From the NCBI RefSeq assembly GCF_000507245.1, contig NC_023035.1:1341501-1405500 (forward strand): a stretch of DNA of 64,000 nucleotides. Reading direction: 5' to 3'. The position numbers and the translations under genes are program-made. The stretch comes from Salinispira pacifica (lineage in GTDB: Bacteria; Spirochaetota; Spirochaetia; DSM-27196; Salinispiraceae). The notes below the pieces were generated by a model that ran no database searches, was not told the DNA's origin, and worked only from the letters and a program-made list of their open reading frames with translations. Within the stretch, counting starts at the first letter, position 1. Each line of letters starts with the position of its first letter. Positions 1-64,000 of this stretch are shown one piece after another.

Positions 1-106
1 GATACCGTTCGGTGAATGTCAGCAGCTGACTATAGCTGATTGAGGGGTTCTTGTACTGTTTAAGATATTGCGTGATAAGACGTTGAACATCAATTGGGGA
101 TGACAT
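1..106 (-). CDS. N-terminal fragment of an unrecognised protein, runs off the window
   Basis: An open frame of 35 codons starts at the ATG at 106 and continues past the left edge. It begins MSSPIDVQRLITQYL and shows no domain I can name. The region upstream (107-160) holds GAGGAG about 12 bases before the start, which is far for a ribosome binding site. A short inverted repeat, AACACA-CTA-TGTGTT, lies at 137-151 and could be an operator for this gene or its divergent neighbour. No function is assigned. Confidence 0.5.
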   Translation of the reverse strand, partial: MSSPIDVQRLITQYLKQYKNPSISYSQLLTFTERY

Positions 107-193
107 GGCTCTGTACACTCCTCATATATCAGTTATAACACACTATGTGTTCTGGTAACAGTCCATTTATCTCCACAAATATCTCCTTTCGAT

Positions 194-223
194 TTGACAA
201 AACTGAAAAAAAGTCGCTATCAT
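194..223 (+). promoter_or_regulatory. Sigma-70-type promoter of the lipoprotein gene
   Basis: TTGACA at 194-199 and TATCAT at 218-223 are separated by 18 bases. The expected start of transcription lies only a few bases before the ATG at 233, so the leader would be almost absent. A longer reading frame that uses the TTG of the -35 box as a start codon is therefore unlikely to be real. Confidence 0.6.
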
Positions 224-232
224 CCTAAAGAT

Positions 233-814
233 ATGAAGAAAACATATAACGTACCAGGAACACCTATTCTTCTGCTTTTGGTCCTTCCTCTCTTTTCCGC
301 ATGTACCAGCATCGATCCTGTTGATACACAAAGTGAAGAAGCGAAGATCCAGGCTGAGGAACAGCAACAGGAAGAACAAAGCGAACCGGCCGTGGAAGAA
401 CCCGAAACAGCTCAGGAAGATTCTCAAAAAGATTTTGAAGTGAGCGAAGAGGTCTTTGATCAGACCTTCATTGAGGTTGAAGCGGTGATTGCGGAGCTGA
501 ACAGTCTGATCCGTCAGGAAAAGTACCAGGAATGGCTCAGCTATCTGACGGAGGATTACCGGAAATACTACTCCTCTCCGGAACAGCTTGAACGCTATTC
601 CCAGAGCGAACGCCTGCAGTCCGCCGGGATTGAGTTGGAAACGCTGGAAGACTTCTTCCTTCATGTGGTGGTGCCAAGCCGGGCCAATCTCCGTCTTGAT
701 GATCTGGTTTTTCTGGACGAAAAGAGCGTTGAAGCCATTATGATTGTGCGGGATCAGCGCATCAGCGTCTATCGTCTCCGATTAGTGGACAATGAGTGGA
801 AAATTGAACGATAG
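233..814 (+). CDS. Secreted lipoprotein, acidic, unknown function
   Basis: This is a 193-residue protein. It has a classic lipoprotein signal: MKKTY, a leucine-rich core, and the lipobox LFSAC, so the mature protein should be lipid-anchored at Cys about 24. Next come roughly 50 residues rich in Glu and Gln, likely a disordered tether. The C-terminal 120 residues form a compact domain (about EVFDQTFIEVEAVIAEL to the end) that I do not recognise but that resembles small NTF2-like or DUF-type periplasmic folds. I chose the ATG at 233 because it starts the signal peptide and the promoter sits just upstream. A second exported protein follows 66 bases downstream. Confidence 0.75.
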   Translation: MKKTYNVPGTPILLLLVLPLFSACTSIDPVDTQSEEAKIQAEEQQQEEQSEPAVEEPETAQEDSQKDFEVSEEVFDQTFIEVEAVIAELNSLIRQEKYQEWLSYLTEDYRKYYSSPEQLERYSQSERLQSAGIELETLEDFFLHVVVPSRANLRLDDLVFLDEKSVEAIMIVRDQRISVYRLRLVDNEWKIER

Positions 815-879
815 TAATATACAATAGAAGTGATTTGAATAATTCTGTATGTAAGGATTTACCACACAAGGAGCGTGCT

Positions 880-1596
880 ATGAAGGTATTGAAGGGATTG
901 CTTCCTCTCGTCCTGATCTTCCTTTTTGTTGTTTCCGGGCTGAGTGCCCAGGAAGAGGACAGCGGTTCTCTTACCATTGAGGAATTGTATTTAAGTTCAG
1001 ATATTGAGATTCAGCTGATTCGCAGTCAGGCCGTCTCCGAAAACCGGGATAACAAGATTCTGGCTCTCCAGACCATCCGCCAAATGCTGGATGACGGCAG
1101 AGTCACCCAAAACGACCAGGCAGTTGTTGTGGTTCTTGAGTCCCTGGCCGGCGAAGGAGTTACAAAAACCGTTCGCTCCGGAGGGCGGGTAGTGAATAAC
1201 TATCCTGAAGTGCGTCGTCAGGCCGTACAGCTGCTTGGGCAGATCGGCGGTGAACGGGCGCAGGAGATTCTGTTCGATGTTGTTGATGATGATCCCGAGC
1301 CCATGGTTCTTTCCGAAGCGGTATATGCTCTGGGTGTTATCGGAAGCAATGAAAATATGCGTACTACCCTGTATCTTGCAGATGTACTGGACAGGAACAC
1401 CGCACGGGTGAATCCCGACAATAATCTGGCGTTCGCCAGCCTTCTGTCTCTGGAAAAGCTTATGCGGTCAGAGGAAGGCATCGCCGATCCGGATGTTCTG
1501 GCATCTCTTCTGGACGTGGTTGGAGGGAACTACATTCAGACTGTTCGTCTGAAAGCCCTGGATGTTATTGAACAGCTGCGGGAGATGGGCCGCTGA
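880..1596 (+). CDS. Exported HEAT-repeat protein
   Basis: The protein is 238 residues with a Sec signal peptide (MKVLKGLLPLVLIFLFVVSG, cleavage near LSA-QE). The mature part contains armadillo/HEAT-like helical repeats: one is seen at EVRRQAVQLLGQIGG and the next at MVLSEAVYALGVIGS. Such repeats bind other proteins, so a periplasmic scaffold role is plausible, but no partner is visible. The start at 880 is supported by AAGGAG at 868-873. An earlier in-frame start at 835 would bury the signal peptide. The gene ends in a clear terminator at 1659-1686. Confidence 0.75.
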   Translation: MKVLKGLLPLVLIFLFVVSGLSAQEEDSGSLTIEELYLSSDIEIQLIRSQAVSENRDNKILALQTIRQMLDDGRVTQNDQAVVVVLESLAGEGVTKTVRSGGRVVNNYPEVRRQAVQLLGQIGGERAQEILFDVVDDDPEPMVLSEAVYALGVIGSNENMRTTLYLADVLDRNTARVNPDNNLAFASLLSLEKLMRSEEGIADPDVLASLLDVVGGNYIQTVRLKALDVIEQLREMGR

Positions 1597-1658
1597 GCGA
1601 TTCCGGGCAGTCAGCCCGAATCCGTACAATTTCAGAAATACCACACAAAACCCGAAGC

Positions 1659-1686
1659 ACCCGGTGTATCTTTCCGGGTGTTTTTT
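1659..1686 (+). terminator. Rho-independent terminator after the HEAT-repeat gene
   Basis: CACCCGG at 1659-1665 pairs with CCGGGTG at 1674-1680 across an 8-base loop. A run of six T follows, then CTTTT. Confidence 0.85.
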
Positions 1687-1762
1687 CTTTTCAGCTGGGG
1701 GCAATGTATGAACAAAGGTTTTGAAATTACCTGCAGTTGTGTATAATCCCGGCTGATATATC

Positions 1763-2437
1763 ATGAATAAAGTGCGAATAATTACACGGATCATAGCCTT
1801 CTCAATTCCCCTCTTCCTCCTGTCTCTCATTCTATCCTACAGTGTGATCACCCAGCAGGCTGGGGATAATCTCTACGATACATTGAAGGATCTGCCATCC
1901 CGGGAGGTGGGGCTGCTGCTGGGTACAAGCCCAAGAACCCGCAAGGGTACAGCCAGCGAGTTTTTTCAAAACCGGATTGAAGCAGCAGTTCTTCTGTACC
2001 GAAGCGGAAGAATCAGGTACATACTTGCCAGCGGCGATAACAGTTCCATGCAGTACAACGAACCGATTTACATGCAGAAGGAACTGATGGCCAGAGGCAT
2101 TCCTGCGGACCGGATCGTCCTGGATTATGCGGGGTTCTCCACCCTGGATTCAGTGATCAGAGCCCGGAAAGTATTTGGTCAGGAAGATCCCATTATTATC
2201 AGCCAGCGTTTTCACAATGAGAGGGCCTTGTATATTGCAGCATCACAGAATATGAATGCTGTGGCGTACAATGCAAAGGATGTTGGCGGGGTTGCCGGCC
2301 TGAGCGTGCTCGTACGGGAGGTGCTTGCCAGAGTGAAGGCCCTGCTGGATGTTCATATCCTGAATAGAACACCGAAATTTCTTGGTGATCCCGAGGCCAT
2401 ACCTCCTCTTGTAATTCCCGAAAATGATATGTCATGA
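1763..2437 (+). CDS. sanA: SanA/YdcF-family (DUF218) membrane-anchored envelope protein
   Basis: The 224-residue protein has one N-terminal membrane segment (residues about 8-30) followed by a DUF218 domain. It carries the family signatures LLLGTSPRTRKG, RIEAAVLLYRSGRI, SGDNSSMQYNEP and DYAGFSTLDSVIRA, which match the layout of E. coli SanA, a protein needed for envelope integrity and vancomycin exclusion. SanA homologues are anchored in the inner membrane facing the periplasm. TATAAT lies at 1742-1747, giving a leader of about eight bases, and I see no Shine-Dalgarno sequence before the ATG. It stands alone between a terminator and an inverted-repeat element. Confidence 0.8.
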   Translation: MNKVRIITRIIAFSIPLFLLSLILSYSVITQQAGDNLYDTLKDLPSREVGLLLGTSPRTRKGTASEFFQNRIEAAVLLYRSGRIRYILASGDNSSMQYNEPIYMQKELMARGIPADRIVLDYAGFSTLDSVIRARKVFGQEDPIIISQRFHNERALYIAASQNMNAVAYNAKDVGGVAGLSVLVREVLARVKALLDVHILNRTPKFLGDPEAIPPLVIPENDMS

Positions 2438-2490
2438 TATTCAGCTGAATCTCTCCTGGAAAACCCCGGGAATCCGCCTAAAAAAATCAA

Positions 2491-2623
2491 CAGTGCACGG
2501 AAGCTTGTGAAGCACTGCTTTTTTTATTCAAAACCAACATATGTAACGCATGAAAAATACCCGACGCCATCAGTACCGTCGAATTTTCAGAAATATATAT
2601 TTTTCACAAGCTTCGGTGCACTG
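2491..2623. repeat. 133-bp element with 21-bp terminal inverted repeats, copy 1
   Basis: The left arm (2491-2511) reads CAGTGCACGGAAGCTTGTGA plus A. The right arm (2603-2623) is its reverse complement with one mismatch. Each arm contains two hexameric palindromes, GTGCAC and AAGCTT. The interior is AT-rich and shows no coding frame. A second copy with nearly identical arms and a different interior lies at 38313-38458. It is MITE-like in architecture, but I see no clear target-site duplication, and a large stem-loop RNA or a protein-binding site pair is also possible. Confidence 0.75.
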
Positions 2624-2658
2624 TACAAAAATTGCGGGAACGTAACATAATGTGAGAT

Positions 2659-3321
2659 ATGATACGAATTTCCGGGATACTTATTCTCATTCGGCTGCTC
2701 ATCATCGTATCTCCGGTGTCGGGCCAGGCAATTGACCCCGGCGAGTTGAATCGCATCACTGTTTCCAACAGCACAGGGTTTCAACTTCGTTATCTCTTTT
2801 ATTCACCCACGGACAGCAAAAACTGGGGACCTGATCTGCTCAGCCAGGATGGCGGGCTTGTTGACGGGGGGCGGCTGCGTTTTTATATCCATTATCCGGG
2901 TCTGGAAAGCAGCTTCAGCTTTCTGGCGGTGGATGAAGATTTTGACATGTACAGGATAGACCGGTTTCCCGTATCCAACGGCCGGGAGGCCTACCTTGAT
3001 ATCCGTCTGGAGAATTATCTGGGGCCGGGAAAGGAAATGGAGTTTCGTGAGCTTGTTCTAACCAACAATTCCCGGACAGACATCTGGTATCTGTTTCTCA
3101 GCCCTTCGGATTCAATCACCTGGGGGGTTGATATTCTGGACGATGAAAGCGTGTTTATTGCCGGAGACAGCAGGAGGCTTATATTTCCCGCTGTTGGAGA
3201 GTTCACCCCCTACGATCTTCTTGCAATAGATCAGGAAAACTCAGCCTTGTACGCCCGGCTTCGGCTGAACGAAGACTCCGATACCTGGAATGTTGAAATC
3301 AGCGAAGAAGATCGCCGATAA
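2659..3321 (+). CDS. Exported protein made of two tandem repeats, unknown function
   Basis: This 220-residue protein has a signal peptide (MIRISGILILIRLLIIVSP, cleavage near SGQA). The mature part is an internal duplication. The first half contains NSTGFQLRYLFYSPTDSKNWGPDLL and the second NNSRTDIWYLFLSPSDSITWGVDIL, each followed by a Gly/Asp-rich loop and a beta-rich stretch ending in FLAVD or LLAID. The repeats look like small beta-sandwich units. I cannot name the family. Its last 23 bases overlap the 3' end of the convergent esterase gene. Confidence 0.7.
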   Translation: MIRISGILILIRLLIIVSPVSGQAIDPGELNRITVSNSTGFQLRYLFYSPTDSKNWGPDLLSQDGGLVDGGRLRFYIHYPGLESSFSFLAVDEDFDMYRIDRFPVSNGREAYLDIRLENYLGPGKEMEFRELVLTNNSRTDIWYLFLSPSDSITWGVDILDDESVFIAGDSRRLIFPAVGEFTPYDLLAIDQENSALYARLRLNEDSDTWNVEISEEDRR

Positions 3322-3985
3322 AACCCACCATATCAGTTTCCACTTCCGGCGGTATTCCGTGTCCTCCGGCAAACTCTCGAAATTGTACATCCCACTCCCC
3401 GGATTCCAGAAGTTCTTTCAGCCGGGTTCCCCCTGGGAACGGCAGCACGGGATCCGCATTTCCGTGACTTATAAATACCGGCACCCGGTATTCCTGATCC
3501 AGCAGATGACTGAGTCGGCTGCGGTCAACCGCGGCGGACGAAAGGAGAATGAGCCCCTTCAGGGGAAGGCGATGCTCAAGGGCGGCCCTGAGTGCAAGCA
3601 TGGAGCCCTGGCTGAATCCCCCCAGAATGGTATTCTCCCAGGGGATACCCAGTTCCTCCACATCCTCTACCAGCTGGTCAGCCCTGTCTCCCAGTTCGGG
3701 AATACTCATATCCTCAAGCTGATGAAAATATTCACCGTCGAAGACTCTCTGCATATCCCTGGCAGTGGAGGGAAACCATGCATAGCTTCCCGGCTGGAGC
3801 GTAACCGGTGCCTGTGGGAAGAGCCACCGGGCGTTACCCCGGGCATTCTGAGCCAGAGGAGCCAGGTCTCCTGCATGAGCGCCGAACCCGTGGGCCAGAA
3901 TAATATGTCCGCCCGGATTGCCGTTTTCAGCTTCATCGCCTTGGTGAGATGATGAGCTCTCCAGTTGTTTCCATGTGAAATTCAT
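3299..3985 (-). CDS. Alpha/beta-hydrolase, phospholipase/carboxylesterase family
   Basis: The protein has 228 residues, close to the usual length for the family that includes E. coli YpfH and bacterial carboxylesterases. It has the oxyanion-hole motif HGFG, the nucleophile elbow GFSQGS (Ser), the acid in NADPVLPF, and the catalytic His in GGHGIP. It has no signal peptide, so it should be cytoplasmic and hydrolyse short acyl esters or lysophospholipid-type substrates. The ATG at 3985 is preceded by AGGA at 7 bases, and by an alternative TAGGAT -10-like hexamer at 6 bases, so it may be leaderless. Confidence 0.85.
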   Translation of the reverse strand: MNFTWKQLESSSSHQGDEAENGNPGGHIILAHGFGAHAGDLAPLAQNARGNARWLFPQAPVTLQPGSYAWFPSTARDMQRVFDGEYFHQLEDMSIPELGDRADQLVEDVEELGIPWENTILGGFSQGSMLALRAALEHRLPLKGLILLSSAAVDRSRLSHLLDQEYRVPVFISHGNADPVLPFPGGTRLKELLESGEWDVQFREFAGGHGIPPEVETDMVGFIGDLLR

Positions 3986-4243
3986 ATATATATCCTAAAA
4001 AAACTGATTACTTCCGGTCCTCTCAAGGAAATCCGTCCTGTGGATTGTTCTATCCCGGTGGATGTATTATCTTATCATAGTACGGGATTTCCAAAATACC
4101 GTTTTTCAAAAATCCATTAACCTGCCATTAAACGGGCATCAAGCTGCCAGTAAAAAGGCAGAGGCGTAAAGGGTTTTTTCAAATATAAAGGGGTGACAGG
4201 GGCTGTAACCCCTTGAAGGGATCAGCCCGGAGGATGTATCAGA

Positions 4244-4585
4244 TTGAGCAATTCTGCTGAACAGCAGCCCAGGGCCGGTCTCCTGCGAAAAATCATCACC
4301 GTGTTTCGCTGGATCATGATTCTGCCGATTCTGTTGTATCAGCGGCTGATTTCGCCCATGACCCCCGGTGCATGCCGCTACCACCCAAGCTGTTCAGAAT
4401 ACGGCAAGAAGTCAATTATGCGGTTCGGAGTTTTTGCCGGCGGCATCCTTGCAGTTTCACGAATGTTCAGATGCTGGGGTTGGTTCTCCGGAGGGCATGA
4501 CCCGGTGCCGGATCAATGGAGATGGAAGGAAATCCCCCGGGGATACCGCAAGTTTTATTCGGGACCGGGTTCGGGGAATCACTGA
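4244..4585 (+). CDS. yidD: YidD, membrane protein insertion efficiency factor
   Basis: The 113-residue protein carries the YidD signature in order: LLYQRLISP, CRYHPSCSEYG, a Gly-rich helix, and MFRCWGWFSGGHDPVPD. YidD is a small peripheral inner-membrane protein that helps YidC and Sec insert membrane proteins. Its gene usually sits with rpmH-rnpA-yidC, but here it precedes the TRAP operon. The TTG start at 4244 is supported by GGAGG at 4229-4233. A later ATG within the amphipathic N-terminus is possible. The upstream 160 bases contain small hairpins (4145-4162 and 4198-4211) but no recognised RNA motif. Confidence 0.9.
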   Translation: MSNSAEQQPRAGLLRKIITVFRWIMILPILLYQRLISPMTPGACRYHPSCSEYGKKSIMRFGVFAGGILAVSRMFRCWGWFSGGHDPVPDQWRWKEIPRGYRKFYSGPGSGNH

Positions 4586-4648
4586 TTTTCCGGAAAGGTG
4601 CGAAAATCTGTGTGGACACACACATGGGAAACACGAGAGAGGTGTACA

Positions 4649-5593
4649 ATGAATATGGTGTCAGGACGGCGAAACATGCTGCTGACTCTGCTGACAGCGG
4701 TAACAGTTCTTCTTCTATTCAGTTCCTGCTCCATTCAGCAATATGCAGTGAACCGCATTTCCGATGCCCTCACAGGCGAAGGAAGCAGTCAGGTTTTCAT
4801 GGGTGACAATGATCCCGCACTGGTGGGGGATGCTCTTCCCTTTGCCATTAAGATGTATGAAACACTTCTTCAGCAAAATCCTGAGCATCTTGAACTCATA
4901 GAAACAACAGGAAGTCTGTATATTATGTACGCCAACGGATTTATTCAGACTCCTGCCGAATTGTCCGAACCCGAGGAGTTTGAATCAAAGTTCGATGCAT
5001 ACAGCCGTGCGAAAAATCTGTATCTCCGGGGCAGGGATATGCTGGGAAGAGCTCTCGAGCTGCGTCATCCGGGGATTCTCAAGGCCGTGGAAAGCGGTGA
5101 AGAAGTTGAGCGCTATGCAGCCGAGCTTGAGATGCAGGATGTGGGGCTGGTGTACTGGTATGCCGCAGGCTGGTTCGCAGCCGCATCAATTGACTCCTTC
5201 GACATGAAAATCGGGTTCAGGCTCCCGGCGGTGCTTACCCTGCTCAATGCAGTGTACCGTCTGGATCCTGATTACAGCAACGGAAGCATCGAGGAATTGT
5301 TTATATCAGTATATGCATCACTTCCCCAGGGGATGGGCGGCGATGTTGAAAAGGCCGAGAAGGCGTTTGCCCGGGCCGTTGAGATTCAGCAGGGAAGTTC
5401 CGCAGGACCTTATGTGAGTCTTGCTCTCTCTGTGGCCTTACCCGCCCAGGATGTGGAACGCTTTATTGAACTTATGGAAAAAGCGCTGGAAATACCAGTT
5501 GAGGAGTATCCGGAAAATATCCTGCTGAATACCATCCAGCAGCGGAAGGCCCGATGGTATCTTGATCATCTGGATGACTTTTTCCTCCTGTGA
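4649..5593 (+). CDS. tatT: TatT, TPR lipoprotein of the TRAP transporter
   Basis: This 314-residue protein matches the TRAP-associated TPR protein TatT of Treponema (TP0956). It has a lipoprotein signal ending LLLFSSC, then helical TPR-like repeats, including ALPFAIKMYETLLQQNPEHLELIETTGSLY and the closing VERFIELMEKALEIP. Family knowledge: TatT forms an oligomeric periplasmic ring that docks several copies of the ligand-binding TatP. The ATG at 4649 has GAGAGG upstream and begins the signal peptide. The gene is followed 95 bases later by tatP and then tatQM, the Treponema order. Confidence 0.9.
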   Translation: MNMVSGRRNMLLTLLTAVTVLLLFSSCSIQQYAVNRISDALTGEGSSQVFMGDNDPALVGDALPFAIKMYETLLQQNPEHLELIETTGSLYIMYANGFIQTPAELSEPEEFESKFDAYSRAKNLYLRGRDMLGRALELRHPGILKAVESGEEVERYAAELEMQDVGLVYWYAAGWFAAASIDSFDMKIGFRLPAVLTLLNAVYRLDPDYSNGSIEELFISVYASLPQGMGGDVEKAEKAFARAVEIQQGSSAGPYVSLALSVALPAQDVERFIELMEKALEIPVEEYPENILLNTIQQRKARWYLDHLDDFFLL

Positions 5594-5688
5594 CACCGGC
5601 GCTCCGGCAGGGAAGAAACTTTCAGGATCAGAAAATCAGCGGGAAATATCCAAATACCTTGATGATAAGGATACAAGAGGAAAGAAAA

Positions 5689-6768
5689 ATGAATATTTTG
5701 CAAATACATACGTCGGCCAGACCGACGACAGCTTCAGAAAACAGGAACCGATTGGAATCACGTAAGCGTTTTTCTCTGAGCAGGATCGCAGGGATCACAC
5801 TGGTATTGCTGGCTCTGGGGATGGTATCAGCGGGGGCTCAAACCGTAAAAATTGCTTCAATTGCCCCTGAGGCCACACCCTGGGGCGAAGGTCTGAACCG
5901 GATGGCCGCCGAATGGTCGCAAATTACCAACGGCAGGGTGCGTGTCCGGGTGTTTCATGGAGGTGTTGCCGGAGATGAGCAGGATTTTGTTCGGAAAATA
6001 CGGCTGGGACAGCTTCAGGGCGCGGCGGTTACCACAGTCGGTCTGACCACTGTAGTGCCTGAGCTTTGGGGCATGGTGATGCCCGGAGTTATCGAGAGCG
6101 ATGAAGAGCTGAACTACGTTCTGGCCAGCCTTGAGGAGGATCTGGATAGATCATTCCGGGATGAAGGCTATGAAATACTCACCTGGTCAAATGCCGGATG
6201 GCTGAAATTCTTCTCCACACAGGAGATCCGTTCTCCCGAAGACCTTGGCGGATTAAAGGTAGCCACAGGAGATTTTGTGGAAGATATCAACGAGGTTATG
6301 CGTGGAATGGGAATGCAGCCGGTACCCCTCTCATCTCCGGAAATCCTCAGCGGCTTGAATTCCGGGCTTATTGATTCGGTATTGTATGCGCCCCTGGGTG
6401 TTGCGGGGTTCCAGTGGTTCGGGGTAACCAATCAAATGCTGGATCTGCCGGTGGCACCCTTTTTCGGCGCGATTTATATTGATGAAAGAACCTGGCGAAG
6501 AATTCCTGAGCAGTATCATGAAGAGCTGATGGAGAGCGCTGAACGGATCGGCGTTGAGATTGAATCCAAACTTGCAGGTCTGGAGGAAGACGCCCTTGAA
6601 CTGATGCAGGAATACGGTCTGGAAATAATCAGTATCTCCGCCCAGCAGGAAGATCAGTGGTATGAGGTATTTGAACAGAAACGGGATGAGCTGAATTCCA
6701 GCTACTTCGATAATGATCTCATTTCAAAAATGACCGACCTTTTGGATGAGTTCAGGGAGAATAATTAA
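5689..6768 (+). CDS. tatP: TatP, TRAP transporter substrate-binding protein (DctP family)
   Basis: This 359-residue protein is a DctP-type solute receptor. A long N-terminal segment leads to a signal peptide (ITLVLLALGMVSAGAQ). The mature part begins VKIASIAPEATPWG and carries the family features: VRVFHGGVAGDEQDFVRKI, STQEIRSPEDLGGLKV with the usual LKV turn, and GLIDSVLYAPLG. The substrate is not known; the Treponema homologue has been proposed to bind hydrophobic ligands. The start at 5689 is preceded by AGAGGA. Its stop is two bases before the tatQM start. Confidence 0.9.
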   Translation: MNILQIHTSARPTTASENRNRLESRKRFSLSRIAGITLVLLALGMVSAGAQTVKIASIAPEATPWGEGLNRMAAEWSQITNGRVRVRVFHGGVAGDEQDFVRKIRLGQLQGAAVTTVGLTTVVPELWGMVMPGVIESDEELNYVLASLEEDLDRSFRDEGYEILTWSNAGWLKFFSTQEIRSPEDLGGLKVATGDFVEDINEVMRGMGMQPVPLSSPEILSGLNSGLIDSVLYAPLGVAGFQWFGVTNQMLDLPVAPFFGAIYIDERTWRRIPEQYHEELMESAERIGVEIESKLAGLEEDALELMQEYGLEIISISAQQEDQWYEVFEQKRDELNSSYFDNDLISKMTDLLDEFRENN

Positions 6769-6770
6769 TA

Positions 6771-8690
6771 GTGAATGCTTCCGATAATGCAGCGTTGAAG
6801 GCGGAGCAGGCGGAAACCCAGGACGATCCGGTATCCGCCCTGAAGGGCTTCCAGTGGATTGAGGTGTTCGGCGGTTATACCTGGTATCTGCTCCTTGCAT
6901 CATTACCGGTGATCTCGGCATTTCTCCGCCTTATCGGCGCCGGGGATGTTCCCTATCTGGGCCCGCTGGTATTTCATTTTGTGGTTATGCTCACCGCCAT
7001 GGCGGGAAGTTACACCGCCAGCACCGGCGACCATCTCAAGCTGGATCTGGGCTTGGATTCCCGAAAGGAAAAATGGGCGGCTGCTCTCAGGCTCAGCCGG
7101 GACCTGGTGGGAAGCTTTATTATTGTTCAGTTTTTTCTGGGAAGTCTGGAAATGCTGTTTGTGGCCTTTCTGGATGAGCGGATTATCGGAATACCCATTC
7201 AAGTGTTTGTCGCTTTCATACCCCTGGGGTTTTTCGGCATACTGTTTCACTGGCTGAGACTGCGTGCCCGGGGCATGCTCGTGCTGGCCCATGCGGCTGT
7301 TTTGATATTGGGGCTTTTCACCAGTTTTCCATCGCTGTTAAGCATTCTCTTCGAGGTGTCCCCCTCAGTCCCGGACCTGTTCTTTTCCATCGATCAGCTG
7401 TGGTACGGAATACTTCCTCCGCTGATTCCGGTATTGATTATTGTAATCATTGCCCATGTTCCCCTGGGTCTGCCCCTTTTCGCCGTTCTCGGCGGCATTG
7501 GAATGCTGCTGTTTCTCAGAACGGGATCCGGACCGGGCATCATACTGTATGAGGGATATGCGGTTCTGGATAATTCCGCCATATCGTCCATCGCACTGTT
7601 CACCCTTACCGGATACCTTCTGTCAGAGAGTAAGGCCAGCGAACGATTTATTGAGGTGTTCACCTCCATGTTCGGCTGGATACCCGGGGGGATGGTTATT
7701 GCTGCAGTGCTTGTCAGTGCGGTGTTCACCACATTCACCGGTGCCAGCGGGGTGACCATTCTTGCCCTTGGAGGTCTGCTGTATTCGGTGCTCCACGGCA
7801 GTGGGAGGTACGGGGAAAAGTTCACCATCGGACTTCTTACCAGTTCCGGGAGCATAGGTCTGCTGTTCCCTCCCAGTTTGGCGATTATTCTCTACGGCTC
7901 TGTGGCAGGAGTAAATATCAGGGATCTTTTTCTGGCAGGGGTGGTGCCGGGTCTCATTCTTGTTTTGGGAATCAGCCTGTTCGGTATTTACCGGTCAATT
8001 CGTTCGCACAACGAAGTGATACCTCTGAAAGCATCCAGGGTGTTCGCAGCAGTGAAGGATGCCTTCTGGGAGCTGCTTATTCCCGTGGTTACCCTGGTGC
8101 TCTATTTTTCCGGGATATCCTCCCTTTTGGAAACAAGCGCCATTGCCCTGATTTATACTCTGGTGGTTGAGCTTTTCATCAAGAAAGACTTCACCATCCG
8201 CAGCCTGGGAAGAGTCTCGCTCAAGAGCATGCGGATTGTGGGCGGAGTTTTGATGATACTCATGCTGGCAAAGGGATTGTCCGCCTTCATTGTAGATGCG
8301 GGCATTCCCCAGCGGCTTGCAGAATTTGTTCAGACCGGAATATCTTCCAAAATTGTATTTCTTCTTCTGCTGAACCTGGCATTGCTTGTTACCGGGACTC
8401 TCATGGATATCTATTCGGCCATCTTTGTGGTGGTGCCCCTGGTGCTGCCCCTGGGCGAAGCATTCGGCATTAATCCTCTGCACCTGGGTATCATTTTCCT
8501 GGCGAATCTCGAACTGGGGTTCCGTACTCCGCCTGTGGGCCTGAACCTCTTTCTCAGCTCATACCGTTTCAGGAAACCTCTTACCCAAGTATATGCCAGT
8601 ATTGTCCCTTTTCTGATTCTTCAGGTTCTGCTGGTTCTGATCATTACCTTTGTTCCCCAGTTCAGCTTATGGCTGGTGGGAGCCGCCTGA
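6771..8690 (+). CDS. tatQM: TatQ-M, fused small and large TRAP permease subunits
   Basis: The 639-residue membrane protein fuses a DctQ-like small subunit (residues about 1-190, four membrane helices) to a DctM-like large subunit (about 200-639, eleven or twelve helices). The M part has the family motifs FTGASGVTILALGGLLY, GLLFPPSLAIILYGSVAG and the closing NLELGFRTPPVGLNLFL. The protein would import the TatP ligand using an ion gradient. GTG is the start and a GGGAG lies inside the end of tatP, so the two genes are translationally linked. It ends two bases before a convergent hydrolase gene. Confidence 0.92.
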   Translation: MNASDNAALKAEQAETQDDPVSALKGFQWIEVFGGYTWYLLLASLPVISAFLRLIGAGDVPYLGPLVFHFVVMLTAMAGSYTASTGDHLKLDLGLDSRKEKWAAALRLSRDLVGSFIIVQFFLGSLEMLFVAFLDERIIGIPIQVFVAFIPLGFFGILFHWLRLRARGMLVLAHAAVLILGLFTSFPSLLSILFEVSPSVPDLFFSIDQLWYGILPPLIPVLIIVIIAHVPLGLPLFAVLGGIGMLLFLRTGSGPGIILYEGYAVLDNSAISSIALFTLTGYLLSESKASERFIEVFTSMFGWIPGGMVIAAVLVSAVFTTFTGASGVTILALGGLLYSVLHGSGRYGEKFTIGLLTSSGSIGLLFPPSLAIILYGSVAGVNIRDLFLAGVVPGLILVLGISLFGIYRSIRSHNEVIPLKASRVFAAVKDAFWELLIPVVTLVLYFSGISSLLETSAIALIYTLVVELFIKKDFTIRSLGRVSLKSMRIVGGVLMILMLAKGLSAFIVDAGIPQRLAEFVQTGISSKIVFLLLLNLALLVTGTLMDIYSAIFVVVPLVLPLGEAFGINPLHLGIIFLANLELGFRTPPVGLNLFLSSYRFRKPLTQVYASIVPFLILQVLLVLIITFVPQFSLWLVGAA

Positions 8691-8692
8691 AA

Positions 8693-9490
8693 CTAAAGAT
8701 CCATCATGAGCTGCCTCTCAAAATCATCCCCGTCTTCTGTGAGCAGTAGCGCGTCTTTGGGGAGGGGCAGCTCATAGTTTTTCCCCAGAAACGGCAGCAG
8801 CACCCGAAGCAGCTGCTGAATGGCGGGCTCATGTACGGTGAAGTCATCATGCCCGATCTGCAGATTTTCAGGAAAGCTGTAGAACAGTCCTCCCAGTGCT
8901 TCGGTAAACAGCTGTGTTTCCCTGCCGGATACGATCTTGTCTGCTTCACTGGCCAGGCCCAATACAGGAAAGCCGAAGGGTCGCTTCACCTCCTCGCTGT
9001 GAAACCATGTGGGTTCGGCAACCGCTTCCTGGATTGATAGATTTTCCGGTACTGCATTGTTGAACAGTTCTTTCTGAAGATGTACCGGGGTGTGTTTTCC
9101 GAAAAACTGGGATCTTACCGCCCATCCGGGAATGAGTCTGTGCTTCAGCATAAATTTGACCAGCGGATGTATCCCCTTTTTTCGCCTTCCGTACGGGGAG
9201 GCCATAACTATCAGGCTGTGGAGTTCGTGTTTTTCCAAATCTTTGGCTGCCATGGCGCAGAGGATGCCTCCCAGGCTGTGGCCGAAGAGAATAACCGGCT
9301 GACCGGATTCCCGGGAATGAATCTTCGCCAGTTCCCGCACTTCAGTGATGGCGCTGGGAATATCTTCCATTTTCAGGTCAGGGGTGATAACTTCTGTAAA
9401 GTATTCTTCAAGGTGGAGTTTTATGGGAGTCCAGAAAAAGCCTCTTACTCCATATCCGTGTATGCAAATAATTCTCCGTGAATCTTTCAC
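8693..9490 (-). CDS. Alpha/beta-hydrolase
   Basis: The protein has 265 residues. It has CIHGYGVRG at the oxyanion position, the nucleophile elbow GHSLGG, an acidic residue in SEADKIVSG, and a late histidine in GHDDF, so the Ser-Asp-His triad is complete. There is no signal peptide. The substrate cannot be inferred; lipase, esterase and thioesterase relatives all share this layout. Translation starts at GTG with GAGGAG 8 bases upstream. It is convergent with tatQM, with a two-base gap, so both genes lack room for separate terminators. Confidence 0.8.
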   Translation of the reverse strand: MKDSRRIICIHGYGVRGFFWTPIKLHLEEYFTEVITPDLKMEDIPSAITEVRELAKIHSRESGQPVILFGHSLGGILCAMAAKDLEKHELHSLIVMASPYGRRKKGIHPLVKFMLKHRLIPGWAVRSQFFGKHTPVHLQKELFNNAVPENLSIQEAVAEPTWFHSEEVKRPFGFPVLGLASEADKIVSGRETQLFTEALGGLFYSFPENLQIGHDDFTVHEPAIQQLLRVLLPFLGKNYELPLPKDALLLTEDGDDFERQLMMDL

Positions 9491-9602
9491 AGTGCAAACT
9501 CCTCAGGATTCAGCCGGCGCTCGGTCTGTATTGAAAGTATATGAATCAGCCGGTAGGTTGACAATAAAATATCAGGAAGGCGGGTGTTTGGTATAGTCTG
9601 GG

Positions 9603-9702
9603 CCTGTATCCCGGGCGACGCCAGCGGGAGTGAGGAAGGCGAATGCGCGTACGAAACCCCGCCGGGAGTGGTAACGGCGGAAACAATTCAGCCGGGGCAG
9701 GT
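9603..9702 (+). ncRNA. Candidate structured leader RNA (riboswitch-like) upstream of metH
   Basis: A closing stem is formed by CCTG-TAT-CCCGG at 9603-9614 with CCGGG-G-CAGG at 9692-9701. Inside lie two hairpins: CGCC/GGCG at about 9618-9641 and CCGCC/GGCGG at about 9659-9680. Both loops contain the same CGGGAGTG, giving a three-way junction. A TATAGT -10-like hexamer at 9592-9597 would start transcription at its first base. It does not match the SAM-I, SAM-II, SAH, cobalamin or THF consensus as I know them. Its position before methionine synthase suggests a metabolite or protein sensor. Confidence 0.45.
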
Positions 9703-9767
9703 AATATGAGAGAGTTGATCAACTATTGAACATAACGATAAATCGCGATACATTGATTTAATTATAC

Positions 9768-12700
9768 ATGGGGGAAACATTGAGCAGGCATACATCAGCA
9801 ATTAAAACATTCACAGACCGGATAGAGCAGGGGATTGCTCTTTTTGACGGGGCAATGGGAACCCAGATACACGCCCTGGAACCCACCGACGAAGATTATC
9901 AGGGGCTGCTGGGGTGCAGTGAGATCCTCAATGTCACGATTCCCGAAAAAATCCGGGCCATTCATGAAGCTTATCTGGAAGCAGGCAGTGACATTATAGA
10001 AACCAACAGCTTCGGCTCCAATTCCATCGTTCTTGCGGAATACGGGATTCAGGACAGGGCCCGGGAAATAAGCCGGGTTTCAGCCACTCTTGCCAGAGAA
10101 GCCGCCGATGCATGGCAGAATGCCATTCCCGGAAAGCCCCGTTTTGTAGCCGGTTCCATGGGACCGGGCACCAAGCTGATCAGTCTTCGCCAAACAGACT
10201 GGCAAAGCATGTATCAATCCTACCGGGATCATGCAGGAGGACTGCTTGAGGGAGGTTCCGATGCCATTCTCATTGAAACCTGTCAGGATCCCCTCCAGAT
10301 CAAATGCGCCGTTGTAGCCGCCCAGGACGAGATGGAAAAACTGGGGCGAATTGTACCCATTATGGTTTCCTTCACCGTGGAGACCACCGGTACTCTCCTG
10401 GTGGGAACGGAAGTGCCTGCGGTGGTGGCCGCCATCACCCCCCTGGGAATCGATACCCTTGGAATGAACTGTGCAACCGGGCCGGAAGATATGGTCAGCT
10501 ATGTGAAGCAGCTGAGCAGTCTCAGCAGCCTTCCCATATCCGTGCAGCCCAATGCCGGACTGCCCCAGAACGTGGACGGCGAACTGGTGTACACACTCCA
10601 GATTGAGGATTATGTAAACAGCATGCTTTCCTTTATCCAGCGGGACGGGGTTCGCATAGCAGGGGGCTGCTGCGGTACCACCCCGGCGTTTATATCCGCA
10701 CTGGACGCCGCAATACAGAAAGCGGGAATTCGCGAACCGGCTGAGCGCACCCCATCCATCCCCGACTCAGTGAGCGGAATTTTTGCCGCCCAGAGCCTGA
10801 CTCAGGACAATTCGGCATTTTTTATCGGCGAGCGCACCAACACCAACGGAAGTAAAAAATTCCGTGAGCTTCTCCTGGATGAGAACTGGGACGGCCTGGT
10901 GGATGTAGCCAGACAGCAGGTCCAGACCGGCGTGCACGCCCTGGATGTGTGTGTGGCCTACACCGGAAGAGATGAAGTGCGGGATATGAGTCAGGTACTC
11001 TCCCGGATGGTCACCCAGGTTCCACTGCCCCTGGTGATTGACAGCACCGAGCTTCCTGTTATGGAAGCCGCCCTGCAGATGTACGGCGGAAGGGCGATTA
11101 TCAACTCAATCAACCTGGAGGACGGGGAAAAGCGGGCGGATGCCATCTGCCGCCTGGCGAAACGCTATGGCGCGGCACTCATTGCCCTGACCATCGACGA
11201 AGAGGGCATGGCCAAGGATGTTGATCGGAAGGTCTCCATTGCCAAACGGATTTTCGATATTGCCGTGAACCGTCACGGGCTGAGAGCAGGAGATCTGATA
11301 TTCGATCCTCTGACATTCACTCTGGGTGCAGGTGATGAAAGCATGGTGAACTCAGCCATGGAAACCCTGGAAGGGATCCGGCGGATCAAGGCGGAAATTC
11401 CCGGGGTGCGTACGGTTCTGGGACTGAGCAACGTGAGCTTCGGGCTGAATCCTTCCAGCCGGAAAGTGCTGAATTCCGTGTTTTTACATGATGCCATGGA
11501 AGCAGGGCTGGATTCGGCCATTGTGAATCTGAAGCACATCGTTCCCCTGGCGAATCTCAGCGAAGGAGATATTGCCGTCTCGCGGAACCTGATTCACAAC
11601 AGACTGGACGAGTCGCCGGATGCGCCGGAGGGCAGTACTCCGCTTTTTCAGTTCATTTCCCATTTTGATTCCAAGAGTCCGGAGGAGAAGGCCGGCGGTG
11701 AGATCCAGCTGGAGAACCTGCCCCTGGAGGAGCAGCTTCAACAGAAAATTATTCAGGGTTCCAAGGGAAACATGGATCAGCTGCTGATGCAGGCAATGGA
11801 GAAGATCGGCCCCCTGGAAATTATCAATGACATTCTCATCCCCGGCATGAAGGTGGTGGGCGACCTGTTTGGAGCCGGCAAGATGCAGCTTCCGTTCGTT
11901 CTCCAGTCAGCCGAAGTGATGAAATTTTCCGTGGATATTCTCGAACCCTACATGGAGCGCCGGGAGTCCAGTGAGCAGAAATCCATTGTTCTCGCCACGG
12001 TCCGGGGAGATGTACATGATATCGGAAAAAATCTGGTGGATATTATTCTCAGCAACAACGGTTATAAGGTGTATAACCTTGGAATCAAATGCGAGATTGA
12101 TACCATTATCAGAAAAGCCGAGGAAGTTCAGGCCGATGCAATCGGTATGAGCGGTCTTCTGGTGAAATCCACCATTGTGATGAAGGATAATCTTGAGGAA
12201 CTGCAGCGGAGAAAGGTGCACATTCCGGTTCTTCTGGGTGGAGCCGCACTCACACCCTCCTACGTGTGGGATACCTGCGCAAGGGAGCTGGATAGTCCGG
12301 TTCTCTACTGTGCAGATGCGTTTGCAGGCCTCAATATGATGAACCTTATAAAAAATGACGGTCTTGACCAATTCGTGGCGGCCGAAAAAGAAAAGAGAAG
12401 CAAGCGCCCCGCACCCAGGCCGAGAATTAAAAAGGATGTGCCGGAAAAAATCGAGGTGGACCGGTCGGTGAACATTCCACAGGCACCTTTTCTCGGCACG
12501 AAGATAGTTGAAGGCATAGATTTGGATGAGGTTTATACATATCTTACCGAAGAAGTGCTGTTTCGGGGTCGATGGGGATACCGGCGGGGCAAACTCAGCA
12601 AGGCAGAGTATGAAGATCTTATCGAATCCCATGTCCGGCCGGAATTTGAGCAGCTGAAATCCATGGCCAGGGAAGAGCAACTGCTGCATCCCAAGGTGAT

Positions 12701-13268
12701 ATACGGCTACTTTGAGTGCAACAGTCAGGGGGAAGATGTAATTATGTATGCTCCCGGTACAGACGAAGAGATGGCCCGGTTCACCTTTCCCCGTCAGTCC
12801 GAAGCTCCCCGGCAATGCATCGCAGACTATTTTCTGCCCCGGGAAGGGGGCCGGAAGGATGTTATCGCCCTTCAGATCGCAACAGTGGGGATGGCCGCCC
12901 ATGAGCATAATCAGAAGCTCTATGATCAGGGAGCCTATAAAGACTATCTGCTCTTCCACGGATTGAGCGTGGAAACCGCCGAGGCCCTTGCGGAGTACTG
13001 GCATTTGAAAATTCGTCAGGAACTGGGCATTACCGAGGAAGACGGCCAGGGAATTTCCGATTTTGTGATCCAGAAATACCGGGGAAGCCGTTACAGCTTC
13101 GGCTATCCTGCCTGTCCCGATCTGAACCAGAACCGCATTCTCTGCAATATTCTGGAAAGTGAACGGATCGGTGTGGTGGTGAGCGAAGAGGATCAGATGG
13201 TCCCGGAGCAGACCACCAGTGCATTCATCGTTCATCATCCACAGGCGAAGTATTTCAACGTTGATTAG
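9768..13268 (+). CDS. metH: Methionine synthase, cobalamin-dependent
   Basis: This 1166-residue protein contains all four MetH modules. The homocysteine domain has NCATG (about 234) and the zinc pair in GGCCGTTP (about 300). The methyl-THF domain starts at [15 protein letters not shown] (about 351). The cobalamin domain has DVHDIGKN (about 748), whose His is the lower axial ligand. The reactivation domain ends with GYPACPD (about 1112). It methylates homocysteine from 5-methyl-THF using bound B12. The ATG at 9768 has no Shine-Dalgarno; an in-frame TTG at 9780 is preceded by GGGGG at 9770-9774 and may be the true start. A structured leader precedes it and rubredoxin follows. Confidence 0.96.
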
Positions 13269-13431
13269 GCAGGGAAATAAATTTCCCCGGAATGGAAAAA
13301 ACAGTACATTTTGTCCGGATGAGCATGCTGGTGAATCCGGCCGAGTACTTTCCCCGGCAAAGCTGCAGAAACCCGGCAAAGATGCAGGAAACAGAAGAGC
13401 TGAAACCGGCTTATACGGCAAGGGAGGAATT

Positions 13432-13590
13432 ATGCGATATATATGTTCCAACTGCGGATACATTTATGACCCTCAACAGGGCGACCCCGAAGGGGGCATA
13501 GAAGAGGGTACGGATTTCGAAGATCTTCCTGAGGACTGGACCTGTCCGATCTGTTATCAGGATTCGTCGTTTTTTGATCCCCTGGACTGA
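13432..13590 (+). CDS. Rubredoxin
   Basis: The 52-residue protein is a typical rubredoxin in length and layout: [16 protein letters not shown] at the first iron knuckle and WTCPICYQD at the second, with the family sequence [11 protein letters not shown] between. Four cysteines bind one iron for one-electron transfer. The second knuckle is CPICY where most members have CPxCG. AAGGGAGG at 13420-13427 fixes the start at 13432. It lies between metH and a sugar dehydrogenase, all on the same strand. The electron partner is not evident; oxidative-stress reductases are common partners in anaerobes. Confidence 0.93.
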
Positions 13591-13602
13591 GGAGGGAAAA
13601 CT

Positions 13603-14895
13603 ATGCCTGACAATGCAGTGCTGAAAACCCGGCTTCTGCGCCGGATATATGCTGCGGCGATGCTCATGCTTTTTCTGTTTACATCATTCGGGCTCTACGC
13701 CCAGCCGGACGCCGTTGGAAGAACTCTGCCCCGCAGCTACAGCTCAGCCTCAGGGGTGGAGTTCCGGGTTCAGGAGCTGGTTCGGGGATTGAACCGCCCG
13801 TGGTCCCTGGGACTTCTTCCCGGAGAGAATTCCTCCCGGGGTGCCGGGATTGATGGGTTTATTGCACTCCGCCCCGGAGAACTCTATTACTTCACCAATC
13901 TTCCCCCAGCCGATGCTTCCGTATCCGGCGGTGAAACAGAATTTCACCGGGTACGCGGTCTTCCTGACATTCATGTACGCCGTCAGGGCGGCCTGCTGGA
14001 TATCTTCCCCGATCCTGATTTTCACCGGAACCGGTTTGTCTATTTCAGCCTTTCCAAACCCAGGGGAATCAGCGGATCGGCCACCGCCCTGTACCGGGGC
14101 CGATTCAATACCGATGGGTATAGGCTGGAGAATCTGACGTTACTGTATGAGATGCAGAATGCGACCCCCAGCAATATCCACTACGGCAGCCGAATTGCTA
14201 TGGATAATCGGGGAATGCTGTATGTGAGTACCGGTGACCGGGGCAGCTCCGGCCGGGCACAGGATGACGGTGACAGTGCCGGGGGAATTGTGCGTCTTGA
14301 TCCCGTGGAGAACGACGGAAGCGGAAGAGACTGGACTCTTTACACTACCGGCAACAGAAATGTGCAGGGGATGGCCTGGGATCCCCGGAGAGAACTGCTC
14401 ATCGCTCACGAACACGGTCCCAAAGGGGGCGATGAGATCAATATTATCCGGGAAGGCAGGAATTACGGCTGGCCTGAGGTGAGCTACGGGGTGAACTACG
14501 ACGGCAGCCCTGTGAGCAGCCGCAGCAGCATGCCCGGAGTGGAGGAGCCGCTGCTTCACTGGACGCCTTCAATTGCTCCCAGTGGACTGGCGGTATACCC
14601 CTCAGACGGCGTATTTGCCATGCCCGGCGAACGGGGCTTCGACGGAGGATTATTTGCCGGTGCGCTTGCAGGAGCGCATCTGCGCTTTGTGAAGCTGCCC
14701 CGGAGCTGGGAAGATCGACGGTCGCTCTGGCCCATCAATGAAAATCCCGGCGCATTCCCCGGCTATGAAGAGGAGCAGCTGTTATCCGGGGAACTGGGCC
14801 GCATTCGGGATGTGCGGGTTGATGAGAACGGCTATATCTACCTGTTGACAGACGCAGATAACGGAGGGCTTTACCGTCTCATCCCCGCAGAATAA
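13603..14895 (+). CDS. Exported PQQ-dependent sugar dehydrogenase (YliI/Gdh-B family)
   Basis: The 430-residue protein has a signal peptide (MLMLFLFTSFGLYAQ) and a six-bladed beta-propeller of the glucose/sorbosone dehydrogenase type. Signatures include VRGLNRPWSLGLLP at the start, GGLLDIFPDPDF, LYVSTGDRG, GNRNVQGMAWDP, and HEHGPKGGDEIN-IIREGRNYGWP. In E. coli YliI the same blades bind PQQ and calcium for aldose oxidation. The cofactor would have to be acquired or made elsewhere, since no pqq genes are seen here. The start is 12 bases after the rubredoxin stop and is preceded by GAGGAGGG. It converges on the AlaX-like gene. Confidence 0.88.
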   Translation: MPDNAVLKTRLLRRIYAAAMLMLFLFTSFGLYAQPDAVGRTLPRSYSSASGVEFRVQELVRGLNRPWSLGLLPGENSSRGAGIDGFIALRPGELYYFTNLPPADASVSGGETEFHRVRGLPDIHVRRQGGLLDIFPDPDFHRNRFVYFSLSKPRGISGSATALYRGRFNTDGYRLENLTLLYEMQNATPSNIHYGSRIAMDNRGMLYVSTGDRGSSGRAQDDGDSAGGIVRLDPVENDGSGRDWTLYTTGNRNVQGMAWDPRRELLIAHEHGPKGGDEINIIREGRNYGWPEVSYGVNYDGSPVSSRSSMPGVEEPLLHWTPSIAPSGLAVYPSDGVFAMPGERGFDGGLFAGALAGAHLRFVKLPRSWEDRRSLWPINENPGAFPGYEEEQLLSGELGRIRDVRVDENGYIYLLTDADNGGLYRLIPAE

Positions 14896-14931
14896 CTGCA
14901 GGGACAATTTCATGTGGTGGCGAAGCCCTCA

Positions 14932-16329
14932 CTAAGCATCGTTATGCCGGGAAAATCCGGCAGTCAAACGCTGAATGAGCAGCCTCCCATCCCCGGGAGT
15001 AGCTGCCGGCATGCTTCCCTGCCATACCGGAGCTTTTCCGCCCCCCCGTGCATTCATAGGTTCAAGAATATCCTTTTTGATACTGTCGAATTCAAGTGAC
15101 GGATCCCGGCGGTCCATAAGGCACCAGAAAATCTTCGATTCCCCGTCCGCCGATTCGTCATGATCATATGCCCCCAGAACGGCGGTCTGAACCTCGAGTT
15201 TCTGCAGATATTTCACAGCGTCTCTCAAATCATTCATATCTCCTTCCTCAAGAAAGAGGGAGATTCCGGGGGCGCTGTGCAAATTGTCCGAACCATCCTC
15301 CTGGTCCGGGGTGCGGAAAAGAGCTTCATCGATTCTGCTCATCAGCTGACGGCGTTTCAGCACACCCAGCTCTTTTTTAAGACTGCTGATTTCATGCTGA
15401 AGCTCGGATACTCTCCCGGGGATTTCCTCCGGAGGACGGCTGAGCATGGTGCCGGTTTTGCCGCACACATCTTCCTTCATGCGGTAATCTTCAAGGGCTC
15501 TGTCTCCGATTTTCCAGTACAGCCGAACCCGGCCCCGGATTCTCTCGGTTTTCAGATGATGGATCAGCCGGATCTCTGCGCTGTTGCGCAGATGTACGCC
15601 CCCGCATCCCACCACATCCAGCAGCAGATCATCACTGTTGCCCGGTTCAAGACGGGCATCTTCCGAACCTTTCAGAATGGCAGGAAGTTCGGCATTCTCC
15701 GACGGGCTGAATCTGCCAATCTCCAGCACCCTGATCCGGGATTCCACCTTCAGGCTTCTGCGTAGGGGCAGGTTCGCAAGTTCTTCTTCACTGATTTGCC
15801 GGGAACGGATATCCAGCCGTGCCAAGATGCAGCGGTTGGCCAGTTCCGTTGCCCTGAGAATATCGTTATCCGGGATGTCTCCCGCCTGAAATTCAACAGT
15901 GGTATAATCACTCCCCTGGTGCACCGAGATGGTGGGGTAGCTGCCGATGAGCCAAAAGGCGGCGGAGATGAGGTGCTGACCGCTGTGCTGCTGCATATAG
16001 TCCCAACGGTGCTTCCAGTCCAGGCTCAGCTCCCCCTGATCGCCGGGACGCAGCTTTCCGTTGAGTTCCATGACATGAACTGTGGAGGAAGGATCCCCAG
16101 GAAACCCCGGGATATCCGATCCTTTCAGGGTATCCAGTACCGGGTATCCTTCAAAACTGCCCCGGTCTCCGGGCTGACCTCCCCCCCGGGGATAAAATTG
16201 GCTCTCCCGGAATACAACTGCGGTTCTGGACAGGCCGTCAAGCTCCAGCTGATGCATTGCTTCTATGCGGGTCTGAATGTTTCGTGTGTATGGCTGCTGA
16301 TGATACAGGCTGCTGCCATTCTGGCTCAT
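14932..16329 (-). CDS. Alanyl-tRNA editing protein, AlaX-long type
   Basis: The 465-residue protein corresponds to the editing and C-terminal parts of alanyl-tRNA synthetase without the catalytic core. It has FYPRGGGQPGDRG (about 45-57), the zinc ligands HSGQH (115-119) and CGGVH (242-246), a coiled coil (RVSELQHEISSLKKELGVLK) and a DHHA1-like tail. It hydrolyses Ser- or Gly-tRNA-Ala mischarges in trans. In synthetases the second motif is usually CGGTH, so Val replaces Thr. GGAGG six to seven bases upstream fixes the start at 16329. It follows ilvD by 39 bases on the same strand. Confidence 0.85.
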   Translation of the reverse strand: MSQNGSSLYHQQPYTRNIQTRIEAMHQLELDGLSRTAVVFRESQFYPRGGGQPGDRGSFEGYPVLDTLKGSDIPGFPGDPSSTVHVMELNGKLRPGDQGELSLDWKHRWDYMQQHSGQHLISAAFWLIGSYPTISVHQGSDYTTVEFQAGDIPDNDILRATELANRCILARLDIRSRQISEEELANLPLRRSLKVESRIRVLEIGRFSPSENAELPAILKGSEDARLEPGNSDDLLLDVVGCGGVHLRNSAEIRLIHHLKTERIRGRVRLYWKIGDRALEDYRMKEDVCGKTGTMLSRPPEEIPGRVSELQHEISSLKKELGVLKRRQLMSRIDEALFRTPDQEDGSDNLHSAPGISLFLEEGDMNDLRDAVKYLQKLEVQTAVLGAYDHDESADGESKIFWCLMDRRDPSLEFDSIKKDILEPMNARGGGKAPVWQGSMPAATPGDGRLLIQRLTAGFSRHNDA

Positions 16330-16368
16330 AAATTTACCTCCGGCAACATCCTTCATACCATATTTTCA

Positions 16369-18219
16369 TCAGCTTTGAACATCTTCTCCGGGAAGTCTCC
16401 TGACGGCCCCCTGGTCGGCGCTTGTGGCATGCAGCGCGTACATTCGCAGCGCCCTGCTCACCTTTCTGTCCCGGTTTTCAGGTGTGTATGCGGCAGCGCC
16501 CCGCCTGTTTTGACGTTCACGCCGTCGTTCCAACTCCTCCGGGGAAACCTGAACGGAAATGCTCCGCTGGGGAATATCTATCTGGATGCTGTCTCCATCT
16601 TCTATGAGGGCGATTTCCCCTCCGGCGGCCGCCTCGGGGCTTACATGACCGATGGAGAGGCCGCTGGTGCCTCCGGAAAAGCGTCCGTCGGTGATCAGAG
16701 CGCAGGATTTTCCCAGCTTCATGCTCTTCAGGTAACTGGTCGGGTAGAGCATCTCCTGCATTCCCGGACCGCCTTTGGGGCCTTCATAGCGGATAATTAC
16801 CACATCCCCGGATTTCACCCTGCCGTTGAGTATGCCATGGATGGCGTCATCCTGACTCGCGAAGACCACTGCCGGGCCCTGAAAACGGAAAATGCTCTCA
16901 TCCACCCCTGCGGTCTTCACGATGCAGCCCCGCCGGGCGATATTGCCGGTGAGTACTGCCAGTCCTCCGTCGGGATAATAGGCATGTCCGACATCCCGGA
17001 TGCAGCCGTTGAGCCTGTCAGTATCCAGGGTTTTATAGAGGGATTTCTGGCTTCCGAGTACCAGGTTCTTCACACCCCCCGGCGCAGCGGAATAGAAATA
17101 TCGTGCATCCTCTGTCACCCGTCCCCGGGATTCGTAAATATTGTATTCGTTCAGAGTCTGCTTCAGGGAAGGGGAGTCCACACGTTTCACCGAGCTGTCG
17201 ATCAGCCCTGCATCGGCCAGTTCGCTGAGGATGCCCATAATTCCCCCGGCCCGGTGGACGTCTTCAATATGATACTTGCTGTTGGGGCTCACTTTACAGA
17301 TGCAGGGAATGTTTCTGCTTAGGCGGTCAATGTCCTCCATGGTGAATTCCGCCTCGGCTTCTCTGGCGATTGCCAGCAGATGGAGAACGGTATTGGTGCT
17401 TCCCCCCATTGCGATATCCAGACTCATGGCGTTGAGAAAGGCCTGGCGGCTGGCGATGGAACGGGGAAGAACATCAGAATTATCATTCTCATAGTATTCC
17501 CGTGCCAGCTCCACAATCCGCCCGGCGGCTTTGCGGAACAGTTCCCGCCGTCCCGCATGGGTCGCCACAAGTGTGCCGTTTCCCGGAAGCGCAAGTCCCA
17601 GAGCTTCATTCAGACAGTTCATGCTGTTGGCGGTAAACATTCCCGAGCAGCTTCCGCAGGTGGGGCAGGCATTCTCTTCAACCACTGAGAGCTGCTGATC
17701 GCTCACCGAGCTGTCCGGTCCCATAACCATCACATCAACCAGATCATAACGATCATCTCCCACTCTGCCTGCTTCCATTGGACCGCCGCTTACAAAAATG
17801 GTGGGAATATTCAGCCGCATGGCCGCCATGAGCATGCCCGGAGTTATTTTGTCGCAATTGGATATGCAGATAAGAGCATCGGCGCAGTGGGCGTTCACCA
17901 TGTATTCCACGCTGTCTGCTATCACCTCACGGCTGGGCAGAGAATAAAGCATTCCCTCATGACCCATGGCGATCCCGTCATCAACGGCGATGGTGTTGAA
18001 CTCGGCGGCAAAACAGCCGCTTTCTTCAATAATCGATTTCACTTCCTGTCCGATATCATGAAGATGAGCATGGCCCGGAACAAATTGAGTGAACGAATTT
18101 GCAATTGCGATGATGGGCTTTCCGAATTGATCGGACTGCATCCCGTTGGCACGCCAGAGCGACCTGGCACCGGCCATATTTCTACCTGAGGTATTTGTGG
18201 TACTTCGTAATCGTGGCAT
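16369..18219 (-). CDS. ilvD: Dihydroxy-acid dehydratase
   Basis: The 616-residue protein equals E. coli IlvD in length and carries the family motifs [58 protein letters not shown] and GRFSGGTSG. It holds an iron-sulfur cluster and converts dihydroxy acids to 2-keto acids in isoleucine and valine synthesis. GGGAG is eight bases before the ATG. The promoter region holds a perfect inverted repeat at 18238-18256. No other ilv or leu gene is nearby. Confidence 0.96.
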
Positions 18220-18237
18220 TCTGCGCTCCCGTATAAA

Positions 18238-18256
18238 TATACAGATGAACTGTATA
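18238..18256. promoter_or_regulatory. Inverted repeat in the ilvD promoter, candidate operator
   Basis: TATACAG-ATGAA-CTGTATA is a perfect 7-bp inverted repeat with a 5-base spacer. It overlaps TATATT/TATAC -10-like sequence on the minus strand, about 20 bases before the ilvD start. The layout suggests a dimeric repressor, but the cognate protein is not known. Confidence 0.45.
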
Positions 18257-18363
18257 ATTTCTACGGGGCTTGCGCAAGTGGCGTATCAGCATGCAGGATG
18301 CCGCCGGGATCACCGGAAACCCCCGGGACGGAGCGGAATACTAATAAGAGAACCGAATACTCA

Positions 18364-18606
18364 TCAGCCGAACAGACTTTCTGTCAGCTGTTCAACCTCG
18401 TCATATTTCAGGGGCTGAATATTCATTTCCCTGGATAACACCAGTAAATGGCGCTTCAGTACGTCGGCATCCCTGGGAAGATTGTTCTGCATATATCCGT
18501 AGGCAATCTCAACAATCTCTTCAGGGCTTCGGGTCTGGTCTCCTTTGGGAGCGGCGGAAGAAATCTCTTCCCAGAACTGTTGGCATAAATCGTGTAGTTT
18601 CGGCAT
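18364..18606 (-). CDS. Small hypothetical protein, probably leaderless
   Basis: This 80-residue soluble protein (MPKLHDLCQQFWEEI to LTESLFG) is helical and slightly acidic. I do not recognise it. The start at 18606 is favoured because TATACT on the minus strand (18613-18618) ends six bases before this ATG, so transcription should begin at or next to the start codon. No Shine-Dalgarno is present. It is divergent from the D-2-hydroxyacid dehydrogenase gene, whose own TATACT has the same spacing. Confidence 0.65.
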   Translation of the reverse strand: MPKLHDLCQQFWEEISSAAPKGDQTRSPEEIVEIAYGYMQNNLPRDADVLKRHLLVLSREMNIQPLKYDEVEQLTESLFG

Positions 18607-18683
18607 ACGCCCAGTATAGCACAACTGCGGAACGGGAAAAGGATTTTCTGGACTCTTTTTCCATCCGTTCTTATACTCATCAC

Positions 18684-19682
18684 ATGAAGATATGCATATT
18701 GGACGGACATACCATGAATCCCGGCGATCTGAGCTGGGATCCGGTTGCCAAACTGGGCGACCTCCATATATATCCCCGGATGAAGGCTGCGGATGTGGTG
18801 ACCCGTGCCGCAGACGCTGAAGTGATTCTCACCAATAAGGTGCCCATCGGACGGGATATGATGGATTTGCTTACCCGGCTGAAATATATCGGAGTACTGG
18901 CCACCGGGTATAACACTGTTGACAGCGCGTATGCCCATCAGCTTGGATTACCGGTGACCAATATCCCCGGATATTCCCGTGATTCGGTTGCACAGATGGT
19001 GTTTGCATATATTCTTCACGTAACCAATATGGTCTGGGACTACAACAATTCGGTGAAAAACGGAGACTGGGAAACATCGGCTGATTTCTCCTACATCCGT
19101 ACTGCTCCGGTTGAACTCAGCGGGAAAACCCTGGGAATTATAGGCTACGGTGACATCGGCAGGAAGCTGGGGGAAATGGCCCGGGCTTTCGGCATGGAGG
19201 TGCTCATTTCCCGGAAGCAGGACGGGACGCTCCCCGGGGGATCCCAGGATGATATTAATCTGGGCCGGGTTCATGCGGTGCCCATGGAAGAGCTTTTCGA
19301 GCGCAGCAGTTTCATTTCCCTTCATACTCCCCTGAACTCCCATACCAGAGAGATGGTGGATTCGTCCCTTCTGAGCAGGATCAAACCGGGAACCGTACTG
19401 CTGAATACTTCAAGGGGCGGGGTAATTCACGAGGAGTCAGTCCTTGATGCCCTGGATGACGGAAAGCTGATCTGCTACGCCGCTGACGTGTATGACCAGG
19501 AGCCGCCTAAACCTGCCTCAGCACTGATCCATCATCCCAAGACGCTGTTCACGCCCCATATTGCCTGGGCCAGCCGTGATGCCAGGGAACGGGCGATCCG
19601 GATAGCCGCAGACAATATTCAGGCCTGGATGGACGGAAAGCCGGTGAATGTGGTGAACGACGTGCAGCGGGGCAGGGTGTAG
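18684..19682 (+). CDS. D-2-hydroxyacid dehydrogenase (glycerate dehydrogenase-like)
   Basis: The 332-residue protein has the family layout: an N-terminal substrate domain, the Rossmann motif in GIIGYGDIGRKLGEMA (about 153-168), and catalytic Arg in LLNTSRGG, Glu in DVYDQEPP and His in TPHIAWAS. It would reduce a 2-keto acid such as hydroxypyruvate with NAD(P)H. The close ILDG-TMNPGDLSW start resembles glycerate dehydrogenase (HprA). TATACT at 18672-18677 ends six bases before the ATG, and there is no Shine-Dalgarno, so the mRNA is probably leaderless. Confidence 0.88.
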   Translation: MKICILDGHTMNPGDLSWDPVAKLGDLHIYPRMKAADVVTRAADAEVILTNKVPIGRDMMDLLTRLKYIGVLATGYNTVDSAYAHQLGLPVTNIPGYSRDSVAQMVFAYILHVTNMVWDYNNSVKNGDWETSADFSYIRTAPVELSGKTLGIIGYGDIGRKLGEMARAFGMEVLISRKQDGTLPGGSQDDINLGRVHAVPMEELFERSSFISLHTPLNSHTREMVDSSLLSRIKPGTVLLNTSRGGVIHEESVLDALDDGKLICYAADVYDQEPPKPASALIHHPKTLFTPHIAWASRDARERAIRIAADNIQAWMDGKPVNVVNDVQRGRV

Positions 19683-19717
19683 TACACTCCCTCAGCTAAG
19701 CTCCCTATACTCCTATG

Positions 19718-20422
19718 TTACGCCGGGGAATAGCAGAGATAGTCACAAAACTCCCTGGGGAGAACTATTTCTTCCATAGACTGGACGTTGTCCTGCCTCT
19801 GAAAATCTACCAGTAAACCATCTTCCTTCCTGCTTTTCACGGTGAATCTGTCGCCTAAATGGATTTCATGCTCGTGAATGTATTTCAGCAGCCCTTCCTT
19901 CTCTTCGCCCTCTTCGGTGATGCGTGAAAATATCCCGGATTCCCCTTCCTCTGCCCCGGAAATTTGGGGATAAGCAAGGATTTTTTCTTCGTCATCTGTT
20001 CCGGGGATGGGGTTGCCGTGGGGACAGGTCTGGGGTTTGCCCAGGGCTTTGAACATCCTTTCCTCAAAAATGTCAGAGATATTGTTTTGCAGTCGCTTCG
20101 CTTCTATATCAATTTCATCCCAGGTGAATCCAAGATGATCCATGAGAAAATGTTCAAGCAGATAATGACGGCGGAGCATTTTTACGGCAAACCGTGAACC
20201 CCTTTCGGTCATTTGTATGTGGGAATATCTTTCCTGGGTGATCAGATCCAGTTTTTTCAATCTGTTGACCGCCTGGCTCACAGCAGGTCTGCTTACATCC
20301 AGCCAGTCAGCCAGTTTCGAGTTCGATACATGACCGTGATCTCGGTTGATCAGGTAAATGGCAGAAAGGTAATCGCTTGCTGCGGGAAACGTCTGTAAAA
20401 TATCTTCAAATTCCATATCCAT
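19718..20422 (-). CDS. DtxR/MntR-family metal-dependent transcriptional regulator
   Basis: The 234-residue protein has an N-terminal winged helix (SNSKLADWLDVSRPAVSQAVNRLKKLDLI), then the dimerisation/metal domain with RHYLLEHFLMDHLGFTWDEID, EAKRLQNNISD and CPHGNPIPG, and a C-terminal FeoA/SH3-like domain. It should repress iron or manganese uptake genes when metal is bound. The start is ATG 20422 or 20416; a TATATT lies six bases before 20422, with no Shine-Dalgarno, which points to a leaderless message. A longer upstream frame has no support. No metal transporter adjoins it. Confidence 0.9.
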   Translation of the reverse strand: MDMEFEDILQTFPAASDYLSAIYLINRDHGHVSNSKLADWLDVSRPAVSQAVNRLKKLDLITQERYSHIQMTERGSRFAVKMLRRHYLLEHFLMDHLGFTWDEIDIEAKRLQNNISDIFEERMFKALGKPQTCPHGNPIPGTDDEEKILAYPQISGAEEGESGIFSRITEEGEEKEGLLKYIHEHEIHLGDRFTVKSRKEDGLLVDFQRQDNVQSMEEIVLPREFCDYLCYSPA

Positions 20423-20620
20423 TTTCAAAATATATACGGAAATTGCTTTTATGCACAGCGTTTTCACCTGAATCTGCCAAATTCCAGTGTTTCCATACCC
20501 TGTGTGACAGTAGCAGCTTCCTTCCAGATTCCCGCTGTGTTGGCGCAGAAGGAATGCTGGGCTATAATACAAGAAACGGATCGCCTTACGCGCTCCCGAT
20601 ACATCTTCCCGGAGGTTTTC

Positions 20621-21115
20621 ATGAATTGGGCACATAATAACAGGCTGAGATTTCTTCCGCTCCTGCTGTTGATGCTGGGAGTTCTGTCTGTTTCCCCCTC
20701 CCTGCATGCATCAGGGACAAGCGAAGAGTCGGATGAAAACCTTAGAATCTCCGTACCCCAGGGGCCGGAGATACCCAGGCTTCCAGCCAGGCTTCATAAT
20801 CAGGATGATTTTCGACTGGTTCTGAATGCCTTTGATGAATTAATACGTCAGACTGACCCGATCATCGAATCGGTGGTTTTCAATGGAGTGGATGCCAACA
20901 CCGTTCCCCTGGAAAGGCTCAGGGAAGCGACTCAGTGGTGGAAAGAGTATCTCTCGGATCTGTCGATACAGGCTGAAAATCCACGGCTGGGCGCCGGAGA
21001 TATTGACACCTTTTTATCCGATCTCATCAGTAAGGACCGTCAGCTCCAGGAGCAGCTGGACAGACTCAATCAGGTAATTGAATTGGAAAACCGGGCTGCG
21101 GAAGATTCTGAGTGA
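20621..21115 (+). CDS. Exported protein of unknown function
   Basis: The 164-residue protein has a signal peptide (NNRLRFLPLLLLMLGVLSVSPSLHAS). The mature part is mostly alpha-helical, with a proline-rich PQGPEIPRLPARL start and a C-terminal coiled-coil-like stretch (KDRQLQEQLDRLNQVIELENR). GGAGG seven bases before the ATG fixes the start at 20621. It ends one base before the convergent sensor gene. No family is recognised. Confidence 0.7.
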   Translation: MNWAHNNRLRFLPLLLLMLGVLSVSPSLHASGTSEESDENLRISVPQGPEIPRLPARLHNQDDFRLVLNAFDELIRQTDPIIESVVFNGVDANTVPLERLREATQWWKEYLSDLSIQAENPRLGAGDIDTFLSDLISKDRQLQEQLDRLNQVIELENRAAEDSE

Positions 21116-21116
21116 T

Positions 21117-22307
21117 TCAACGGTAAATAACCAGCAGGTAATCCTCTTGATCCTGATTCCCGTCCTGTCTATTTCGGCTGATACTGTGATCCCTGCTGAA
21201 CCTGGTGATGGGAGTAATATAGCATTCAAAGTGCTCTGCGGTATCCGTGTAGAGGGTAAAACGGCCTCTGCTCAGCCGCCCGCTGTCCCGGGCCTCCTCA
21301 AAGATTCTGTTCAGTTCAGAACTTCTCACATAGCTGAGCATGCTTGAGCCCGTGAGGCGGCGTGTGCTTGCATCCAGAAGTGTATCTTCGCGGAAATCAG
21401 AATCATGAAGCTCCGATTCACGTTTCATGAGAAAACGTGCAGCCGGAATATTGTGCTGAATAATAATTTGATGACGGTCCAATACCATCACCACATCCTT
21501 CTGAAGATTAAACACTCTCTGGAGCTCTTCTCTCTGACGGTTCAGGTCTGTTATTTGATGTTTCAGTGCCTTGGCCATCTTTTTCATCGCCCTTGCAATG
21601 CTTGCAAACTCATAGGGCCGGAGAATATAGAGATCCAGCTCCCATTCTCCACGTTCAATATCTTCCGCGGCTGATAGGATCTTGGACAAGGGTTTCTGAA
21701 TCGCCCGTAATTGGGTGATTATCACGATGATGGATAAGCTGATAATTATACCGCTGATAATAGCGATTACCCGGTAGCTGTTGGCCAATAGCTCTTCCGT
21801 CTGGGTGAGTCTGGAGGCGGTCCTTATAACCAGCTGCTCACCGGAAAACTCCGACGGGGGAGCCAGCGGCCGGGCGAAATACATCAGGTCCGCATTGAGG
21901 GTGGAGCTGTATCTTGTGGTATGATCTTCCCGTCCAAGCAACGCGGAGCTGATCTCCGGCCTGAGGGCGTGATTATCCATCTCTGAGGGTTGAGCCCAGT
22001 TATCGGCGATAACCGTACCGTCCTCCTGAATTACGGTGATCCGTATATCCGCCTGATCTGCAAGTTTGCTGGTATAATCCTGGGCCCAGTCCGGAGAGTT
22101 CCCCTCTCTGTCCTGGAATTCAGTGAGAAATGCGGCAGAGAAAAATTGAGCAGAGGCTTCAAGAATTCTCCGGGTTTCTCTGAGGGTATTTGAGCGTATG
22201 ACCCCTGTGAGAAAAATACTGATTAGTACCATGCTCAGCAGGGTAATAAGAGGTAGAATTATAAAACTTCTTCGAAGGCCCTGGGTCCGGCCGAATCCGT
22301 ACAACAT
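21117..22307 (-). CDS. Membrane sensor with HAMP and PAS domains but no kinase core
   Basis: The 396-residue protein has a membrane segment (about 14-37), a periplasmic Cache/PhoR-like domain, a second membrane segment (about 178-203), a HAMP linker, a short coiled coil (LKHQITDLNRQREELQRV) and a PAS domain (about VFNLQKDVVMVLDRHQ to the end). It stops where a PhoR-type kinase would continue into its histidine phosphotransfer helix. No HisKA or ATPase domain follows. It may be an orphan sensor or the remnant of a kinase. Its promoter has a TACAGT nine bases before the ATG and no Shine-Dalgarno. Confidence 0.75.
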   Translation of the reverse strand: MLYGFGRTQGLRRSFIILPLITLLSMVLISIFLTGVIRSNTLRETRRILEASAQFFSAAFLTEFQDREGNSPDWAQDYTSKLADQADIRITVIQEDGTVIADNWAQPSEMDNHALRPEISSALLGREDHTTRYSSTLNADLMYFARPLAPPSEFSGEQLVIRTASRLTQTEELLANSYRVIAIISGIIISLSIIVIITQLRAIQKPLSKILSAAEDIERGEWELDLYILRPYEFASIARAMKKMAKALKHQITDLNRQREELQRVFNLQKDVVMVLDRHQIIIQHNIPAARFLMKRESELHDSDFREDTLLDASTRRLTGSSMLSYVRSSELNRIFEEARDSGRLSRGRFTLYTDTAEHFECYITPITRFSRDHSISRNRQDGNQDQEDYLLVIYR

Positions 22308-22403
22308 TCGGAAAGAACTGTATCAGCGGCTGATGTGAGTGTCTATAACTTTATGCAGAATCTATATACAGATATTCAATCTTCATACAGATGTATGCAG
22401 GGG

Positions 22404-23222
22404 TCAGAGAATTCTGAAATTCTCCCAGTATCCCTGTCTGGATTGAAATTCCAGGGGAGGTTTTTCCAACTCTCTGAGATAAAAATACCCCAGCCGGCAG
22501 AGAACAGGGGCTGCGGAAATGGACCGTCCCAGAGGTTCACATAGGCTGATTCCCCCGCGAAGCCGATCCTCAGCCATGCTTAGGTAACGCACTGCACCCT
22601 GCTCATGATACCAGCTGCAGGCAATAATCCCTTTCATGAGAATTCGCATGCTGTGGATATATTTCTGGGTATCCTGGGTGAGGGGAAGAATTCGGTTCAG
22701 ACTGGATCGGAAGTTTTGGAAAATCTCCACAAATTCCGGTTCATATTCGCCGGCCCAGAACTCCATCCCCTGAATGATCCGATAGTTTCGCTGGTGCATG
22801 GCCTGATTTGCATAGACCTTTTTCCGGTACACCGCCTTCTGGAAATACTGCTGGGATAATATATGGAATTTCATCCCCGGAGAGATGCTGAACTGGTAGC
22901 CCAGTTCCTTCAGGAGACGGTGACCCGGTACCGTATGGGGTGAGGCGGCTGTGCCGTACACAGCAGTTGAACTCTGCTGCTGCCGGAAGCGCTGCAGGGC
23001 CTGCTCATACACTTCCTGCACTCTTATAAACAGTTCCCCATCCTGATTGTGAAGATCAGGATGGGTTGATTTACTGAGAATCCGGTATATGAGTTTCAGT
23101 TCCTGAAAGCTGTAGCTGCGGTTCTCCCGGATGGTTTCAAGAAGCTGAATTATCCGGGATCGTGAAAGCCGTTGGGATTCATCGGTATAGGCTTCCGGGC
23201 CGCCGGACTGGGAGTCCTTCAT
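22404..23222 (-). CDS. Protein with a degenerate J-domain-like N-terminus
   Basis: In this 272-residue protein, residues about 22-85 (RIIQLLETIRENRSYSFQELKLIYRIL-SKSTHPDLHNQD, then FIRVQEVYEQALQRF) follow the helix order of a J-domain, with HPD at the tip. The C-terminal 180 residues are unrecognised and probably helical. A DnaK co-chaperone role is possible but unproven. The start is ten bases after deoD, and the sensor gene follows, so the three may be cotranscribed. Confidence 0.65.
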   Translation of the reverse strand: MKDSQSGGPEAYTDESQRLSRSRIIQLLETIRENRSYSFQELKLIYRILSKSTHPDLHNQDGELFIRVQEVYEQALQRFRQQQSSTAVYGTAASPHTVPGHRLLKELGYQFSISPGMKFHILSQQYFQKAVYRKKVYANQAMHQRNYRIIQGMEFWAGEYEPEFVEIFQNFRSSLNRILPLTQDTQKYIHSMRILMKGIIACSWYHEQGAVRYLSMAEDRLRGGISLCEPLGRSISAAPVLCRLGYFYLRELEKPPLEFQSRQGYWENFRIL

Positions 23223-23232
23223 GGAAAGAAGA

Positions 23233-23931
23233 TTATGCCAGTGCCAGGGCCAGTTCTGCCATCGCCCCCATACCTTTTTCCCTGTCCTGAAGAATATCGT
23301 GGCTGCTGTCCAGCAGACTGTCGCTTACCGTGAGAATACTCAGCGCTTTTTTTCCGTAGGAGGCAGCCAGGGTGTACAGTTCTGCACTTTCCATTTCAAT
23401 TCCCAGCACAGCGTATGAAGCCCACAGCTTCCACTCCTCAGGATGGGAATCATAAAAGCTGTCGGTGGAGAGAATATTGCCCACGTGGACGTCCAGTCCC
23501 CGATCTCTGGCCGTAGTGTATGCCTTGCTGAGAAGGGTGAAATCTGAAATTGCGGCGAAATCAAGATTGTTGAAGCGCCGGCGGTTCATGTTTCCGTTGG
23601 TGCAGGCTCCCTGGGCGAGAATGATCTGATTCACCTTTACATGCTCCTGGATGGATCCGCAGCTGCCGATTCTGATGATCTGTTCCACTCCGTAATCCCG
23701 GTAGAGTTCATTGGCATAGATGGAAAGAGAAGCCTGTCCCATACCGGAACCCATGAAACTCACCCGTTTTCCCTTATATTCTCCGCTGAGACAGTACATT
23801 CCCCGCAAATCGCTTACTGTTTCCGGGTTCTCCAGATATTTTTCGGCAAAATACTTGGCTCTGAGCGGATCTCCGGGAAATAATACCGTAGGTGCAATTT
23901 TTCCTGCTTCCGCATTGATATGAATACTCAT
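23233..23931 (-). CDS. deoD: Purine nucleoside phosphorylase, DeoD type
   Basis: The 232-residue protein has the hexameric DeoD layout: HINAEAGKIAPTVLFPGDPLRAKY, the phosphate site GSGMGQASLSIYANEL, IIRIGSCGSI, VLGIEMESAELYT for nucleoside ribose binding, and SILTVSDSLL with the catalytic Asp. It cleaves purine (deoxy)nucleosides with phosphate in the cytosol for salvage. GGAGG seven bases upstream supports the start at 23931. Confidence 0.95.
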   Translation of the reverse strand: MSIHINAEAGKIAPTVLFPGDPLRAKYFAEKYLENPETVSDLRGMYCLSGEYKGKRVSFMGSGMGQASLSIYANELYRDYGVEQIIRIGSCGSIQEHVKVNQIILAQGACTNGNMNRRRFNNLDFAAISDFTLLSKAYTTARDRGLDVHVGNILSTDSFYDSHPEEWKLWASYAVLGIEMESAELYTLAASYGKKALSILTVSDSLLDSSHDILQDREKGMGAMAELALALA

Positions 23932-24018
23932 GTTATTCCTCCGTTTTTCGGCGGGCGGTCTCAGTGCCGGCGATTTTCTTCATCCGGCTGAAAGCCATTC
24001 TCCGCCTGTAGTGTAGAA

Positions 24019-24927
24019 TTATGTAATCTCCGCCTCTTCTGTATCGCCGCCCTGGGAATCGCCACCCTGGGCATTGTAGCTCTGGGAATCGCCGTTCTCC
24101 CCTCCATCCTCACGGGGCGGATCACCGGTTCTTTCCTCGATCATTCTGATCATGGGAAGAAGCAAATCTGTCAGTGCCGGGGAGAACTGTAGTTCCGCAG
24201 TCAGCAGTTTGACGCCTTCTTGGTGGGTGTCCTGGATTGTTCCGGTTATGGCGGCCTGTACAAGAAAAGAACCCTGGGACCATACAACTTCCAGTGAGAG
24301 CTGTTCAATACCGTTATTCAGGGCAGGGGCGAGACTTTTGGATATATAGAGACTGCACGTGGTAAGCCCGATCTCCTTTACCAGACATCTGTATCGACCG
24401 CTTCCGGGAATTATCAGGTGAAGGGCGGAACTGATTTCTGCCTGCTGGAGCAGCCTTGTTGGGATCCCTGTTCTACTCTCTTTCCTAGCCTCCCATGCCT
24501 GTTCAAGTTCTTCATAGAGCTGGAACAGGTCAATGAGAATAGTTTTGAAATCATCTGAGGGAGACAGGATCTTCAGGTCTACCAAAACTGCGTTTCCTGC
24601 TCCGTTTCCGCTGTGTATCTGTTTGATGAGTATTTTCAGAAATAATCCGATTTCATGGGAAAATCTGGGTGATACAAAACGCATTCGGAGCTGCTGAGGA
24701 CTCTCCTTCATTGATTCCAATAACGCAATTTCCCGTTCGCTCATGCTTAAAAGAATTTTTCCCGATGTAAATCCGATTTTTACCGGTACGGCATACAGAA
24801 AAAAATCCTTGAGCTTGATGAAGGTATGCCGTTTTTTCAGACCCATCCTGTGAATCAGGTAACTGTCGAGTTTCAATTCGCTAGTACCGTAAGCAGCCTC
24901 GTATTTCCGTATAAATGCCTGATCCAT
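24019..24927 (-). CDS. Unrecognised spirochaetal protein, possibly PilZ-like
   Basis: This 302-residue soluble protein has no signal peptide. Its N-terminal 110 residues (IHRMGLKKRHTFIKLKDFFLYAVPVKIGF onward) and the central beta-rich part (YRCLVKEIGLTTCSLYISKS) resemble the split beta-barrel arrangement of PilZ-type proteins, but I do not see a clear RxxxR motif, so this is a guess. The tail is a low-complexity Gly-Asp-Ser-Gln stretch encoded by short imperfect DNA repeats (about 24048-24105). ATG 24927 has TATACT six bases upstream and no Shine-Dalgarno; a GTG two codons earlier is the alternative. Confidence 0.55.
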   Translation of the reverse strand: MDQAFIRKYEAAYGTSELKLDSYLIHRMGLKKRHTFIKLKDFFLYAVPVKIGFTSGKILLSMSEREIALLESMKESPQQLRMRFVSPRFSHEIGLFLKILIKQIHSGNGAGNAVLVDLKILSPSDDFKTILIDLFQLYEELEQAWEARKESRTGIPTRLLQQAEISSALHLIIPGSGRYRCLVKEIGLTTCSLYISKSLAPALNNGIEQLSLEVVWSQGSFLVQAAITGTIQDTHQEGVKLLTAELQFSPALTDLLLPMIRMIEERTGDPPREDGGENGDSQSYNAQGGDSQGGDTEEAEIT

Positions 24928-25027
24928 AATCACAGTATATCAGATTCAGGTAGGGATGCCATAATTTATCGGATACAGTTTGCTTTTTCATGGCGCGGAT
25001 TTGTATATTAATCCTGAGGTAAATACT

Positions 25028-25747
25028 ATGAAAAACCTTTCTAAAAAGAACCATGCGCTGTTCCGTCTTCCAAGGCTGATGGTAATTGCCGTCTGCCTGT
25101 TACTTGCCCCGGCCCTGTTTGCATCAGGAGGGGAGGAGAGCCGGGAGTCAGACAGCGGGCAACATAGAGCCCCGGAGGTGGATTATATGAAAGATATTCC
25201 TGAAAACCATGAAATAGCGACCCTGGGTGGAGGCTGTTTCTGGTGTGTAGAAGCGGTATACGAGCCCATCGAGGGCGTCTACGGTGCCGTTTCCGGCTAT
25301 GCAGGGGGAGAACTGGAAAATCCCAGCTATCAGCAAATAAGCACCGGAAGAACCGGCCACGCTGAAGTAGTACAGCTTTACTATGATCCTGAAAAGATCA
25401 GCTATGAGCAGGTATTGAAACTGTTTTTCAAGGCACATAACCCTACAACTCCCGACAGACAGGGACTTGATGTGGGCCCCCAATACAGGTCAATAATTCT
25501 CACCCATGATGACTCCCAGGCTGAAACCGCACGGAAGGTGATGAAGGAAGCCCAGGAGGACTGGCCCGATCCCATTGTAACGGAGATTGAACCGCTTACC
25601 GCATTCTATCCTGCGGAGGAATATCATCAGGATTTCTATGAAAAAAATCCCAACTACGGATACTGTGCCGCCGTGATCCGTCCCAAAATGGAAAAGCTGG
25701 GCCTTGAAGGTGAAGACAAGATCAACGTACTTGAGCTTGATCTGTAA
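25028..25747 (+). CDS. msrA: Exported peptide methionine sulfoxide reductase MsrA
   Basis: The 239-residue protein has a signal peptide (LMVIAVCLLLAPALFAS) followed by a complete MsrA domain. The catalytic motif is GGGCFWCVEAVYEPIEGV. Other family landmarks are GYAGGELENPSY, GHAEVVQLYYDPEKISYEQVL, and EEYHQDFYEKNPN. It reduces Met-S-sulfoxide in proteins, here in the periplasm. The lipobox position lacks Cys, so it is not a lipoprotein. GAGGT upstream supports the start. A strong terminator follows at 25767. Confidence 0.93.
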   Translation: MKNLSKKNHALFRLPRLMVIAVCLLLAPALFASGGEESRESDSGQHRAPEVDYMKDIPENHEIATLGGGCFWCVEAVYEPIEGVYGAVSGYAGGELENPSYQQISTGRTGHAEVVQLYYDPEKISYEQVLKLFFKAHNPTTPDRQGLDVGPQYRSIILTHDDSQAETARKVMKEAQEDWPDPIVTEIEPLTAFYPAEEYHQDFYEKNPNYGYCAAVIRPKMEKLGLEGEDKINVLELDL

Positions 25748-25766
25748 TATGAAGCCGGGAGAGCCT

Positions 25767-25796
25767 GCCCCGGGATTGTTCCCGGGGCTTTTTTTT
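25767..25796 (+). terminator. Rho-independent terminator of msrA, overlapping the next promoter
   Basis: GCCCCGGG at 25767-25774 pairs with CCCGGGGC at 25781-25788 across the loop ATTGTT, followed by eight T. The loop and 3' arm also supply the -35 box (TTGTTC, 25776-25781) of the downstream promoter. Confidence 0.9.
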
Positions 25797-25804
25797 GGTA
25801 TAAG
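25776..25804 (+). promoter_or_regulatory. Promoter of the 169-residue hypothetical gene
   Basis: TTGTTC at 25776-25781 and TATAAG at 25799-25804 are 17 bases apart. The ATG at 25810 is five bases after the -10 box, so the transcript should start at the ATG or within a base or two of it. Confidence 0.55.
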
Positions 25805-25809
25805 CAGAT

Positions 25810-26319
25810 ATGACCAGCAGCGATACGGGGCACAGCTCACGACAAATCCTTGAAAAATACTACGGAAACGATCTGCATATTATCGGCAGTGCCGAACTTG
25901 CCGTGGTGAAGAACGGAAGACCGGCTCAGACCCGCTGGGGTGTATGCTTCATTTCCGGGTCGCCGGATTCACCGGTCCTGGTTCATTTTGCCTTCGATAA
26001 GCAGGACTGGGTGGAATCCCTCACCGGAAACAGAAGGGAGCCCGTGGATACTTCGTTGGAAATTCCTCTTTCAAGTGCCCGGTTGCTGTATGCGGAAAAA
26101 CCGGGATTCCTGAAGCGCCTTCTGGGCTCGGATGTGGGAATGGTTGAACTTGCCTCTGACCAGGCAAAGACCGTCCGATTTCGTTCTGGAAAAGGCGAAA
26201 CTCTGATGGTGGAAGCTGAGCGCTTCGGGTTTAACGTGGAATCCGTCAAGGCGTTTACCCGTCATCTTCTTGAGTATCTTCCTTCCGGGAATTCTCCTCT
26301 CCACATGCCGAAGGAATAA
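25810..26319 (+). CDS. Hypothetical soluble protein
   Basis: The protein has 169 residues with no signal peptide. The N-terminal half contains ELAVVKNGRPAQTRWGVCFISGSPDSPVLVHFAF, a beta-rich stretch; the C-terminal half ends in a helical KAFTRHLLEYLPSG. I do not recognise the family. It has no Shine-Dalgarno; the promoter ends five bases before the start. Its 3' end overlaps the convergent uspA-type gene by 65 bases. Confidence 0.65.
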   Translation: MTSSDTGHSSRQILEKYYGNDLHIIGSAELAVVKNGRPAQTRWGVCFISGSPDSPVLVHFAFDKQDWVESLTGNRREPVDTSLEIPLSSARLLYAEKPGFLKRLLGSDVGMVELASDQAKTVRFRSGKGETLMVEAERFGFNVESVKAFTRHLLEYLPSGNSPLHMPKE

Positions 26320-26782
26320 CCATCACCGGACAGCATGCGTCTGCAACAACCCCTTCGGAAACCGAGCCTAAAATTACCCTTCTTAATGGATTGTGCCCGT
26401 GACTTCCGATCATAATCAAATCAGCGTCCAGCTTATCAGCCTGTTCGAGAATGGTTTCCACCACCGGTCCCTGTTTGAGGACAGCGGAAACCCGGATATC
26501 TTCACCCTTCAGGTTCTTTACATAGGAAGTTAATTGTTCGTGCTCGTTTTCCAGTTCCTGTTTTATGACTTCCATTACGCCCTCATCGCTATAGTACATC
26601 GGCATGCCTGCACCCAGAATATCCTGAGAACCCAGGTTATAGCCTATATACAGGTCCCGTACGGCGGTGGCAACATGGAGAAGGGTAAGATCCGCATCAA
26701 ATTTCATGGCCTGTTCTCTGGCATAGTTTACAATTATATTTGATACCGGCGTGAAATCCAGGGCGACTAATATGTTTTTCAT
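26255..26782 (-). CDS. Universal stress protein, UspA family
   Basis: The 175-residue protein has the Usp fold: MKNILVALDFTPVSNIIVNYA at the start, LLHVATAV, and the ATP-binding signature MIGSHGHNPLRRVILGSVSEGVV near residues 127-150. The GxxGH-x9-GS pattern predicts nucleotide binding. A highly acidic and basic tail (EENSRKEDTQEDDG) extends past the usual end and lies in the overlap with the convergent gene. AGGAGG upstream and a TACAAT -10 box give a normal leader. Confidence 0.9.
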   Translation of the reverse strand: MKNILVALDFTPVSNIIVNYAREQAMKFDADLTLLHVATAVRDLYIGYNLGSQDILGAGMPMYYSDEGVMEVIKQELENEHEQLTSYVKNLKGEDIRVSAVLKQGPVVETILEQADKLDADLIMIGSHGHNPLRRVILGSVSEGVVADACCPVMVIPSACGEENSRKEDTQEDDG

Positions 26783-26852
26783 ACTGTCCTCCTGAATTCA
26801 ATTGTAGCAGATAAGAAGGTTTGTGCAACATGAAACACTCAACGGATGTCAT

Positions 26853-26888
26853 GTTGATATGCGCCACCGGGTTGATATGCGCCACCGG
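26853..26888. repeat. Two tandem copies of an 18-bp unit
   Basis: GTTGATATGCGCCACCGG occurs at 26853-26870 and again, perfectly, at 26871-26888. It lies in the gap between the uspA-type gene and the small membrane protein gene. No function is apparent. Confidence 0.85.
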
Positions 26889-26911
26889 CACCGGCATCTG
26901 CAGCCTGCAAT

Positions 26912-27103
26912 CTATGCTGCATCATGTATTCTGCTTTGAAAATTCTGACGAATCAAGCGTAACTGCTTGCGTACTCTCCGCCTGTAACGGTATTCATCCA
27001 CCAGAGCGAGCAGCTTTTCAATGCTACCCAGCAATAGTATAAGGGGAATGATCCCTGCAGCCACGATAAGTGTTCCTTCGATTGCGCTCATAGTAATGTC
27101 CAT
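26912..27103 (-). CDS. Small membrane protein
   Basis: This 63-residue protein has one transmembrane helix (about residues 6-28, GTLIVAAGIIPLILLLGSIEKLLALV), then a strongly basic amphipathic tail (YRYRRRVRKQLRLIRQ). A strong ribosome binding site, GGAGGAG, five to six bases before the ATG at 27103, argues that it is a real gene. No family is recognised. The basic tail could contact membrane phospholipid, DNA or RNA. Confidence 0.65.
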   Translation of the reverse strand: MDITMSAIEGTLIVAAGIIPLILLLGSIEKLLALVDEYRYRRRVRKQLRLIRQNFQSRIHDAA

Positions 27104-27455
27104 AATACTCCTCCGTATCTGCAGATAAGCAAATGCTGTGCCATGATGCATTCAGAACATCAGAAAAAGCATAGTCTTAATAACGTGTTGCACATAAAAG
27201 AAATACAGACAGTCAGAAATACAGATCCTTCTCATATCTACCTGAAGAAAAAATCTGTGGAAAAGAGAAGGTAAAAAAATGAGCGGAAAGCAAAAAAATT
27301 ACATACTGATCTCACAGGTTTTACCCGGCAATTGCCCATTTTTCTTTGTGATGTGTAGATACTGAATATCATTCAAGTTATAGTTTGAAGTGACAGTCGC
27401 CGGCATTCAGTCGGTGTGACAAACCTGAAACAACACAGCCAGACAGGAGGCATCA
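27104..27455. other. Intergenic region without recognised genes
   Basis: The region is AT-rich in its middle. I see no open frame with a ribosome binding site. It must hold the divergent promoters of the small membrane protein and of the VOC gene; TTATAG at about 27379 may be a -10 box for the latter. No hairpin terminator or RNA motif is evident. Confidence 0.5.
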
Positions 27456-27851
27456 ATGCTGCGTACCAGGGAATTCACCGTAGTCAGGCATACACGGAAT
27501 TACCACATCATGAGGAAATTCTATGAGGAAATTCTGGGTCTCACTGCAGTACGGGAATGGGACCGGGGCACCAATGACAGAGGAGTTCTGCTCTCCCCGG
27601 GTGAAATGAGCGGAAACGCGCTGATCGAAATAATTCAGCTGAATGATGTGGCAGTGCCCAATGCCCCGTCACCGGTAAATCTTGAACTGAGCCTGGAAGT
27701 GGAGGACGTAAATTCTATTTATACACAGCTTCTGGAACATAAAATGCCCATTGCCCGGAAACTCATGGAGGATCCCTGGGGCCACAGCAGTTTTGGAATT
27801 GATGACCCCGAAGGTCTGAGAATTTGGGTGTATCAGGTGAATGCATCCTGA
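27456..27851 (+). CDS. VOC (glyoxalase/bleomycin-resistance) family protein
   Basis: The protein has 131 residues, one VOC unit. It shows the paired beta-alpha-beta-beta-beta modules: FTVVRHTRNYHIMRKFYEEILGL first, then NLELSLEVEDVNSIYTQLLEHK, ending in FGIDDPEGLRIWVYQV. A possible metal ligand set is His in VVRH and Glu in DPEGLRIWV-type positions, but the substrate cannot be inferred. CAGGAGG precedes the ATG. It stands alone upstream of the ribonucleotide reductase gene. Confidence 0.85.
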   Translation: MLRTREFTVVRHTRNYHIMRKFYEEILGLTAVREWDRGTNDRGVLLSPGEMSGNALIEIIQLNDVAVPNAPSPVNLELSLEVEDVNSIYTQLLEHKMPIARKLMEDPWGHSSFGIDDPEGLRIWVYQVNAS

Positions 27852-27930
27852 GCAGGCCGTCGGTCCCGCCGGCACGGGTTGTGCCACGCCGGAAAATTCA
27901 CGTAATTTTTGCCTTTTATGCGGCGGTGCA

Positions 27931-27959
27931 TTGAAGCCCCGTCCCCTCTATGCTATATT
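27931..27959 (+). promoter_or_regulatory. Promoter of the ribonucleotide reductase gene
   Basis: TTGAAG at 27931-27936 and TATATT at 27954-27959 are 17 bases apart. Transcription would start near 27966, directly before the first NrdR-type box, so bound repressor would block the start. Confidence 0.6.
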
Positions 27960-27969
27960 TTTTCGAACA

Positions 27970-28028
27970 ACGCTATATATGGTGGTTAAATCCCTTGAAT
28001 AAGCGGATATAACCACTTAATATAGTAT
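27970..28028. promoter_or_regulatory. Two NrdR-type operator boxes
   Basis: Box 1 at 27970-27985 (ACGCTATATATGGTGG) matches 13 of 16 positions of the NrdR consensus ACACTATATATAGTGT. Box 2 at 28013-28028 (CCACTTAATATAGTAT) matches 12 of 16. Their centres are 43 bases apart, about four helical turns, which places them on one face of the DNA. NrdR binds such pairs cooperatively and represses nrd genes when dATP is abundant. Confidence 0.7.
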
Positions 28029-28054
28029 GAGAAAATTACACAGGGAGGGCAATC

Positions 28055-30349
28055 ATGCCAGAGGGTAAACTCATCGATGTTCAAAAGGTGGAGCTTCAAG
28101 CAGATGAAAAGCTTGATATCACACTGGAGGAAGGTTTTACCATGCCGGAAACCATTCTCAAAAGAGATGGAAACAAGCAGGAATTCCAGCCCATTCGAAT
28201 TAAGAAGGCCATGGAGCGTTGTTTCCAGAGTATCGGCGAAGAACCCAAGGCAAATCTGGTCGAACTCACTAACCAGATTGTAAATGTGGTTGCCGTGAAG
28301 TATCAGACTCCGACAGTGGAGCAGGTTCAGGATATCGTGGAGATGGTACTCCAGGCTGCAGGGGAGTACGCAGCAGCAAAAGCCTATATTCTCTACCGTG
28401 CATCCCATGCGGAAATACGGAAGACCCGGCCGGTTCCCCCGGAAGTGCAGAAGGCCTTCGATGAATCCGACAGCTATTTTCCCACCCAGCTGCAGAAGTT
28501 TCAGTTTTACGATAAATACAGCCGCTTTAATTATGATGTTGGCCGCCGGGAAACATGGATTGAAACGGTGAACAGAGCTGTGGATTTCATGAAGGAGCTC
28601 AGCAAGAACAAACTCAGTGAAAGCGATTATAACCGGATTCGCAAGGGTATTCTCGAAATGAAGGTAATGCCTTCAATGCGTCTTCTGGCCATGGCCGGAG
28701 CACCGGCTGAGCGCAGCAATATTGCAATTTACAACTGCTCCTACCTGCCGGTGGACAGCATCGATTCATTTGTGGAAGCGCTGATCATCTCCATGAACGG
28801 CTGTGGTGTCGGCTTCTCCGTTGAGCGCCAGTACATCGAACAGATGCCCAGAATCAAACGCCAGACAGGCACCAAGCGCCCCAATTATGTGGTGGAAGAC
28901 ACCTCCGAAGGCTGGGCCAAGTCTTTGCGCTACGGTCTGGAAACCTGGTTCGCAGGAGAAGATGTGGATTTCGATTTCAGTGAGGTTCGTCCTGCGGGTG
29001 CGCCCCTGAAAATCAAGGGCGGCAGGGCAAGCGGTCCCGAGCCCCTGCGTCAGATGCTTCTCTTCGCCCGGGATAAAATCCTCGCCCGACAGGGCAGATT
29101 CATGACCAGTCTGGATGCCCATGACATTATGTGCTCGGTTGGCGGTGCAGCGGTATCCGGCGGGGTTCGCCGAACTGCCATGATCAGTCTCTTTGATTAC
29201 GATGATACCGACATGCGCCACTGCAAAGACGGTGATTTCTGGATCAAAAATAGCCAGCGCTGGAATGCCAACAATTCCGCTGTGTGGCCCAATCGGGAAC
29301 TCACACAGGAAGAGATTGCACGGTTCGTTCTGGATATGGTGAGTTCCGGAAGGGGCGAACCGGGAATTTTCAACCGCCGTGCAGCGGTGGATAACCGTCC
29401 CGAACGCCGGGCGGTACAGGAGTTCGGCACCAATCCCTGCGGTGAAATCATTCTCAGACCCTATCAGTTCTGTAATCTCAGCTCTGCGGTGGCCCGTCCC
29501 ACAGACAGTTTCGAAGATCTGAAGGAAAAGGTTGAGCTTGCGGCGATGATTGGAACCATTCAGAGTATGGCAACCAACTTCCCTGGGCTCAGAGATGTCT
29601 GGAAGAAGAATTCCGAGGAAGAGCGGCTTTTGGGCGTGGATCTGAATGGCCAGATGGATGCTCCGCTGGCTCAGGATCCGGATGTTCAGAGCCGGCTGCG
29701 GTATGTAGCGGTTGAGACCAACCGAATTTACGCAAAGAAACTGGGAATTAATCAGAGCGCATCTGTTACTGCAGTTAAGCCTTCGGGAAACTCCAGTCAG
29801 CTGCTGAACAGCTCTTCCGGCCTTCATAGCCGCTGGGCGCCCTACTATGTGCGCAATGTCCGGGTAGGCGCCCACACTCCCGTGTACCGGGTATTGAAGG
29901 ATGAGGGTGTGCCCATGGATCCTGAGAACGGGCAGAATGTCGAGAACGCCACCACCTGGGTTGCCCACTTTCCGGTGAAGAGTCCCGATGACGCCCAGAC
30001 TCGGGGTGACCGGAGCGCTATTGCCCAGTGTGAGTACTGGCTTCAAAACAAGATCCACTATACCGAGCACAACCCCAGCGTGACCATCACCTACAAGCCG
30101 GATGAAGTGATCGACATCATCCACTGGATCTGGAAACATCAGGATAAGATCGGCGGAATGGCCTTCCTCCCCGCAGCAGACGCCCAGTACGAACAGATGC
30201 CGTATGAGGAAATTGATGCGGATACATTCGAGAAGCTGTCCAAGAAATTTCCCATCATTGACTTTGCCAAGATCTACCGATATGAGGAAAAGGATCTGAC
30301 CACCGCTGCACAGGAACTGGCCTGCATGGCAGGAAACTGCGATATATAA
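28055..30349 (+). CDS. nrdJ: Adenosylcobalamin-dependent (class II) ribonucleotide reductase with ATP cone
   Basis: The 764-residue protein begins with an ATP-cone (about 30-120: ILKRDGNKQEFQPIRIKKAMERCF). The catalytic barrel shows IYNCSYLPVDSID, GCGVGFSVE, GGVRRTAMISL, the family motif NPCGEI and the closing redox pair CMAGNC. It reduces ribonucleotides by a cobalamin-generated thiyl radical and needs no oxygen. The layout fits the monomeric triphosphate-reductase type. AGGGAGG precedes the ATG. Upstream boxes predict NrdR control. A terminator follows. Confidence 0.93.
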   Translation: MPEGKLIDVQKVELQADEKLDITLEEGFTMPETILKRDGNKQEFQPIRIKKAMERCFQSIGEEPKANLVELTNQIVNVVAVKYQTPTVEQVQDIVEMVLQAAGEYAAAKAYILYRASHAEIRKTRPVPPEVQKAFDESDSYFPTQLQKFQFYDKYSRFNYDVGRRETWIETVNRAVDFMKELSKNKLSESDYNRIRKGILEMKVMPSMRLLAMAGAPAERSNIAIYNCSYLPVDSIDSFVEALIISMNGCGVGFSVERQYIEQMPRIKRQTGTKRPNYVVEDTSEGWAKSLRYGLETWFAGEDVDFDFSEVRPAGAPLKIKGGRASGPEPLRQMLLFARDKILARQGRFMTSLDAHDIMCSVGGAAVSGGVRRTAMISLFDYDDTDMRHCKDGDFWIKNSQRWNANNSAVWPNRELTQEEIARFVLDMVSSGRGEPGIFNRRAAVDNRPERRAVQEFGTNPCGEIILRPYQFCNLSSAVARPTDSFEDLKEKVELAAMIGTIQSMATNFPGLRDVWKKNSEEERLLGVDLNGQMDAPLAQDPDVQSRLRYVAVETNRIYAKKLGINQSASVTAVKPSGNSSQLLNSSSGLHSRWAPYYVRNVRVGAHTPVYRVLKDEGVPMDPENGQNVENATTWVAHFPVKSPDDAQTRGDRSAIAQCEYWLQNKIHYTEHNPSVTITYKPDEVIDIIHWIWKHQDKIGGMAFLPAADAQYEQMPYEEIDADTFEKLSKKFPIIDFAKIYRYEEKDLTTAAQELACMAGNCDI

Positions 30350-30490
30350 TCTGTGAGACCTAGCCGGTCCGGCATTTCGGACTGTAATTCCGGAATGGGA
30401 TTCCGTTCTGGGGCAAATGATCTGTCACCACGGAAAACCGGCAGATTGCATAGAAAAGTCGGCACAGGGTGAAAAAAGCCATATTCCAAG

Positions 30491-30530
30491 CGGGCCGGGT
30501 GAGTTTACCTCTCCGGCCCGTTTTATTTTT
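30491..30530 (+). terminator. Rho-independent terminator after the ribonucleotide reductase gene
   Basis: CGGGCCGG at 30491-30498 pairs with CCGGCCCG at 30513-30520, followed by TTTTATTTTT. The T-run overlaps the stop codon of the convergent transporter gene. The 140 bases between the stop at 30349 and this hairpin hold no recognised feature. Confidence 0.9.
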
Positions 30531-31578
30531 GATCACCCGAAGATTTCACCGGGCTCAATCCCGGAATTCCCAGCCGTCCCACGATCAGCTGGAGTGCGTG
30601 GTAGACGATCAGGAGGGTAATTCCTCCGTCCACAGCTGCTCCCATGGCTTTCAGCTGGTGAAGCAGGGGAAGGCCCATGGCCATGGTCTTTTGGGTTCCC
30701 AGAAAAAACAGGGCGGTTTGCTCATCTTCCGGGAGCCTGCGTCCCGCTGTGAGAGTGATCCGTGCAATAGAAGCATAGAGCAGGGCTGCCAGAATGAATG
30801 ATACTCCCAGGCTCATTCCTCCTGTACTCTTCATGGGAGAGAGAAGAACAATCAGCAGTATGATCAGCTGTGAGATAGCCCCTCCGGGCAGCTTCCGTCT
30901 CGGCGATTTTCCGTAGGACATAATCAGACGGAGCAGTGTTCCGCCGATCAGGGGAACTCCCGCATTGATCAGCAGGGAGAGAACCATGCCTGCAGCTTCC
31001 GTTGGGGAAAACCCGGCGCTCCCTAATTGCAGCAGAAGAGAAACCAGCAGGGGAGAAAGAAGGATTCCCAGAATGTTTGCCAGTACAGCATTGATCAATG
31101 CCAGTTCTGAGGCCCCTCCCTCCAGCCGGGTGTATACCGTTGAACTTGATACGGTGGTGGGCAGGACGCTGAGCAGGAGAACCGCGGAGGGGAGTCCCAG
31201 GGCGGCAAGTCCGGGGGCCAGCGATTCCAGGGATGTGAGAATCAGCGCCGCAGGTATGCCGCACAGCAGGGGAAAGATGAAAAAAATTGTAAGTTGGCTC
31301 CTGAGGTGAAAATCCGACCGTTTCAGACTACGGATTAGCACCGAAACATCCATGCCCAATCCCTGGATAAAAAACAGGACGGCCACCAGAAGATTTCCCA
31401 GGGCTGAGATTTCAACCACGCTGTCCAGGAGATCTTTGGGGTGCCAATTGGGAGACATTTGATGTATAATAAGTACAGTCAGCAGAGCTATTATGAACCA
31501 GCTGCTGCGTAAACGCCCTGCGATACCCGGACCTCCGGAGTTTTCTCCGGAATGCTTTATCCTGGAAGATTGCGGCAT
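30523..31578 (-). CDS. SBF-like (YfeH-type) bile acid:sodium symporter family transporter
   Basis: The 351-residue protein has about ten membrane helices. It carries family-like crossover signatures: LPSAVLLLSVLPTTVSSSTVYTRLEGG in the first half and ALFFLGTQKTMAMGLPLL in the second, as in the SBF_like (DUF4137) group that includes E. coli YfeH. Members probably move organic anions with sodium, but the substrate is unknown. AAAGGA before the ATG at 31578 supports the start; a longer frame begins at 31626. It is divergent from the large spirochaetal gene. Confidence 0.82.
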   Translation of the reverse strand: MPQSSRIKHSGENSGGPGIAGRLRSSWFIIALLTVLIIHQMSPNWHPKDLLDSVVEISALGNLLVAVLFFIQGLGMDVSVLIRSLKRSDFHLRSQLTIFFIFPLLCGIPAALILTSLESLAPGLAALGLPSAVLLLSVLPTTVSSSTVYTRLEGGASELALINAVLANILGILLSPLLVSLLLQLGSAGFSPTEAAGMVLSLLINAGVPLIGGTLLRLIMSYGKSPRRKLPGGAISQLIILLIVLLSPMKSTGGMSLGVSFILAALLYASIARITLTAGRRLPEDEQTALFFLGTQKTMAMGLPLLHQLKAMGAAVDGGITLLIVYHALQLIVGRLGIPGLSPVKSSGDQK

Positions 31579-31598
31579 AGAATATCCTTTACACAGAT

Positions 31599-33185
31599 TT
31601 GGAGAGCATTTTGGAGGATACAGCACTCAGCCCCACACCAGAAGAGATCGCCAAGAATCGGCGAAGCATCAAACGCCACATTCCGGTTCAGGGCTTCTTC
31701 CAATATCTCTCTTCAGATTTGTTGGGAATCCGCCAGTTTGCCCGGAACAACGGTATCATAAAGTTTTCATTTTTCATATTCATGCGGCTGGACAGTCAGC
31801 TCCCCCAGCGCTTCATCCAGCAGATACAGCGCTCTCTGGCCGAACCTCTTCACAAGGCTCTATATCCGGTGGTGGAAAGCGGCTGGAGATTTTTCCAGAA
31901 GCTGGAGTACAACAAGCTTATATATCTCTATCATTTTTCCCGGGAGATAGCCGGGCTTGAACCGGCCACATTCAATCAGTCTCCGGCAAAGATCCTGGAT
32001 CACATGCGCCATATTGAAACCGCATATTATATCTTTTACAGCGATTCAAGTCTGCTGGCATCTCTGGAGCGTCAACTGGAGCTGTATGCCAAGCTGGGAA
32101 ATGTACAGAAATTTCCTGTGGATGGAATAATCCGTGCAATACAGATGCTGCTGTCCAGAAACTCCCAGCGTCTCACCCTATACTCGCTGTTTGTGTCCCT
32201 CAACTCCATGCATCATAAGCAGTTCTGTGATCTGGAAGATGTTATTACCGAGGAACGGCGAAGTTATTTTGATGCGGATCATTTCGATATAGATGAACAT
32301 CTTCGTCCCCTTCTGGAGAATTACACCAGTGAAGTGATAATCTCCATCCGGAACCAGATGAAGAACCATAACGAAACCGCCTTATACAAGGGGCTTCTCC
32401 CTCCGGGCAGCACATCCGGTAAACACCAACCCAAGCTGCTCAAACAGTTTTATAACGGAAATTCGGGAAATGAAGACCGTTTTACCCCTGAGTTTGAGAA
32501 TCTGCACAGTTTTCTGGTGGTGTTTTCCCAGAAAGTGCTGATTGAATTTCGGGGTATACTTATGTCGGAAGTAACTGTCACCGGCAAAAAGAAGGTTCGT
32601 ATTTTCGATACTGCGGTGTTCTCCAATTACTTCAAGCGAATAGCCTATATTAAAGATAAGCTGGATAAAGCCATGCTTAAGGTTCCCCAGTTCTCAAGGG
32701 TGCGATATTTACGGGTACTCTCGGAGGGGAGCATGGCGGTCAGCACCAGCGAGGAACCCATTTTCAGCAGCGTGTCCGAACTTCTTTCCCTCTATTTTCA
32801 GATGGCCCGGACCCTAGCCAGGGTGCTTGCCCATGGGGCGAAGGCGAAAAACGAAGCTGCGGTACCGGTGATTCGACCGATTGTATATGAGGAGATGCAG
32901 TTCTTCATCCCCTTCGAGAGCAGCCTTCAATACAGCTCGGCATTTCTGGCGGGGCAGACGGTTCGGGATGCACTGCGTACCGTGGCGAAAGTTTTGCTCC
33001 AGCTCTGTCTGGAGCTCAGGGAGTCGGAGCTTGTTACGATTATCAACAAAGACATACATACCATGGAGACATTAAAAAATCTGATCAAAGAACTGAAAAG
33101 AATCAGCTCTCCATCCCGCTACATGGAGCTCCGTGAAGAACTCGGGATAAGGGAGCTTGAGCTGGAACCTGCTCCGGAAAAATAG
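31599..33185 (+). CDS. Large uncharacterised spirochaetal protein
   Basis: The 528-residue soluble protein is helix-rich with many aromatic residues and no signal peptide. Sections such as FFQYLSSDLLGIRQFARNNG, DHMRHIETAYYIFYSDSS and PVIRPIVYEEMQFFIPFESS look conserved in style but match no named family I can defend; DUF5312-like spirochaetal proteins come to mind. The start is uncertain: TTG at 31599, or TTG at 31611 with GGAGA five bases before it. The downstream glycosyltransferase-like gene is 76 bases away with its own promoter. Confidence 0.7.
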   Translation: MESILEDTALSPTPEEIAKNRRSIKRHIPVQGFFQYLSSDLLGIRQFARNNGIIKFSFFIFMRLDSQLPQRFIQQIQRSLAEPLHKALYPVVESGWRFFQKLEYNKLIYLYHFSREIAGLEPATFNQSPAKILDHMRHIETAYYIFYSDSSLLASLERQLELYAKLGNVQKFPVDGIIRAIQMLLSRNSQRLTLYSLFVSLNSMHHKQFCDLEDVITEERRSYFDADHFDIDEHLRPLLENYTSEVIISIRNQMKNHNETALYKGLLPPGSTSGKHQPKLLKQFYNGNSGNEDRFTPEFENLHSFLVVFSQKVLIEFRGILMSEVTVTGKKKVRIFDTAVFSNYFKRIAYIKDKLDKAMLKVPQFSRVRYLRVLSEGSMAVSTSEEPIFSSVSELLSLYFQMARTLARVLAHGAKAKNEAAVPVIRPIVYEEMQFFIPFESSLQYSSAFLAGQTVRDALRTVAKVLLQLCLELRESELVTIINKDIHTMETLKNLIKELKRISSPSRYMELREELGIRELELEPAPEK

Positions 33186-33261
33186 CGGAGCATCCGGCAC
33201 TGGAAAATCCCTTACATAGAGCCTACACTGGATTATATAATTAATGTTTGAGGAAGGCTCT

Positions 33262-34808
33262 GTGTCTAAACAATACCCCAATCTTCCCGGCTCCCGACAG
33301 CAGGATTTTTATCTTTTCGGAAATGTCATGAGTAAAAAAGCGCTGTCCAAAGCACGCCGGCGCTACCTGCGTCTGGCACGCCGATACGGGAATCCGGATT
33401 CCCTGTACTACCCCTTGACGCTTCACACCGCCGCACAGGGGGCCAGCATCTTCGGGATGCGCTATCTGAACTCTGCAGACCATCCCCAAAAATGGTCAGG
33501 AACGGACGGAGCTGAATACTGCGATCTGAGCTCCGTGGACAATCCCATTATCATAGGAACCATCCGAATGGGCTTCGGTCATTACCGAATCGCCCTTGCC
33601 CTTGCTTCAGTGGCCAGTTTTCTGGGGTACACACCTGTGTGGCTCGATCTTCTGGATAATCCGAAAACAATTGCCAGCAAAATAATTACCGGTCTTGAGG
33701 GGCTGTACAGCTGGGGCAGCAGGCTGAGTGAACGGCTCCCTTTGTTCAATGCGCTTATTTGGGAGAAGGTCACCGACAGAATCGCCCGGAAGCTTGAATA
33801 TCAGCTGCGGGACTGGCATATGAGCAGATTCTTCGCGCCCAGCATCAGAGCCATACCTGAAGATATCCCGTTTCTGTCGGTTCATCCCTGGGCCGCCCAG
33901 GCTGCCATTCACGGGGGTTAAAGAGGGTTATTACCGCAATTCCAGATAACCTTGCTCTGGCATTTCATCTGGCACCGGGCAGTATTCACTGTGTCCAGGG
34001 TCCGTCGGCCTATCAGGGGTATCGTACACTCAGAAATATGGGGCGGAAGGGGCAGGTGCTCAAGCCCATGTCTCCGGAACATGTGAAGTACAGCGGCCAT
34101 TTTGTGGATCATGAACTGGTGGTGCATGCACAGGAAGACTGTGACCGCCGTATCAGGCGGCATCAAAAGGATGAGACCAGACGTTTCCTGCTCACAATAG
34201 GAGGGGCGGGGGCTCAGATGAAAAAATTCCAGTTTATTATCCGGCAGCTGAGTTTAAAGCTTCGCAAGCAGAGGATGGCCCTCTTTGTGAACCTTGGGGA
34301 TCATGGCAAACTGCTGGATCCTCTGCTGAGCTTCCTGGAGGATCTGGGGCTGGATACCCGGGTGTACCGCAGCTGGGAGGACAGTTTTGCATTTGCCCGG
34401 GAAGCATATGATTCCCCTGTGCATGGGGTGCACGTGTTTCTCCATGATGAGGTGCTTCCGGCGGTGTATATCACCAATCTGCTCATGAGGTCATCGGACC
34501 TTCTGATCACCAAACCTTCGGAGCTTTCGTTTTATCCGGTGCCCAAGCTCTTTATCCAGCGGGTGGGCCGGCATGAAGCCTGGGGAGCCATCAGGGGTGC
34601 GGAAATCGGGGACAGTACCATGGAGACGGTGGGTGAGAATAATCTCATACAAACCCTGAACCTCCTGAGCGAGAGCCGGGATCTGATCCCCATGATGTGT
34701 GAAAATATTCTCAATAACCTTGAATCCGGCATATACCACGGCGCATACAAGGTTATTGATTTTGCGGTTCAGGGCAGCGGTTCCTCTCTGGAGAGTACAA
34801 ACAGCTGA
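33262..34808 (+). pseudogene. Glycosyltransferase-like (MGDG synthase type) gene with a frameshift
   Basis: One protein family is split over two frames. The first frame (33262-33921) contains IIGTIRMGFGHYRIALALASVASFLGY and ends HPWAAQAAIHGG-stop. The second resumes at about 33918 as LKRVITAIPDNLALAFHLAPGSIHC and runs to 34808. The break is in a run of five G at 33913-33917; one extra G would join the frames. The sequence looks like a GT28/MGDG synthase-type glycosyltransferase with two Rossmann domains (FLLTIGGAGAQMKK in the second). GTG 33262 has AGGAAGG upstream. It could be a true pseudogene, a phase-variable gene or a sequence error. Confidence 0.75.
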
Positions 34809-35782
34809 TACCACTCTTCCCGGCTCAGCAGACTTCCGTCAGCTCCTGCACAGGCTGCCATGCGGCCTGAGTGGGTTGAACCGATCACCGGAACAATTCC
34901 CGCCGGATGACGCATGAGCCAGGACAGCACTATTGCCTCCGGAGAGCTGTCTTTTTCTGCAGCCAGAGCAGACACGTAATCCCGCAGCCGTTGTTCGGAT
35001 TCTGAAAGATCTGCGGCACCGCCGCTGTATCTTCCCCGGAACAGGGGCGACCATGCCTGGAGCTGGATGTCTTCGCTCATGCAGTATTCCAGGGTTCCCT
35101 GACTTCGCAGAGCCCGGTCTCCATGATTCTGGTTAATCAGCACTCCTGCCTCGATCAGGTTCCGGTGCCCGAGGCTGATCTCCATCTGATTCACCGTAAT
35201 TTCAATTTCTCCCAGTTTTTTCAGAGCCTGGATTTGGGATGCGGAGTGGTTGCTCACTCCCACATAGTGTATGAGACCTTCGTTCTGAAGTTTGCGAAGT
35301 TCTCTCCCCAGAGCCGGTATGTCGGCCAGAGGATCAGGGCGGTGAAGCAGAAACAGATCCAGGTAACCGCAGTTCAACCTTTCAAGGATACCCTCAACCG
35401 AGGATCTGATGTGTTCAGGAGAGAAATCATAGCGGCCGGGGGTTCCTTCTCCGCCGTCATCGGGAAAACGGATCCCAGCCTTGCTCTGAATGATGATTGA
35501 CTCACGGAATCTGTCTGCCTGTTGTGCAAGGAACCTGCCGAAAAGCTCTTCCGATTTTCCCCGGCAGTAAATATCGGCATGATCGAATGTGGTAAACCCC
35601 AGTTCCAATGCCTTTTCAATTGTGGAAAAGCCCCGTGCAGCCTGCTCATCGGTGAGGGGTGTATCATCCCAGGATGATGCCAGGTTCATACAGCCATAGA
35701 TCAAGTTTTGGCCGCCAATGGCCTCAGAAAGCCGGTTATCCCGGCGCAGGGCGGATATATCCGCCTGATTCAATTGTTTCAT
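34769..35782 (-). CDS. Aldo/keto reductase, YdhF type
   Basis: The 337-residue protein is a TIM-barrel oxidoreductase with the catalytic tetrad: Asp in TTFDHADIYCRGKSE with Tyr, Lys in IIIQSKAGIR and His in LFLLHRPDP. The motif VGVSNHSASQIQAL and the NADP-binding PVIGSTHSGRM complete it. The architecture matches E. coli YdhF. It has no Shine-Dalgarno; TAAGCT lies six bases before the ATG, so it may be leaderless. Its 3' end overlaps the glycosyltransferase-like gene by 40 bases. Confidence 0.9.
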   Translation of the reverse strand: MKQLNQADISALRRDNRLSEAIGGQNLIYGCMNLASSWDDTPLTDEQAARGFSTIEKALELGFTTFDHADIYCRGKSEELFGRFLAQQADRFRESIIIQSKAGIRFPDDGGEGTPGRYDFSPEHIRSSVEGILERLNCGYLDLFLLHRPDPLADIPALGRELRKLQNEGLIHYVGVSNHSASQIQALKKLGEIEITVNQMEISLGHRNLIEAGVLINQNHGDRALRSQGTLEYCMSEDIQLQAWSPLFRGRYSGGAADLSESEQRLRDYVSALAAEKDSSPEAIVLSWLMRHPAGIVPVIGSTHSGRMAACAGADGSLLSREEWYQLFVLSREEPLP

Positions 35783-35833
35783 CTCTACAGCTTAGCTTGC
35801 GGGGACGGTTCATTGTCAAGTATTATTGGCTAC

Positions 35834-37336
35834 ATGGCGTATCTCTATTCATGGCTGGGGAACAGCGACATCCGTCTGATTGAAGATCCTGAGCATCCCG
35901 GTCCTCTGTGCCAGGCGCTGCTGGCAGCCAAACCCCGCAGAGCATACATTCTCAGCAATGCCGGAAGGCAGGTCACGGGAGGGTATGTGAAACACCTTAC
36001 CCGGAGGCTCAACGCCCACGGAGTCCAGAGTTCTGTCTCAGAGCTGGAGGTGGATCTTGAGGATCCCACCGATTATCGGGAAATCTATCTCATCGTGCAC
36101 AGAATTCTCCAGGAGAATCCTCCGGGAAAGTACGGACGGGTGTATCACCTCTCGCCGGGAACTCCCGCCATGGCTGCCCTGTGGATTGTATTTTCCCAAA
36201 GCAGCTTTCCGGCCCGGCTTATTCAAAGTTCCCGTGAACAGGGCATTCGGGATGTAAACCTCCCGTTCGAGCTGGAAGCCAGGAATCTCCCGGGGATTTC
36301 TTCCCTGCTTTCCCGTCTGATGGCGGAGGAGGAGCGGGGAGATTCGGCATTCAGTCATATTATTCACAGCCATGATTCCATGAAACGGCTCATTTCCCGT
36401 GCCAGAAAAGCCTCCGCATTCGATATTCCTGTATTGGTGATGGGGGAGTCGGGTACCGGCAAAGAACTGATTTCCAGGGCCCTGCATAACAGCGGGCCAA
36501 GAAAGGACGCTCCCTTCGTGAGTATCAACTGTGGTGCAATTCCCCGGGAGCTCATGGAATCGGAGCTCTTCGGTCATGTCCGGGGAGCATTCACCGGTGC
36601 CGAGGGGGAACATCTGGGGGCATTCCGTCAGGCTCAGGGCGGAAGTCTGTTTCTCGATGAGATAGGCGAGCTTCCTCCCGATCTCCAGGTGAAGCTGCTG
36701 CGTGTTTTGCAGGACGGGGAGGTGAAGCCCCTGGGAGCAGCCAAGCCGGTGGCTACCGATGTGCGGGTTATCGCCGCAACGAACCGGTATCTTCCCGGGG
36801 AAATTCATGGAGGACGGTTCAGGGCTGATCTATTTTACCGTCTGGCTGTGGCAATTCTCCAGATACCGCCGTTACGGGAGCGACGGGAGGATATCCGGAT
36901 TATCACTGAACATCTTCTGAACGAAATCAATGACGAATTCCGGAGAGTTGATCCCCAATGGGAATTGCGCACTCTTCATGCAGATGCTCTTGAGTTTATT
37001 GATACATATTCCTGGCCCGGCAATATCCGACAGCTGTCCAATACACTGAAGCAGGCCGCATTGTGGAGTGAGACACACATTATATCCAGAGAAGAAATTA
37101 TGGATCTTCTCAGCTTCACTGCCGGTTCAGGGGAACAGAGGGAATCCCGGGAGTATTCCCGGAAGGCAGACCTTCGGGATGAACTCGATGAAATTGCAAA
37201 GACGCGGATCATGGAGAGTCTGGAACGCAATCGCTGGCAGATTGGAAACACCGCCAGGGATCTGGGATTCAGCAATCATCAGACACTGAGCAACTGGATG
37301 AAGCGTCTGAAAATATCCTATAATGAGAACGCATGA
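35834..37336 (+). CDS. Sigma-54-dependent activator with a CARF-like N-terminal domain
   Basis: The 500-residue protein has three parts. Residues 1-150 form a Rossmann-like sensor with AYILSNAGRQVTGGYVKHL and the motif HLSPGTPAMAALW (105-117), typical of CARF-type domains that bind cyclic or linear oligonucleotides. Residues about 176-400 are the AAA+ core: GESGTGKE (204-211), GAFTGA (251-256), LFLDEIGELPP. The C-terminus is a Fis-type HTH (WQIGNTARDLGFSNHQTLSNWM). RtcR has the same domain order, but its HTH differs and no rtcA or rtcB is nearby. ATG 35834 follows TATTAT by seven bases. The next gene overlaps its stop by four bases. Confidence 0.8.
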   Translation: MAYLYSWLGNSDIRLIEDPEHPGPLCQALLAAKPRRAYILSNAGRQVTGGYVKHLTRRLNAHGVQSSVSELEVDLEDPTDYREIYLIVHRILQENPPGKYGRVYHLSPGTPAMAALWIVFSQSSFPARLIQSSREQGIRDVNLPFELEARNLPGISSLLSRLMAEEERGDSAFSHIIHSHDSMKRLISRARKASAFDIPVLVMGESGTGKELISRALHNSGPRKDAPFVSINCGAIPRELMESELFGHVRGAFTGAEGEHLGAFRQAQGGSLFLDEIGELPPDLQVKLLRVLQDGEVKPLGAAKPVATDVRVIAATNRYLPGEIHGGRFRADLFYRLAVAILQIPPLRERREDIRIITEHLLNEINDEFRRVDPQWELRTLHADALEFIDTYSWPGNIRQLSNTLKQAALWSETHIISREEIMDLLSFTAGSGEQRESREYSRKADLRDELDEIAKTRIMESLERNRWQIGNTARDLGFSNHQTLSNWMKRLKISYNENA

Positions 37337-38304
37337 TTCAACTGTTTTATTTTGTTACATCCGCAGCAATGATGGTGAGCATCGGTATTGCATGGCTTAG
37401 TTCCATTTGGTACCTGAGAACCGCCAACCCACTCTACAGGGATCTGATGCGGATGTTCCTTATTATTATGCTCAGGCTGATCATTCAGAATACGGTCTAC
37501 ATCTATTACAATATGGGGAACGCCCACTTTCTCAGTATTCTGTATTCAACCATGGGGCTGGATGTGCTGCTTGTGGCCGTGCTGATCTATTATTATTTGA
37601 AAATGTTTCTCCGTCTCATCCATCTGGACGCAGGCAAGGTATTTCGAATCATACCGAAGGCCTATGCCGTCATGGTATTTTTGGGAACCGCGGTGAACCG
37701 CATGTTGTATTTTTTCGGTCAAACCGCCAGCACAACTCTGCAGGAGATCAGCCGTTGGTATGCCCTGCAGTTTGCGGTCTTTCTTACGGTGTGTGTGATT
37801 CTTCTCCTTGGTAATCTGCGCTTCCGGAAGGAGGGGGATGTTATCCGCCGCACCGTGTGGTCAGGCTTTCTTCTCATGAGTGTTTTTCTGGTTCCCGCGT
37901 ATCTGGCCGACCATTTTATTCATACCAGCTACTGGATCGAGACCAGCAGAGCCGTCTACAACGGCGGTTTTTTCAGCAGTATCACGCTGATTGTCACCAT
38001 GCTTCCGATTTTCTTTCTTATGATGTCGGTAATAACCAGATTCAGAAGCGCTCTTACCTTCATTGATGTGGACAAGGCCGTCGAAGCCATCCGCAGCAGT
38101 GTGGAACTCAGCGACACCCAGGAAGAGATTCTCAGGTATATTTTTTCCCGGGGATGGGGTGACAGTCTCCAGTTCTATGGTTATTTGAAGGTGAGGCGGG
38201 AAATGGCTCCTCTTCAAAAAAAGATGGGCATTTCAAGTCTCTTCCATCTTGTCCACCGGGTGGAAATTGAGCAGTTTCCTGAACTTGAACAGAAACTGAA
38301 TTGA
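37333..38304 (+). CDS. Seven-TM membrane protein with a LuxR-like C-terminal helix-turn-helix
   Basis: In this 323-residue protein, residues about 1-235 hold seven hydrophobic segments. The cytoplasmic tail (about 265-312) reads LSDTQEEILRYIFSRGWG, then a helical part ending KKMGISSLFHLVHRV, which mirrors the LuxR-type HTH (LSxRExEIL to KLGVSSRxELV) but has lost the usual SxxTVxxH recognition pattern. The family occurs in spirochaetes as putative membrane-bound regulators. It starts four bases inside the stop of the CARF-like/sigma-54 gene (ATGA overlap), so the two are translationally coupled. An inverted-repeat element follows. Confidence 0.7.
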   Translation: MIQLFYFVTSAAMMVSIGIAWLSSIWYLRTANPLYRDLMRMFLIIMLRLIIQNTVYIYYNMGNAHFLSILYSTMGLDVLLVAVLIYYYLKMFLRLIHLDAGKVFRIIPKAYAVMVFLGTAVNRMLYFFGQTASTTLQEISRWYALQFAVFLTVCVILLLGNLRFRKEGDVIRRTVWSGFLLMSVFLVPAYLADHFIHTSYWIETSRAVYNGGFFSSITLIVTMLPIFFLMMSVITRFRSALTFIDVDKAVEAIRSSVELSDTQEEILRYIFSRGWGDSLQFYGYLKVRREMAPLQKKMGISSLFHLVHRVEIEQFPELEQKLN

Positions 38305-38312
38305 TCTGTTCG

Positions 38313-38458
38313 CAGTGCACAGAAGCTTGTGAAAAACGTTATTTTTTCAATTTCGCAGTTACCGAACCACTACCGGTCAGGGTGTGAAAAAGGACGACAC
38401 CACATCTATGGGTGCCCCCCCCGGCAGAATTTTCCGCTCCACAAGCTTCCGTGCACTG
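38313..38458. repeat. 146-bp element with 21-bp terminal inverted repeats, copy 2
   Basis: The left arm (38313-38333) reads CAGTGCACAGAAGCTTGTGA plus A; the right arm (38438-38458) is its reverse complement with two mismatches. Both arms match copy 1 at 2491-2623 at 19 or 20 of 21 positions, whereas the interior differs except for a T-rich stretch and GAATTTTC near the right arm. It fills the gap between two convergent genes, eight bases after one stop and eight bases before the other. A run of eight C lies inside at 38415-38422. Confidence 0.75.
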
Positions 38459-38466
38459 TAAATCAG

Positions 38467-41331
38467 TTACAGATCCTCATGAAGTATATGCTGTTCGCAG
38501 TAGGTCTGTACTTCCTCGAAACTCTGGAAAAGCGTGTGAAGCATGGAGATCAGTTCATATCCGTCGGATGAATCGGCCGACCCGTTTTCCGGGAGATTCA
38601 TCCGGGTTTTAAGAACATCTTCCAATTCACCCGCCTGCTGGGCCAGGCTGCCTGCGAAAAGGAGCTGAGCGCCGCTGCGGAGGGAATGGATGAGACGGTG
38701 ACTTTCCTTCCAGTTTTTCTCCTCCAGAAGATCCTGAAGCTTTTGAAGGCTTTGTTCGCTTTCCGCAAGAAATCCTTCCAGGAGTACAAATGCCTGATGA
38801 CTGTCTCCGTCCAGGGTATCCACCACCTTCCTCATCTCAAGAGGACTGCTCTGTCTGTTTCCGTTGGAAGTCGTCGGGGGGGTAGAGGTTCTTCCCGTTT
38901 CAAGGCAGCTTTGTTTGATAATTGAAATCAGTTCTTCCCGGGTGAATGGTTTGAGAAGGGCGGCGTGGAAGGGGCCGTTGCCTTCATTCAGATGTTCCAC
39001 CAGTTCCACATCTGCGGAAATTGCAATAAAACAGGATTGTTTCAGGGACTGTCGCTGACCCAGTCGTTCTGCCAGTTCCAGACCGTCAACCTCCGGAAGG
39101 TGAAGATCCAGGAGAATAATATCATAGGGTGTATTGGCGGCGGTGGTGAGAATCTCACTTCCGCTGCTCAGGCTGTCCAGAGCGCAGCCGCTGTCGTTCA
39201 AGTAATAACTGATAAGTTCCCGGCTTACCGGATAATCCTCGCCCAGAAGAACCCGTTTCCCTTCCAGAAAATTCACAGCATATTGATTTTCCCGAGAAAC
39301 AGCCTTTTCCTCGTCGGGTTTCGCCGCTGTCTGAACCTCCTTCAGTGGAATGGAGAAGAAAAACTCGCTTCCTTCCCCCTCTTTACTTGTCACCTCCAGG
39401 GTTCCCCCCATCCGTTCAACGATTTGCCGGGCTATGCTCAAGCCGAGTCCTGTTCCTGTAAAACGGCGGGCAACCGCCTGGTCACCCCGGTTATAGGCTT
39501 GGAAAATTTCTTCCTGCTTTTGCGCAGGGATTCCAATTCCCCGGTCCCGAACCGAAAAGCGGTATAGGTCATTGCCGCTGTGGAGTATGGAGACGTGGAT
39601 CTCTCCCTTCTGACAGTACTTTACCGCATTGCTGAGAAGGTTTGACAGCACCTGATACAGTCTGAATCTGTCACTGTACACGTAGGCGGGAACCGACGAA
39701 TCCATCTTCAAAAATATTCTCGGTTTCAACGAGTGGTCGTTCACCTGAAAACTTTCAACCAGTTCCCTGCTCATCTCCTTGAGGGATACCGGTTCCTCAT
39801 TCAGTTCCAGCCCCCGGGTCTCCATCTTCTCCTGATCCAGAATCTGGTTGATGAGATGCAGCAGTTTGCCCGCCTCTCCGGACATAATATTCAGTTTGGA
39901 CCGGGCCGAAGGGGAGGTTATGCTCTGCTTCAGAATATCGCTGTAGCCCATAAGAGCATTCAAAGGAGTGCGCATTTCGTGACTCACCGCAGCAAGAACC
40001 GCAGTTCTTGCTTCCAGAGCCTGCTGGAGCTCCCTGGTTTTCTGATCAACCATTTCCTCCATTGAATTATGATATACCCGGAGACTGTCGCTCATATCCT
40101 TGATTTGTACGGTAATATCACTGAATTCCCTGCTGATAAAATTGCTGCGGATCTTCGTGGGATAGGAACCTGAGGCGATAATCCTCAGCGCCTCCTGAAT
40201 CTCTCTCAACGGGGCGGTAATTCCCCTGGAAAGCAGATATCCCAAAATGCTGAAAACCACGCCGATCACCCCTCCGAGAATAATAATACTGCGACGGTTC
40301 TGAATGAGCGTGCCCAGAATTTTATCCTCGCTCATGAACATGCCGATGGTCCATGACCAGCCGTCGGCGGACATATTTCTGAACACGCCGTAATAATTGG
40401 CATTACCATGGTTGAAGCGCAGGCGCTGTATCCCGCTGGCCGCATCCGGCGGTCCGTCTTCAGAGGATCCGTTGGCGTTTTGGGAAACGCTGTACCGTTC
40501 CAGTGCGGTTGCCACCGGGGTGTCCTTGTAGTCCTGAATGGTGCTGAGTCTGCTACCCGGGGGCTCCACATTTTCGGTGATATCTCCGGATATGGCCAGG
40601 AAACGGCGGTTCTCATCGATAATAAACAGTGAGCTGTCGGACCTTCGTGCGGTTTCCCCTACAAAGTCACTGAGATTCTGAAGGGTAAGATCAACGCCGA
40701 TAACCCCCTGAAGTGTTCCTTCATCGCTATACACCGCCCGGGCTGTTGTGATTCCCGGAGACTGACTGGTGAAAAACAGATAGGGATCGGTCCAAATCTC
40801 ACGGGACGATTCTACGCTCATCCGGTACCACGGGCGAGTTCTGGGATCGTAGGTGTCGGCAACTCCTGATCTGTCCTGCTCAACCTGAAGATCTGAGTCA
40901 TAGTGGATGTATCTGGCGCTTCCGGTATTGCGGATAATTTTGGTGAAAAGCCCCCGGGGGTTCTGGTCATTGTACCTGCTGGACATAATAAACTGTCCAT
41001 CGGGTGTGGCATAGAAAATTGCGGAAATCTGGGAGTTGATGTTCATGAGGCTGTAAAAGCTCTCGTTCAGCTCCTGAAAATTCAGGCTGTTCAGTACACG
41101 GTTTTCTGCCAGCTGACGCAGAAGCTGCACGGCATCACTTGCGGTGACCAGATGATCCTTCGTTTGCTGGTAAATAAAATCCGATGACTGCTGCATGATC
41201 TCATCGGCATGATTCACAAAGGTTCTTTGGGATGAAAAGCTGTAGACTCCCAGTGTCAGGGAGACGGTTATAAGGATGAGGATCAGGAAGCTTGCTGGAA
41301 ACAGCGTGTGAAAGGATATCTTAGACCACAT
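38467..41331 (-). CDS. Hybrid sensor histidine kinase (Cache-HAMP-HisKA-HATPase-REC-HPt)
   Basis: The 954-residue membrane protein has a helix at about 8-32, a large dCache sensor (about 40-330, DPRTRPWYRMSVESSREIWTDPY), a second helix, HAMP, HisKA with HEMRTPLNAL (His about 451), the ATPase with DRGIGIP and GTGLGLS, a receiver with LDLHLPEVDG (Asp about 743), and an HPt domain with HSLRSGA (His about 881). It would autophosphorylate and relay phosphate internally to an unlinked regulator. TACAAT lies six bases before the ATG with no Shine-Dalgarno, so it is probably leaderless. Confidence 0.95.
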   Translation of the reverse strand: MWSKISFHTLFPASFLILILITVSLTLGVYSFSSQRTFVNHADEIMQQSSDFIYQQTKDHLVTASDAVQLLRQLAENRVLNSLNFQELNESFYSLMNINSQISAIFYATPDGQFIMSSRYNDQNPRGLFTKIIRNTGSARYIHYDSDLQVEQDRSGVADTYDPRTRPWYRMSVESSREIWTDPYLFFTSQSPGITTARAVYSDEGTLQGVIGVDLTLQNLSDFVGETARRSDSSLFIIDENRRFLAISGDITENVEPPGSRLSTIQDYKDTPVATALERYSVSQNANGSSEDGPPDAASGIQRLRFNHGNANYYGVFRNMSADGWSWTIGMFMSEDKILGTLIQNRRSIIILGGVIGVVFSILGYLLSRGITAPLREIQEALRIIASGSYPTKIRSNFISREFSDITVQIKDMSDSLRVYHNSMEEMVDQKTRELQQALEARTAVLAAVSHEMRTPLNALMGYSDILKQSITSPSARSKLNIMSGEAGKLLHLINQILDQEKMETRGLELNEEPVSLKEMSRELVESFQVNDHSLKPRIFLKMDSSVPAYVYSDRFRLYQVLSNLLSNAVKYCQKGEIHVSILHSGNDLYRFSVRDRGIGIPAQKQEEIFQAYNRGDQAVARRFTGTGLGLSIARQIVERMGGTLEVTSKEGEGSEFFFSIPLKEVQTAAKPDEEKAVSRENQYAVNFLEGKRVLLGEDYPVSRELISYYLNDSGCALDSLSSGSEILTTAANTPYDIILLDLHLPEVDGLELAERLGQRQSLKQSCFIAISADVELVEHLNEGNGPFHAALLKPFTREELISIIKQSCLETGRTSTPPTTSNGNRQSSPLEMRKVVDTLDGDSHQAFVLLEGFLAESEQSLQKLQDLLEEKNWKESHRLIHSLRSGAQLLFAGSLAQQAGELEDVLKTRMNLPENGSADSSDGYELISMLHTLFQSFEEVQTYCEQHILHEDL

Positions 41332-41378
41332 GGAATCATTGTACCAGATATTCTCCCGCTGTGCTTGAACTCCTGAGC

Positions 41379-41768
41379 TTATGGATGGCGTAATTCACGA
41401 ATTTGACGTTCCAGGCTCCGGATGTTCGCTTCAAGGGTGGATAAAACAAATTCCTGACGCAGACCCAGTCCGTTTCGTCTTCGCAGAGTGATTCGCAGCC
41501 GGGAAATATCAATTTTGGAAAGCCCTTCATGCAGCCGTCCTGTAAGATACAGGCAATGCTCCAGCCGAAAGCTGCTTATACCGAAATACTCCATATCGTA
41601 GAGAGCATTACGCAAATCCTGCATATGGCTTTCGGAGAAAAGGTGTGACGGCAGGGATGCAATAAGCCAGGAATGATCTATATGATTTTGCAGAAATTCC
41701 CGAAGATTCCGAATCCGTATACTCTGAAATTCTTTGACGCTGTCCAATGTCTGCATTCCGGCCCCCAT
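41379..41768 (-). CDS. Small hypothetical protein
   Basis: The 129-residue protein is mostly helical and basic, ending in a coiled-coil-like segment (STLEANIRSLERQIREL). No family is recognised. The start may be 41768 or the ATG four codons later (41756), which has GGGGGCCGGA before it. It lies 47 bases upstream of the hybrid kinase start, on the same strand, but the kinase has its own -10 box. Confidence 0.6.
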   Translation of the reverse strand: MGAGMQTLDSVKEFQSIRIRNLREFLQNHIDHSWLIASLPSHLFSESHMQDLRNALYDMEYFGISSFRLEHCLYLTGRLHEGLSKIDISRLRITLRRRNGLGLRQEFVLSTLEANIRSLERQIRELRHP

Positions 41769-41870
41769 AGTTTATGAATCGGCATTCGGCTGCTCAATCA
41801 CCAGCGCTTTCTTCAGGAAAAAACCAACCATGCAGCGCAGATCACCCGTTCTTCCGGGCGGATCCGTGGG

Positions 41871-41956
41871 GGGAAGGATGAGAACTCGGGGAGAAGGATG
41901 AGAAGTTGGGGAGAAGGATGAGAAGTTGGGGAGAAGGATGAGAAGTTGGAGAGAAG
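41871..41956. repeat. Tandem array of a 20-bp unit, about 4.3 copies
   Basis: The unit GAGAAGGATGAGAAGTTGGG is repeated head to tail at 41871-41890 (3 mismatches or more), 41891-41910 (two), 41911-41930 (perfect), 41931-41950 (one), then a partial copy. The unit shows no dyad symmetry and there is no spacer diversity, so it is a minisatellite and not a CRISPR array. It sits downstream of the glnK terminators. Confidence 0.9.
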
Positions 41957-41973
41957 CGGCGCGGTGATAAAAA

Positions 41974-42037
41974 AAGTCCGGTACCCGCCGGAGCAGACAG
42001 GCAGGATGGCCTGAGCTGCGCCCGGGGGCACCGGACT
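41974..42037 (-). terminator. Second terminator downstream of glnK
   Basis: On the minus strand AGTCCGGT (42030-42037) pairs with ACCGGACT (41974-41983 region), enclosing a long GC-rich loop with further internal pairing, followed by seven T. It lies about 50 bases after a first terminator. Confidence 0.75.
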
Positions 42038-42043
42038 GGATTG

Positions 42044-42064
42044 GAAAAAAGGAGTGGCCTCCTT
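42044..42064 (-). terminator. First terminator downstream of glnK
   Basis: On the minus strand GGAG-GCCA-CTCC at 42051-42062 is followed by six T. The stem is short, but a second terminator backs it up. Confidence 0.7.
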
Positions 42065-42089
42065 TTGCCAGTGCTGATTCCAGTGGAAA

Positions 42090-42431
42090 TCAGCCTATGG
42101 CGACTTCCCCTTTTTCACCGCTCCGGATTCTGATCACATCTTCAAGAGGTGATACCAGAATCTTGCCGTCGCCGATCTCGCCGGTTCGGGCTCCTTTGAT
42201 GATTGCATCCACAGTGGTTTTGACATATTCGTCATTCACTGCAATTTCGATGCGGACTTTCTTCAGGAGATTTACTTCGTAGGCAATCCCCCGGTAGGAC
42301 TCGGTATACCCTTTCTGCTGCCCCGCACCCAACACGTTGGATACGCTCATTTTAAAGATCTCTGCCTTGTACAGTTCATCTTTAACATCGTGCAGCTTAT
42401 GGGGCTGAATAAATGCTGTAACCAATTTCAT
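42090..42431 (-). CDS. glnK: PII nitrogen regulatory protein
   Basis: The 113-residue protein is a complete PII protein: [20 protein letters not shown], the T-loop in [25 protein letters not shown] with the tyrosine at the usual uridylylation position, and the ATP-binding [24 protein letters not shown]. It senses 2-oxoglutarate and ATP/ADP and gates the ammonium channel. The ATG at 42431 has GAGGAG at eight bases. It follows amt by 23 bases in one operon, the usual arrangement for GlnK. Two terminators follow. Confidence 0.95.
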
Positions 42432-42454
42432 ATGCATAGCTCCTCGACGTATGA

Positions 42455-43837
42455 TTAAAGGTTGGAGAAAATCTGGAAACCGGCATACGAATCAGTGGCA
42501 TGCTCGGTAATGTCCAGACCTGTGCGCTCGTCTTTCTCGTCCACTCTCAGACCCATGGTCTTCTTCACAGTGAAGAACAGGATGAATCCGGTAACAAGAG
42601 TCCAGATCAGATATGCCAGCACACCCAACGCCTGCACTCCAAGCTGCTGCAGCCCGGCGGAGAAATCGAAGAAGATTCCCACAACCCCGGGATCATTCAC
42701 ACCGTTGGCGAACAACCCGATTGCCAGCGTACCCCAAGCACCGTTAATACCGTGCACGGAGATTGCTCCCACAGGGTCATCGATGTGGAGCACCTTATCG
42801 AAGAACTCTACAGAGAGTACAACAAGAATACCTGCTACCAGTCCGATAATGATTGAAGCACCGGGGCCTACAACCCAGGTACCCGCGGTAATACCCACAA
42901 GTCCTGCCAAAGCACCGTTGAGCGACATGGAGGGGTCGGGTTTCCCGAACCATACCCATGAGGTGATCATTGCTGCAATTGCACCTGCGCTGGCCGCAAG
43001 GGTGGTGGTTACCGCCACATGCCCGATGGTTGCGTCATTTCCGCTGAGGGTGGATCCTGCATTAAAGCCGAACCATCCGAACCAGAGGATAAATACACCC
43101 AGTGCTGCCAGAGGAAGGCTGTGTCCGGGAATCGCCTTGGTGACCACCTTGTTGCCCACTTTGGTGTACTTTCCGCTTCTGGGTCCGAGAACCACTGCAC
43201 CTGCCAGGGCCGCCCATCCGCCGAGACTGTGAACAAGAGTTGATCCTGCAAAGTCATGAAAACCGAGCTGTGCCAGCCAGCCGCCGCCCCAGTGCCAGTG
43301 TCCGGCAATGGGATAAATCAGAGCCGAAATAAATACCGAATATACCAGATATGCGGTGAACTTGGTCCGCTCGGCCATTGCTCCGGAAACGATGGTAGCT
43401 GCAGTCGCTGCGAAAACCACCTGGAATATCCAGTCCCGGTATATGTCGGTCATTGCGGAAACGCCGTACGCTTCAAGACCTGCGGGGCTGTAGTTCAGGA
43501 AGAATGCTTCGCCGCCGGCTCCGCCGATCCATCCGCCGATGCTGTTACCATACATGAACGCCCAGCCGATGGCCCAGTACGCTATTGCGCCCACTGAGAA
43601 GTCCATCAGGTTTTTCATGATGATATTACCCGAGTTTTTCGCCTGGGTAAGTCCAATCTCCACCATGGCAAAACCGGCCTGCATAAAAAAGACCAGTGCT
43701 GCCGCCAGTGTCAGCCAGATCATATCCACAGCTGCCGCAACGGTCTCTGCAGTGAGATCCTGTGCGCTGAGAACGCCTGTGCTGAGAAGAAGGGCTATTA
43801 CTACAAGAATTGCAGAAATGCGGAATTTCCCCTTCAT
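42455..43837 (-). CDS. amt: Ammonium transporter
   Basis: The 460-residue protein has a cleavable signal-like N-terminus ([20 protein letters not shown]) and eleven membrane helices. Signatures include [60 protein letters not shown] (with the pore His), and GFNAGS. It conducts ammonium across the inner membrane and is blocked by GlnK. AAAGGAGG six bases before the ATG at 43837 supports the start. A sigma-54 promoter lies 123 bases upstream. Confidence 0.95.
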
Positions 43838-43959
43838 ACTTCCTCCTTTACGTTTCTGTTTCACCATCGCCCGGGATACCGGCGTATGGCGAATGTGAGC
43901 TGTACACATCCGGCTATTCCGAATGCCTCACGTTTACAGGATTGTATTTGTCATCTGTA

Positions 43960-43977
43960 TTGCAGGAGGTGTGCCAA
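43960..43977 (-). promoter_or_regulatory. Sigma-54 (-24/-12) promoter of amt-glnK
   Basis: Read on the minus strand it is TTGGCACACCTCCTGCAA. The invariant GG and GC are exactly 12 bases apart, as required for RpoN, and TGGCAC matches the -24 consensus exactly. Transcription would start near 43949, giving a leader of about 110 bases. A sigma-54 activator gene lies directly upstream on the same strand. Confidence 0.85.
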
Positions 43978-44336
43978 GTAATTGGCCTTATGTGAAATAA
44001 AAATGCGGAATCAGCTATCTTTTTGCAATGTTGGAAATTAGAAAAGCAAAAAAATGGAGCATAAAAATCGAATATGTAGTCTTTCTTGCTGTAATCTACA
44101 ATAATGTAGGAATAAGCAACTAAAAATACATAAAAGTAGTTATAAGCATGTGTTGCGACATATTCGGCTGTCTTCACGGGTATAGAGAGGTATGGATCTG
44201 AAAAGGTGATGCAAAATGCTGGAGTGGGGCAGAAGTAATGACTCAGATTGTGGTTTCAGACAATACATGGCCCGGACCGGGTTAAAGATGAATGACCCGT
44301 CCGGGAGTAGAGTGTGGCAGAGAGGGTAAAAACGTA
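43978..44336. promoter_or_regulatory. Regulatory gap between the NifA-like gene and amt
   Basis: About 360 bases carry no open frame with a start signal. The part at 43978-44170 is markedly AT-rich and contains short inverted repeats: TGTAG at about 44079 with CTACA at about 44096, and TGTTGCGACA at about 44151. These could be activator-binding sites, but I found no exact NifA-type TGT-N10-ACA site. At 44271-44305 a hairpin (CCCGGACCGGGT with ACCCGTCCGGG, one bulge) may end the activator transcript. Confidence 0.45.
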
Positions 44337-45890
44337 TTATCGGTAGATTCTTGGGTCCACGTTGTGTTTTTTGACACGCAGGCCCATTTTCCGCTCTGTG
44401 AGATCCAGAAGCCGTGCGGCTTTGGCCATGTTTCCCTTGGTGGATTTCAGTGCGTCCTGCAGCAGTTCTCTTTCAAGTGAATCAAGCGCTTCCTGAAGCC
44501 CCTCGTTCAACCGGGTGCCGGTGGACTCGGCGGATTGGAGACTGGGAGGAAGATGGTGGGAGTGAATCACGTTATCTATGCTCAAAAGAACCGCCCGTTC
44601 AACACAGTTCTCCAGTTCCCGTACATTTCCGGGCCAGTGGTAGTTGGTGAGCAATTCTATGGCCGGGGTGGAGATCCGCCGAACGGTTTTCATGTTCTGT
44701 TTGTTGTATTTTGCGATAAAATGGTCTGCCAGGAGCAGAATATCACTCTTTCGATCCCTGAGGGGCGGGATATGTACGGGGAACACATTCAGGCGGTAAT
44801 AGAGGTCTTCCCTGAATATGTTCTGATTCATTAAATCTTCCAGGTTCCGGTTGGTGGCGGCGATTACCCTCACGTTGGTGCGTATGGTATCGTTCCCTCC
44901 AACCCGTTCAAACTCTTTTTCCTGCAATACCCTCAGGAGCTTTACCTGTGTGGTGGGGGAGAGGTCGCCGATTTCATCCAGGAAGATGGTACCTCCGTTG
45001 GCCATTTCGAAACGCCCTTTACGGGTGGCAATGGCCGAGGTGAATGCTCCTTTTTCATGGCCGAACAGTTCGCTTTCTATTACTGTTTCCGGCAGGGCGG
45101 CGCAGTTTACCTTCACGAAAGGTTTTCCTGAGCGGTGGCTGTTGTAATGGATGGCGTGTGCCACAAGCTCCTTTCCCGTGCCGCTTTCTCCTCTGATAAG
45201 TACCGTGGCATCGGAACGGGATACCTGAGCGATCATATCGAATACATTCTGCATGGATTTTGAATTGCCGATGATGTTCGCCGGCTTGAAACGGTCCCGA
45301 AGTTCATCCTGCAGCCTCTGATTCTCCTCCATGAGAACCCGTTTTTCCTCCATGACGTCTCTGCGGATTTTTACCGCCTGGGCGAGCATGGACGCAATAA
45401 TTGAGAGAAGACGGGTACGCTGTTCCAGAATGGTGTCGTTTTCCGGACTGGGGATATCCACGGAGAAGGCTCCGATTGTGGTATTGCCCAGTTTGATGGG
45501 AACGCAGAGAAACGCGTGCTCCTGCTCGGGGGTCTGGGCCCGTGCACCTGTCCGGTTGAGGAATTCAAGACTGTCTGAAATTTTCGGGATGATTTGAGGA
45601 ATGCCCGACTCAACAACCTTACCGGTAATTCCTTCACCCAGCTGATACTGGCCTTTTTCTATCTCCTGATCACTGAGTCCGTAGGCAGATTCTATGAAAA
45701 TCTCTTCCGTGTTGGTATCCAGCAGAGAAATTGTGCCTCTGAGCATACCGAATTCCTCACCCACGGCTTCAAGCACAGGGTCCACCACCTGCTTAATATC
45801 AAGACTCTGGTCAAGAATCTGACTGATGGAAAACAGGAGGGAAAGTTCTTCTAGTTGCTGTTCCGGAGACTCTGACATATGTGCGTTCAC
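44337..45890 (-). CDS. NifA-like sigma-54-dependent activator (GAF-AAA-HTH)
   Basis: The 517-residue protein has a GAF domain (about 15-175), a coiled linker ([20 protein letters not shown]), an AAA+ core with GESGTGKE (about 234) and FLDEIGDL, and a Fis-type HTH ([28 protein letters not shown]). The order is that of NifA. The sigma-54 contact loop reads GAFTSA, not the usual GAFTGA. Its position next to a sigma-54 promoter for amt-glnK suggests it is the activator of that operon. No nif structural gene is in the window. The GTG start has GAGG at seven bases; an ATG four codons later is also possible. Confidence 0.88.
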
Positions 45891-45981
45891 CTTTGTACCT
45901 CATCTTCCATACTACATAATTGTAAGAAATTGGGCAAGGGCATACTATTTTGAAGGGAGTTACACATCGGAAACAGAAGGG

Positions 45982-46437
45982 CTATTGCTCATCCTGGGAG
46001 TCATCGAAGAGTATCTGATACTCCTGCTGGCTGACGATGTTTTTTTCATCTCCCTGGGGAATTGTGGCGTTCAGGGAATCATCAATCTCCATCATATCCT
46101 CTTTTTGACCCCGGATAATCTGGGTGAAACGGGACACGTATTGCCGAATTTCGGAGGAGAAGGGAAGCTCTTCGCCGTTCAGATCCTGAAGAAGCAGAAC
46201 CAGATCACGCTTGGCCAGATACAGATCTCTCAGATGCTTTTCCTGATTCACCAGGTGATCGTTCTTTCCCAGGGAGTTCATCAGGGTCTTCAGGGATTCG
46301 TCGCAAAACATAATATCTTCGATAATCTTATCCAGGAAGTATGATGGATCGATGCTCAGTGTACACCCTCTGCGCAGATCTCTGATTATCAGTGAAATAA
46401 AATATATATTGGCATCGTAATGAACTTGGGCGCTCAC
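45982..46437 (-). CDS. Hypothetical acidic protein
   Basis: This 151-residue protein is helical (SYFLDKIIEDIMFCDESLKTLMNSLGKND) and has a disordered acidic tail (ILFDDSQDEQ). No family is recognised. GTG is the start, with GAGAGG about nine bases upstream. It lies directly upstream of the NifA-like gene on the same strand, with a 91-base gap. Confidence 0.6.
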   Translation of the reverse strand: MSAQVHYDANIYFISLIIRDLRRGCTLSIDPSYFLDKIIEDIMFCDESLKTLMNSLGKNDHLVNQEKHLRDLYLAKRDLVLLLQDLNGEELPFSSEIRQYVSRFTQIIRGQKEDMMEIDDSLNATIPQGDEKNIVSQQEYQILFDDSQDEQ

Positions 46438-46873
46438 GGCTCCATACCTCTCTATGCAGCGGTTCTGCAGTGATCCGGATTCTTCCTATTGTATACTTCG
46501 GCGGAGAAGGGCCTCAGCTTGACAGCGAAAGCTGCGGCGTGGTAATTTTAGCCTCCCCGGAATCATTCAACATACAGATTCTGAAAGATTTCCGGGATGG
46601 GTGTAGATCATAAGTGCCTGTTCAACAGACAATTATGATAGTCAAAGATTCCGGCGGCACGGAAAGCCGGAGTTTTGAAGAATCACCTTATTATTCCCCG
46701 GTATGGGGAATATATCAATGCGAAAATCTGACATCCAAAACAAAGACAGAAAGGTAATACTTTTTGCCTCTTTGCCATTCCGACCGGCTTCAGAGCCGGT
46801 CCCCGGTCCATGGAATGGTCGATGTCACCGTCCGGATTCAGTCCGGCCGATGATTGGTCCGTGAGGAGGAACA
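46438..46873. other. Long leader region before rpsF
   Basis: The region holds no open frame with a start signal. It contains several GC hairpins: CCGGC/GCCGG at about 46649-46670, CCCCGG/TGGGGA near 46697-46710, and the larger one at 46775-46818, annotated separately. The promoter of the ribosomal operon must be here. Confidence 0.5.
46775..46818 (+). ncRNA. Candidate S6:S18-type leader hairpin before rpsF
   Basis: CCATTCC (46775-46781) pairs with GGAATGG (46812-46818). Inside, ACCGGCT (46783-46789) pairs with AGCCGGT (46794-46800), leaving a bulged 3' strand CCCCGGTCCAT. A hairpin with a bulge carrying CCG is the hallmark of the autoregulatory site bound by the S6-S18 complex in many bacteria. 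The assignment rests on position and shape only. Confidence 0.5.
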
Positions 46874-47155
46874 ATGCGCACATATGAAGCCGCCTGTGTA
46901 TTCAAGGCGGAAGAAGAAAAGTATCAGGCTTCCCGTGAGGAAGTTCTGAAAGTACTGAAAGAACTGGGTGCCGAGTCAATAAAAGAACACGACATGGCGG
47001 TACGCACCCTGGCCTACCAGATTGAAGGTGAACTCCAGGCACATTACCTGGTGTTTGAATTCAAAATGGATCCCGCATCAGCACATCAGATTGAAGACCG
47101 GGTGAAATACTTCGACGATCTTCTGAGAATACTGGTAACCCGCCAGGACGACTAG
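46874..47155 (+). CDS. rpsF: 30S ribosomal protein S6
   Basis: The 93-residue protein has the S6 beta-alpha-beta fold: MRTYEAACVFKAEEEKY, then DMAVRTLAYQIEGELQAHYLVFEFKMDPA and RILVTRQDD. It binds S18 in the 30S platform. GAGGAGG precedes the ATG. It opens the operon rpsF-ssb-rpsR, followed by a YybS-like gene, rplI and dnaB. Confidence 0.93.
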   Translation: MRTYEAACVFKAEEEKYQASREEVLKVLKELGAESIKEHDMAVRTLAYQIEGELQAHYLVFEFKMDPASAHQIEDRVKYFDDLLRILVTRQDD

Positions 47156-47174
47156 GAAAAAACCGGAGGGCCCT

Positions 47175-47645
47175 ATGGCTTCAGACCTCAATTCAGTAAC
47201 ACTGGTCGGGCGCCTGACCCGGGATGCTGAACTTAAATACAGCACCAACGGAACGGCAATAGCCCGATTTTCTATTGCAAATACCCAGAGCAGGAAAAGC
47301 GGTGATCAATGGACCGAAGAAAGCCACTTTTTCGATGCCGTGCTCCTGGGGAGACGGGCGGATGCATTGCAGCGCTATCTCTCCAAAGGACAGCAGGTGG
47401 TGGTGCTGGGTACTCTGCAGCAGAACAGGTGGCAGGATAAACAGACCGGTCAAAACCGCAGCAAGGTGGAAATATTGGTGAACGATATCCAGCTTGTGGG
47501 CAGCAGACCGGGCGGAGGACAGAACCAGGGCGGATATTCCAATCAGGGCGGAGGATATAACCAGAACTCCACCCAGGGGGGCGGATTTAATAATCAGGGT
47601 CCGGCGCCGGTGGATGACGGATTCGATGACGATATTCCGTTCTAA
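47175..47645 (+). CDS. ssb: Single-stranded DNA-binding protein
   Basis: The 156-residue protein has an OB-fold (LNSVTLVGRLTRDAELKYSTNGTAIARFSIA, WTEESHFFDAVLLG, VEILVNDIQLVG) and a Gly/Gln/Asn-rich linker. It ends in the conserved acidic tip DDDIPF, the docking site for replication and repair partners. It lies between rpsF and rpsR as in most bacteria. GGAGGG precedes the ATG. Confidence 0.96.
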   Translation: MASDLNSVTLVGRLTRDAELKYSTNGTAIARFSIANTQSRKSGDQWTEESHFFDAVLLGRRADALQRYLSKGQQVVVLGTLQQNRWQDKQTGQNRSKVEILVNDIQLVGSRPGGGQNQGGYSNQGGGYNQNSTQGGGFNNQGPAPVDDGFDDDIPF

Positions 47646-47685
47646 ACAGGCATGATCAGCCTGAGTTTTCATTTGGAGGAAAAAC

Positions 47686-47970
47686 ATGAGCGATTCAAGA
47701 AATAACGATAGAAACAGTTCGGACGACCGGGATAACCGTCGTCCTCCCCGCCGCGGCGGCGGAAAGCCCTTCTTCAAAAAGAAGGTTGATAAAATCAAAA
47801 CTCAGAACCTCACCGTGGATTATAAGCATCCTGAGGTTCTCAGACGTTTTGTAACCGAGAAGGGAAAAATTCTTCCCCGACGCATCACCGGAACCAGCGC
47901 AAAAAATCAGCGCCGTCTGGTCCGCGAAATCAAGAAAGCCAGATACCTGGCTCTTATTCCCATGGGATAA
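47686..47970 (+). CDS. rpsR: 30S ribosomal protein S18
   Basis: The 94-residue protein has a basic, disordered Arg/Asp-rich N-terminus of about 30 residues. The conserved S18 core follows: [41 protein letters not shown]. The N-terminal extension is longer than in E. coli. GGAGG precedes the ATG. The protein pairs with S6. Confidence 0.95.
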
Positions 47971-47979
47971 TCTGTAAAA

Positions 47980-49005
47980 GTGACTCCCGATGGAAACCCC
48001 CGGAATGACCGGGGGCTGCTGAAACTACCCGGCGGCCCCGGTGGGTCGTCCGGGGAAAACGATCTAAAAACCGCCCTGATCAGCGGGGTGATTTCCGGTC
48101 TGCTGCTGGGACTGGGAATGATCAACATGCTGTTTATTGTTCCCCTCCAGTTTGCTGCAGCCAGACAGGGGATGAAAAGCTTCGGCTATGCCTTGCTTAC
48201 ATCGGCTGTTCTGGCAGGTATTATTCTGCTGATCCGGGGGCTTGAGCAGCCCCAACTGAGCGTCTATTTAAGTGCGGCGGGCATGCTGACGGGGCTTCTC
48301 CTGTTGAATTTCCGGAGGATCTCCACAGGCAGTGAAGATACAGGTCGAAGGTATGTAATTCTTCCCCTCTGGCTGAGGATAATGGCGGCTTCTGTTGCCA
48401 CATCCGGTGGAATGGCCGCTGTGCTCTTTCAGTTCTCCAACGGGGGAGGGTGGGAGCAGCTGCTGCAGCTGTTATCCGGGGGGTCCTCTCAGGGGGATCT
48501 TCTGAATCAGCTGATGCCCGGAATGAACGGGGAACAGCTGCTGGAGCTTTCAAAACAGGTGATCTACCGGTCGCTGGGCCTGAGCTCACTGCTGGTTCTG
48601 CTTATCGGGGCCTCGCTGGGATTGCTCCTGGCCGGGGGTTCCTGGAAACTGCTGTTTATGCTCAGGCGGTTTTCCATGCCTCAGCAGTTTGTGTGGCTGT
48701 TTATCATGAGTCTCGGCGGACTGATGATCGCCGAGCGCCTTGTAGTTCTGCCCCTGGCGTATATCAGCTGGAATCTTTTTCTGATTTCCGGCCTATTGTA
48801 TGTGCTCCAGGGTTTGGGGGTGATACTGCGTCTATCACAGACACGCCCCCTGTTGAGGGCAATGCTCCCCGGTTTATTCATTCTGGGGGTGCTTCTGCCG
48901 GGATTAAACGTGGTTTTTCTGGGAATGCTGGCATTATTCGGTATTTCCTCAATATGGATACATTATTCGAGTGGGACCGCCTCCGGCGGTTCGGCGGAAT
49001 CCTGA
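47980..49005 (+). CDS. Multi-pass membrane protein, YybS/DUF2232-like
   Basis: The 341-residue protein has about eight hydrophobic segments. The position between rpsR and rplI, the length, and the spacing of helices match the DUF2232 (YybS) family of Firmicutes and spirochaetes, whose function is unknown. The GTG start at 47980 lies nine bases after rpsR and has only a weak ribosome binding site, which suggests coupled translation. Sequence similarity to the family is not checked. Confidence 0.7.
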   Translation: MTPDGNPRNDRGLLKLPGGPGGSSGENDLKTALISGVISGLLLGLGMINMLFIVPLQFAAARQGMKSFGYALLTSAVLAGIILLIRGLEQPQLSVYLSAAGMLTGLLLLNFRRISTGSEDTGRRYVILPLWLRIMAASVATSGGMAAVLFQFSNGGGWEQLLQLLSGGSSQGDLLNQLMPGMNGEQLLELSKQVIYRSLGLSSLLVLLIGASLGLLLAGGSWKLLFMLRRFSMPQQFVWLFIMSLGGLMIAERLVVLPLAYISWNLFLISGLLYVLQGLGVILRLSQTRPLLRAMLPGLFILGVLLPGLNVVFLGMLALFGISSIWIHYSSGTASGGSAES

Positions 49006-49129
49006 CGATCCTTTCGTTGATCGGATCGTCGGTATTCGAAGTGGCTGTGCACCATAGAGTGGATCAGGCGGTAGCGTACCCCTTCCGCGGGTGATGCAGT
49101 CAAAAGAATAAACTGATAAGGACAGGACA

Positions 49130-49723
49130 ATGAAGGTAATATTGAATACTGACATTGCAAACCTTGGTGAAGAAGGCGATATCATCAACGTCTCTCCGGG
49201 ATACGCCCGGAACTTCCTTCTCCCCAAGGGAATGGTTTCCATGTACAACAAGGCCAATCTGGCCGTACTGGAAAGTCGAATGAAAGCCATCGAGAAGCGA
49301 AAGGAAGAGAAGCGGAAGAACGCACTTTCTCTCAAAGAACGGATTAATGGCACAACTCTTACATTCAACATGCCCGCAGGGGACAACGGAAAACTCTTCG
49401 GTGCCGTTACCTCCCAGATGATTGTGGACGAACTTGCCAGGCAGGAAATGGAAGTGGAGCGGAAGAAAGTTGAAATTCCCGGACACACATTGAAATCCCT
49501 GGGTAATTACAAGCTGAAAATCAAGCTGTACGGTGATCAGGAAGCGGAGCTGGGTGTGGATATCCAGAAAGAAGGCGGAAAAGCCGATGCGACAACCGCA
49601 CCTGCGGCAAAAGCAGAAAAGCCCGCAGCTGCACCTGCCGCGGAAGCAGAGCAAAGCGCCCCTGCCGAGAGCCGGGAACCTGCAGCCGAACCGGAAGACT
49701 CTGCCGGAGACAGCGAAGAGTAA
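49130..49723 (+). CDS. rplI: 50S ribosomal protein L9 with acidic C-terminal tail
   Basis: Residues 1-150 of 197 are a standard L9: MKVILNTDIANLGEEGDIINVSPGYARNFLLPKGMV, the long connecting helix, then the C-terminal rRNA-binding domain. About 45 residues rich in Ala, Glu and Pro follow, a low-complexity tail absent from E. coli L9. AAGGAC lies seven bases before the ATG. Confidence 0.95.
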   Translation: MKVILNTDIANLGEEGDIINVSPGYARNFLLPKGMVSMYNKANLAVLESRMKAIEKRKEEKRKNALSLKERINGTTLTFNMPAGDNGKLFGAVTSQMIVDELARQEMEVERKKVEIPGHTLKSLGNYKLKIKLYGDQEAELGVDIQKEGGKADATTAPAAKAEKPAAAPAAEAEQSAPAESREPAAEPEDSAGDSEE

Positions 49724-49754
49724 TTTCTGACAATCATTTTCTTGTGAAGAATAG

Positions 49755-49785
49755 AATGCCGTCGACAGGATCTGTCGACGGCATT
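49755..49785. terminator. Perfect 14-bp hairpin between rplI and dnaB
   Basis: AATGCCGTCGACAG (49755-49768) and CTGTCGACGGCATT (49772-49785) form a perfect stem with a GAT loop. It is followed by ATTATATG, not a U-run, so it may be a weak terminator, a processing site or an mRNA-stabilising hairpin. Confidence 0.55.
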
Positions 49786-49865
49786 ATTATATGTATACCG
49801 TCACATGACACATAACCTCCGCCGGAGATTCCCTCCTGCATCACATAACACACCGGGAGCAGTAC

Positions 49866-51209
49866 GTGAGCGACATTCAGAAGCATGGAGGAAGAGTTCC
49901 TCCCCACAGTATCGAAGCTGAGCAAGCCTGTCTGGGTGCAATATTACTGGATCCTGAACAGACCCTTGATCAGGTAGTTCTCCAGCTGCGCCCCAGTGAT
50001 TTTTACCGGAATGCGCATCAGAAAATCTACACTGCAATCAAGGATCTTGCGGCCCGAAACGAACCCATCGATCTTATCACCCTGAACGATGAGCTGCAGG
50101 CCCAGAAAATGCTGGATCAGGTCGGCGGGGTATCATATATATCCGGGCTGACCGATGTGGTCCCTACAAGCGCAAATGTGGGGTACTATGCCGGAATAGT
50201 AAAGGAAAACAGCCTCCGGCGGACGCTTCTTCGTATCTCAGCGGAAATAAGCGGGGAAGCCTACGATGAAAGTCAGGAGATCAGTCAGGTCATCGATGAT
50301 GCCGAGCGGAAAATATTTGATATCACCGACGGACAGGTATCCGAAGGCTATAAAAAAGCCCGGGATATTGTGAATCTGGCGGTGGAGACCATTGAAAGTT
50401 ACTATAATAATGCGGGGAATTACACCGGGATCGCAACCGGGTTCACCGTTCTGGACGATATGACCGACGGATTCCAGAATTCCGAGTTTATTATTGTGGG
50501 AGCCCGGCCATCCATCGGGAAAACCGCTCTTGCACTCTCCATGACCCGAAATATCTGCCTGAGACACCGCATCCCCACCGGGTTTTTCAGTCTTGAGATG
50601 GCGAACATGCAGCTGATGCAGCGTATCATTTCCATGGAGTCCCGCATTCCCGGGGGAAATTTACGGAAGGGCCTGCTCAAGGCCAGCGATTTTCATTCAA
50701 TTATGGATGTCGCCAGCGTTATTTACGACGCACCTCTCTACATCGGAGACACGCCCAACATGCGTCTTCTGGATCTCAAGGCACAGGCCAGGAGGATGAA
50801 ATCCCAGCATGATGTGAAGATCATTTTTATTGACTATCTTTCCATCATCACTCCGGAAAACAATGTCATGGACAGGCATCTGCAGGTTGCTGAAATCAGC
50901 CGCAGCCTCAAGGCGCTGGCTCGTGAACTGGAAATACCCATTGTTGCCCTGAGTCAGGTAAGCCGTGACAGTGAAGGGAAGGCGCCGCATCTTGCCAGCA
51001 TCCGGGAATCCGGTGCCATCGAGCAGGATGCGGATGTGGTGATATTTCTTCACCGGGACCGCTCCCACGACAAGGAGCTAGCGGAAAATATGCAGGGAAT
51101 CGAGACTCAACTCATACTGGCCAAGAACCGTAACGGTCCGGTGGGTACAGTTGATATTAACTTCCTGCCGAGTTATGCTGAATATGTATCACTTGACCGC
51201 CAGTCGTGA
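49866..51209 (+). CDS. dnaB: Replicative DNA helicase DnaB
   Basis: The 447-residue protein has the N-terminal domain (PPHSIEAEQACLGAILLDPE) and the RecA-like C-terminal domain. Walker A is GARPSIGKTALALSM, and other motifs are GFFSLEMANMQLMQRI, IIFIDYLSII (Walker B), ALSQVSRDSE and ILAKNRNGPVGTV. It unwinds DNA at the fork as a hexamer. The GTG start follows GGGAG. One Walker A change is notable: GARPSIGKT carries Ile before GKT where most DnaB proteins have Met or Gly, a mild variation. Confidence 0.96.
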   Translation: MSDIQKHGGRVPPHSIEAEQACLGAILLDPEQTLDQVVLQLRPSDFYRNAHQKIYTAIKDLAARNEPIDLITLNDELQAQKMLDQVGGVSYISGLTDVVPTSANVGYYAGIVKENSLRRTLLRISAEISGEAYDESQEISQVIDDAERKIFDITDGQVSEGYKKARDIVNLAVETIESYYNNAGNYTGIATGFTVLDDMTDGFQNSEFIIVGARPSIGKTALALSMTRNICLRHRIPTGFFSLEMANMQLMQRIISMESRIPGGNLRKGLLKASDFHSIMDVASVIYDAPLYIGDTPNMRLLDLKAQARRMKSQHDVKIIFIDYLSIITPENNVMDRHLQVAEISRSLKALARELEIPIVALSQVSRDSEGKAPHLASIRESGAIEQDADVVIFLHRDRSHDKELAENMQGIETQLILAKNRNGPVGTVDINFLPSYAEYVSLDRQS

Positions 51210-51230
51210 AGCGGTAGGAGGGAGGGAGCG

Positions 51231-51518
51231 ATGGGCTTAGAAGCCAAGTATAATTTTGAAGATCTATATAATGAAGCTGAAGAACTTGTCTTTCAGGAAC
51301 TGGAACGGCAGCTGGAACTTGCCGGTGAGGACGTTCCCAAAGATCAGGATTCGGTTGTGGATATGGCCGCGTATGCTCTGAACCTGGTTAAACCCATGTA
51401 CCGGGCCAATCTCCTAGGCAGGGTGTACGCTCCTGCGTTATCCCAGGAACACAAAGATGAAATCGCCAGTGCGGTGAATCAGGCCGTGGCAAAAATCAGT
51501 GAGAACCCGCCGGACTGA
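51231..51518 (+). CDS. ComFB-family protein
   Basis: The 95-residue protein resembles ComFB: NFEDLYNEAEELVFQELERQL and VVDMAAYALNLVKPMYRANLLG follow the family's DI-ALALN-LPPRY pattern, but the zinc-binding cysteines of Bacillus ComFB are missing. In other bacteria ComFB-like proteins bind cyclic dinucleotides or act in motility and competence. GGAGGGAG precedes the ATG, 21 bases after dnaB. A terminator is not visible. Confidence 0.7.
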   Translation: MGLEAKYNFEDLYNEAEELVFQELERQLELAGEDVPKDQDSVVDMAAYALNLVKPMYRANLLGRVYAPALSQEHKDEIASAVNQAVAKISENPPD

Positions 51519-51587
51519 TACTGATAGCCGGCGCTCTGAGGCCCTGACATCTACCGGAACTCATTTATCCTGCTCCCTGTTGCCATT

Positions 51588-54002
51588 CTAGGTATCTTCG
51601 TTTTCTCCGCTGTCATCGACAGTCTCATCTACTGACCCATCAACAGAATCATCACCGGATTCTTCCTCATCATCGGAGGAATCACCTGAAGAACTAGCGG
51701 AAGAACTACCGGATGAGCCGCCTGAAGAACCGTCATTCGTATTTTCAGAATTATTCTCAGCATTATCTTCAGATTCCGGGTCTTCACTAGCGGACCCTTC
51801 TTTATCAGCTGTCTCATTTACAGAATTGGACCGGTTTTCTCCATCCTCCTGAGAGGATTCTTTGCCTGCCCTGGATCCGTCAGAGGATTCTGTTGATGTT
51901 TCAGTTTCAGTTTTGAGCACATCAATTCTGGTCAATCGGGCCTCTCCCCGGGGGGATAGACGCACGGGAGTCAGCAGCTGGTTGTAGGGAAAAATCGGAT
52001 TGCCAGGATTGGTTTCCAGGGGGATGAATGAGCTGTCGGGCAGGAGAATAACAAGGTCTCCGTTGGGCAGGGACGTCACCTGGGATACCAGATCCCGGCT
52101 TCGGCTGTCCCATATGCTGGCAGTTCCGTCGGCATTCACTGCGAATACCAGGTCTCCCTTGGCAAAGACTTTCAGGGGAAGATTATTGTTGCTTTCCAGG
52201 CTGTTCAGGCGGCGGTTACGATAAATATTCACCCCGTCGGGTCCGGCGGATGTTACCAGGCTGTTGTTATCATCGTTGTAGAACAGGGACGCATCGCTGT
52301 CCTCACCGGTAAACCGCATAATGCTTCTGCCTGAAGAAAGGCGCCCCTGGGAAAACTCCCGTATATGTGTATAGGAATTTCCCTGGCTGCTGGCAATTCC
52401 CAGACTGTAGAAGGTTCTGCTGTTGGATGGGCGTACAAACTGAAAAACCACGGTATCGTCACTGTTGACCAGAGAAGTTTCACCGGTCTGGGGGTTAACC
52501 TCAATCAGACTGGAGTTGAAAAATCCCGCTTGATTTTTTGCGATCAGAAGGCGGCCGTTTGAGAGCTCAAGTACATCCATCAGGCCCAATGTCTGGTATT
52601 GAAACTGTTTTTGATAGCTGTTTTTCTCAAGCAGCTGAATGCCGTCTTCGTTGTCCATAAGAATAATGTACCGTTCGCCAACCCGGATCTCCCGTATGGG
52701 TGAACGCATATCCACATCGATCCGCCGTACTTCACGGGTGAAGCTGTTGTATTCAAGGATGCTGCTGGTGTCTTCCCGTCCCCAGATCAAAATCTTCACG
52801 TTATCCAACGGAGTCATACCCGCAGGATTCACAATGGGAAGATTCAATCGGGTGATCAGCTCATCAACATCCTCAAACCTGCCGTGATTCCCGCTTTCTC
52901 TGGCTTCCAGAAGAAGACCGCTGGGAATTCTGGAGATTCCGTCGGCGCTTTGAATATAGGTCCAGTTGCCCTGGTACACGATCCGCTGAATTCCGCTGAG
53001 TCCGGTCACTCCCAGGTAGCTGATTCCGCCATTCGTCACTACACCCAGCTGACCGTTCTCCGCTGCAAAAACCGAGATGCTTCTGCTGGTGCTGAAGTAA
53101 TCGGCGCTCCCGCTGATGGTGACGGATTCCTGGCTGCGCTCCAGCCGGATGGAGTTTCCAAATGCTACATTGAGAGAATTCAACCGTTTTCTTCTTCCCA
53201 GCTCCTGGAGCAGAAAGTAGGCGTTCTCGTTTCTGCTGTCGGGGATGATTCCCAGAACATCTCCGCTGTCCAGACTGTCCACCGTCCTTCCGTTTACCAC
53301 ATCAATAAGATACAGGCTGCCGTTTTTATATCCCAGGGCATGCCGCTGATTCGGCAGCAGGGTGAAGTGGCGTAAATCTCTCTGGGTTTGAGTTTCATGA
53401 TTTTTTTCACCGCTGCGAAGATCCAGATAGCGGATGCTTCCGCTGTTTCCCGAGTAGGTCATGATTCTGGTTTCACTGCCTGATACTTCAGCATGCTGAA
53501 CAATGCCGAAACCGTCAGGGAGATAGTTCAGTTCCCGGGCCCGCTGGGTGTCATAAAACCGAAGAGATCGCCATTGGGGGAGGGCAAGGGTAAGGAACGA
53601 TCCCCTGGGGCTGTAGCGGAGAAAAACCGGGAGATCTTCCAGGGTTCTGGCGAAGCTCAGCCGTTTATCTTCCCAGTTCCAGACTGACAGCCGGTACTCT
53701 CCCCGGCTTCCTTCCTCAACAATCGCCAATTCGTTGTTTTCGGGGTGGGGAGCAATCATGATAATCGGGTCCTGACCCACCTGGATGTGCTGAATCAGAC
53801 GGCGGGTTTCGTTATTCCATACTTTGAGTACACCGCTTGCGCTGCCGCTGAATGATAGCAGGGCGTCGTCCCGTACTGCAGTGGCGCTCACCGGAGCCGA
53901 ATGTCCCTGGTTAATGTGGGGGAAGCTGCCGGGAACTGATTCAATCCCGAAGGCCGATGCTGCAAGAAGCAGAGTAAGTGCAGTAAGTAGTAGTTTTTTC
54001 AT
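51588..54002 (-). CDS. Exported beta-propeller protein with acidic Ser-rich tail
   Basis: The 804-residue protein has a signal peptide (MKKLLLTALTLLLAASAFG) and then WD40-like repeats: VLKVWNNETRRLIQHIQVGQD, LSVWNWEDKRLSFARTL, SIRYLDLRSGEKNH and VNADGTASIWDSRSRDLVSQV. The last 110 residues are Ser, Glu, Asp and Gly low complexity, encoded by TCN- and GAN-rich DNA. It probably sits in the periplasm or on the outer membrane surface as a scaffold. AAAGGG precedes the start. It follows rseP by 77 bases. Confidence 0.78.
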   Translation of the reverse strand: MKKLLLTALTLLLAASAFGIESVPGSFPHINQGHSAPVSATAVRDDALLSFSGSASGVLKVWNNETRRLIQHIQVGQDPIIMIAPHPENNELAIVEEGSRGEYRLSVWNWEDKRLSFARTLEDLPVFLRYSPRGSFLTLALPQWRSLRFYDTQRARELNYLPDGFGIVQHAEVSGSETRIMTYSGNSGSIRYLDLRSGEKNHETQTQRDLRHFTLLPNQRHALGYKNGSLYLIDVVNGRTVDSLDSGDVLGIIPDSRNENAYFLLQELGRRKRLNSLNVAFGNSIRLERSQESVTISGSADYFSTSRSISVFAAENGQLGVVTNGGISYLGVTGLSGIQRIVYQGNWTYIQSADGISRIPSGLLLEARESGNHGRFEDVDELITRLNLPIVNPAGMTPLDNVKILIWGREDTSSILEYNSFTREVRRIDVDMRSPIREIRVGERYIILMDNEDGIQLLEKNSYQKQFQYQTLGLMDVLELSNGRLLIAKNQAGFFNSSLIEVNPQTGETSLVNSDDTVVFQFVRPSNSRTFYSLGIASSQGNSYTHIREFSQGRLSSGRSIMRFTGEDSDASLFYNDDNNSLVTSAGPDGVNIYRNRRLNSLESNNNLPLKVFAKGDLVFAVNADGTASIWDSRSRDLVSQVTSLPNGDLVILLPDSSFIPLETNPGNPIFPYNQLLTPVRLSPRGEARLTRIDVLKTETETSTESSDGSRAGKESSQEDGENRSNSVNETADKEGSASEDPESEDNAENNSENTNDGSSGGSSGSSSASSSGDSSDDEEESGDDSVDGSVDETVDDSGENEDT

Positions 54003-54079
54003 TGTATGTACCCTTTCAATTGGTCCTTAAGCCGGTGTTTCATCTGTTGCTCCGGCTTGCTTCCCCCGGGATGAACGAA

Positions 54080-55453
54080 TCATCCTGCGAATATATATAA
54101 TAAATCGCTGAATAAAACAAAAGCAATGAGGCCGAACACGATTATCGCCCCGATAGTTTGATAGCGGAAAAAGGTCCTCGGCTTTATGGGTTTCCGTTTA
54201 ATCATCTCCGCCGTAAATACCACAATCTGTCCGCCGTCCAATACCGGAATGGGCAGAAGATTACCGAAAAAGAGGGCTACGCTTAACAGACTCAGGAGAT
54301 GAAAAAAGGACCGCAGCCCCTCAGCGATTCCCTGACTCAGTCCCTGGGCGGTGACCTGACCCACCATATCCACAATCCGGATGGGACCGGACAGAGCAGA
54401 CATGGGGTCGAGGCCCCGGAACATCAGACCAAGACCTTTGAACGTCATGGCCAGGGTGTTACCGATCTCGTTCCAGCCCGAGGCCAGAGCGTCCAGGGGG
54501 CCGTCGGCGGCGTGGCGATAGCTTTCCTGGGAGTAGTAATACCCCAGATAGAGGGCATCCTGCTCCTGGTTATACTGGAGAGGATGCTCCAGAGTCACTG
54601 CTTCGCCGTCTCTTTGCACGGTAATATCGGCATACACCTGGTCTGTGCCTATGGGAAGGGAGTCCAGAACCCGGCGTACGTCGAAACTGTTGTCCACCTC
54701 GGTGGCGTTGATTGCAGTAATGCGGTCTCCCGGCTCCAGCCCCCGGCTTTCACCTTCAACCGGTGAGCTGATGATCGGCTCGATAAACGGAGATATGCCC
54801 AGAATTCCCGCACCGGTTTGATTATCCAGAACAAGCTCGGCGGATCGCTGGAAGGTTTGCCCGTTCCGGTCCACCTGGAGGTTCACTTCTTCCAGGGCAT
54901 TGGTGGCCAGGAGCTGACGAAGTTCGCTGTAATTTTCTGCGGCTTCACCGTTCACCCGGAGAATTCGGTCTCCGGTTTCCAGACCGGCCCGGGCAGCGGG
55001 GGTGGGAAGATCGGAAACCGTGTGATACTCAGGGTAGTCGTCAGCCAGTACGATGCGGTTCTCAAAGCTGCTGTAGCTGAATCCTGCAAGATTAATAATG
55101 GCCAGAACCAGCAGTGCGAACAGAAGGTTCATTGCAGGTCCGGCTATTGCCACCACAATCCGCTTCCAGGGAGCTGCACTGAAGAACGAATTCTCCTGGG
55201 GTTCTATTTCGTCAAGGCCCTCTTCCACGGCCTTCTGATAGGCGGTTTCACCCTTCATTTTCACGAACCCCCCCAGAGGGATGAGAGAAATTCGGTACTC
55301 CGTACCTCCCCGGGTGAATCCCCAGAGTTTCTTTCCCCATCCCACGGAGAATACTTCCACATGTATGCCTACGGCCCGGGCGGCCAGAAAATGTCCCGCT
55401 TCATGGATAATCACCACTAATCCGAGCCCGAGAATTCCGAAAAGTATTTGCAT
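54080..55453 (-). CDS. rseP: Site-2 intramembrane metalloprotease RseP
   Basis: The 457-residue protein has HEAGH (17-21) in the first membrane helix and the second zinc site in NLLPIPVLDGG near residue 400. Two tandem PDZ domains lie between (about 145-230 and 240-315: AGLETGDRILRVNGEAAEN and RGLEPGDRITAINATEVDN). It cuts transmembrane anti-sigma factors or signal-peptide remnants. GAGGT precedes the ATG. It follows cdsA without the dxr gene that usually lies between them. Confidence 0.94.
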   Translation of the reverse strand: MQILFGILGLGLVVIIHEAGHFLAARAVGIHVEVFSVGWGKKLWGFTRGGTEYRISLIPLGGFVKMKGETAYQKAVEEGLDEIEPQENSFFSAAPWKRIVVAIAGPAMNLLFALLVLAIINLAGFSYSSFENRIVLADDYPEYHTVSDLPTPAARAGLETGDRILRVNGEAAENYSELRQLLATNALEEVNLQVDRNGQTFQRSAELVLDNQTGAGILGISPFIEPIISSPVEGESRGLEPGDRITAINATEVDNSFDVRRVLDSLPIGTDQVYADITVQRDGEAVTLEHPLQYNQEQDALYLGYYYSQESYRHAADGPLDALASGWNEIGNTLAMTFKGLGLMFRGLDPMSALSGPIRIVDMVGQVTAQGLSQGIAEGLRSFFHLLSLLSVALFFGNLLPIPVLDGGQIVVFTAEMIKRKPIKPRTFFRYQTIGAIIVFGLIAFVLFSDLLYIFAG

Positions 55454-55502
55454 GTACGACCTCTATCTCTGTATTGGGTTTGCTGTTACTGTTTGTGTCA
55501 CT

Positions 55503-55538
55503 GCTGCAGCCCTGCAGGGTACTGCCGCATTTCTGCAT
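55503..55538 (-). promoter_or_regulatory. Hairpin between cdsA and rseP
   Basis: On the minus strand GCAGGGTA pairs with TACCCTGC, with an inner GCAT/ATGC pair. No U-run follows. It sits in the 105-base gap between cdsA and rseP and may be an attenuator or processing site. Confidence 0.45.
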
Positions 55539-55558
55539 GCTTACCCTGCTTCCGGCGG

Positions 55559-56458
55559 CTACAGCACCCAGATTCCTGTAAGGATCTGGTATGCATAGAA
55601 AAACACAGGTGCAGTGAATAAAATACTGTCCAAGCTGTCAAGAAGGCCACCCCTTCCGGGAATTGCTTCTCCTGAATCCTTGATCTTTGCCGAGCGTTTC
55701 AGGCCGGATTCGATCAGATCACCGATGATGGTGGTGAACCCGATAAGAAATCCCATGATGACAGCCACATGAAGTCCTCCGGGGAATGCATGGGGTGCCA
55801 GGAAATATACCAGTGTCACCGCCACCGGACTGAACAGAAAACCGATCAGGAATCCCGCCATGGTCTTGTTGGGACTGATGGCCACCGGATGAGAACTCTT
55901 TGCGCCGAACAGCCTGCCCCCCACGTATGCCATGGTATCATTTGAAAAAACACCGGCGATAAAAGTAAGATACAGAATTGTTGCATGGGGGAGGGCGCTG
56001 ATCATGATCAGGTGGGATATAAGCAGGCCGGGATATGCAAGGGTGGCCAAATGCTTTCCTATGCCCGGGGATATTTTTTTCACCTTATGCTGCTGACGGA
56101 ATACCTGAACAAACAGAATGCTCATCACCATGCCGGTATACACGGGGAAAAGAAGCTCGGTTCTGATCACGCCCCACACCCACAGCAGGGAAGTCAGCGG
56201 GAGGGAAAGTCCGCTGAGAAATACTCCGATGGTTCTGGGTTTTGATTTTCGGGGATTGAAACCGAACAGTCTGGCGGCCTCAAAGGCGCTGGGGACTGAA
56301 ATCAACAGCAGTACCAGATTAAGAGGCCAATGAAAGCGATCAGCTTCCAGAAAAATGATTAGAATGATGACAGGAACCGCAACTGCGAACAGAATTACCC
56401 GTTGTATGAGGTTTCGTGAAGGCTTGCGATGCTCCGTGGTATTGTTTTCAGTATTCAT
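55559..56458 (-). CDS. cdsA: Phosphatidate cytidylyltransferase
   Basis: The 299-residue protein has about eight membrane helices. The family signature is at the end: NDTMAYVGGRLFGAKSSHPVAISPNKTMAGFLIGF and GDLIESGLKRSAKIKDSGEAIPGRGGLLDSLDSILF. It makes CDP-diacylglycerol from phosphatidate and CTP in the inner membrane. The ATG at 56458 overlaps the uppS stop (ATGA), with GGAGGG before it, so the two are translationally coupled. Confidence 0.94.
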   Translation of the reverse strand: MNTENNTTEHRKPSRNLIQRVILFAVAVPVIILIIFLEADRFHWPLNLVLLLISVPSAFEAARLFGFNPRKSKPRTIGVFLSGLSLPLTSLLWVWGVIRTELLFPVYTGMVMSILFVQVFRQQHKVKKISPGIGKHLATLAYPGLLISHLIMISALPHATILYLTFIAGVFSNDTMAYVGGRLFGAKSSHPVAISPNKTMAGFLIGFLFSPVAVTLVYFLAPHAFPGGLHVAVIMGFLIGFTTIIGDLIESGLKRSAKIKDSGEAIPGRGGLLDSLDSILFTAPVFFYAYQILTGIWVL

Positions 56459-57153
56459 GTGGTCCCTCCATAGCGCCTCGTTCGGGACATGAACCATTGA
56501 AGAATTTCATGAAATTCCTCTTTGTTGAAGTCCGGCCAGAGGGTCTGACTGAAAAAGATTTCTGCATAGCTGCTTCTCCACAGCATGAAATTGCTCAGTC
56601 TCTGTTCCCCGCCGCTGCGGATAATCAGATCCAGGTCGGGTATTTCCGGGCGATCCAGATTGTTCCGGATATGATCTTCACCAAGCCTTTGTGCAAGCGC
56701 CGGATTGTCCGCCAGAGCTCTGGAGGCCGCCCGCACAATTTCATCCCGGCCGCCATAATTGATGGCAAGATTGACCACCAGTGATGTGAAATGGGATGTA
56801 TCTTCTTCAACCAGTTCTATTTCTTCCTGAATGTCACGGGGAAGTACCGACAGATCCCCTGAATGGACCACCCGGATATCATTTTCCTTGTAAAACTCAT
56901 ATTCCTTGCGAAGACTTGTCTTGATGAGTTTCATAAGGAAAGAGACTTCCTCTTCTGTTCGTTTCCAGTTTTCCGTGGAGAAAGTATAGAGGGTTAAATA
57001 GGAAATACCGGCATCATGAACGGCTTTGACAATTTGCTTGGCGGCTTTCAGGCCCTCGTTATGACCGGAGGTTCGGGGCAGCCCTTTTTCCCGTGCCCAG
57101 CGGCCGTTGCCGTCCATAATGATGCCGACATGTGTGGGGATTGATTGACTCAA
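56455..57153 (-). CDS. uppS: Undecaprenyl diphosphate synthase
   Basis: The 232-residue protein has the cis-prenyltransferase motifs: [24 protein letters not shown] (catalytic Asp 14), [14 protein letters not shown], and [27 protein letters not shown]. It makes the C55 lipid carrier for wall precursors. The TTG start overlaps the frr stop (TTGA). GGAGG is just one base before it, so initiation probably depends on translation of frr. Confidence 0.94.
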
Positions 57154-57704
57154 ACCTCCATGATCTCCTTTTCCTTGGCGTCGAGAAGTTCATCGATCTG
57201 CTTCACGTAGGAATCTGTGAGTTTCTGAACCTCGTCTTCACCCCGTTTCAGATCATCTTCACTGATTTCACTATCCTTTTCCTGTTTTTTCAGATCATCA
57301 TTTGCATCCCGGCGGATGTTCCGTACTGCGACTCTGCTCTGCTCGGCGATCTGTTTGGCGTGTTTTACCAGTTCCTTCCTCCGGTCTTCGGTAAGGGGGG
57401 GAATGCTGATGCGGATCACCTTGCCGTCGCTTGCCGGATTCAGGGAAAGCTCTGATTTCTGGATGGCTTTTTCAATTTCGCCGATGAGGCTCTTGTCCCA
57501 GGGCTGGATTACCACCAGTCTGGCTTCGGGCACGCTGATGTTTGCAACCTGATTAAGGGGGGTGGGGCTTCCATAATAGTCCACCCGGATCTTGTCGAAA
57601 AGTGAAGCACTTGCCCGTCCTGTGCGAAGATTATTGAATTCCTCTTCGAGATTCTTCACGGACTTCTTCATCCTGTCTTCGTGGCTCTTTAACACACTGT
57701 CCAT
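57150..57704 (-). CDS. frr: Ribosome recycling factor
   Basis: The 184-residue protein matches RRF in full: [32 protein letters not shown], the hinge [30 protein letters not shown], and [39 protein letters not shown]. With EF-G it splits post-termination ribosomes. The ATG at 57704 has GGAGG nine bases upstream; longer frames upstream have no support. It overlaps uppS downstream and follows tsf, with no pyrH between. Confidence 0.95.
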
Positions 57705-57807
57705 TGGCTGTATCCTCCGCATTGATATTTCCGGGAACCCCCGGGTGCAGAACGGCTCCATCCCATGCATGCGAATGGAGCCGGAAGTATTATCAGTATA
57801 ACCCGAT

Positions 57808-58653
57808 TTACAGTTCTTCGCCTGCCCGGAAAACGATGTAATCCACAAGTTTGATATCACCGCCCACTTCCTTGCCGGTGTCTTTCAGAACCTGGGCAAC
57901 AGAGCGTTTATCGTCTTTCACAAAACCCTGCTCGGTAAAACAGATTTCCTTGAGGTGCTTTTTCAGTTTCCCTTTGATGATGCCTTCAATGACATGGGAA
58001 GGTTTGTCCATGTTTTCCGCCTGTGCCTTGAAGATTTTTTCCTGCTCTGCAAGGTAGGAAGATTCAACCGCATCCTCGTTCAGGTACAGGGGGCTGAACG
58101 CCGCCGCATGCATGGCCAGGTCTTTACCCAGTGTTGCCACAGCTTCATTGCCTTTCAGCTCGGGAGATGAAAGCTCAAGGGTGAGAAGTACGCCGAGGCT
58201 TCCTGCTTCACCGTGGATGTATGCCACAGCGCTCTGATTCGCGCTGAGTTCCTTGCGCTGGAATCGGCGGATGGTCATATTTTCTTTGATGGTAGCAGCC
58301 AACTCATTCACTCTGTTGACCAGACCCTCATCGTCGGAGGGAAGATTCTGTACAACCGCATCCTCCACAAGCTGTGCGCCGGTGCTTGCGAATTCTTCAT
58401 TCCGCGCAACAAAGTCTGTTTCGCAGCTGATTTCCATAATTCCGGCAACATCATCACCCACGTAGGTGAAGATGCGACCTTCATCGGTTGAACGTCCTGA
58501 ACGCTTCGCCACAGCGGCAAGGCCCAGTTCCTTCAGAATTTCTTCCGCACGGTTAAAATCTCCATCGGCTTCCTTCAGGGCTTTCTTACAGTCCATCATC
58601 CCTGCGCCGGTTTTCTCCCGCAGTTTTTTCACGTCAGCAGCACTAATTGCCAT
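57808..58653 (-). CDS. tsf: Elongation factor Ts
   Basis: The 281-residue protein begins with the UBA-like [31 protein letters not shown]. It contains [22 protein letters not shown], the EF-Tu contact region [14 protein letters not shown], and [13 protein letters not shown]. It exchanges GDP on EF-Tu. It follows rpsB by about 100 bases. Confidence 0.96.
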
Positions 58654-58757
58654 TGATTTCTCCTTACACGTTACACGCCGTAGTATGTATGATTTTCAGT
58701 TCATAAGAGCCGGAGCTGTTGTTTGGCTCCGGCCCGCACTCATAGTCTCTAACGAAA

Positions 58758-59732
58758 TCAGTCTTCTTCGTAGAGCTTATCTTCGTCAATCCCTGCTTCG
58801 TCCGCCACTTCCATTTCTCTGGGTTTTTCGGGTGCAGGTTTCTCATCATTTCCGGGGGTGTAATCAGAATAATCCTCGGCTGCAAAGCCGTCTTCTTCCT
58901 TCTCTTCCACCACTTCTTCGGCTGCTTCTTCGTCAACCTGAACTGCCACAGGGGCGGTGATTTCTGTGGAATCTTCATCCCGGTCAGCGCTTGCGTCTGC
59001 TTCTACCACCTCATCGTCGTCACTCAGGCTTTCAATTACCTGAAGGCCGGCTTCGTTATCGGCTTCAACCACCGCATTTGCGATAATTTCAGTGAACAGG
59101 GTGATGGCCCGGATCGCATCGTCATTTCCCGGGATGGGGTAATCAATACCTTCAGGATTGGAGTTGGTATCCACAACAGCCACAATGGGTATGCCCATTC
59201 TCCGAGCTTCGGCAACGGCGATGGCTTCCTTCCGGGTGTCGATCACAAAAGCAATACCGGGAAGATCTTTCATATCCTTGATACCGCCAAGGTTCTTCTC
59301 AAGCTTTGTCTTTTCTTTGTTGAGTTTGGCAATTTCTTTCTTGGTAAGGCTCTCGTAGGTTCCGTCAACTTCCATCTTTTCCAGCTTCTTCAGACGGAGA
59401 AGTGATTTTTTAATGGTGGAAAAGTTTGTGAGCATTCCGCCGAGCCAGCGGTTGTTCACATAATACATGCCGCAGCGTTCCGCCTGTTCTTTGATGGCGC
59501 CCTGGGCCTGCTTTTTGGTTCCGATAAACAGAACTGACTTGTTCTGAAGAACGGTCTTGCGGACTGCTTCGTATGCGTCCTTGATGCAGACAATGGTTTT
59601 CTGCAGATCGATAATATGGATTCCGTTGCGTTCTGCAAAGATGAATTTCTTCATCCGCGGATCCCAGCGCTTGGTCTGGTGACCGAAATGTACTCCTGAC
59701 TCCAGGAGATTCTTCATAGTGACTACTGCCAC
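58758..59732 (-). CDS. rpsB: 30S ribosomal protein S2 with acidic C-terminal extension
   Basis: Residues 1-230 of 324 are a normal S2: [59 protein letters not shown] and [31 protein letters not shown]. About 90 extra residues follow, rich in Glu, Asp and Val, absent from E. coli. The start is GTG or ATG near 59732; GAGGAGG lies upstream. The promoter is in the gap before maf. Confidence 0.95.
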
Positions 59733-59890
59733 GTTTCCTCCTCGCAGGTTTCCCGTGAGTTCCGGGTCCTGCCCTCATCTCTTTGTCTCATATTCCGCTG
59801 AATCGGCGGCTACGTTGTGCCTGCCCCGGGGAATACGGAAGATTTCTTCATTACCTGATCTGTGGTGCTCCCGGCTGGGCCGGATGCAGG

Positions 59891-60577
59891 TTACTGCCAG
59901 AATGAAGTTCGGCGGAGTATGGCATATAACAGCTCGATTGGCAAGCCCACCACGTTGGTGTAGGAACCGGAAATTCCTGTGAGAAAACAACCTGCACGGC
60001 CCTGCACCCGGTAGCCTCCGGCGGCGCCTTCATATTCTCCCCAATCAAGATATGCCCGGATTTCATCTGTATCCAGGTTTTTCAGGGCGATATTGGTGAC
60101 GGCATGGGCCACTGCAATGATTCCCGACGCAAAATCCGGATTCAAGGCCGAATCCGGCGGGGCGCACTGAATCTCCCCGGGGGTGTGCTCCTCCAGCGCC
60201 GGAATATCAGCTGAAATGGAAGCAGGCAGGTAGATAGCCAGGCCGGTGAGTACCTGGTGTTCCCGCCCTGAGAGTTTTCCCAGAAATTCTTCCGCCTGAC
60301 CTGCGTCCGCCGGTTTCCCCAGTCTGTGACTGTCCAGGGCGACGATGGTGTCGGCAGCGAGAATGCAGGAATCGGGGGCGTACTCTCCCGGGGTGTTCAG
60401 CCTGAGCTCAAGTTTTTCCCGGGCCAGGAGACGGACCAGTTCCCGGGCATCTTCACCCTTCCGGTGATCTTCGTCCATATCCACGGGGTGTACGCTGAAC
60501 TCAAGGCCCATTTGGCTCAGCAGGGTGCTGCGCTGGGGTGATGCGCTGGCCAAAACAAAGGGATGTGATTGAATCAT
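59891..60577 (-). CDS. maf: Maf-family nucleotide pyrophosphatase
   Basis: The 228-residue protein has the Maf signatures FVLASASPQRSTLLSQMGLEF, CILAADTIVAL and GAAGGYRVQGRAGCFLTGISGSYTNVVGLP. Members hydrolyse dTTP, UTP or modified NTPs and affect septation. It carries an insertion of about 25 residues (IPALEEHTPGEIQCAPPDSA) in the middle, longer than usual. GGAGGAG six bases upstream fixes the start at 60577. A small DUF4321-like membrane gene precedes it, as in Clostridia. Confidence 0.92.
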   Translation of the reverse strand: MIQSHPFVLASASPQRSTLLSQMGLEFSVHPVDMDEDHRKGEDARELVRLLAREKLELRLNTPGEYAPDSCILAADTIVALDSHRLGKPADAGQAEEFLGKLSGREHQVLTGLAIYLPASISADIPALEEHTPGEIQCAPPDSALNPDFASGIIAVAHAVTNIALKNLDTDEIRAYLDWGEYEGAAGGYRVQGRAGCFLTGISGSYTNVVGLPIELLYAILRRTSFWQ

Positions 60578-60681
60578 GGAATTCTCCTCCCGGTGGGGGT
60601 GTCGGTTGCGCTGCTGCCTGGAAGGTTGTTCTCCCGTCCGGCTCATAGGCAGACCCGTCGAACATCATGCAGATGCCAACT

Positions 60682-60918
60682 TCATGCAGCGGCAAACATC
60701 CGGTAGCCCAGAAATGCCCCCAACACCGACCCCGGATTTATCCTGATGTATGCCGATATAATATACATGTCGAAGCCGATGGGGCCCAGACTCAGATCGA
60801 AGGGGAATCCTGACAGTGCTGCCAGCTTTTCCAGAATCCCCCAGCTCAGAGTTCCAAGAACAACTCCCAGCAGGAGAAGCCGAAGCAGGTGAGGGCGGGT
60901 CTTTGCGCTTAATTTCAT
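60682..60918 (-). CDS. Small membrane protein, DUF4321-like
   Basis: The 78-residue protein has two membrane segments (about 9-32 and 52-77: LLRLLLLGVVLGTLSWGILEKL and SAYIRINPGSVLGAFLGYRMF). The pattern of a short N-terminus and a Gly-rich second helix matches the DUF4321 family, found upstream of maf in other bacteria. TACAAT lies ten bases before the ATG with no Shine-Dalgarno, so the leader is only a few bases. It is the first gene of the maf transcript. Confidence 0.68.
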   Translation of the reverse strand: MKLSAKTRPHLLRLLLLGVVLGTLSWGILEKLAALSGFPFDLSLGPIGFDMYIISAYIRINPGSVLGAFLGYRMFAAA

Positions 60919-60984
60919 AGTGAGTGGAATTGTACACAGAAGCCGTGGAGGCTGCAATCCGGGGCAACCGCCTGCAAAACGCTA

Positions 60985-61013
60985 TTGACACTGGAGTGAA
61001 CATTGAGTACTGT
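60985..61013 (+). promoter_or_regulatory. Promoter of the tRNA-Arg gene
   Basis: TTGACA at 60985-60990 and TACTGT at 61008-61013 are 17 bases apart. Transcription would start near 61020, twelve bases before the tRNA. Confidence 0.7.
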
Positions 61014-61031
61014 ATTGCTCACCAATTATAT

Positions 61032-61105
<74 letters not shown>

Positions 61106-61350
61106 TATTTTTTTTCAAAGGTTTCCCCCGGTTCCAGACCCCATGCAATATCAGGTATTCAACACGCAGGCTTCCCGTCACAGTCAACAATATCAAACTT
61201 CAGGGGACCAGCCCGTCGTCGCATACATATCACCATTCCCAAAAGTATATGCAGGCCCTGGCCGTGTGCGGTGTATGACACTTTTCCGTCCTCTGTTTTT
61301 TCACAGGTTCAGGTTTCTCAGTTTCCGGGTGATATGCCAGGTGATCTGTA

Positions 61351-62349
61351 ATGACGCTTGAAGAATGCCGCAGGATCTGGCAGGGTCCCCACCGCCTCTT
61401 TCTCAGGGGGAGGGAGCTGAAGCGTTCGGTGGGGCAGCGGGTCCAGAAGATCAGCATCACCCTGGATCGGTCCTGTCCCAGGCGGCTGGGCGGAGGCTGC
61501 GCCTTCTGCAATCCCGACAGTTTCCTCCCTCCGGGGGGAAGGGGACATATGGATCCCGTTGAGCAATTCCATGCCGGAATGAAAAAATTCAGCGAAAAAT
61601 ATCCCCGACAAAAATACATTGCATACATCCAGGGCTACACCGGCACATTGGGCGATCCTGAGCATCTGCGGCAGATCTATGCCCGCATATTGAGTTTGCC
61701 CCGGGTCCATTCCCTGGTTATCGGAACCCGACCGGACTGCCTGCCGCCGGAAATATTGGACGTTCTGGCCCGGCTCGGCGATGCCGCCTGGCCGTCAGAG
61801 AGCGGAGGCGAAGCTGAAAGGGTGAAAAAGGAGCTCATGGTGGAACTGGGAATTGAGAGCTTCAGTCCGGCGGCACTGCAGGAAGCCCGCCGGGGCATAT
61901 CTTCGGAACAGATTCGAACGGCCCTTGGTAAGCTTGAGCAGAGAAATATTCCCGCCGGCGCCCACCTTATGATCGGCCTTCCCGGGGAAGATCAGCTGCA
62001 GCAGCTTCCCGAACATATCAATTCCCTTCCAATCTCCATGCTGAAATTTCATCAGCTCCAGCTCATCCGGCGAAGCCCCTGGGGAGAACTGGCGGCAGCA
62101 GGGAAGAAGATATCGTCCCTTCCCCGGAATCCTATGACAGTGGATGAATATACTGATACACTCCTGGATGTGATTGAGAGAATACGTCCGGATATACAAA
62201 TAGAACGGCTCTGTGCGGATGCACCCCGGCAGCTGGTGGTTCAGGAGCACGAATCCTGGGAGGGGATGAAGAACTACCGCTTCACCGCCCTTTTTGAATC
62301 CGAGTTGGAACGGCGCAACAGCTGGCAGGGGAAAGCATATGAAGGGTGA
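61351..62349 (+). CDS. Radical SAM protein, YhcC (TIGR01212) family
   Basis: The 332-residue protein has the iron-sulfur motif in TLDRSCPRRLGGGCAFCNPDSF, the family QKYIAYIQGYTGTLGD, the SAM-binding ELGIESFSPAALQ, and AGAHLMIGLPGEDQ near the middle. Its exact reaction is unknown. The ATG at 61351 has no strong ribosome binding site (TGATCTGTA), so translation may be weak. It overlaps the next gene by 11 bases. Confidence 0.88.
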   Translation: MTLEECRRIWQGPHRLFLRGRELKRSVGQRVQKISITLDRSCPRRLGGGCAFCNPDSFLPPGGRGHMDPVEQFHAGMKKFSEKYPRQKYIAYIQGYTGTLGDPEHLRQIYARILSLPRVHSLVIGTRPDCLPPEILDVLARLGDAAWPSESGGEAERVKKELMVELGIESFSPAALQEARRGISSEQIRTALGKLEQRNIPAGAHLMIGLPGEDQLQQLPEHINSLPISMLKFHQLQLIRRSPWGELAAAGKKISSLPRNPMTVDEYTDTLLDVIERIRPDIQIERLCADAPRQLVVQEHESWEGMKNYRFTALFESELERRNSWQGKAYEG

Positions 62350-63781
62350 CCAGTCTCCAGCCGGAGGTTCGCCCCAGGGGTCCGGGAGCGGCGGATCTCT
62401 GCCTCATGGACTCCCTCAGGGCCTCATTAAAGGTGAAGCGGAGCGTACCCGCCGCCTGAAATACATTGCCATGTTTGCGGCATTCAGCATGTTTGCCGCC
62501 ACTCTGGAATACCTCTTTCCCCGGCCGGTCCCGTTTTTCCGCCTTGGGCTTGCAAATCTGCCCATTCTTCTGGCTTTTCCCCTGCTGGATCTGCCGGGAC
62601 TTCTCATGCTCACTCTTTTAAAGGTTTTGGGGCAGGGGCTGGTGAACGGCACCCTGGCAAGTTATGTATTTCTGCTCAGTCTCACCGGAAGTTTTGCTTC
62701 GTTCTTTCTGATGTACGGTCTGTATCGCCTCCTCCCCGGCAGATTGAGCTACCTGGGGCTGAGTCTTGCAGGTGCACTGGCCAGCAATACGGTTCAAAGC
62801 CTGTTCTCGGTTCTGGTGATATTCGGTCAGCAGGCCTGGGTGATTCTGCCCCTGTTTTACGGTCTGGGCTTCGCTGCGGGTGTGGTGATCGGGGCCCTTG
62901 CGGAAGTGGTTTCCCGGCGGTCCCGCTGGTTCTACCTTCAATACGTTCGCCTGGGGGCGGATCAGAATGAGTTGGCCGGACGGTCTGTCCATTCTTCTCC
63001 CTCAATCCCGGCGGACTCGCCGGAGGAGGAAGAGGGGAAGATTCCGGACCTTTCAGAGTATGACGAACGTCAATCCTCTGAAACTCCCCGCCGGCGGAGA
63101 CGACGCGCCCCTCTGCAGCGGCTGTTAAGCACCAATGCCGCATTCATTGCAGGATTAAGCGTACTCCCCATCTATCTTCTCACCACCGATCCCGCAGCCC
63201 GCTTCATTCAGGTGCTGATCCTCGGGATTCTCACCCGTATGGCGGGGAAGAGGCTGTTGTACACCTACTTCATTTTTCTTCTGGCCTCGGTGACTTTTTT
63301 CCACGCTCTGGTTCCTCAGGGACGGGTGCTCACATACATCGGCGGATTTGCCGTTACCCGGGGGGCTCTGCTTTCGGGGTTGGGGAGGGGACTGACCATT
63401 ATCGGCTTTGTGTTTATCTCACTGTTTTCCATCCGGCGGGATCTGAAAATACCCGGCACCCTGGGCAAACTGATTTCCGCCACGCTGAGGTTTTTCGAGC
63501 ATATTTATGAGTTTCGGAAAAAGGCCCGGATCGGCGGCCTGGTGGCCCGGCTGGACAGAGTTCTGTTCGAACTCTCCGCTCTCCCGTTTCAGGAAGATGG
63601 AGAAGCCGCAGAGGCCAGGCCGGGAAGGCAGGCCGAAGACAGTCCTGCATCAGAATCCCCCGCTGCTTCCGGTCCATCCGCTTCCTCCGGTCCATCTCCC
63701 TGGATCCAGGCAGCTATCATTGTGATGATCGATCTGCTCATCGCCCTGCCTCTGGTATTTTCAGATTTCCTTCTTTTCTGA
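62339..63781 (+). CDS. ECF-type transporter, S-component fused to T-component
   Basis: In this 480-residue protein, the N-terminal half (about 38-210) is a Gx/HepI-like S-component (RRLKYIAMFAAFSMFAATLEYLFPRP, FFRLGLANLPILLAFPLLDLPGLLMLTLLKVLGQGLVNGTL). A charged linker of about 50 residues follows. The C-terminal half (about 270-400: NAAFIAGLSVLPIYLLTTD, ILTRMAGKRLLY, RGALLSGLGRGLTIIGFVFISLF) resembles a CbiQ-type T-component. The tail is Pro/Ser-rich and ends in a final helix. No A-component ATPase is in the window. AGGGGAAA precedes the ATG. Confidence 0.8.
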   Translation: MKGDQSPAGGSPQGSGSGGSLPHGLPQGLIKGEAERTRRLKYIAMFAAFSMFAATLEYLFPRPVPFFRLGLANLPILLAFPLLDLPGLLMLTLLKVLGQGLVNGTLASYVFLLSLTGSFASFFLMYGLYRLLPGRLSYLGLSLAGALASNTVQSLFSVLVIFGQQAWVILPLFYGLGFAAGVVIGALAEVVSRRSRWFYLQYVRLGADQNELAGRSVHSSPSIPADSPEEEEGKIPDLSEYDERQSSETPRRRRRRAPLQRLLSTNAAFIAGLSVLPIYLLTTDPAARFIQVLILGILTRMAGKRLLYTYFIFLLASVTFFHALVPQGRVLTYIGGFAVTRGALLSGLGRGLTIIGFVFISLFSIRRDLKIPGTLGKLISATLRFFEHIYEFRKKARIGGLVARLDRVLFELSALPFQEDGEAAEARPGRQAEDSPASESPAASGPSASSGPSPWIQAAIIVMIDLLIALPLVFSDFLLF

Positions 63782-63821
63782 TCCTCTCCCGGTGTTATAC
63801 TGATACATACAAGGAGTGAAC

Positions 63822-64000
63822 ATGAGCACATTTCGTGAAGACTTACGCAATCAGCTGGATGAAATTGAATCCTCCGGCCTATGGAAACATGAATTTACCA
63901 TTACCAGCCCCCAGAATCCCCGCTTTACCCTGCAGGAGGAAGAGGGCGAATATCTGAATTTCTGTGCAAATAATTATCTTGGTTTAAGCGATCATTCCGA
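63822..64000 (+). CDS. kbl: Glycine C-acetyltransferase (2-amino-3-ketobutyrate CoA ligase), start only
   Basis: The first 59 codons are present. They match the start of Kbl/KBL-type PLP enzymes: FREDLRNQLDEIESSGLWKHEFTITSPQNPRF and LNFCANNYLGLSDHS. With threonine dehydrogenase it turns threonine into glycine and acetyl-CoA. TATACT lies at 63796-63801 and AAGGAG is seven bases before the ATG. The gene runs off the right edge. Confidence 0.88.
   Translation, partial: MSTFREDLRNQLDEIESSGLWKHEFTITSPQNPRFTLQEEEGEYLNFCANNYLGLSDHS

Follow-up and report, generated by a model that had tools for sequence, protein, structure and literature searches.

The two repeats of the window

Two places in the window (the whole stretch of DNA analysed here, 64,000 nucleotides of the Salinispira pacifica chromosome) carry the same 21-bp arms as inverted repeats, and the question they raise is whether they are copies of a mobile non-autonomous element, as the original prediction put first, or a long-armed site with a regulatory or RNA role. 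The arm pairs were found at the predicted positions, with 0 expected in 100 shuffles, and the overall lengths of 133 and 146 bp were correct. Counted from GTGCAC, the true ends of the element are 4 bp further out (2489-2625 and 38311-38460), and the 9-bp target site comes next. The parts of both copies are listed below.

2489..2625, + strand: MITE copy 1, 129-bp class (span includes the 4-bp outer ends)
2491..2511, + strand: left arm of copy 1, CAGTGCACGGAAGCTTGTGAA
2603..2623, - strand: right arm of copy 1, CAGTGCACCGAAGCTTGTGAA
2534..2549, + strand: first half of the central motif of copy 1, CCAACATATGTAACGC (from the ~40-copy alignment)
2563..2578, + strand: second half of the central motif of copy 1, GACGCCATCAGTACCG (from the ~40-copy alignment)
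2480..2488, no strand: left 9-bp target-site copy of copy 1, AAAAAAATC, 6/9 identical to the right copy
2626..2634, no strand: right 9-bp target-site copy of copy 1, CAAAAATTG
38311..38460, - strand: MITE copy 2, 140-bp class, core 142 bp (span includes the 4-bp outer ends)
38313..38333, + strand: arm of copy 2, CAGTGCACAGAAGCTTGTGAA
38438..38458, - strand: arm of copy 2, CAGTGCACGGAAGCTTGTGGA
38398..38411, - strand: first half of the central motif of copy 2 (from the copy alignment)
38367..38384, - strand: second half of the central motif of copy 2 (from the copy alignment)
38302..38310, no strand: left 9-bp target position of copy 2, TGATCTGTT, its first 3 bases being the stop of gene 37333-38304
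38461..38469, no strand: right 9-bp target position of copy 2, AATCAGTTA, its last 3 bases being the stop of the facing gene
38467-41331, - strand: facing gene at copy 2

The two copies lie in opposite orientations and belong to different size classes (129 versus ~140 bp). Both come just after a stop codon, as had been noted: copy 1 lies about 50 bp past the gene stop at 2437, and copy 2 directly on a stop. Copy 2 sits between two convergent genes whose stops form both ends of the 9-bp site: the TGA at 38302-38304 opens it and the facing stop at 38467-38469 is its mirror image. No target duplication survives at copy 2 (1/9 equal). An insertion of this type, at a stop-stop junction, leaves both convergent genes intact.

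Some details of the first description have to be amended. The two variable arm bases had been given as strictly purines (RR), but the right arm of copy 1 has CG, and CA, GG, AG, CG and TG occur genome-wide. Of the two likenesses reported between interiors said to be otherwise unrelated, the 'T-rich start' and GAATTTTC, each is found at non-homologous places and is probably due to chance, since the copies differ in size class and orientation. What both size classes do keep, in about 40 copies, is a central core (CCAGATATGGTGG ... CACCRCTACCGGTAGYGG); the remainder of the interior is poorly conserved.

A family of short elements and its insertion signature

To count the elements, the whole chromosome (3.78 Mb) was searched with the pattern GTGCACnnAAGCTTGTG, allowing at most one mismatch. 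This gave 96 arm matches, against 0 for the reversed control pattern; the arms thus form many pairs and are not limited to the two places of the window. Pairing of the arms yielded 39 short elements, with a core of 129 bp (n = 10), 139-142 bp (n = 27), 167 bp (n = 1) or 91 bp (n = 1, a shortened copy). The same ends were also carried by eight copies of an insertion sequence (IS) of 1393-1395 bp, which provides the transposase gene that the mobility hypothesis called for. Some arms were single or truncated in this genome-wide pairing.

Several elements depart from the common form. The 167-bp element (L060:465) has imperfect arms and a partly palindromic interior unlike that of either size class. 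L031, L042 and L048 are truncated elements with a single arm; in L031 the surviving right end begins within or right behind the stop of a gene. In L061 a thioesterase-like gene (1014-1403) terminates inside the arm of a MITE (~1386-1528) whose right arm is decayed, so that the arm sequence GTGCACCACAGCTTGTGA gives the gene its final codons (VHHSL) and its stop. A 3.1-kb stretch (2767485-2770607), considered as a possible larger transposon, was rejected: the left arm is that of a MITE whose right arm has decayed, and on the other side a gene contains a match to the arm by chance.

When left and right flanks were compared at all offsets, a single offset was found to be common to the IS, the short elements and the elements of other genera. 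At this offset (17), pooled flank identity was 395 versus 260 expected, the excess being found only at positions 5-13; it spans 9 bases, 4 bases away from GTGC on each side. The flanking duplications sought as a sign of mobility are thus present, with a constant geometry. At least 7 of the 9 bases were equal in 8/38 short elements (0.27 expected), 3/8 IS copies (0.00 expected), 9/20 elements of genome G002 (0.21 expected) and 3/10 of G003 (0.11 expected); the 2/10 of G001 (0.22 expected) are too few to count. On the other hand, 26/38 short elements had no recognisable duplication (at most 5/9 equal) despite nearly perfect arms. A missing duplication need not mean old age, since it was also lacking in 5/8 of the IS copies, which are 97-99% alike at the protein level. 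Recombination between copies was considered as its cause: end matches of 8/9 between elements numbered 7, versus 2.3 in shuffles, but this null ignores the shared target consensus and nothing follows from it.

The consensus of the target, G|TAAnnnTTA|C, is a palindrome; it is the same for the IS and for the short elements, and recurs in related genera. At 41/172 ends the first 3 target bases are a stop triplet, whereas most other positions have 3 to 11 such triplets. Accordingly, the stop-codon enrichment, copy 2 included, can be explained by the TAAnnnTTA target. This target favours stop codons and the stop-stop junctions of convergent genes, which are a harmless landing place. Judged from 400-bp flanks, many copies lie close behind stop codons and the placement is not strictly 3'.

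The elements have what is expected of MITEs. They are short, gene-less and multicopy (about 40 copies, most with a core of 129-142 bp); their terminal inverted repeats are common to an autonomous element of the same genome, the 1.4-kb IS; a 9-bp target-site duplication occurs at a fixed offset, though it is missing from many individual copies; and presence or absence at orthologous sites could be followed, with one clear element-free site in a congener (G001/G003) and one probable. We conclude that both features of the window very probably belong to one MITE family whose arms are bound and cut by the transposase of the coresident 1.4-kb IS, which we infer mobilises the elements in trans. The mobile non-autonomous element first proposed is thereby supported by each of the suggested checks that could be run: many paired copies, flanking duplications, an element-free site and a transposase gene bounded by the same arms. 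In such a mechanism the terminal inverted repeats of ~20 bp of the gene-less elements would serve the IS transposase for binding and cutting; it would bind the arms of the short elements in trans and insert these elements at TAAnnnTTA-like sites.

The partner IS and its transposase

The IS has one open frame, coding for a transposase of 398 amino acids. Its N-terminus is a zinc ribbon and its core has an RNase H-type fold (AlphaFold2, mean pLDDT 73), for which Foldseek ranked retroviral integrases first and placed the ISCth4 transposase and Mos1 lower down. The catalytic residues are likely D151, D242 and D285 (the last is E in one relative). E298, considered as the third, is in a low-confidence loop; D285, on a helix and aligned near the corresponding residue of IS1, is more likely.

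No Pfam family was matched by the transposase, and the NCBIfam models gave only weak matches: 18.8 bits for ISL3 (cut-off 180; weak matches in 9/10 members) and 15.7 bits for IS1 (cut-off 100; weak matches in 8/10 members, best E 2e-8). ISL3 elements generate an 8-bp target duplication, whereas the partner IS makes 9 bp. A 9-bp duplication is typical of IS1, and that of the partner fits it. In addition, the ends of IS1 (GGTGATGCTGCCAACTT) align by eye, in register, with those of the partner (NNYAGTGCMCCAAAGCTT), and InsA matches its N-terminal domain (hhalign E 4e-5). However, IS1 has two overlapping frames, InsA and InsB, joined by frameshift, the partner has a single open frame instead, and the catalytic parts are not significantly alike.

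Relatives of the transposase in species genomes were found, for 79 out of 80, in records named as spirochaetes, the remaining one being a low-coverage contig of a Bacteroidetes MAG; none was found in plasmids. The IS ends of the relatives have a common consensus, close to AGTGYCnCRAAnnTTGT by eye, which indicates that what the short elements carry as arms is the terminal repeat of this IS family. From these comparisons, the transposase lineage is covered by no curated family and is almost confined to the spirochaete phylum.

Versions of the family in related genomes

Genus-specific versions were found in relatives of the same family. That of G003 has the arm GTGTACnGAAGCTTGT (GTGTAC..) and lengths of 100-101 and 111 bp; that of G001 has the arm GTGCTCCAAAGCTTGT (GTGCTC..) and is mostly 141-143 bp long; G002 has about 150 copies of 101-102 bp with the arm GTGCGCAAAAGGTTGT (GTGCGCAAAAGG..). 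G001 and G003 form one genus, yet their dominant families differ. In three copies the G002 IS ends in GTGCGCAAAAGCCTGT, and so has the genus-specific part of the arm in common with the G002 short elements. G002 (L135-L154) is a 3.5-Mb draft genome with IS copies at contig ends, and L142 holds one tandem pair of elements. In most other genomes of the order this arm was not above control. A separate set of short elements occurs in G007, which belongs to a different family of the order: seven copies (C1, loci L255-L261; 78-79 and 89 bp) share the ends ACTGACGCCAATTTTRTT with that genome's own IS. A duplication was seen in 0/7 of them, and they carry a central CTCTGAGACAGCGACAG-like motif.

The search for an element-free orthologous site was also successful. 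For one G001 element, the flanks are conserved in the congener G003 (~74% identity) with no arms between them, and at a second site G003 has just 47 bp at the expected position of the element, which is probably element-free too.

Conserved ends, divergent interiors and fixed length

In the alignment of the 140-bp class, the conserved centre (CCAGATATGGTGG then CACCRCTACCGGTAGYGG) lies between stretches of poorly conserved DNA. A sequence model of the interior matched, in this genome, elements alone (in both size classes) and nothing free of arms; it also matched some G002 and G003 elements weakly, in the same region of the model. The interior thus belongs to the element, shows homology throughout the family and does not represent an RNA gene of its own; a free-standing interior was rejected for this genome.

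Divergence is very unequally distributed. Between copies of the 140-bp class, divergence is 0.5% at the 28 constrained arm positions and 55% in the interiors, where a copy differs from its nearest neighbour by a median of 30%. In the 129-bp class there are 2 arm changes versus 34.6 expected at the interior rate (P 6e-13). Such arm conservation beside 55% interior divergence exceeds what is expected of a single burst of transposition, which counts against the MITE reading. It would agree with a host takeover in which the elements act as long-armed signals at the DNA or RNA level (at mRNA 3' ends or in chromosome organisation), the arms being selected at each site even where no target duplication survives, and the stop codons shortly upstream of many copies point the same way. 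Nevertheless, we consider this improbable. The arms differ between genera of one family, and the dominant families of G001 and G003 are not the same; one orthologous site in G003 lacks the G001 element; and the TAAnnnTTA target can account for the stop codons. An RNA function fared no better: RNAalifold, run on both strands and both classes, gave no support, column covariation was not above that of shuffled columns, and interior folding was weak (z of about -1 versus shuffles). The two variable arm bases show no compensation across arms, the sides being independent. Neither copy 1 nor copy 2 was found to have a terminator, the two share no promoter, and Rfam gave no match at either. With a placement that is not strictly 3', the regulatory or RNA role first envisaged is not upheld. 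The sole Rfam match in the window was a tRNA gene at 61032-61105.

The short elements could also be immobile relics of the 1.4-kb IS, left by internal deletions, as might be suggested by their identical arms and by the presence of some truncated and single-arm copies. This is very hard to credit: the interior model has no match inside the IS copies, the core length is tightly fixed, unlike that of random deletions (sd 0.7 bp; one 140-bp copy was counted once extra, to no effect), and 9-bp duplications of their own flank several of the short elements, which indicates that these moved as short elements.

Returning to MITEs mobilised by the IS transposase, the simplest account is that their lineages persist only through continued transposition, which would demand intact arms and a length that makes both ends face the same side of the helix, and the rest would drift. 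The interior may thus be a drifting spacer that has to hold both ends in helical phase, its length, and perhaps the central motif, letting both ends pair in very short DNA. Size classes within three genomes are spaced by about one helical turn, at 10 (G007), 10.7 (G003) and 10.7 bp (G000), those of G001 being 18 and 33 bp apart. The lengths of the classes show clustering by helical phase (P 0.003 versus uniform lengths), a lead only, as the classes are few and partly related and the idea was drawn from the same data. For IS50, it is reported that short transposons can depend on helical phase. We tentatively suggest, while thinking it somewhat less probable than its contrary, that an element below ~145 bp survives only if both transposase-bound ends share a helix face, so that sequence would drift, length would stay fixed to ~1 bp and new classes would arise in helical-turn steps, repeatedly across genera. 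The central motif, for its part, may mark a DNA bend or a site of transposase contact.

Comparison with known elements and significance

Elements of this kind are well known; what is unusual here is the combination of near-perfect ends with very different middles of tightly fixed length. MITEAba12 of Acinetobacter, the partner of ISAba12, is a gene-less element of ~110 bp with 9-bp duplications in 40% of copies, and 90% of its copies are exactly 113 bp long and highly alike (PMC6382973). It resembles the spirochaete family in an IS identity limited to the terminal repeats, in AT-rich targets and in the 9-bp duplication (PMC6382973). However, the ISAba12 ends (GGCTTTGTTGCACAAA) are unrelated to the spirochaete arms, and, unlike the MITEAba12 copies, the spirochaete interiors are up to 55% apart and the arms vary by genus. 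RUP of Streptococcus pneumoniae, a 107-bp intergenic repeat in ~108 copies, is similar in being short, intergenic and provided with terminal repeats like those of a coresident IS, IS630-Spn1 (PMC2229807), but IS630 has a TA-type target instead of the 9-bp TAAnnnTTA and a different type of transposase. The Correia/NEMIS elements of Neisseria (>100 copies) also have two size classes (~107 and 155 bp) and terminal repeats of similar length (~24 bp); their classes differ by a 50-bp internal block and not by a helical turn, and they feature promoters, an IHF site and transcripts cut by RNase III (PMC2229807, PMC10969869). In the literature searched, there was no report of MITEs in free-living spirochaetes, nor of the present family with its autonomous partner.

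To conclude, three related genera have their own versions of the family and a separate one exists in another family of the order. Having several genus-level versions makes this a good natural data set for the joint change of MITEs and transposases, suited also to testing whether end-to-end helical phasing sets the smallest size of a transposon. Conserved ends, fixed length and free sequence form a pattern that deserves specialist attention: if the phasing idea is true, a physical rule of transposition would be naturally recorded in the interiors.

Follow-up and report, generated by a model that had tools for sequence, protein, structure and literature searches.

Gene starts in the window

The DNA analysed here, called the window throughout, is a stretch of 64,000 nucleotides from the chromosome of Salinispira pacifica, occupying positions 1341501-1405500 of a single contig. 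At 19718-20422 on its reverse strand lies a gene for a DtxR/TroR-type iron-dependent repressor of 234 aa, whose ATG stands a few bases after a hexamer of the TANNNT type. An earlier note had cited ten starts with this kind of layout and had drawn from them a rule, TANNNT-N6-ATG, for leaderless genes. Checked against the sequence, all ten starts have the hexamers and gaps that were claimed (Table 1), except that TATAAG at 25810, with its gap of 5, ends in G and falls outside the TANNNT word. Five further starts, absent from that note, were called by the start model described below and close the table. S. pacifica L21-RPul-D2 is a spirochaete of a hypersaline mat, with a chromosome of 3,782,798 bp and 51.86% G+C (PMC4511686); the window has 51.7% G+C.

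Table 1. Gene starts with a candidate promoter box close to the ATG in the window. P is the posterior of a leaderless start in the start model fitted on 703 genes.
Start	Strand	Gene or product	Site	Layout	P
20422	-	DtxR/TroR-type repressor	20420-20434 (box 20429-20434)	TATATT-N6-ATG	0.96
18606	-	80-aa ORF (18364-18606), divergent from 18684	18604-18618	TATACT-N6-ATG	1.00
18684	+	D-2-hydroxyacid dehydrogenase	18672-18686	TATACT-N6-ATG	1.00
24927	-	PilZN3-like protein	24925-24939	TATACT-N6-ATG	1.00
35782	-	Aldo/keto reductase	35780-35794	TAAGCT-N6-ATG	0.39
41331	-	Hybrid histidine kinase	41329-41343	TACAAT-N6-ATG	0.98
25810	+		25799-25812	TATAAG-N5-ATG	0.88
35834	+	Sigma-54 activator	35821-35836	TATTAT-N7-ATG	0.80
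233	+	193-aa protein without Pfam match	218-235	TTGACA-N18-TATCAT-N9-ATG	1.00
22307	-	sCache_like/HAMP membrane protein	22305-22322	TAGACA-N17-TACAGT-N9-ATG	0.99
31458	-		31456-31471	TATTAT-N7-ATG	0.99
60918	-		60916-60934	TTGCAG-N17-TACAAT-N10-ATG	1.00
2659	+		2646-2661	CATAAT-N7-ATG	0.98
23222	-				about 0.9
37333	+				0.88

The weakest of the cited sites is that of the aldo/keto reductase gene (35782), where TTGACA is present but at spacer 20; its posterior is 0.97 in a wider version of the start model (gaps 3-15) against 0.39 in the narrower one. The dehydrogenase gene (18684) carries a -35-like TGGACT at spacer 17. The product of the gene starting at 24927 matches PilZN3 with a Pfam score slightly under the cut-off. 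In two divergent pairs, 18606/18684 and 35782/35834, the start codons are only 77 and 51 bases apart, respectively; the promoters overlap in opposed orientation and both sides are apparently leaderless. Directly upstream of the -10 box of 25810, a strong terminator-like hairpin followed by a T run occupies positions 25765-25798. Read as its longest open frame (19718-20707), the DtxR-type gene begins at 20707, 285 bases upstream of 20422, and a gene caller picking that start would put 95 extra residues before the DNA-binding domain of the protein.

The motif at gene starts

As a bare word, TANNNT-N6-ATG is not in excess: the 64-kb window holds 26 matches against 22.2 +/- 5.1 expected, and in the whole genome the pattern occurs 1180 times and its reverse 1178 times. 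Since most matches fall within genes, counting the raw word is not an appropriate test. The genome-wide excess anticipated in the earlier note is thus absent from the raw word and present once counts are conditioned on gene starts: with the window excluded, TANNNT stands at gap 6 from a candidate ATG in 49 of 612 genes, whereas gaps other than 6-10 average 15.3 (P about 6e-12). The sample behind these counts comprised 40 evenly spaced 20-kb stretches and the window, in which codon statistics alone called 732 genes, 703 of them with an internal start; the gene starts are those called in this analysis, not those of the annotation. Among 1392 candidate ATG starts, 57 have TANNNT at gap 6, where 9.4 would be expected from internal in-frame ATGs or 6.5 from out-of-frame ones, and 40 have it at gap 7 (13.6 or 12 expected, respectively). 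For the narrower word TATANT at gap 6 the count is 23 against 0 to 0.2.

We fitted, by expectation-maximisation, a start model in which every gene has one start belonging to one of three upstream types. For one class it arrived at TAtaaT and TTGACa boxes with a spacer of 17, for the other at AGGAGG. When gaps were limited to 5-10, gap 6 took a share of 37%, gap 7 of 29% and gaps 8-10 together of 31%. The six bases of the proposed rule are therefore the mode, but gaps 7, 8, 9 and 10 are used too. A Shine-Dalgarno core (GGAG, GAGG or AGGA between -15 and -4) precedes none of the 101 genes called leaderless and 353 of the 412 Shine-Dalgarno genes, a difference that is partly built in, since the model makes promoter and Shine-Dalgarno site compete. 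What the earlier note had glimpsed in one window is a genome-wide class of genes that lack a Shine-Dalgarno site and have the ATG 6-10 bases after a -10 box, and it exists alongside a Shine-Dalgarno majority.

At a posterior above 0.9, the model called 101 of 703 genes leaderless (100 after a refit); ten shuffled runs gave 6-16 calls and six shifted runs 11-21. Two-fold cross-validation gave 96 calls and 10 in decoys, and in stretches fetched later and scored with fixed parameters 55 of 387 genes were called, against 4-7 in decoys. About 10 in 100 leaderless calls are expected by chance. After correction for decoys, the predicted leaderless share appears to be about 13% of S. pacifica genes, roughly one in eight. 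In shuffled controls the posteriors of the narrower model still add up to about 59-70 out of 703, and for this reason only calls above 0.9 were counted; the 22% obtained from the summed posterior of the wider model (gaps 3-15) was not used.

Gene context and function

Gene order was not an input of the start model. A divergent upstream neighbour was found for 63 of 99 leaderless genes and for 112 of 409 Shine-Dalgarno genes (p=5e-11). Among co-directional genes, overlap with the upstream gene occurs in 0/36 leaderless and 78/297 Shine-Dalgarno cases (p=5e-5). Of the 175 genes that have a divergent neighbour and a confident class, 63 (36%) are leaderless. The called genes are mostly first or single genes of transcription units, as bacterial leaderless genes are. 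At one locus (L024:2032-2053) both members of a divergent pair were called leaderless; about 20 bases separate them, which would place the -35 of each in the coding sequence of the other.

The earlier note had also suggested that the leaderless genes form a regulatory class, rich in sensors and regulators, and the window set does hold a DtxR-type repressor, a hybrid kinase, a HAMP protein, a PilZN3-like protein and a sigma-54 activator. Across the genome this impression did not last. We considered all genes with a HATPase_c or Response_reg match above the Pfam cut-off, leaving out two Response_reg matches without a gene model and, for the joint count, the window. Leaderless starts were called for 15 of 102 two-component genes and 95 of 687 others (p=0.76). 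Genes with the histidine-kinase-type ATPase domain HATPase_c come out somewhat higher, 13/61 or 21% versus 14%, a difference that speaks for the regulatory reading but is not significant (p=0.13, or 0.18 without the window), while response-regulator genes come out lower (4/52). The test covers, among regulator families, the two-component genes. On these counts we regard a class of regulators and sensors as very improbable. Leaderless starting is not reserved for regulators and has no preference for two-component ones, and position as the first gene after a divergent neighbour predicts it better than a regulatory role. A kinase enrichment seen in the even sample alone (4/10, p=0.04) disappeared once all kinase and response-regulator loci were included.

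The called set also includes methyltransferase, class II tRNA-synthetase, DEAD-helicase and transposase-like families. In a comparison of the 25 commonest Pfam families only, which is a glance rather than a test, the top families listed for 97 called proteins were PDDEXK_2, HATPase_c and methyltransferases, with four members each, whereas among 97 of 391 Shine-Dalgarno proteins no listed family exceeded three members. The four PDDEXK_2 proteins are transposase-like nucleases, which may bring their own promoter along.

Nature of the signal

The hexamer has a partner. Whether the gap is 6, 7 or 8, five-of-six matches to TTGACA peak at spacer 17, which is a -35 element at the standard distance and the mark of a true promoter. 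With the peak at gaps 6-7, the first T of the box lies about 12 bp before the start codon, as in bacterial leaderless genes. The peak belongs to ATG only: neither the 721 GTG nor the 470 TTG candidate starts have one for the hexamer. Mycobacterial leaderless genes use GTG starts too, and in this respect S. pacifica differs from them. As judged from the DNA, the hexamer is the -10 box of a sigma-70-type promoter.

One might instead regard the A/T-rich hexamer not as a promoter but as a translation signal on an mRNA with a leader, such as a ribosome site of non-Shine-Dalgarno or S1 type. Nakagawa (2017) indeed cautions against taking A/T bias at -20 to -10 as proof of a leaderless mRNA (PMC5397173), but the hexamer has a -35 partner at a 17-base spacer and a gap fixed to within a base or two, and it is absent before co-directionally overlapping genes (0/36), so that we hold this reading to be very improbable. 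That the cited sites are chance matches picked by eye, with no gene class behind them, is scarcely credible, for the raw counts in window and genome agree with it but the excess at gene starts survives leaving the window out and recurs in stretches that the model had not seen.

By far the most probable explanation, in our judgement, is a sigma-70-type promoter abutting the ATG and giving rise to a leaderless mRNA in about 13% of genes, mostly first genes with a divergent neighbour and without preference for two-component functions. The transcription start point of sigma-70 promoters usually lies 6-9 bases after the -10 box. With the box 6-7 bases before the ATG, the usual start point would therefore fall on or beside its A. 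In this scheme the -10 element of an ordinary housekeeping promoter would sit against the gene start, and RNA polymerase, starting 6-9 bases past the box, would begin on the A of the ATG or no more than about four bases away from it. The resulting mRNA would have no leader, or one of 1-4 bases, and no Shine-Dalgarno site. Translation would presumably be of the AUG-first, 70S type known for leaderless mRNAs. Such mRNAs prefer AUG, and the restriction to ATG fits this preference. Promoter position, -35 and spacer, the limitation to ATG, the missing Shine-Dalgarno sites, gene context and conservation are read from the DNA itself; the +1 position, the transcript ends and the leaderless translation we infer. 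It counts against this explanation that, on the strict word TTGAC-N17..19-TANNNT-N6..7-ATG, S. pacifica is among the weaker spirochaete genomes, with 18 occurrences against 8 for the reversed word and 12 at gap 12-13.

Inheritance at orthologous starts

Orthologues were taken as reciprocal best hits against stretches of two relatives, G002 (same family) and G007 (same order). In G002, the orthologues of 12 of 17 leaderless genes are themselves leaderless, versus 4 of 48 for Shine-Dalgarno genes (p=2e-6); in G007 the figures are 5/8 and 3/41 (p=0.001). These data show that the predicted start type is inherited among orthologues. The G002 orthologue of the 20422 gene (L072, 43% identity) has its start at the corresponding residue, laid out as TATAGT-N7-ATG, and of the two more distant homologues examined one (L073) has TATCTT-N9-ATG and the other (L074) no such site; a protein search with the 20422 product found no relative among the named genomes. 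For the aldo/keto reductase gene (35782), nine homologues were examined (L042-L050): the layout recurs as TACGCT-N6-ATG in G004 and G017 and as TAGACT-N6-ATG in G007, and the remaining ones have other or no usable starts. The best matches of the hybrid kinase (41331), L102 and L103 in G001 and G002, lack a comparable start, and they are probably not its orthologues.

Fitted on their own, both relatives, which belong to the order of S. pacifica, have a higher predicted share of leaderless genes, about 20% (G002, 66 of 314 with 3-6 in decoys; G007, 67 of 328 with 1-8 in decoys). In G169, a genome from another class, 29 of 296 genes were called (1-5 in decoys). Escherichia coli K-12 gave no such signal: with the parameters of S. 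pacifica 2 of 229 genes were called and 2-3 in decoys, and its own fit drifted to an A-rich motif that did not favour gaps 6-7 (11 called, 1-5 in decoys).

Comparison with known systems

Leaderless starting is already known, including in spirochaetes; what is new here is the organism, the higher share, the finding that orthologues inherit the start type and the absence of enrichment in two-component genes. Leptospira belongs to a spirochaete class other than that of S. pacifica. Likewise a spirochaete with leaderless mRNAs, Leptospira interrogans had its transcripts mapped by dRNA-seq in 2017, with 430-450 genes having a start at most 10 bases from the start codon (PMC5243855). The results presented in that paper include no promoter motif except that of sigma-54 (PMC5243855), whereas in S. 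pacifica the -10/-35 pair is seen, in the DNA. Zheng et al. (2011) predicted leaderless genes by TANNNT about 12 bp upstream, in spirochaetes for 6 of 18 genomes (PMC3160421). Motif, place and inference are the same as for the S. pacifica set; their spirochaete mean of 3.9% (1.8-6.9%; PMC3160421) is below our figure of about 13% and the about 20% of the two relatives, but the methods differ and the figures are not strictly comparable. In Deinococcus-Thermus, TANNNT a few bases before an ORF was found in 2025 to be a promoter that yields leaderless mRNA and is strengthened by a -35 (PMC12340547). The -10 placement is as in S. pacifica; in Deinococcus-Thermus it concerns about 30% of ORFs and is experimentally proven (PMC12340547). 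The mycobacterial leaderless transcriptome has the TANNNT promoter abutting the start codon as well (PMC3898074). The word leaderless does not occur in the accessible text of the 2015 genome paper of S. pacifica (PMC4511686), and among the papers covered by a literature search on leaderless genes in spirochaetes were the Leptospira study and the surveys cited here, but none on leaderless genes of Salinispira. If 13-20% of the genes of free-living spirochaetes are leaderless, gene callers based on Shine-Dalgarno sites will misplace many of their starts, and these genomes would offer an outgroup, beside Actinobacteria and Deinococcus, for understanding why lineages keep or lose leaderless starting.

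Spread among spirochaetes

Read by eye, most of 197 spirochaete genomes have more occurrences of the strict -35/-10/ATG word (gap 6-7) than of its reversed control. The control at gap 12-13 covered 40 of these 197, chosen and not random. In all 36 of the chosen genomes outside family f12 the word is commoner at gap 6-7 than at gap 12-13 (2103 vs 672, with reversed controls of 296 and 309). In the four chosen f12 genomes, picked for their low ratios, the word occurs 33 times against 62 reversed.

Leaderless starting might be an old, inherited mode of first genes in the spirochaete phylum, used here at about one third of divergent starts and in two relatives by one fifth of all genes. It would have persisted at orthologous starts despite promoter turnover and been largely lost in one small-genome family. 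We put this forward tentatively, giving it slightly less than an even chance.

Family f12, which judging from genome size alone may be Borreliaceae, has small genomes (0.9-1.8 Mb) and almost no excess of the strict word: summed by hand, its 22 genomes hold 181 occurrences and 153 of the reversed word. Most other spirochaete families are unlike it in having an excess of the promoter-ATG word.
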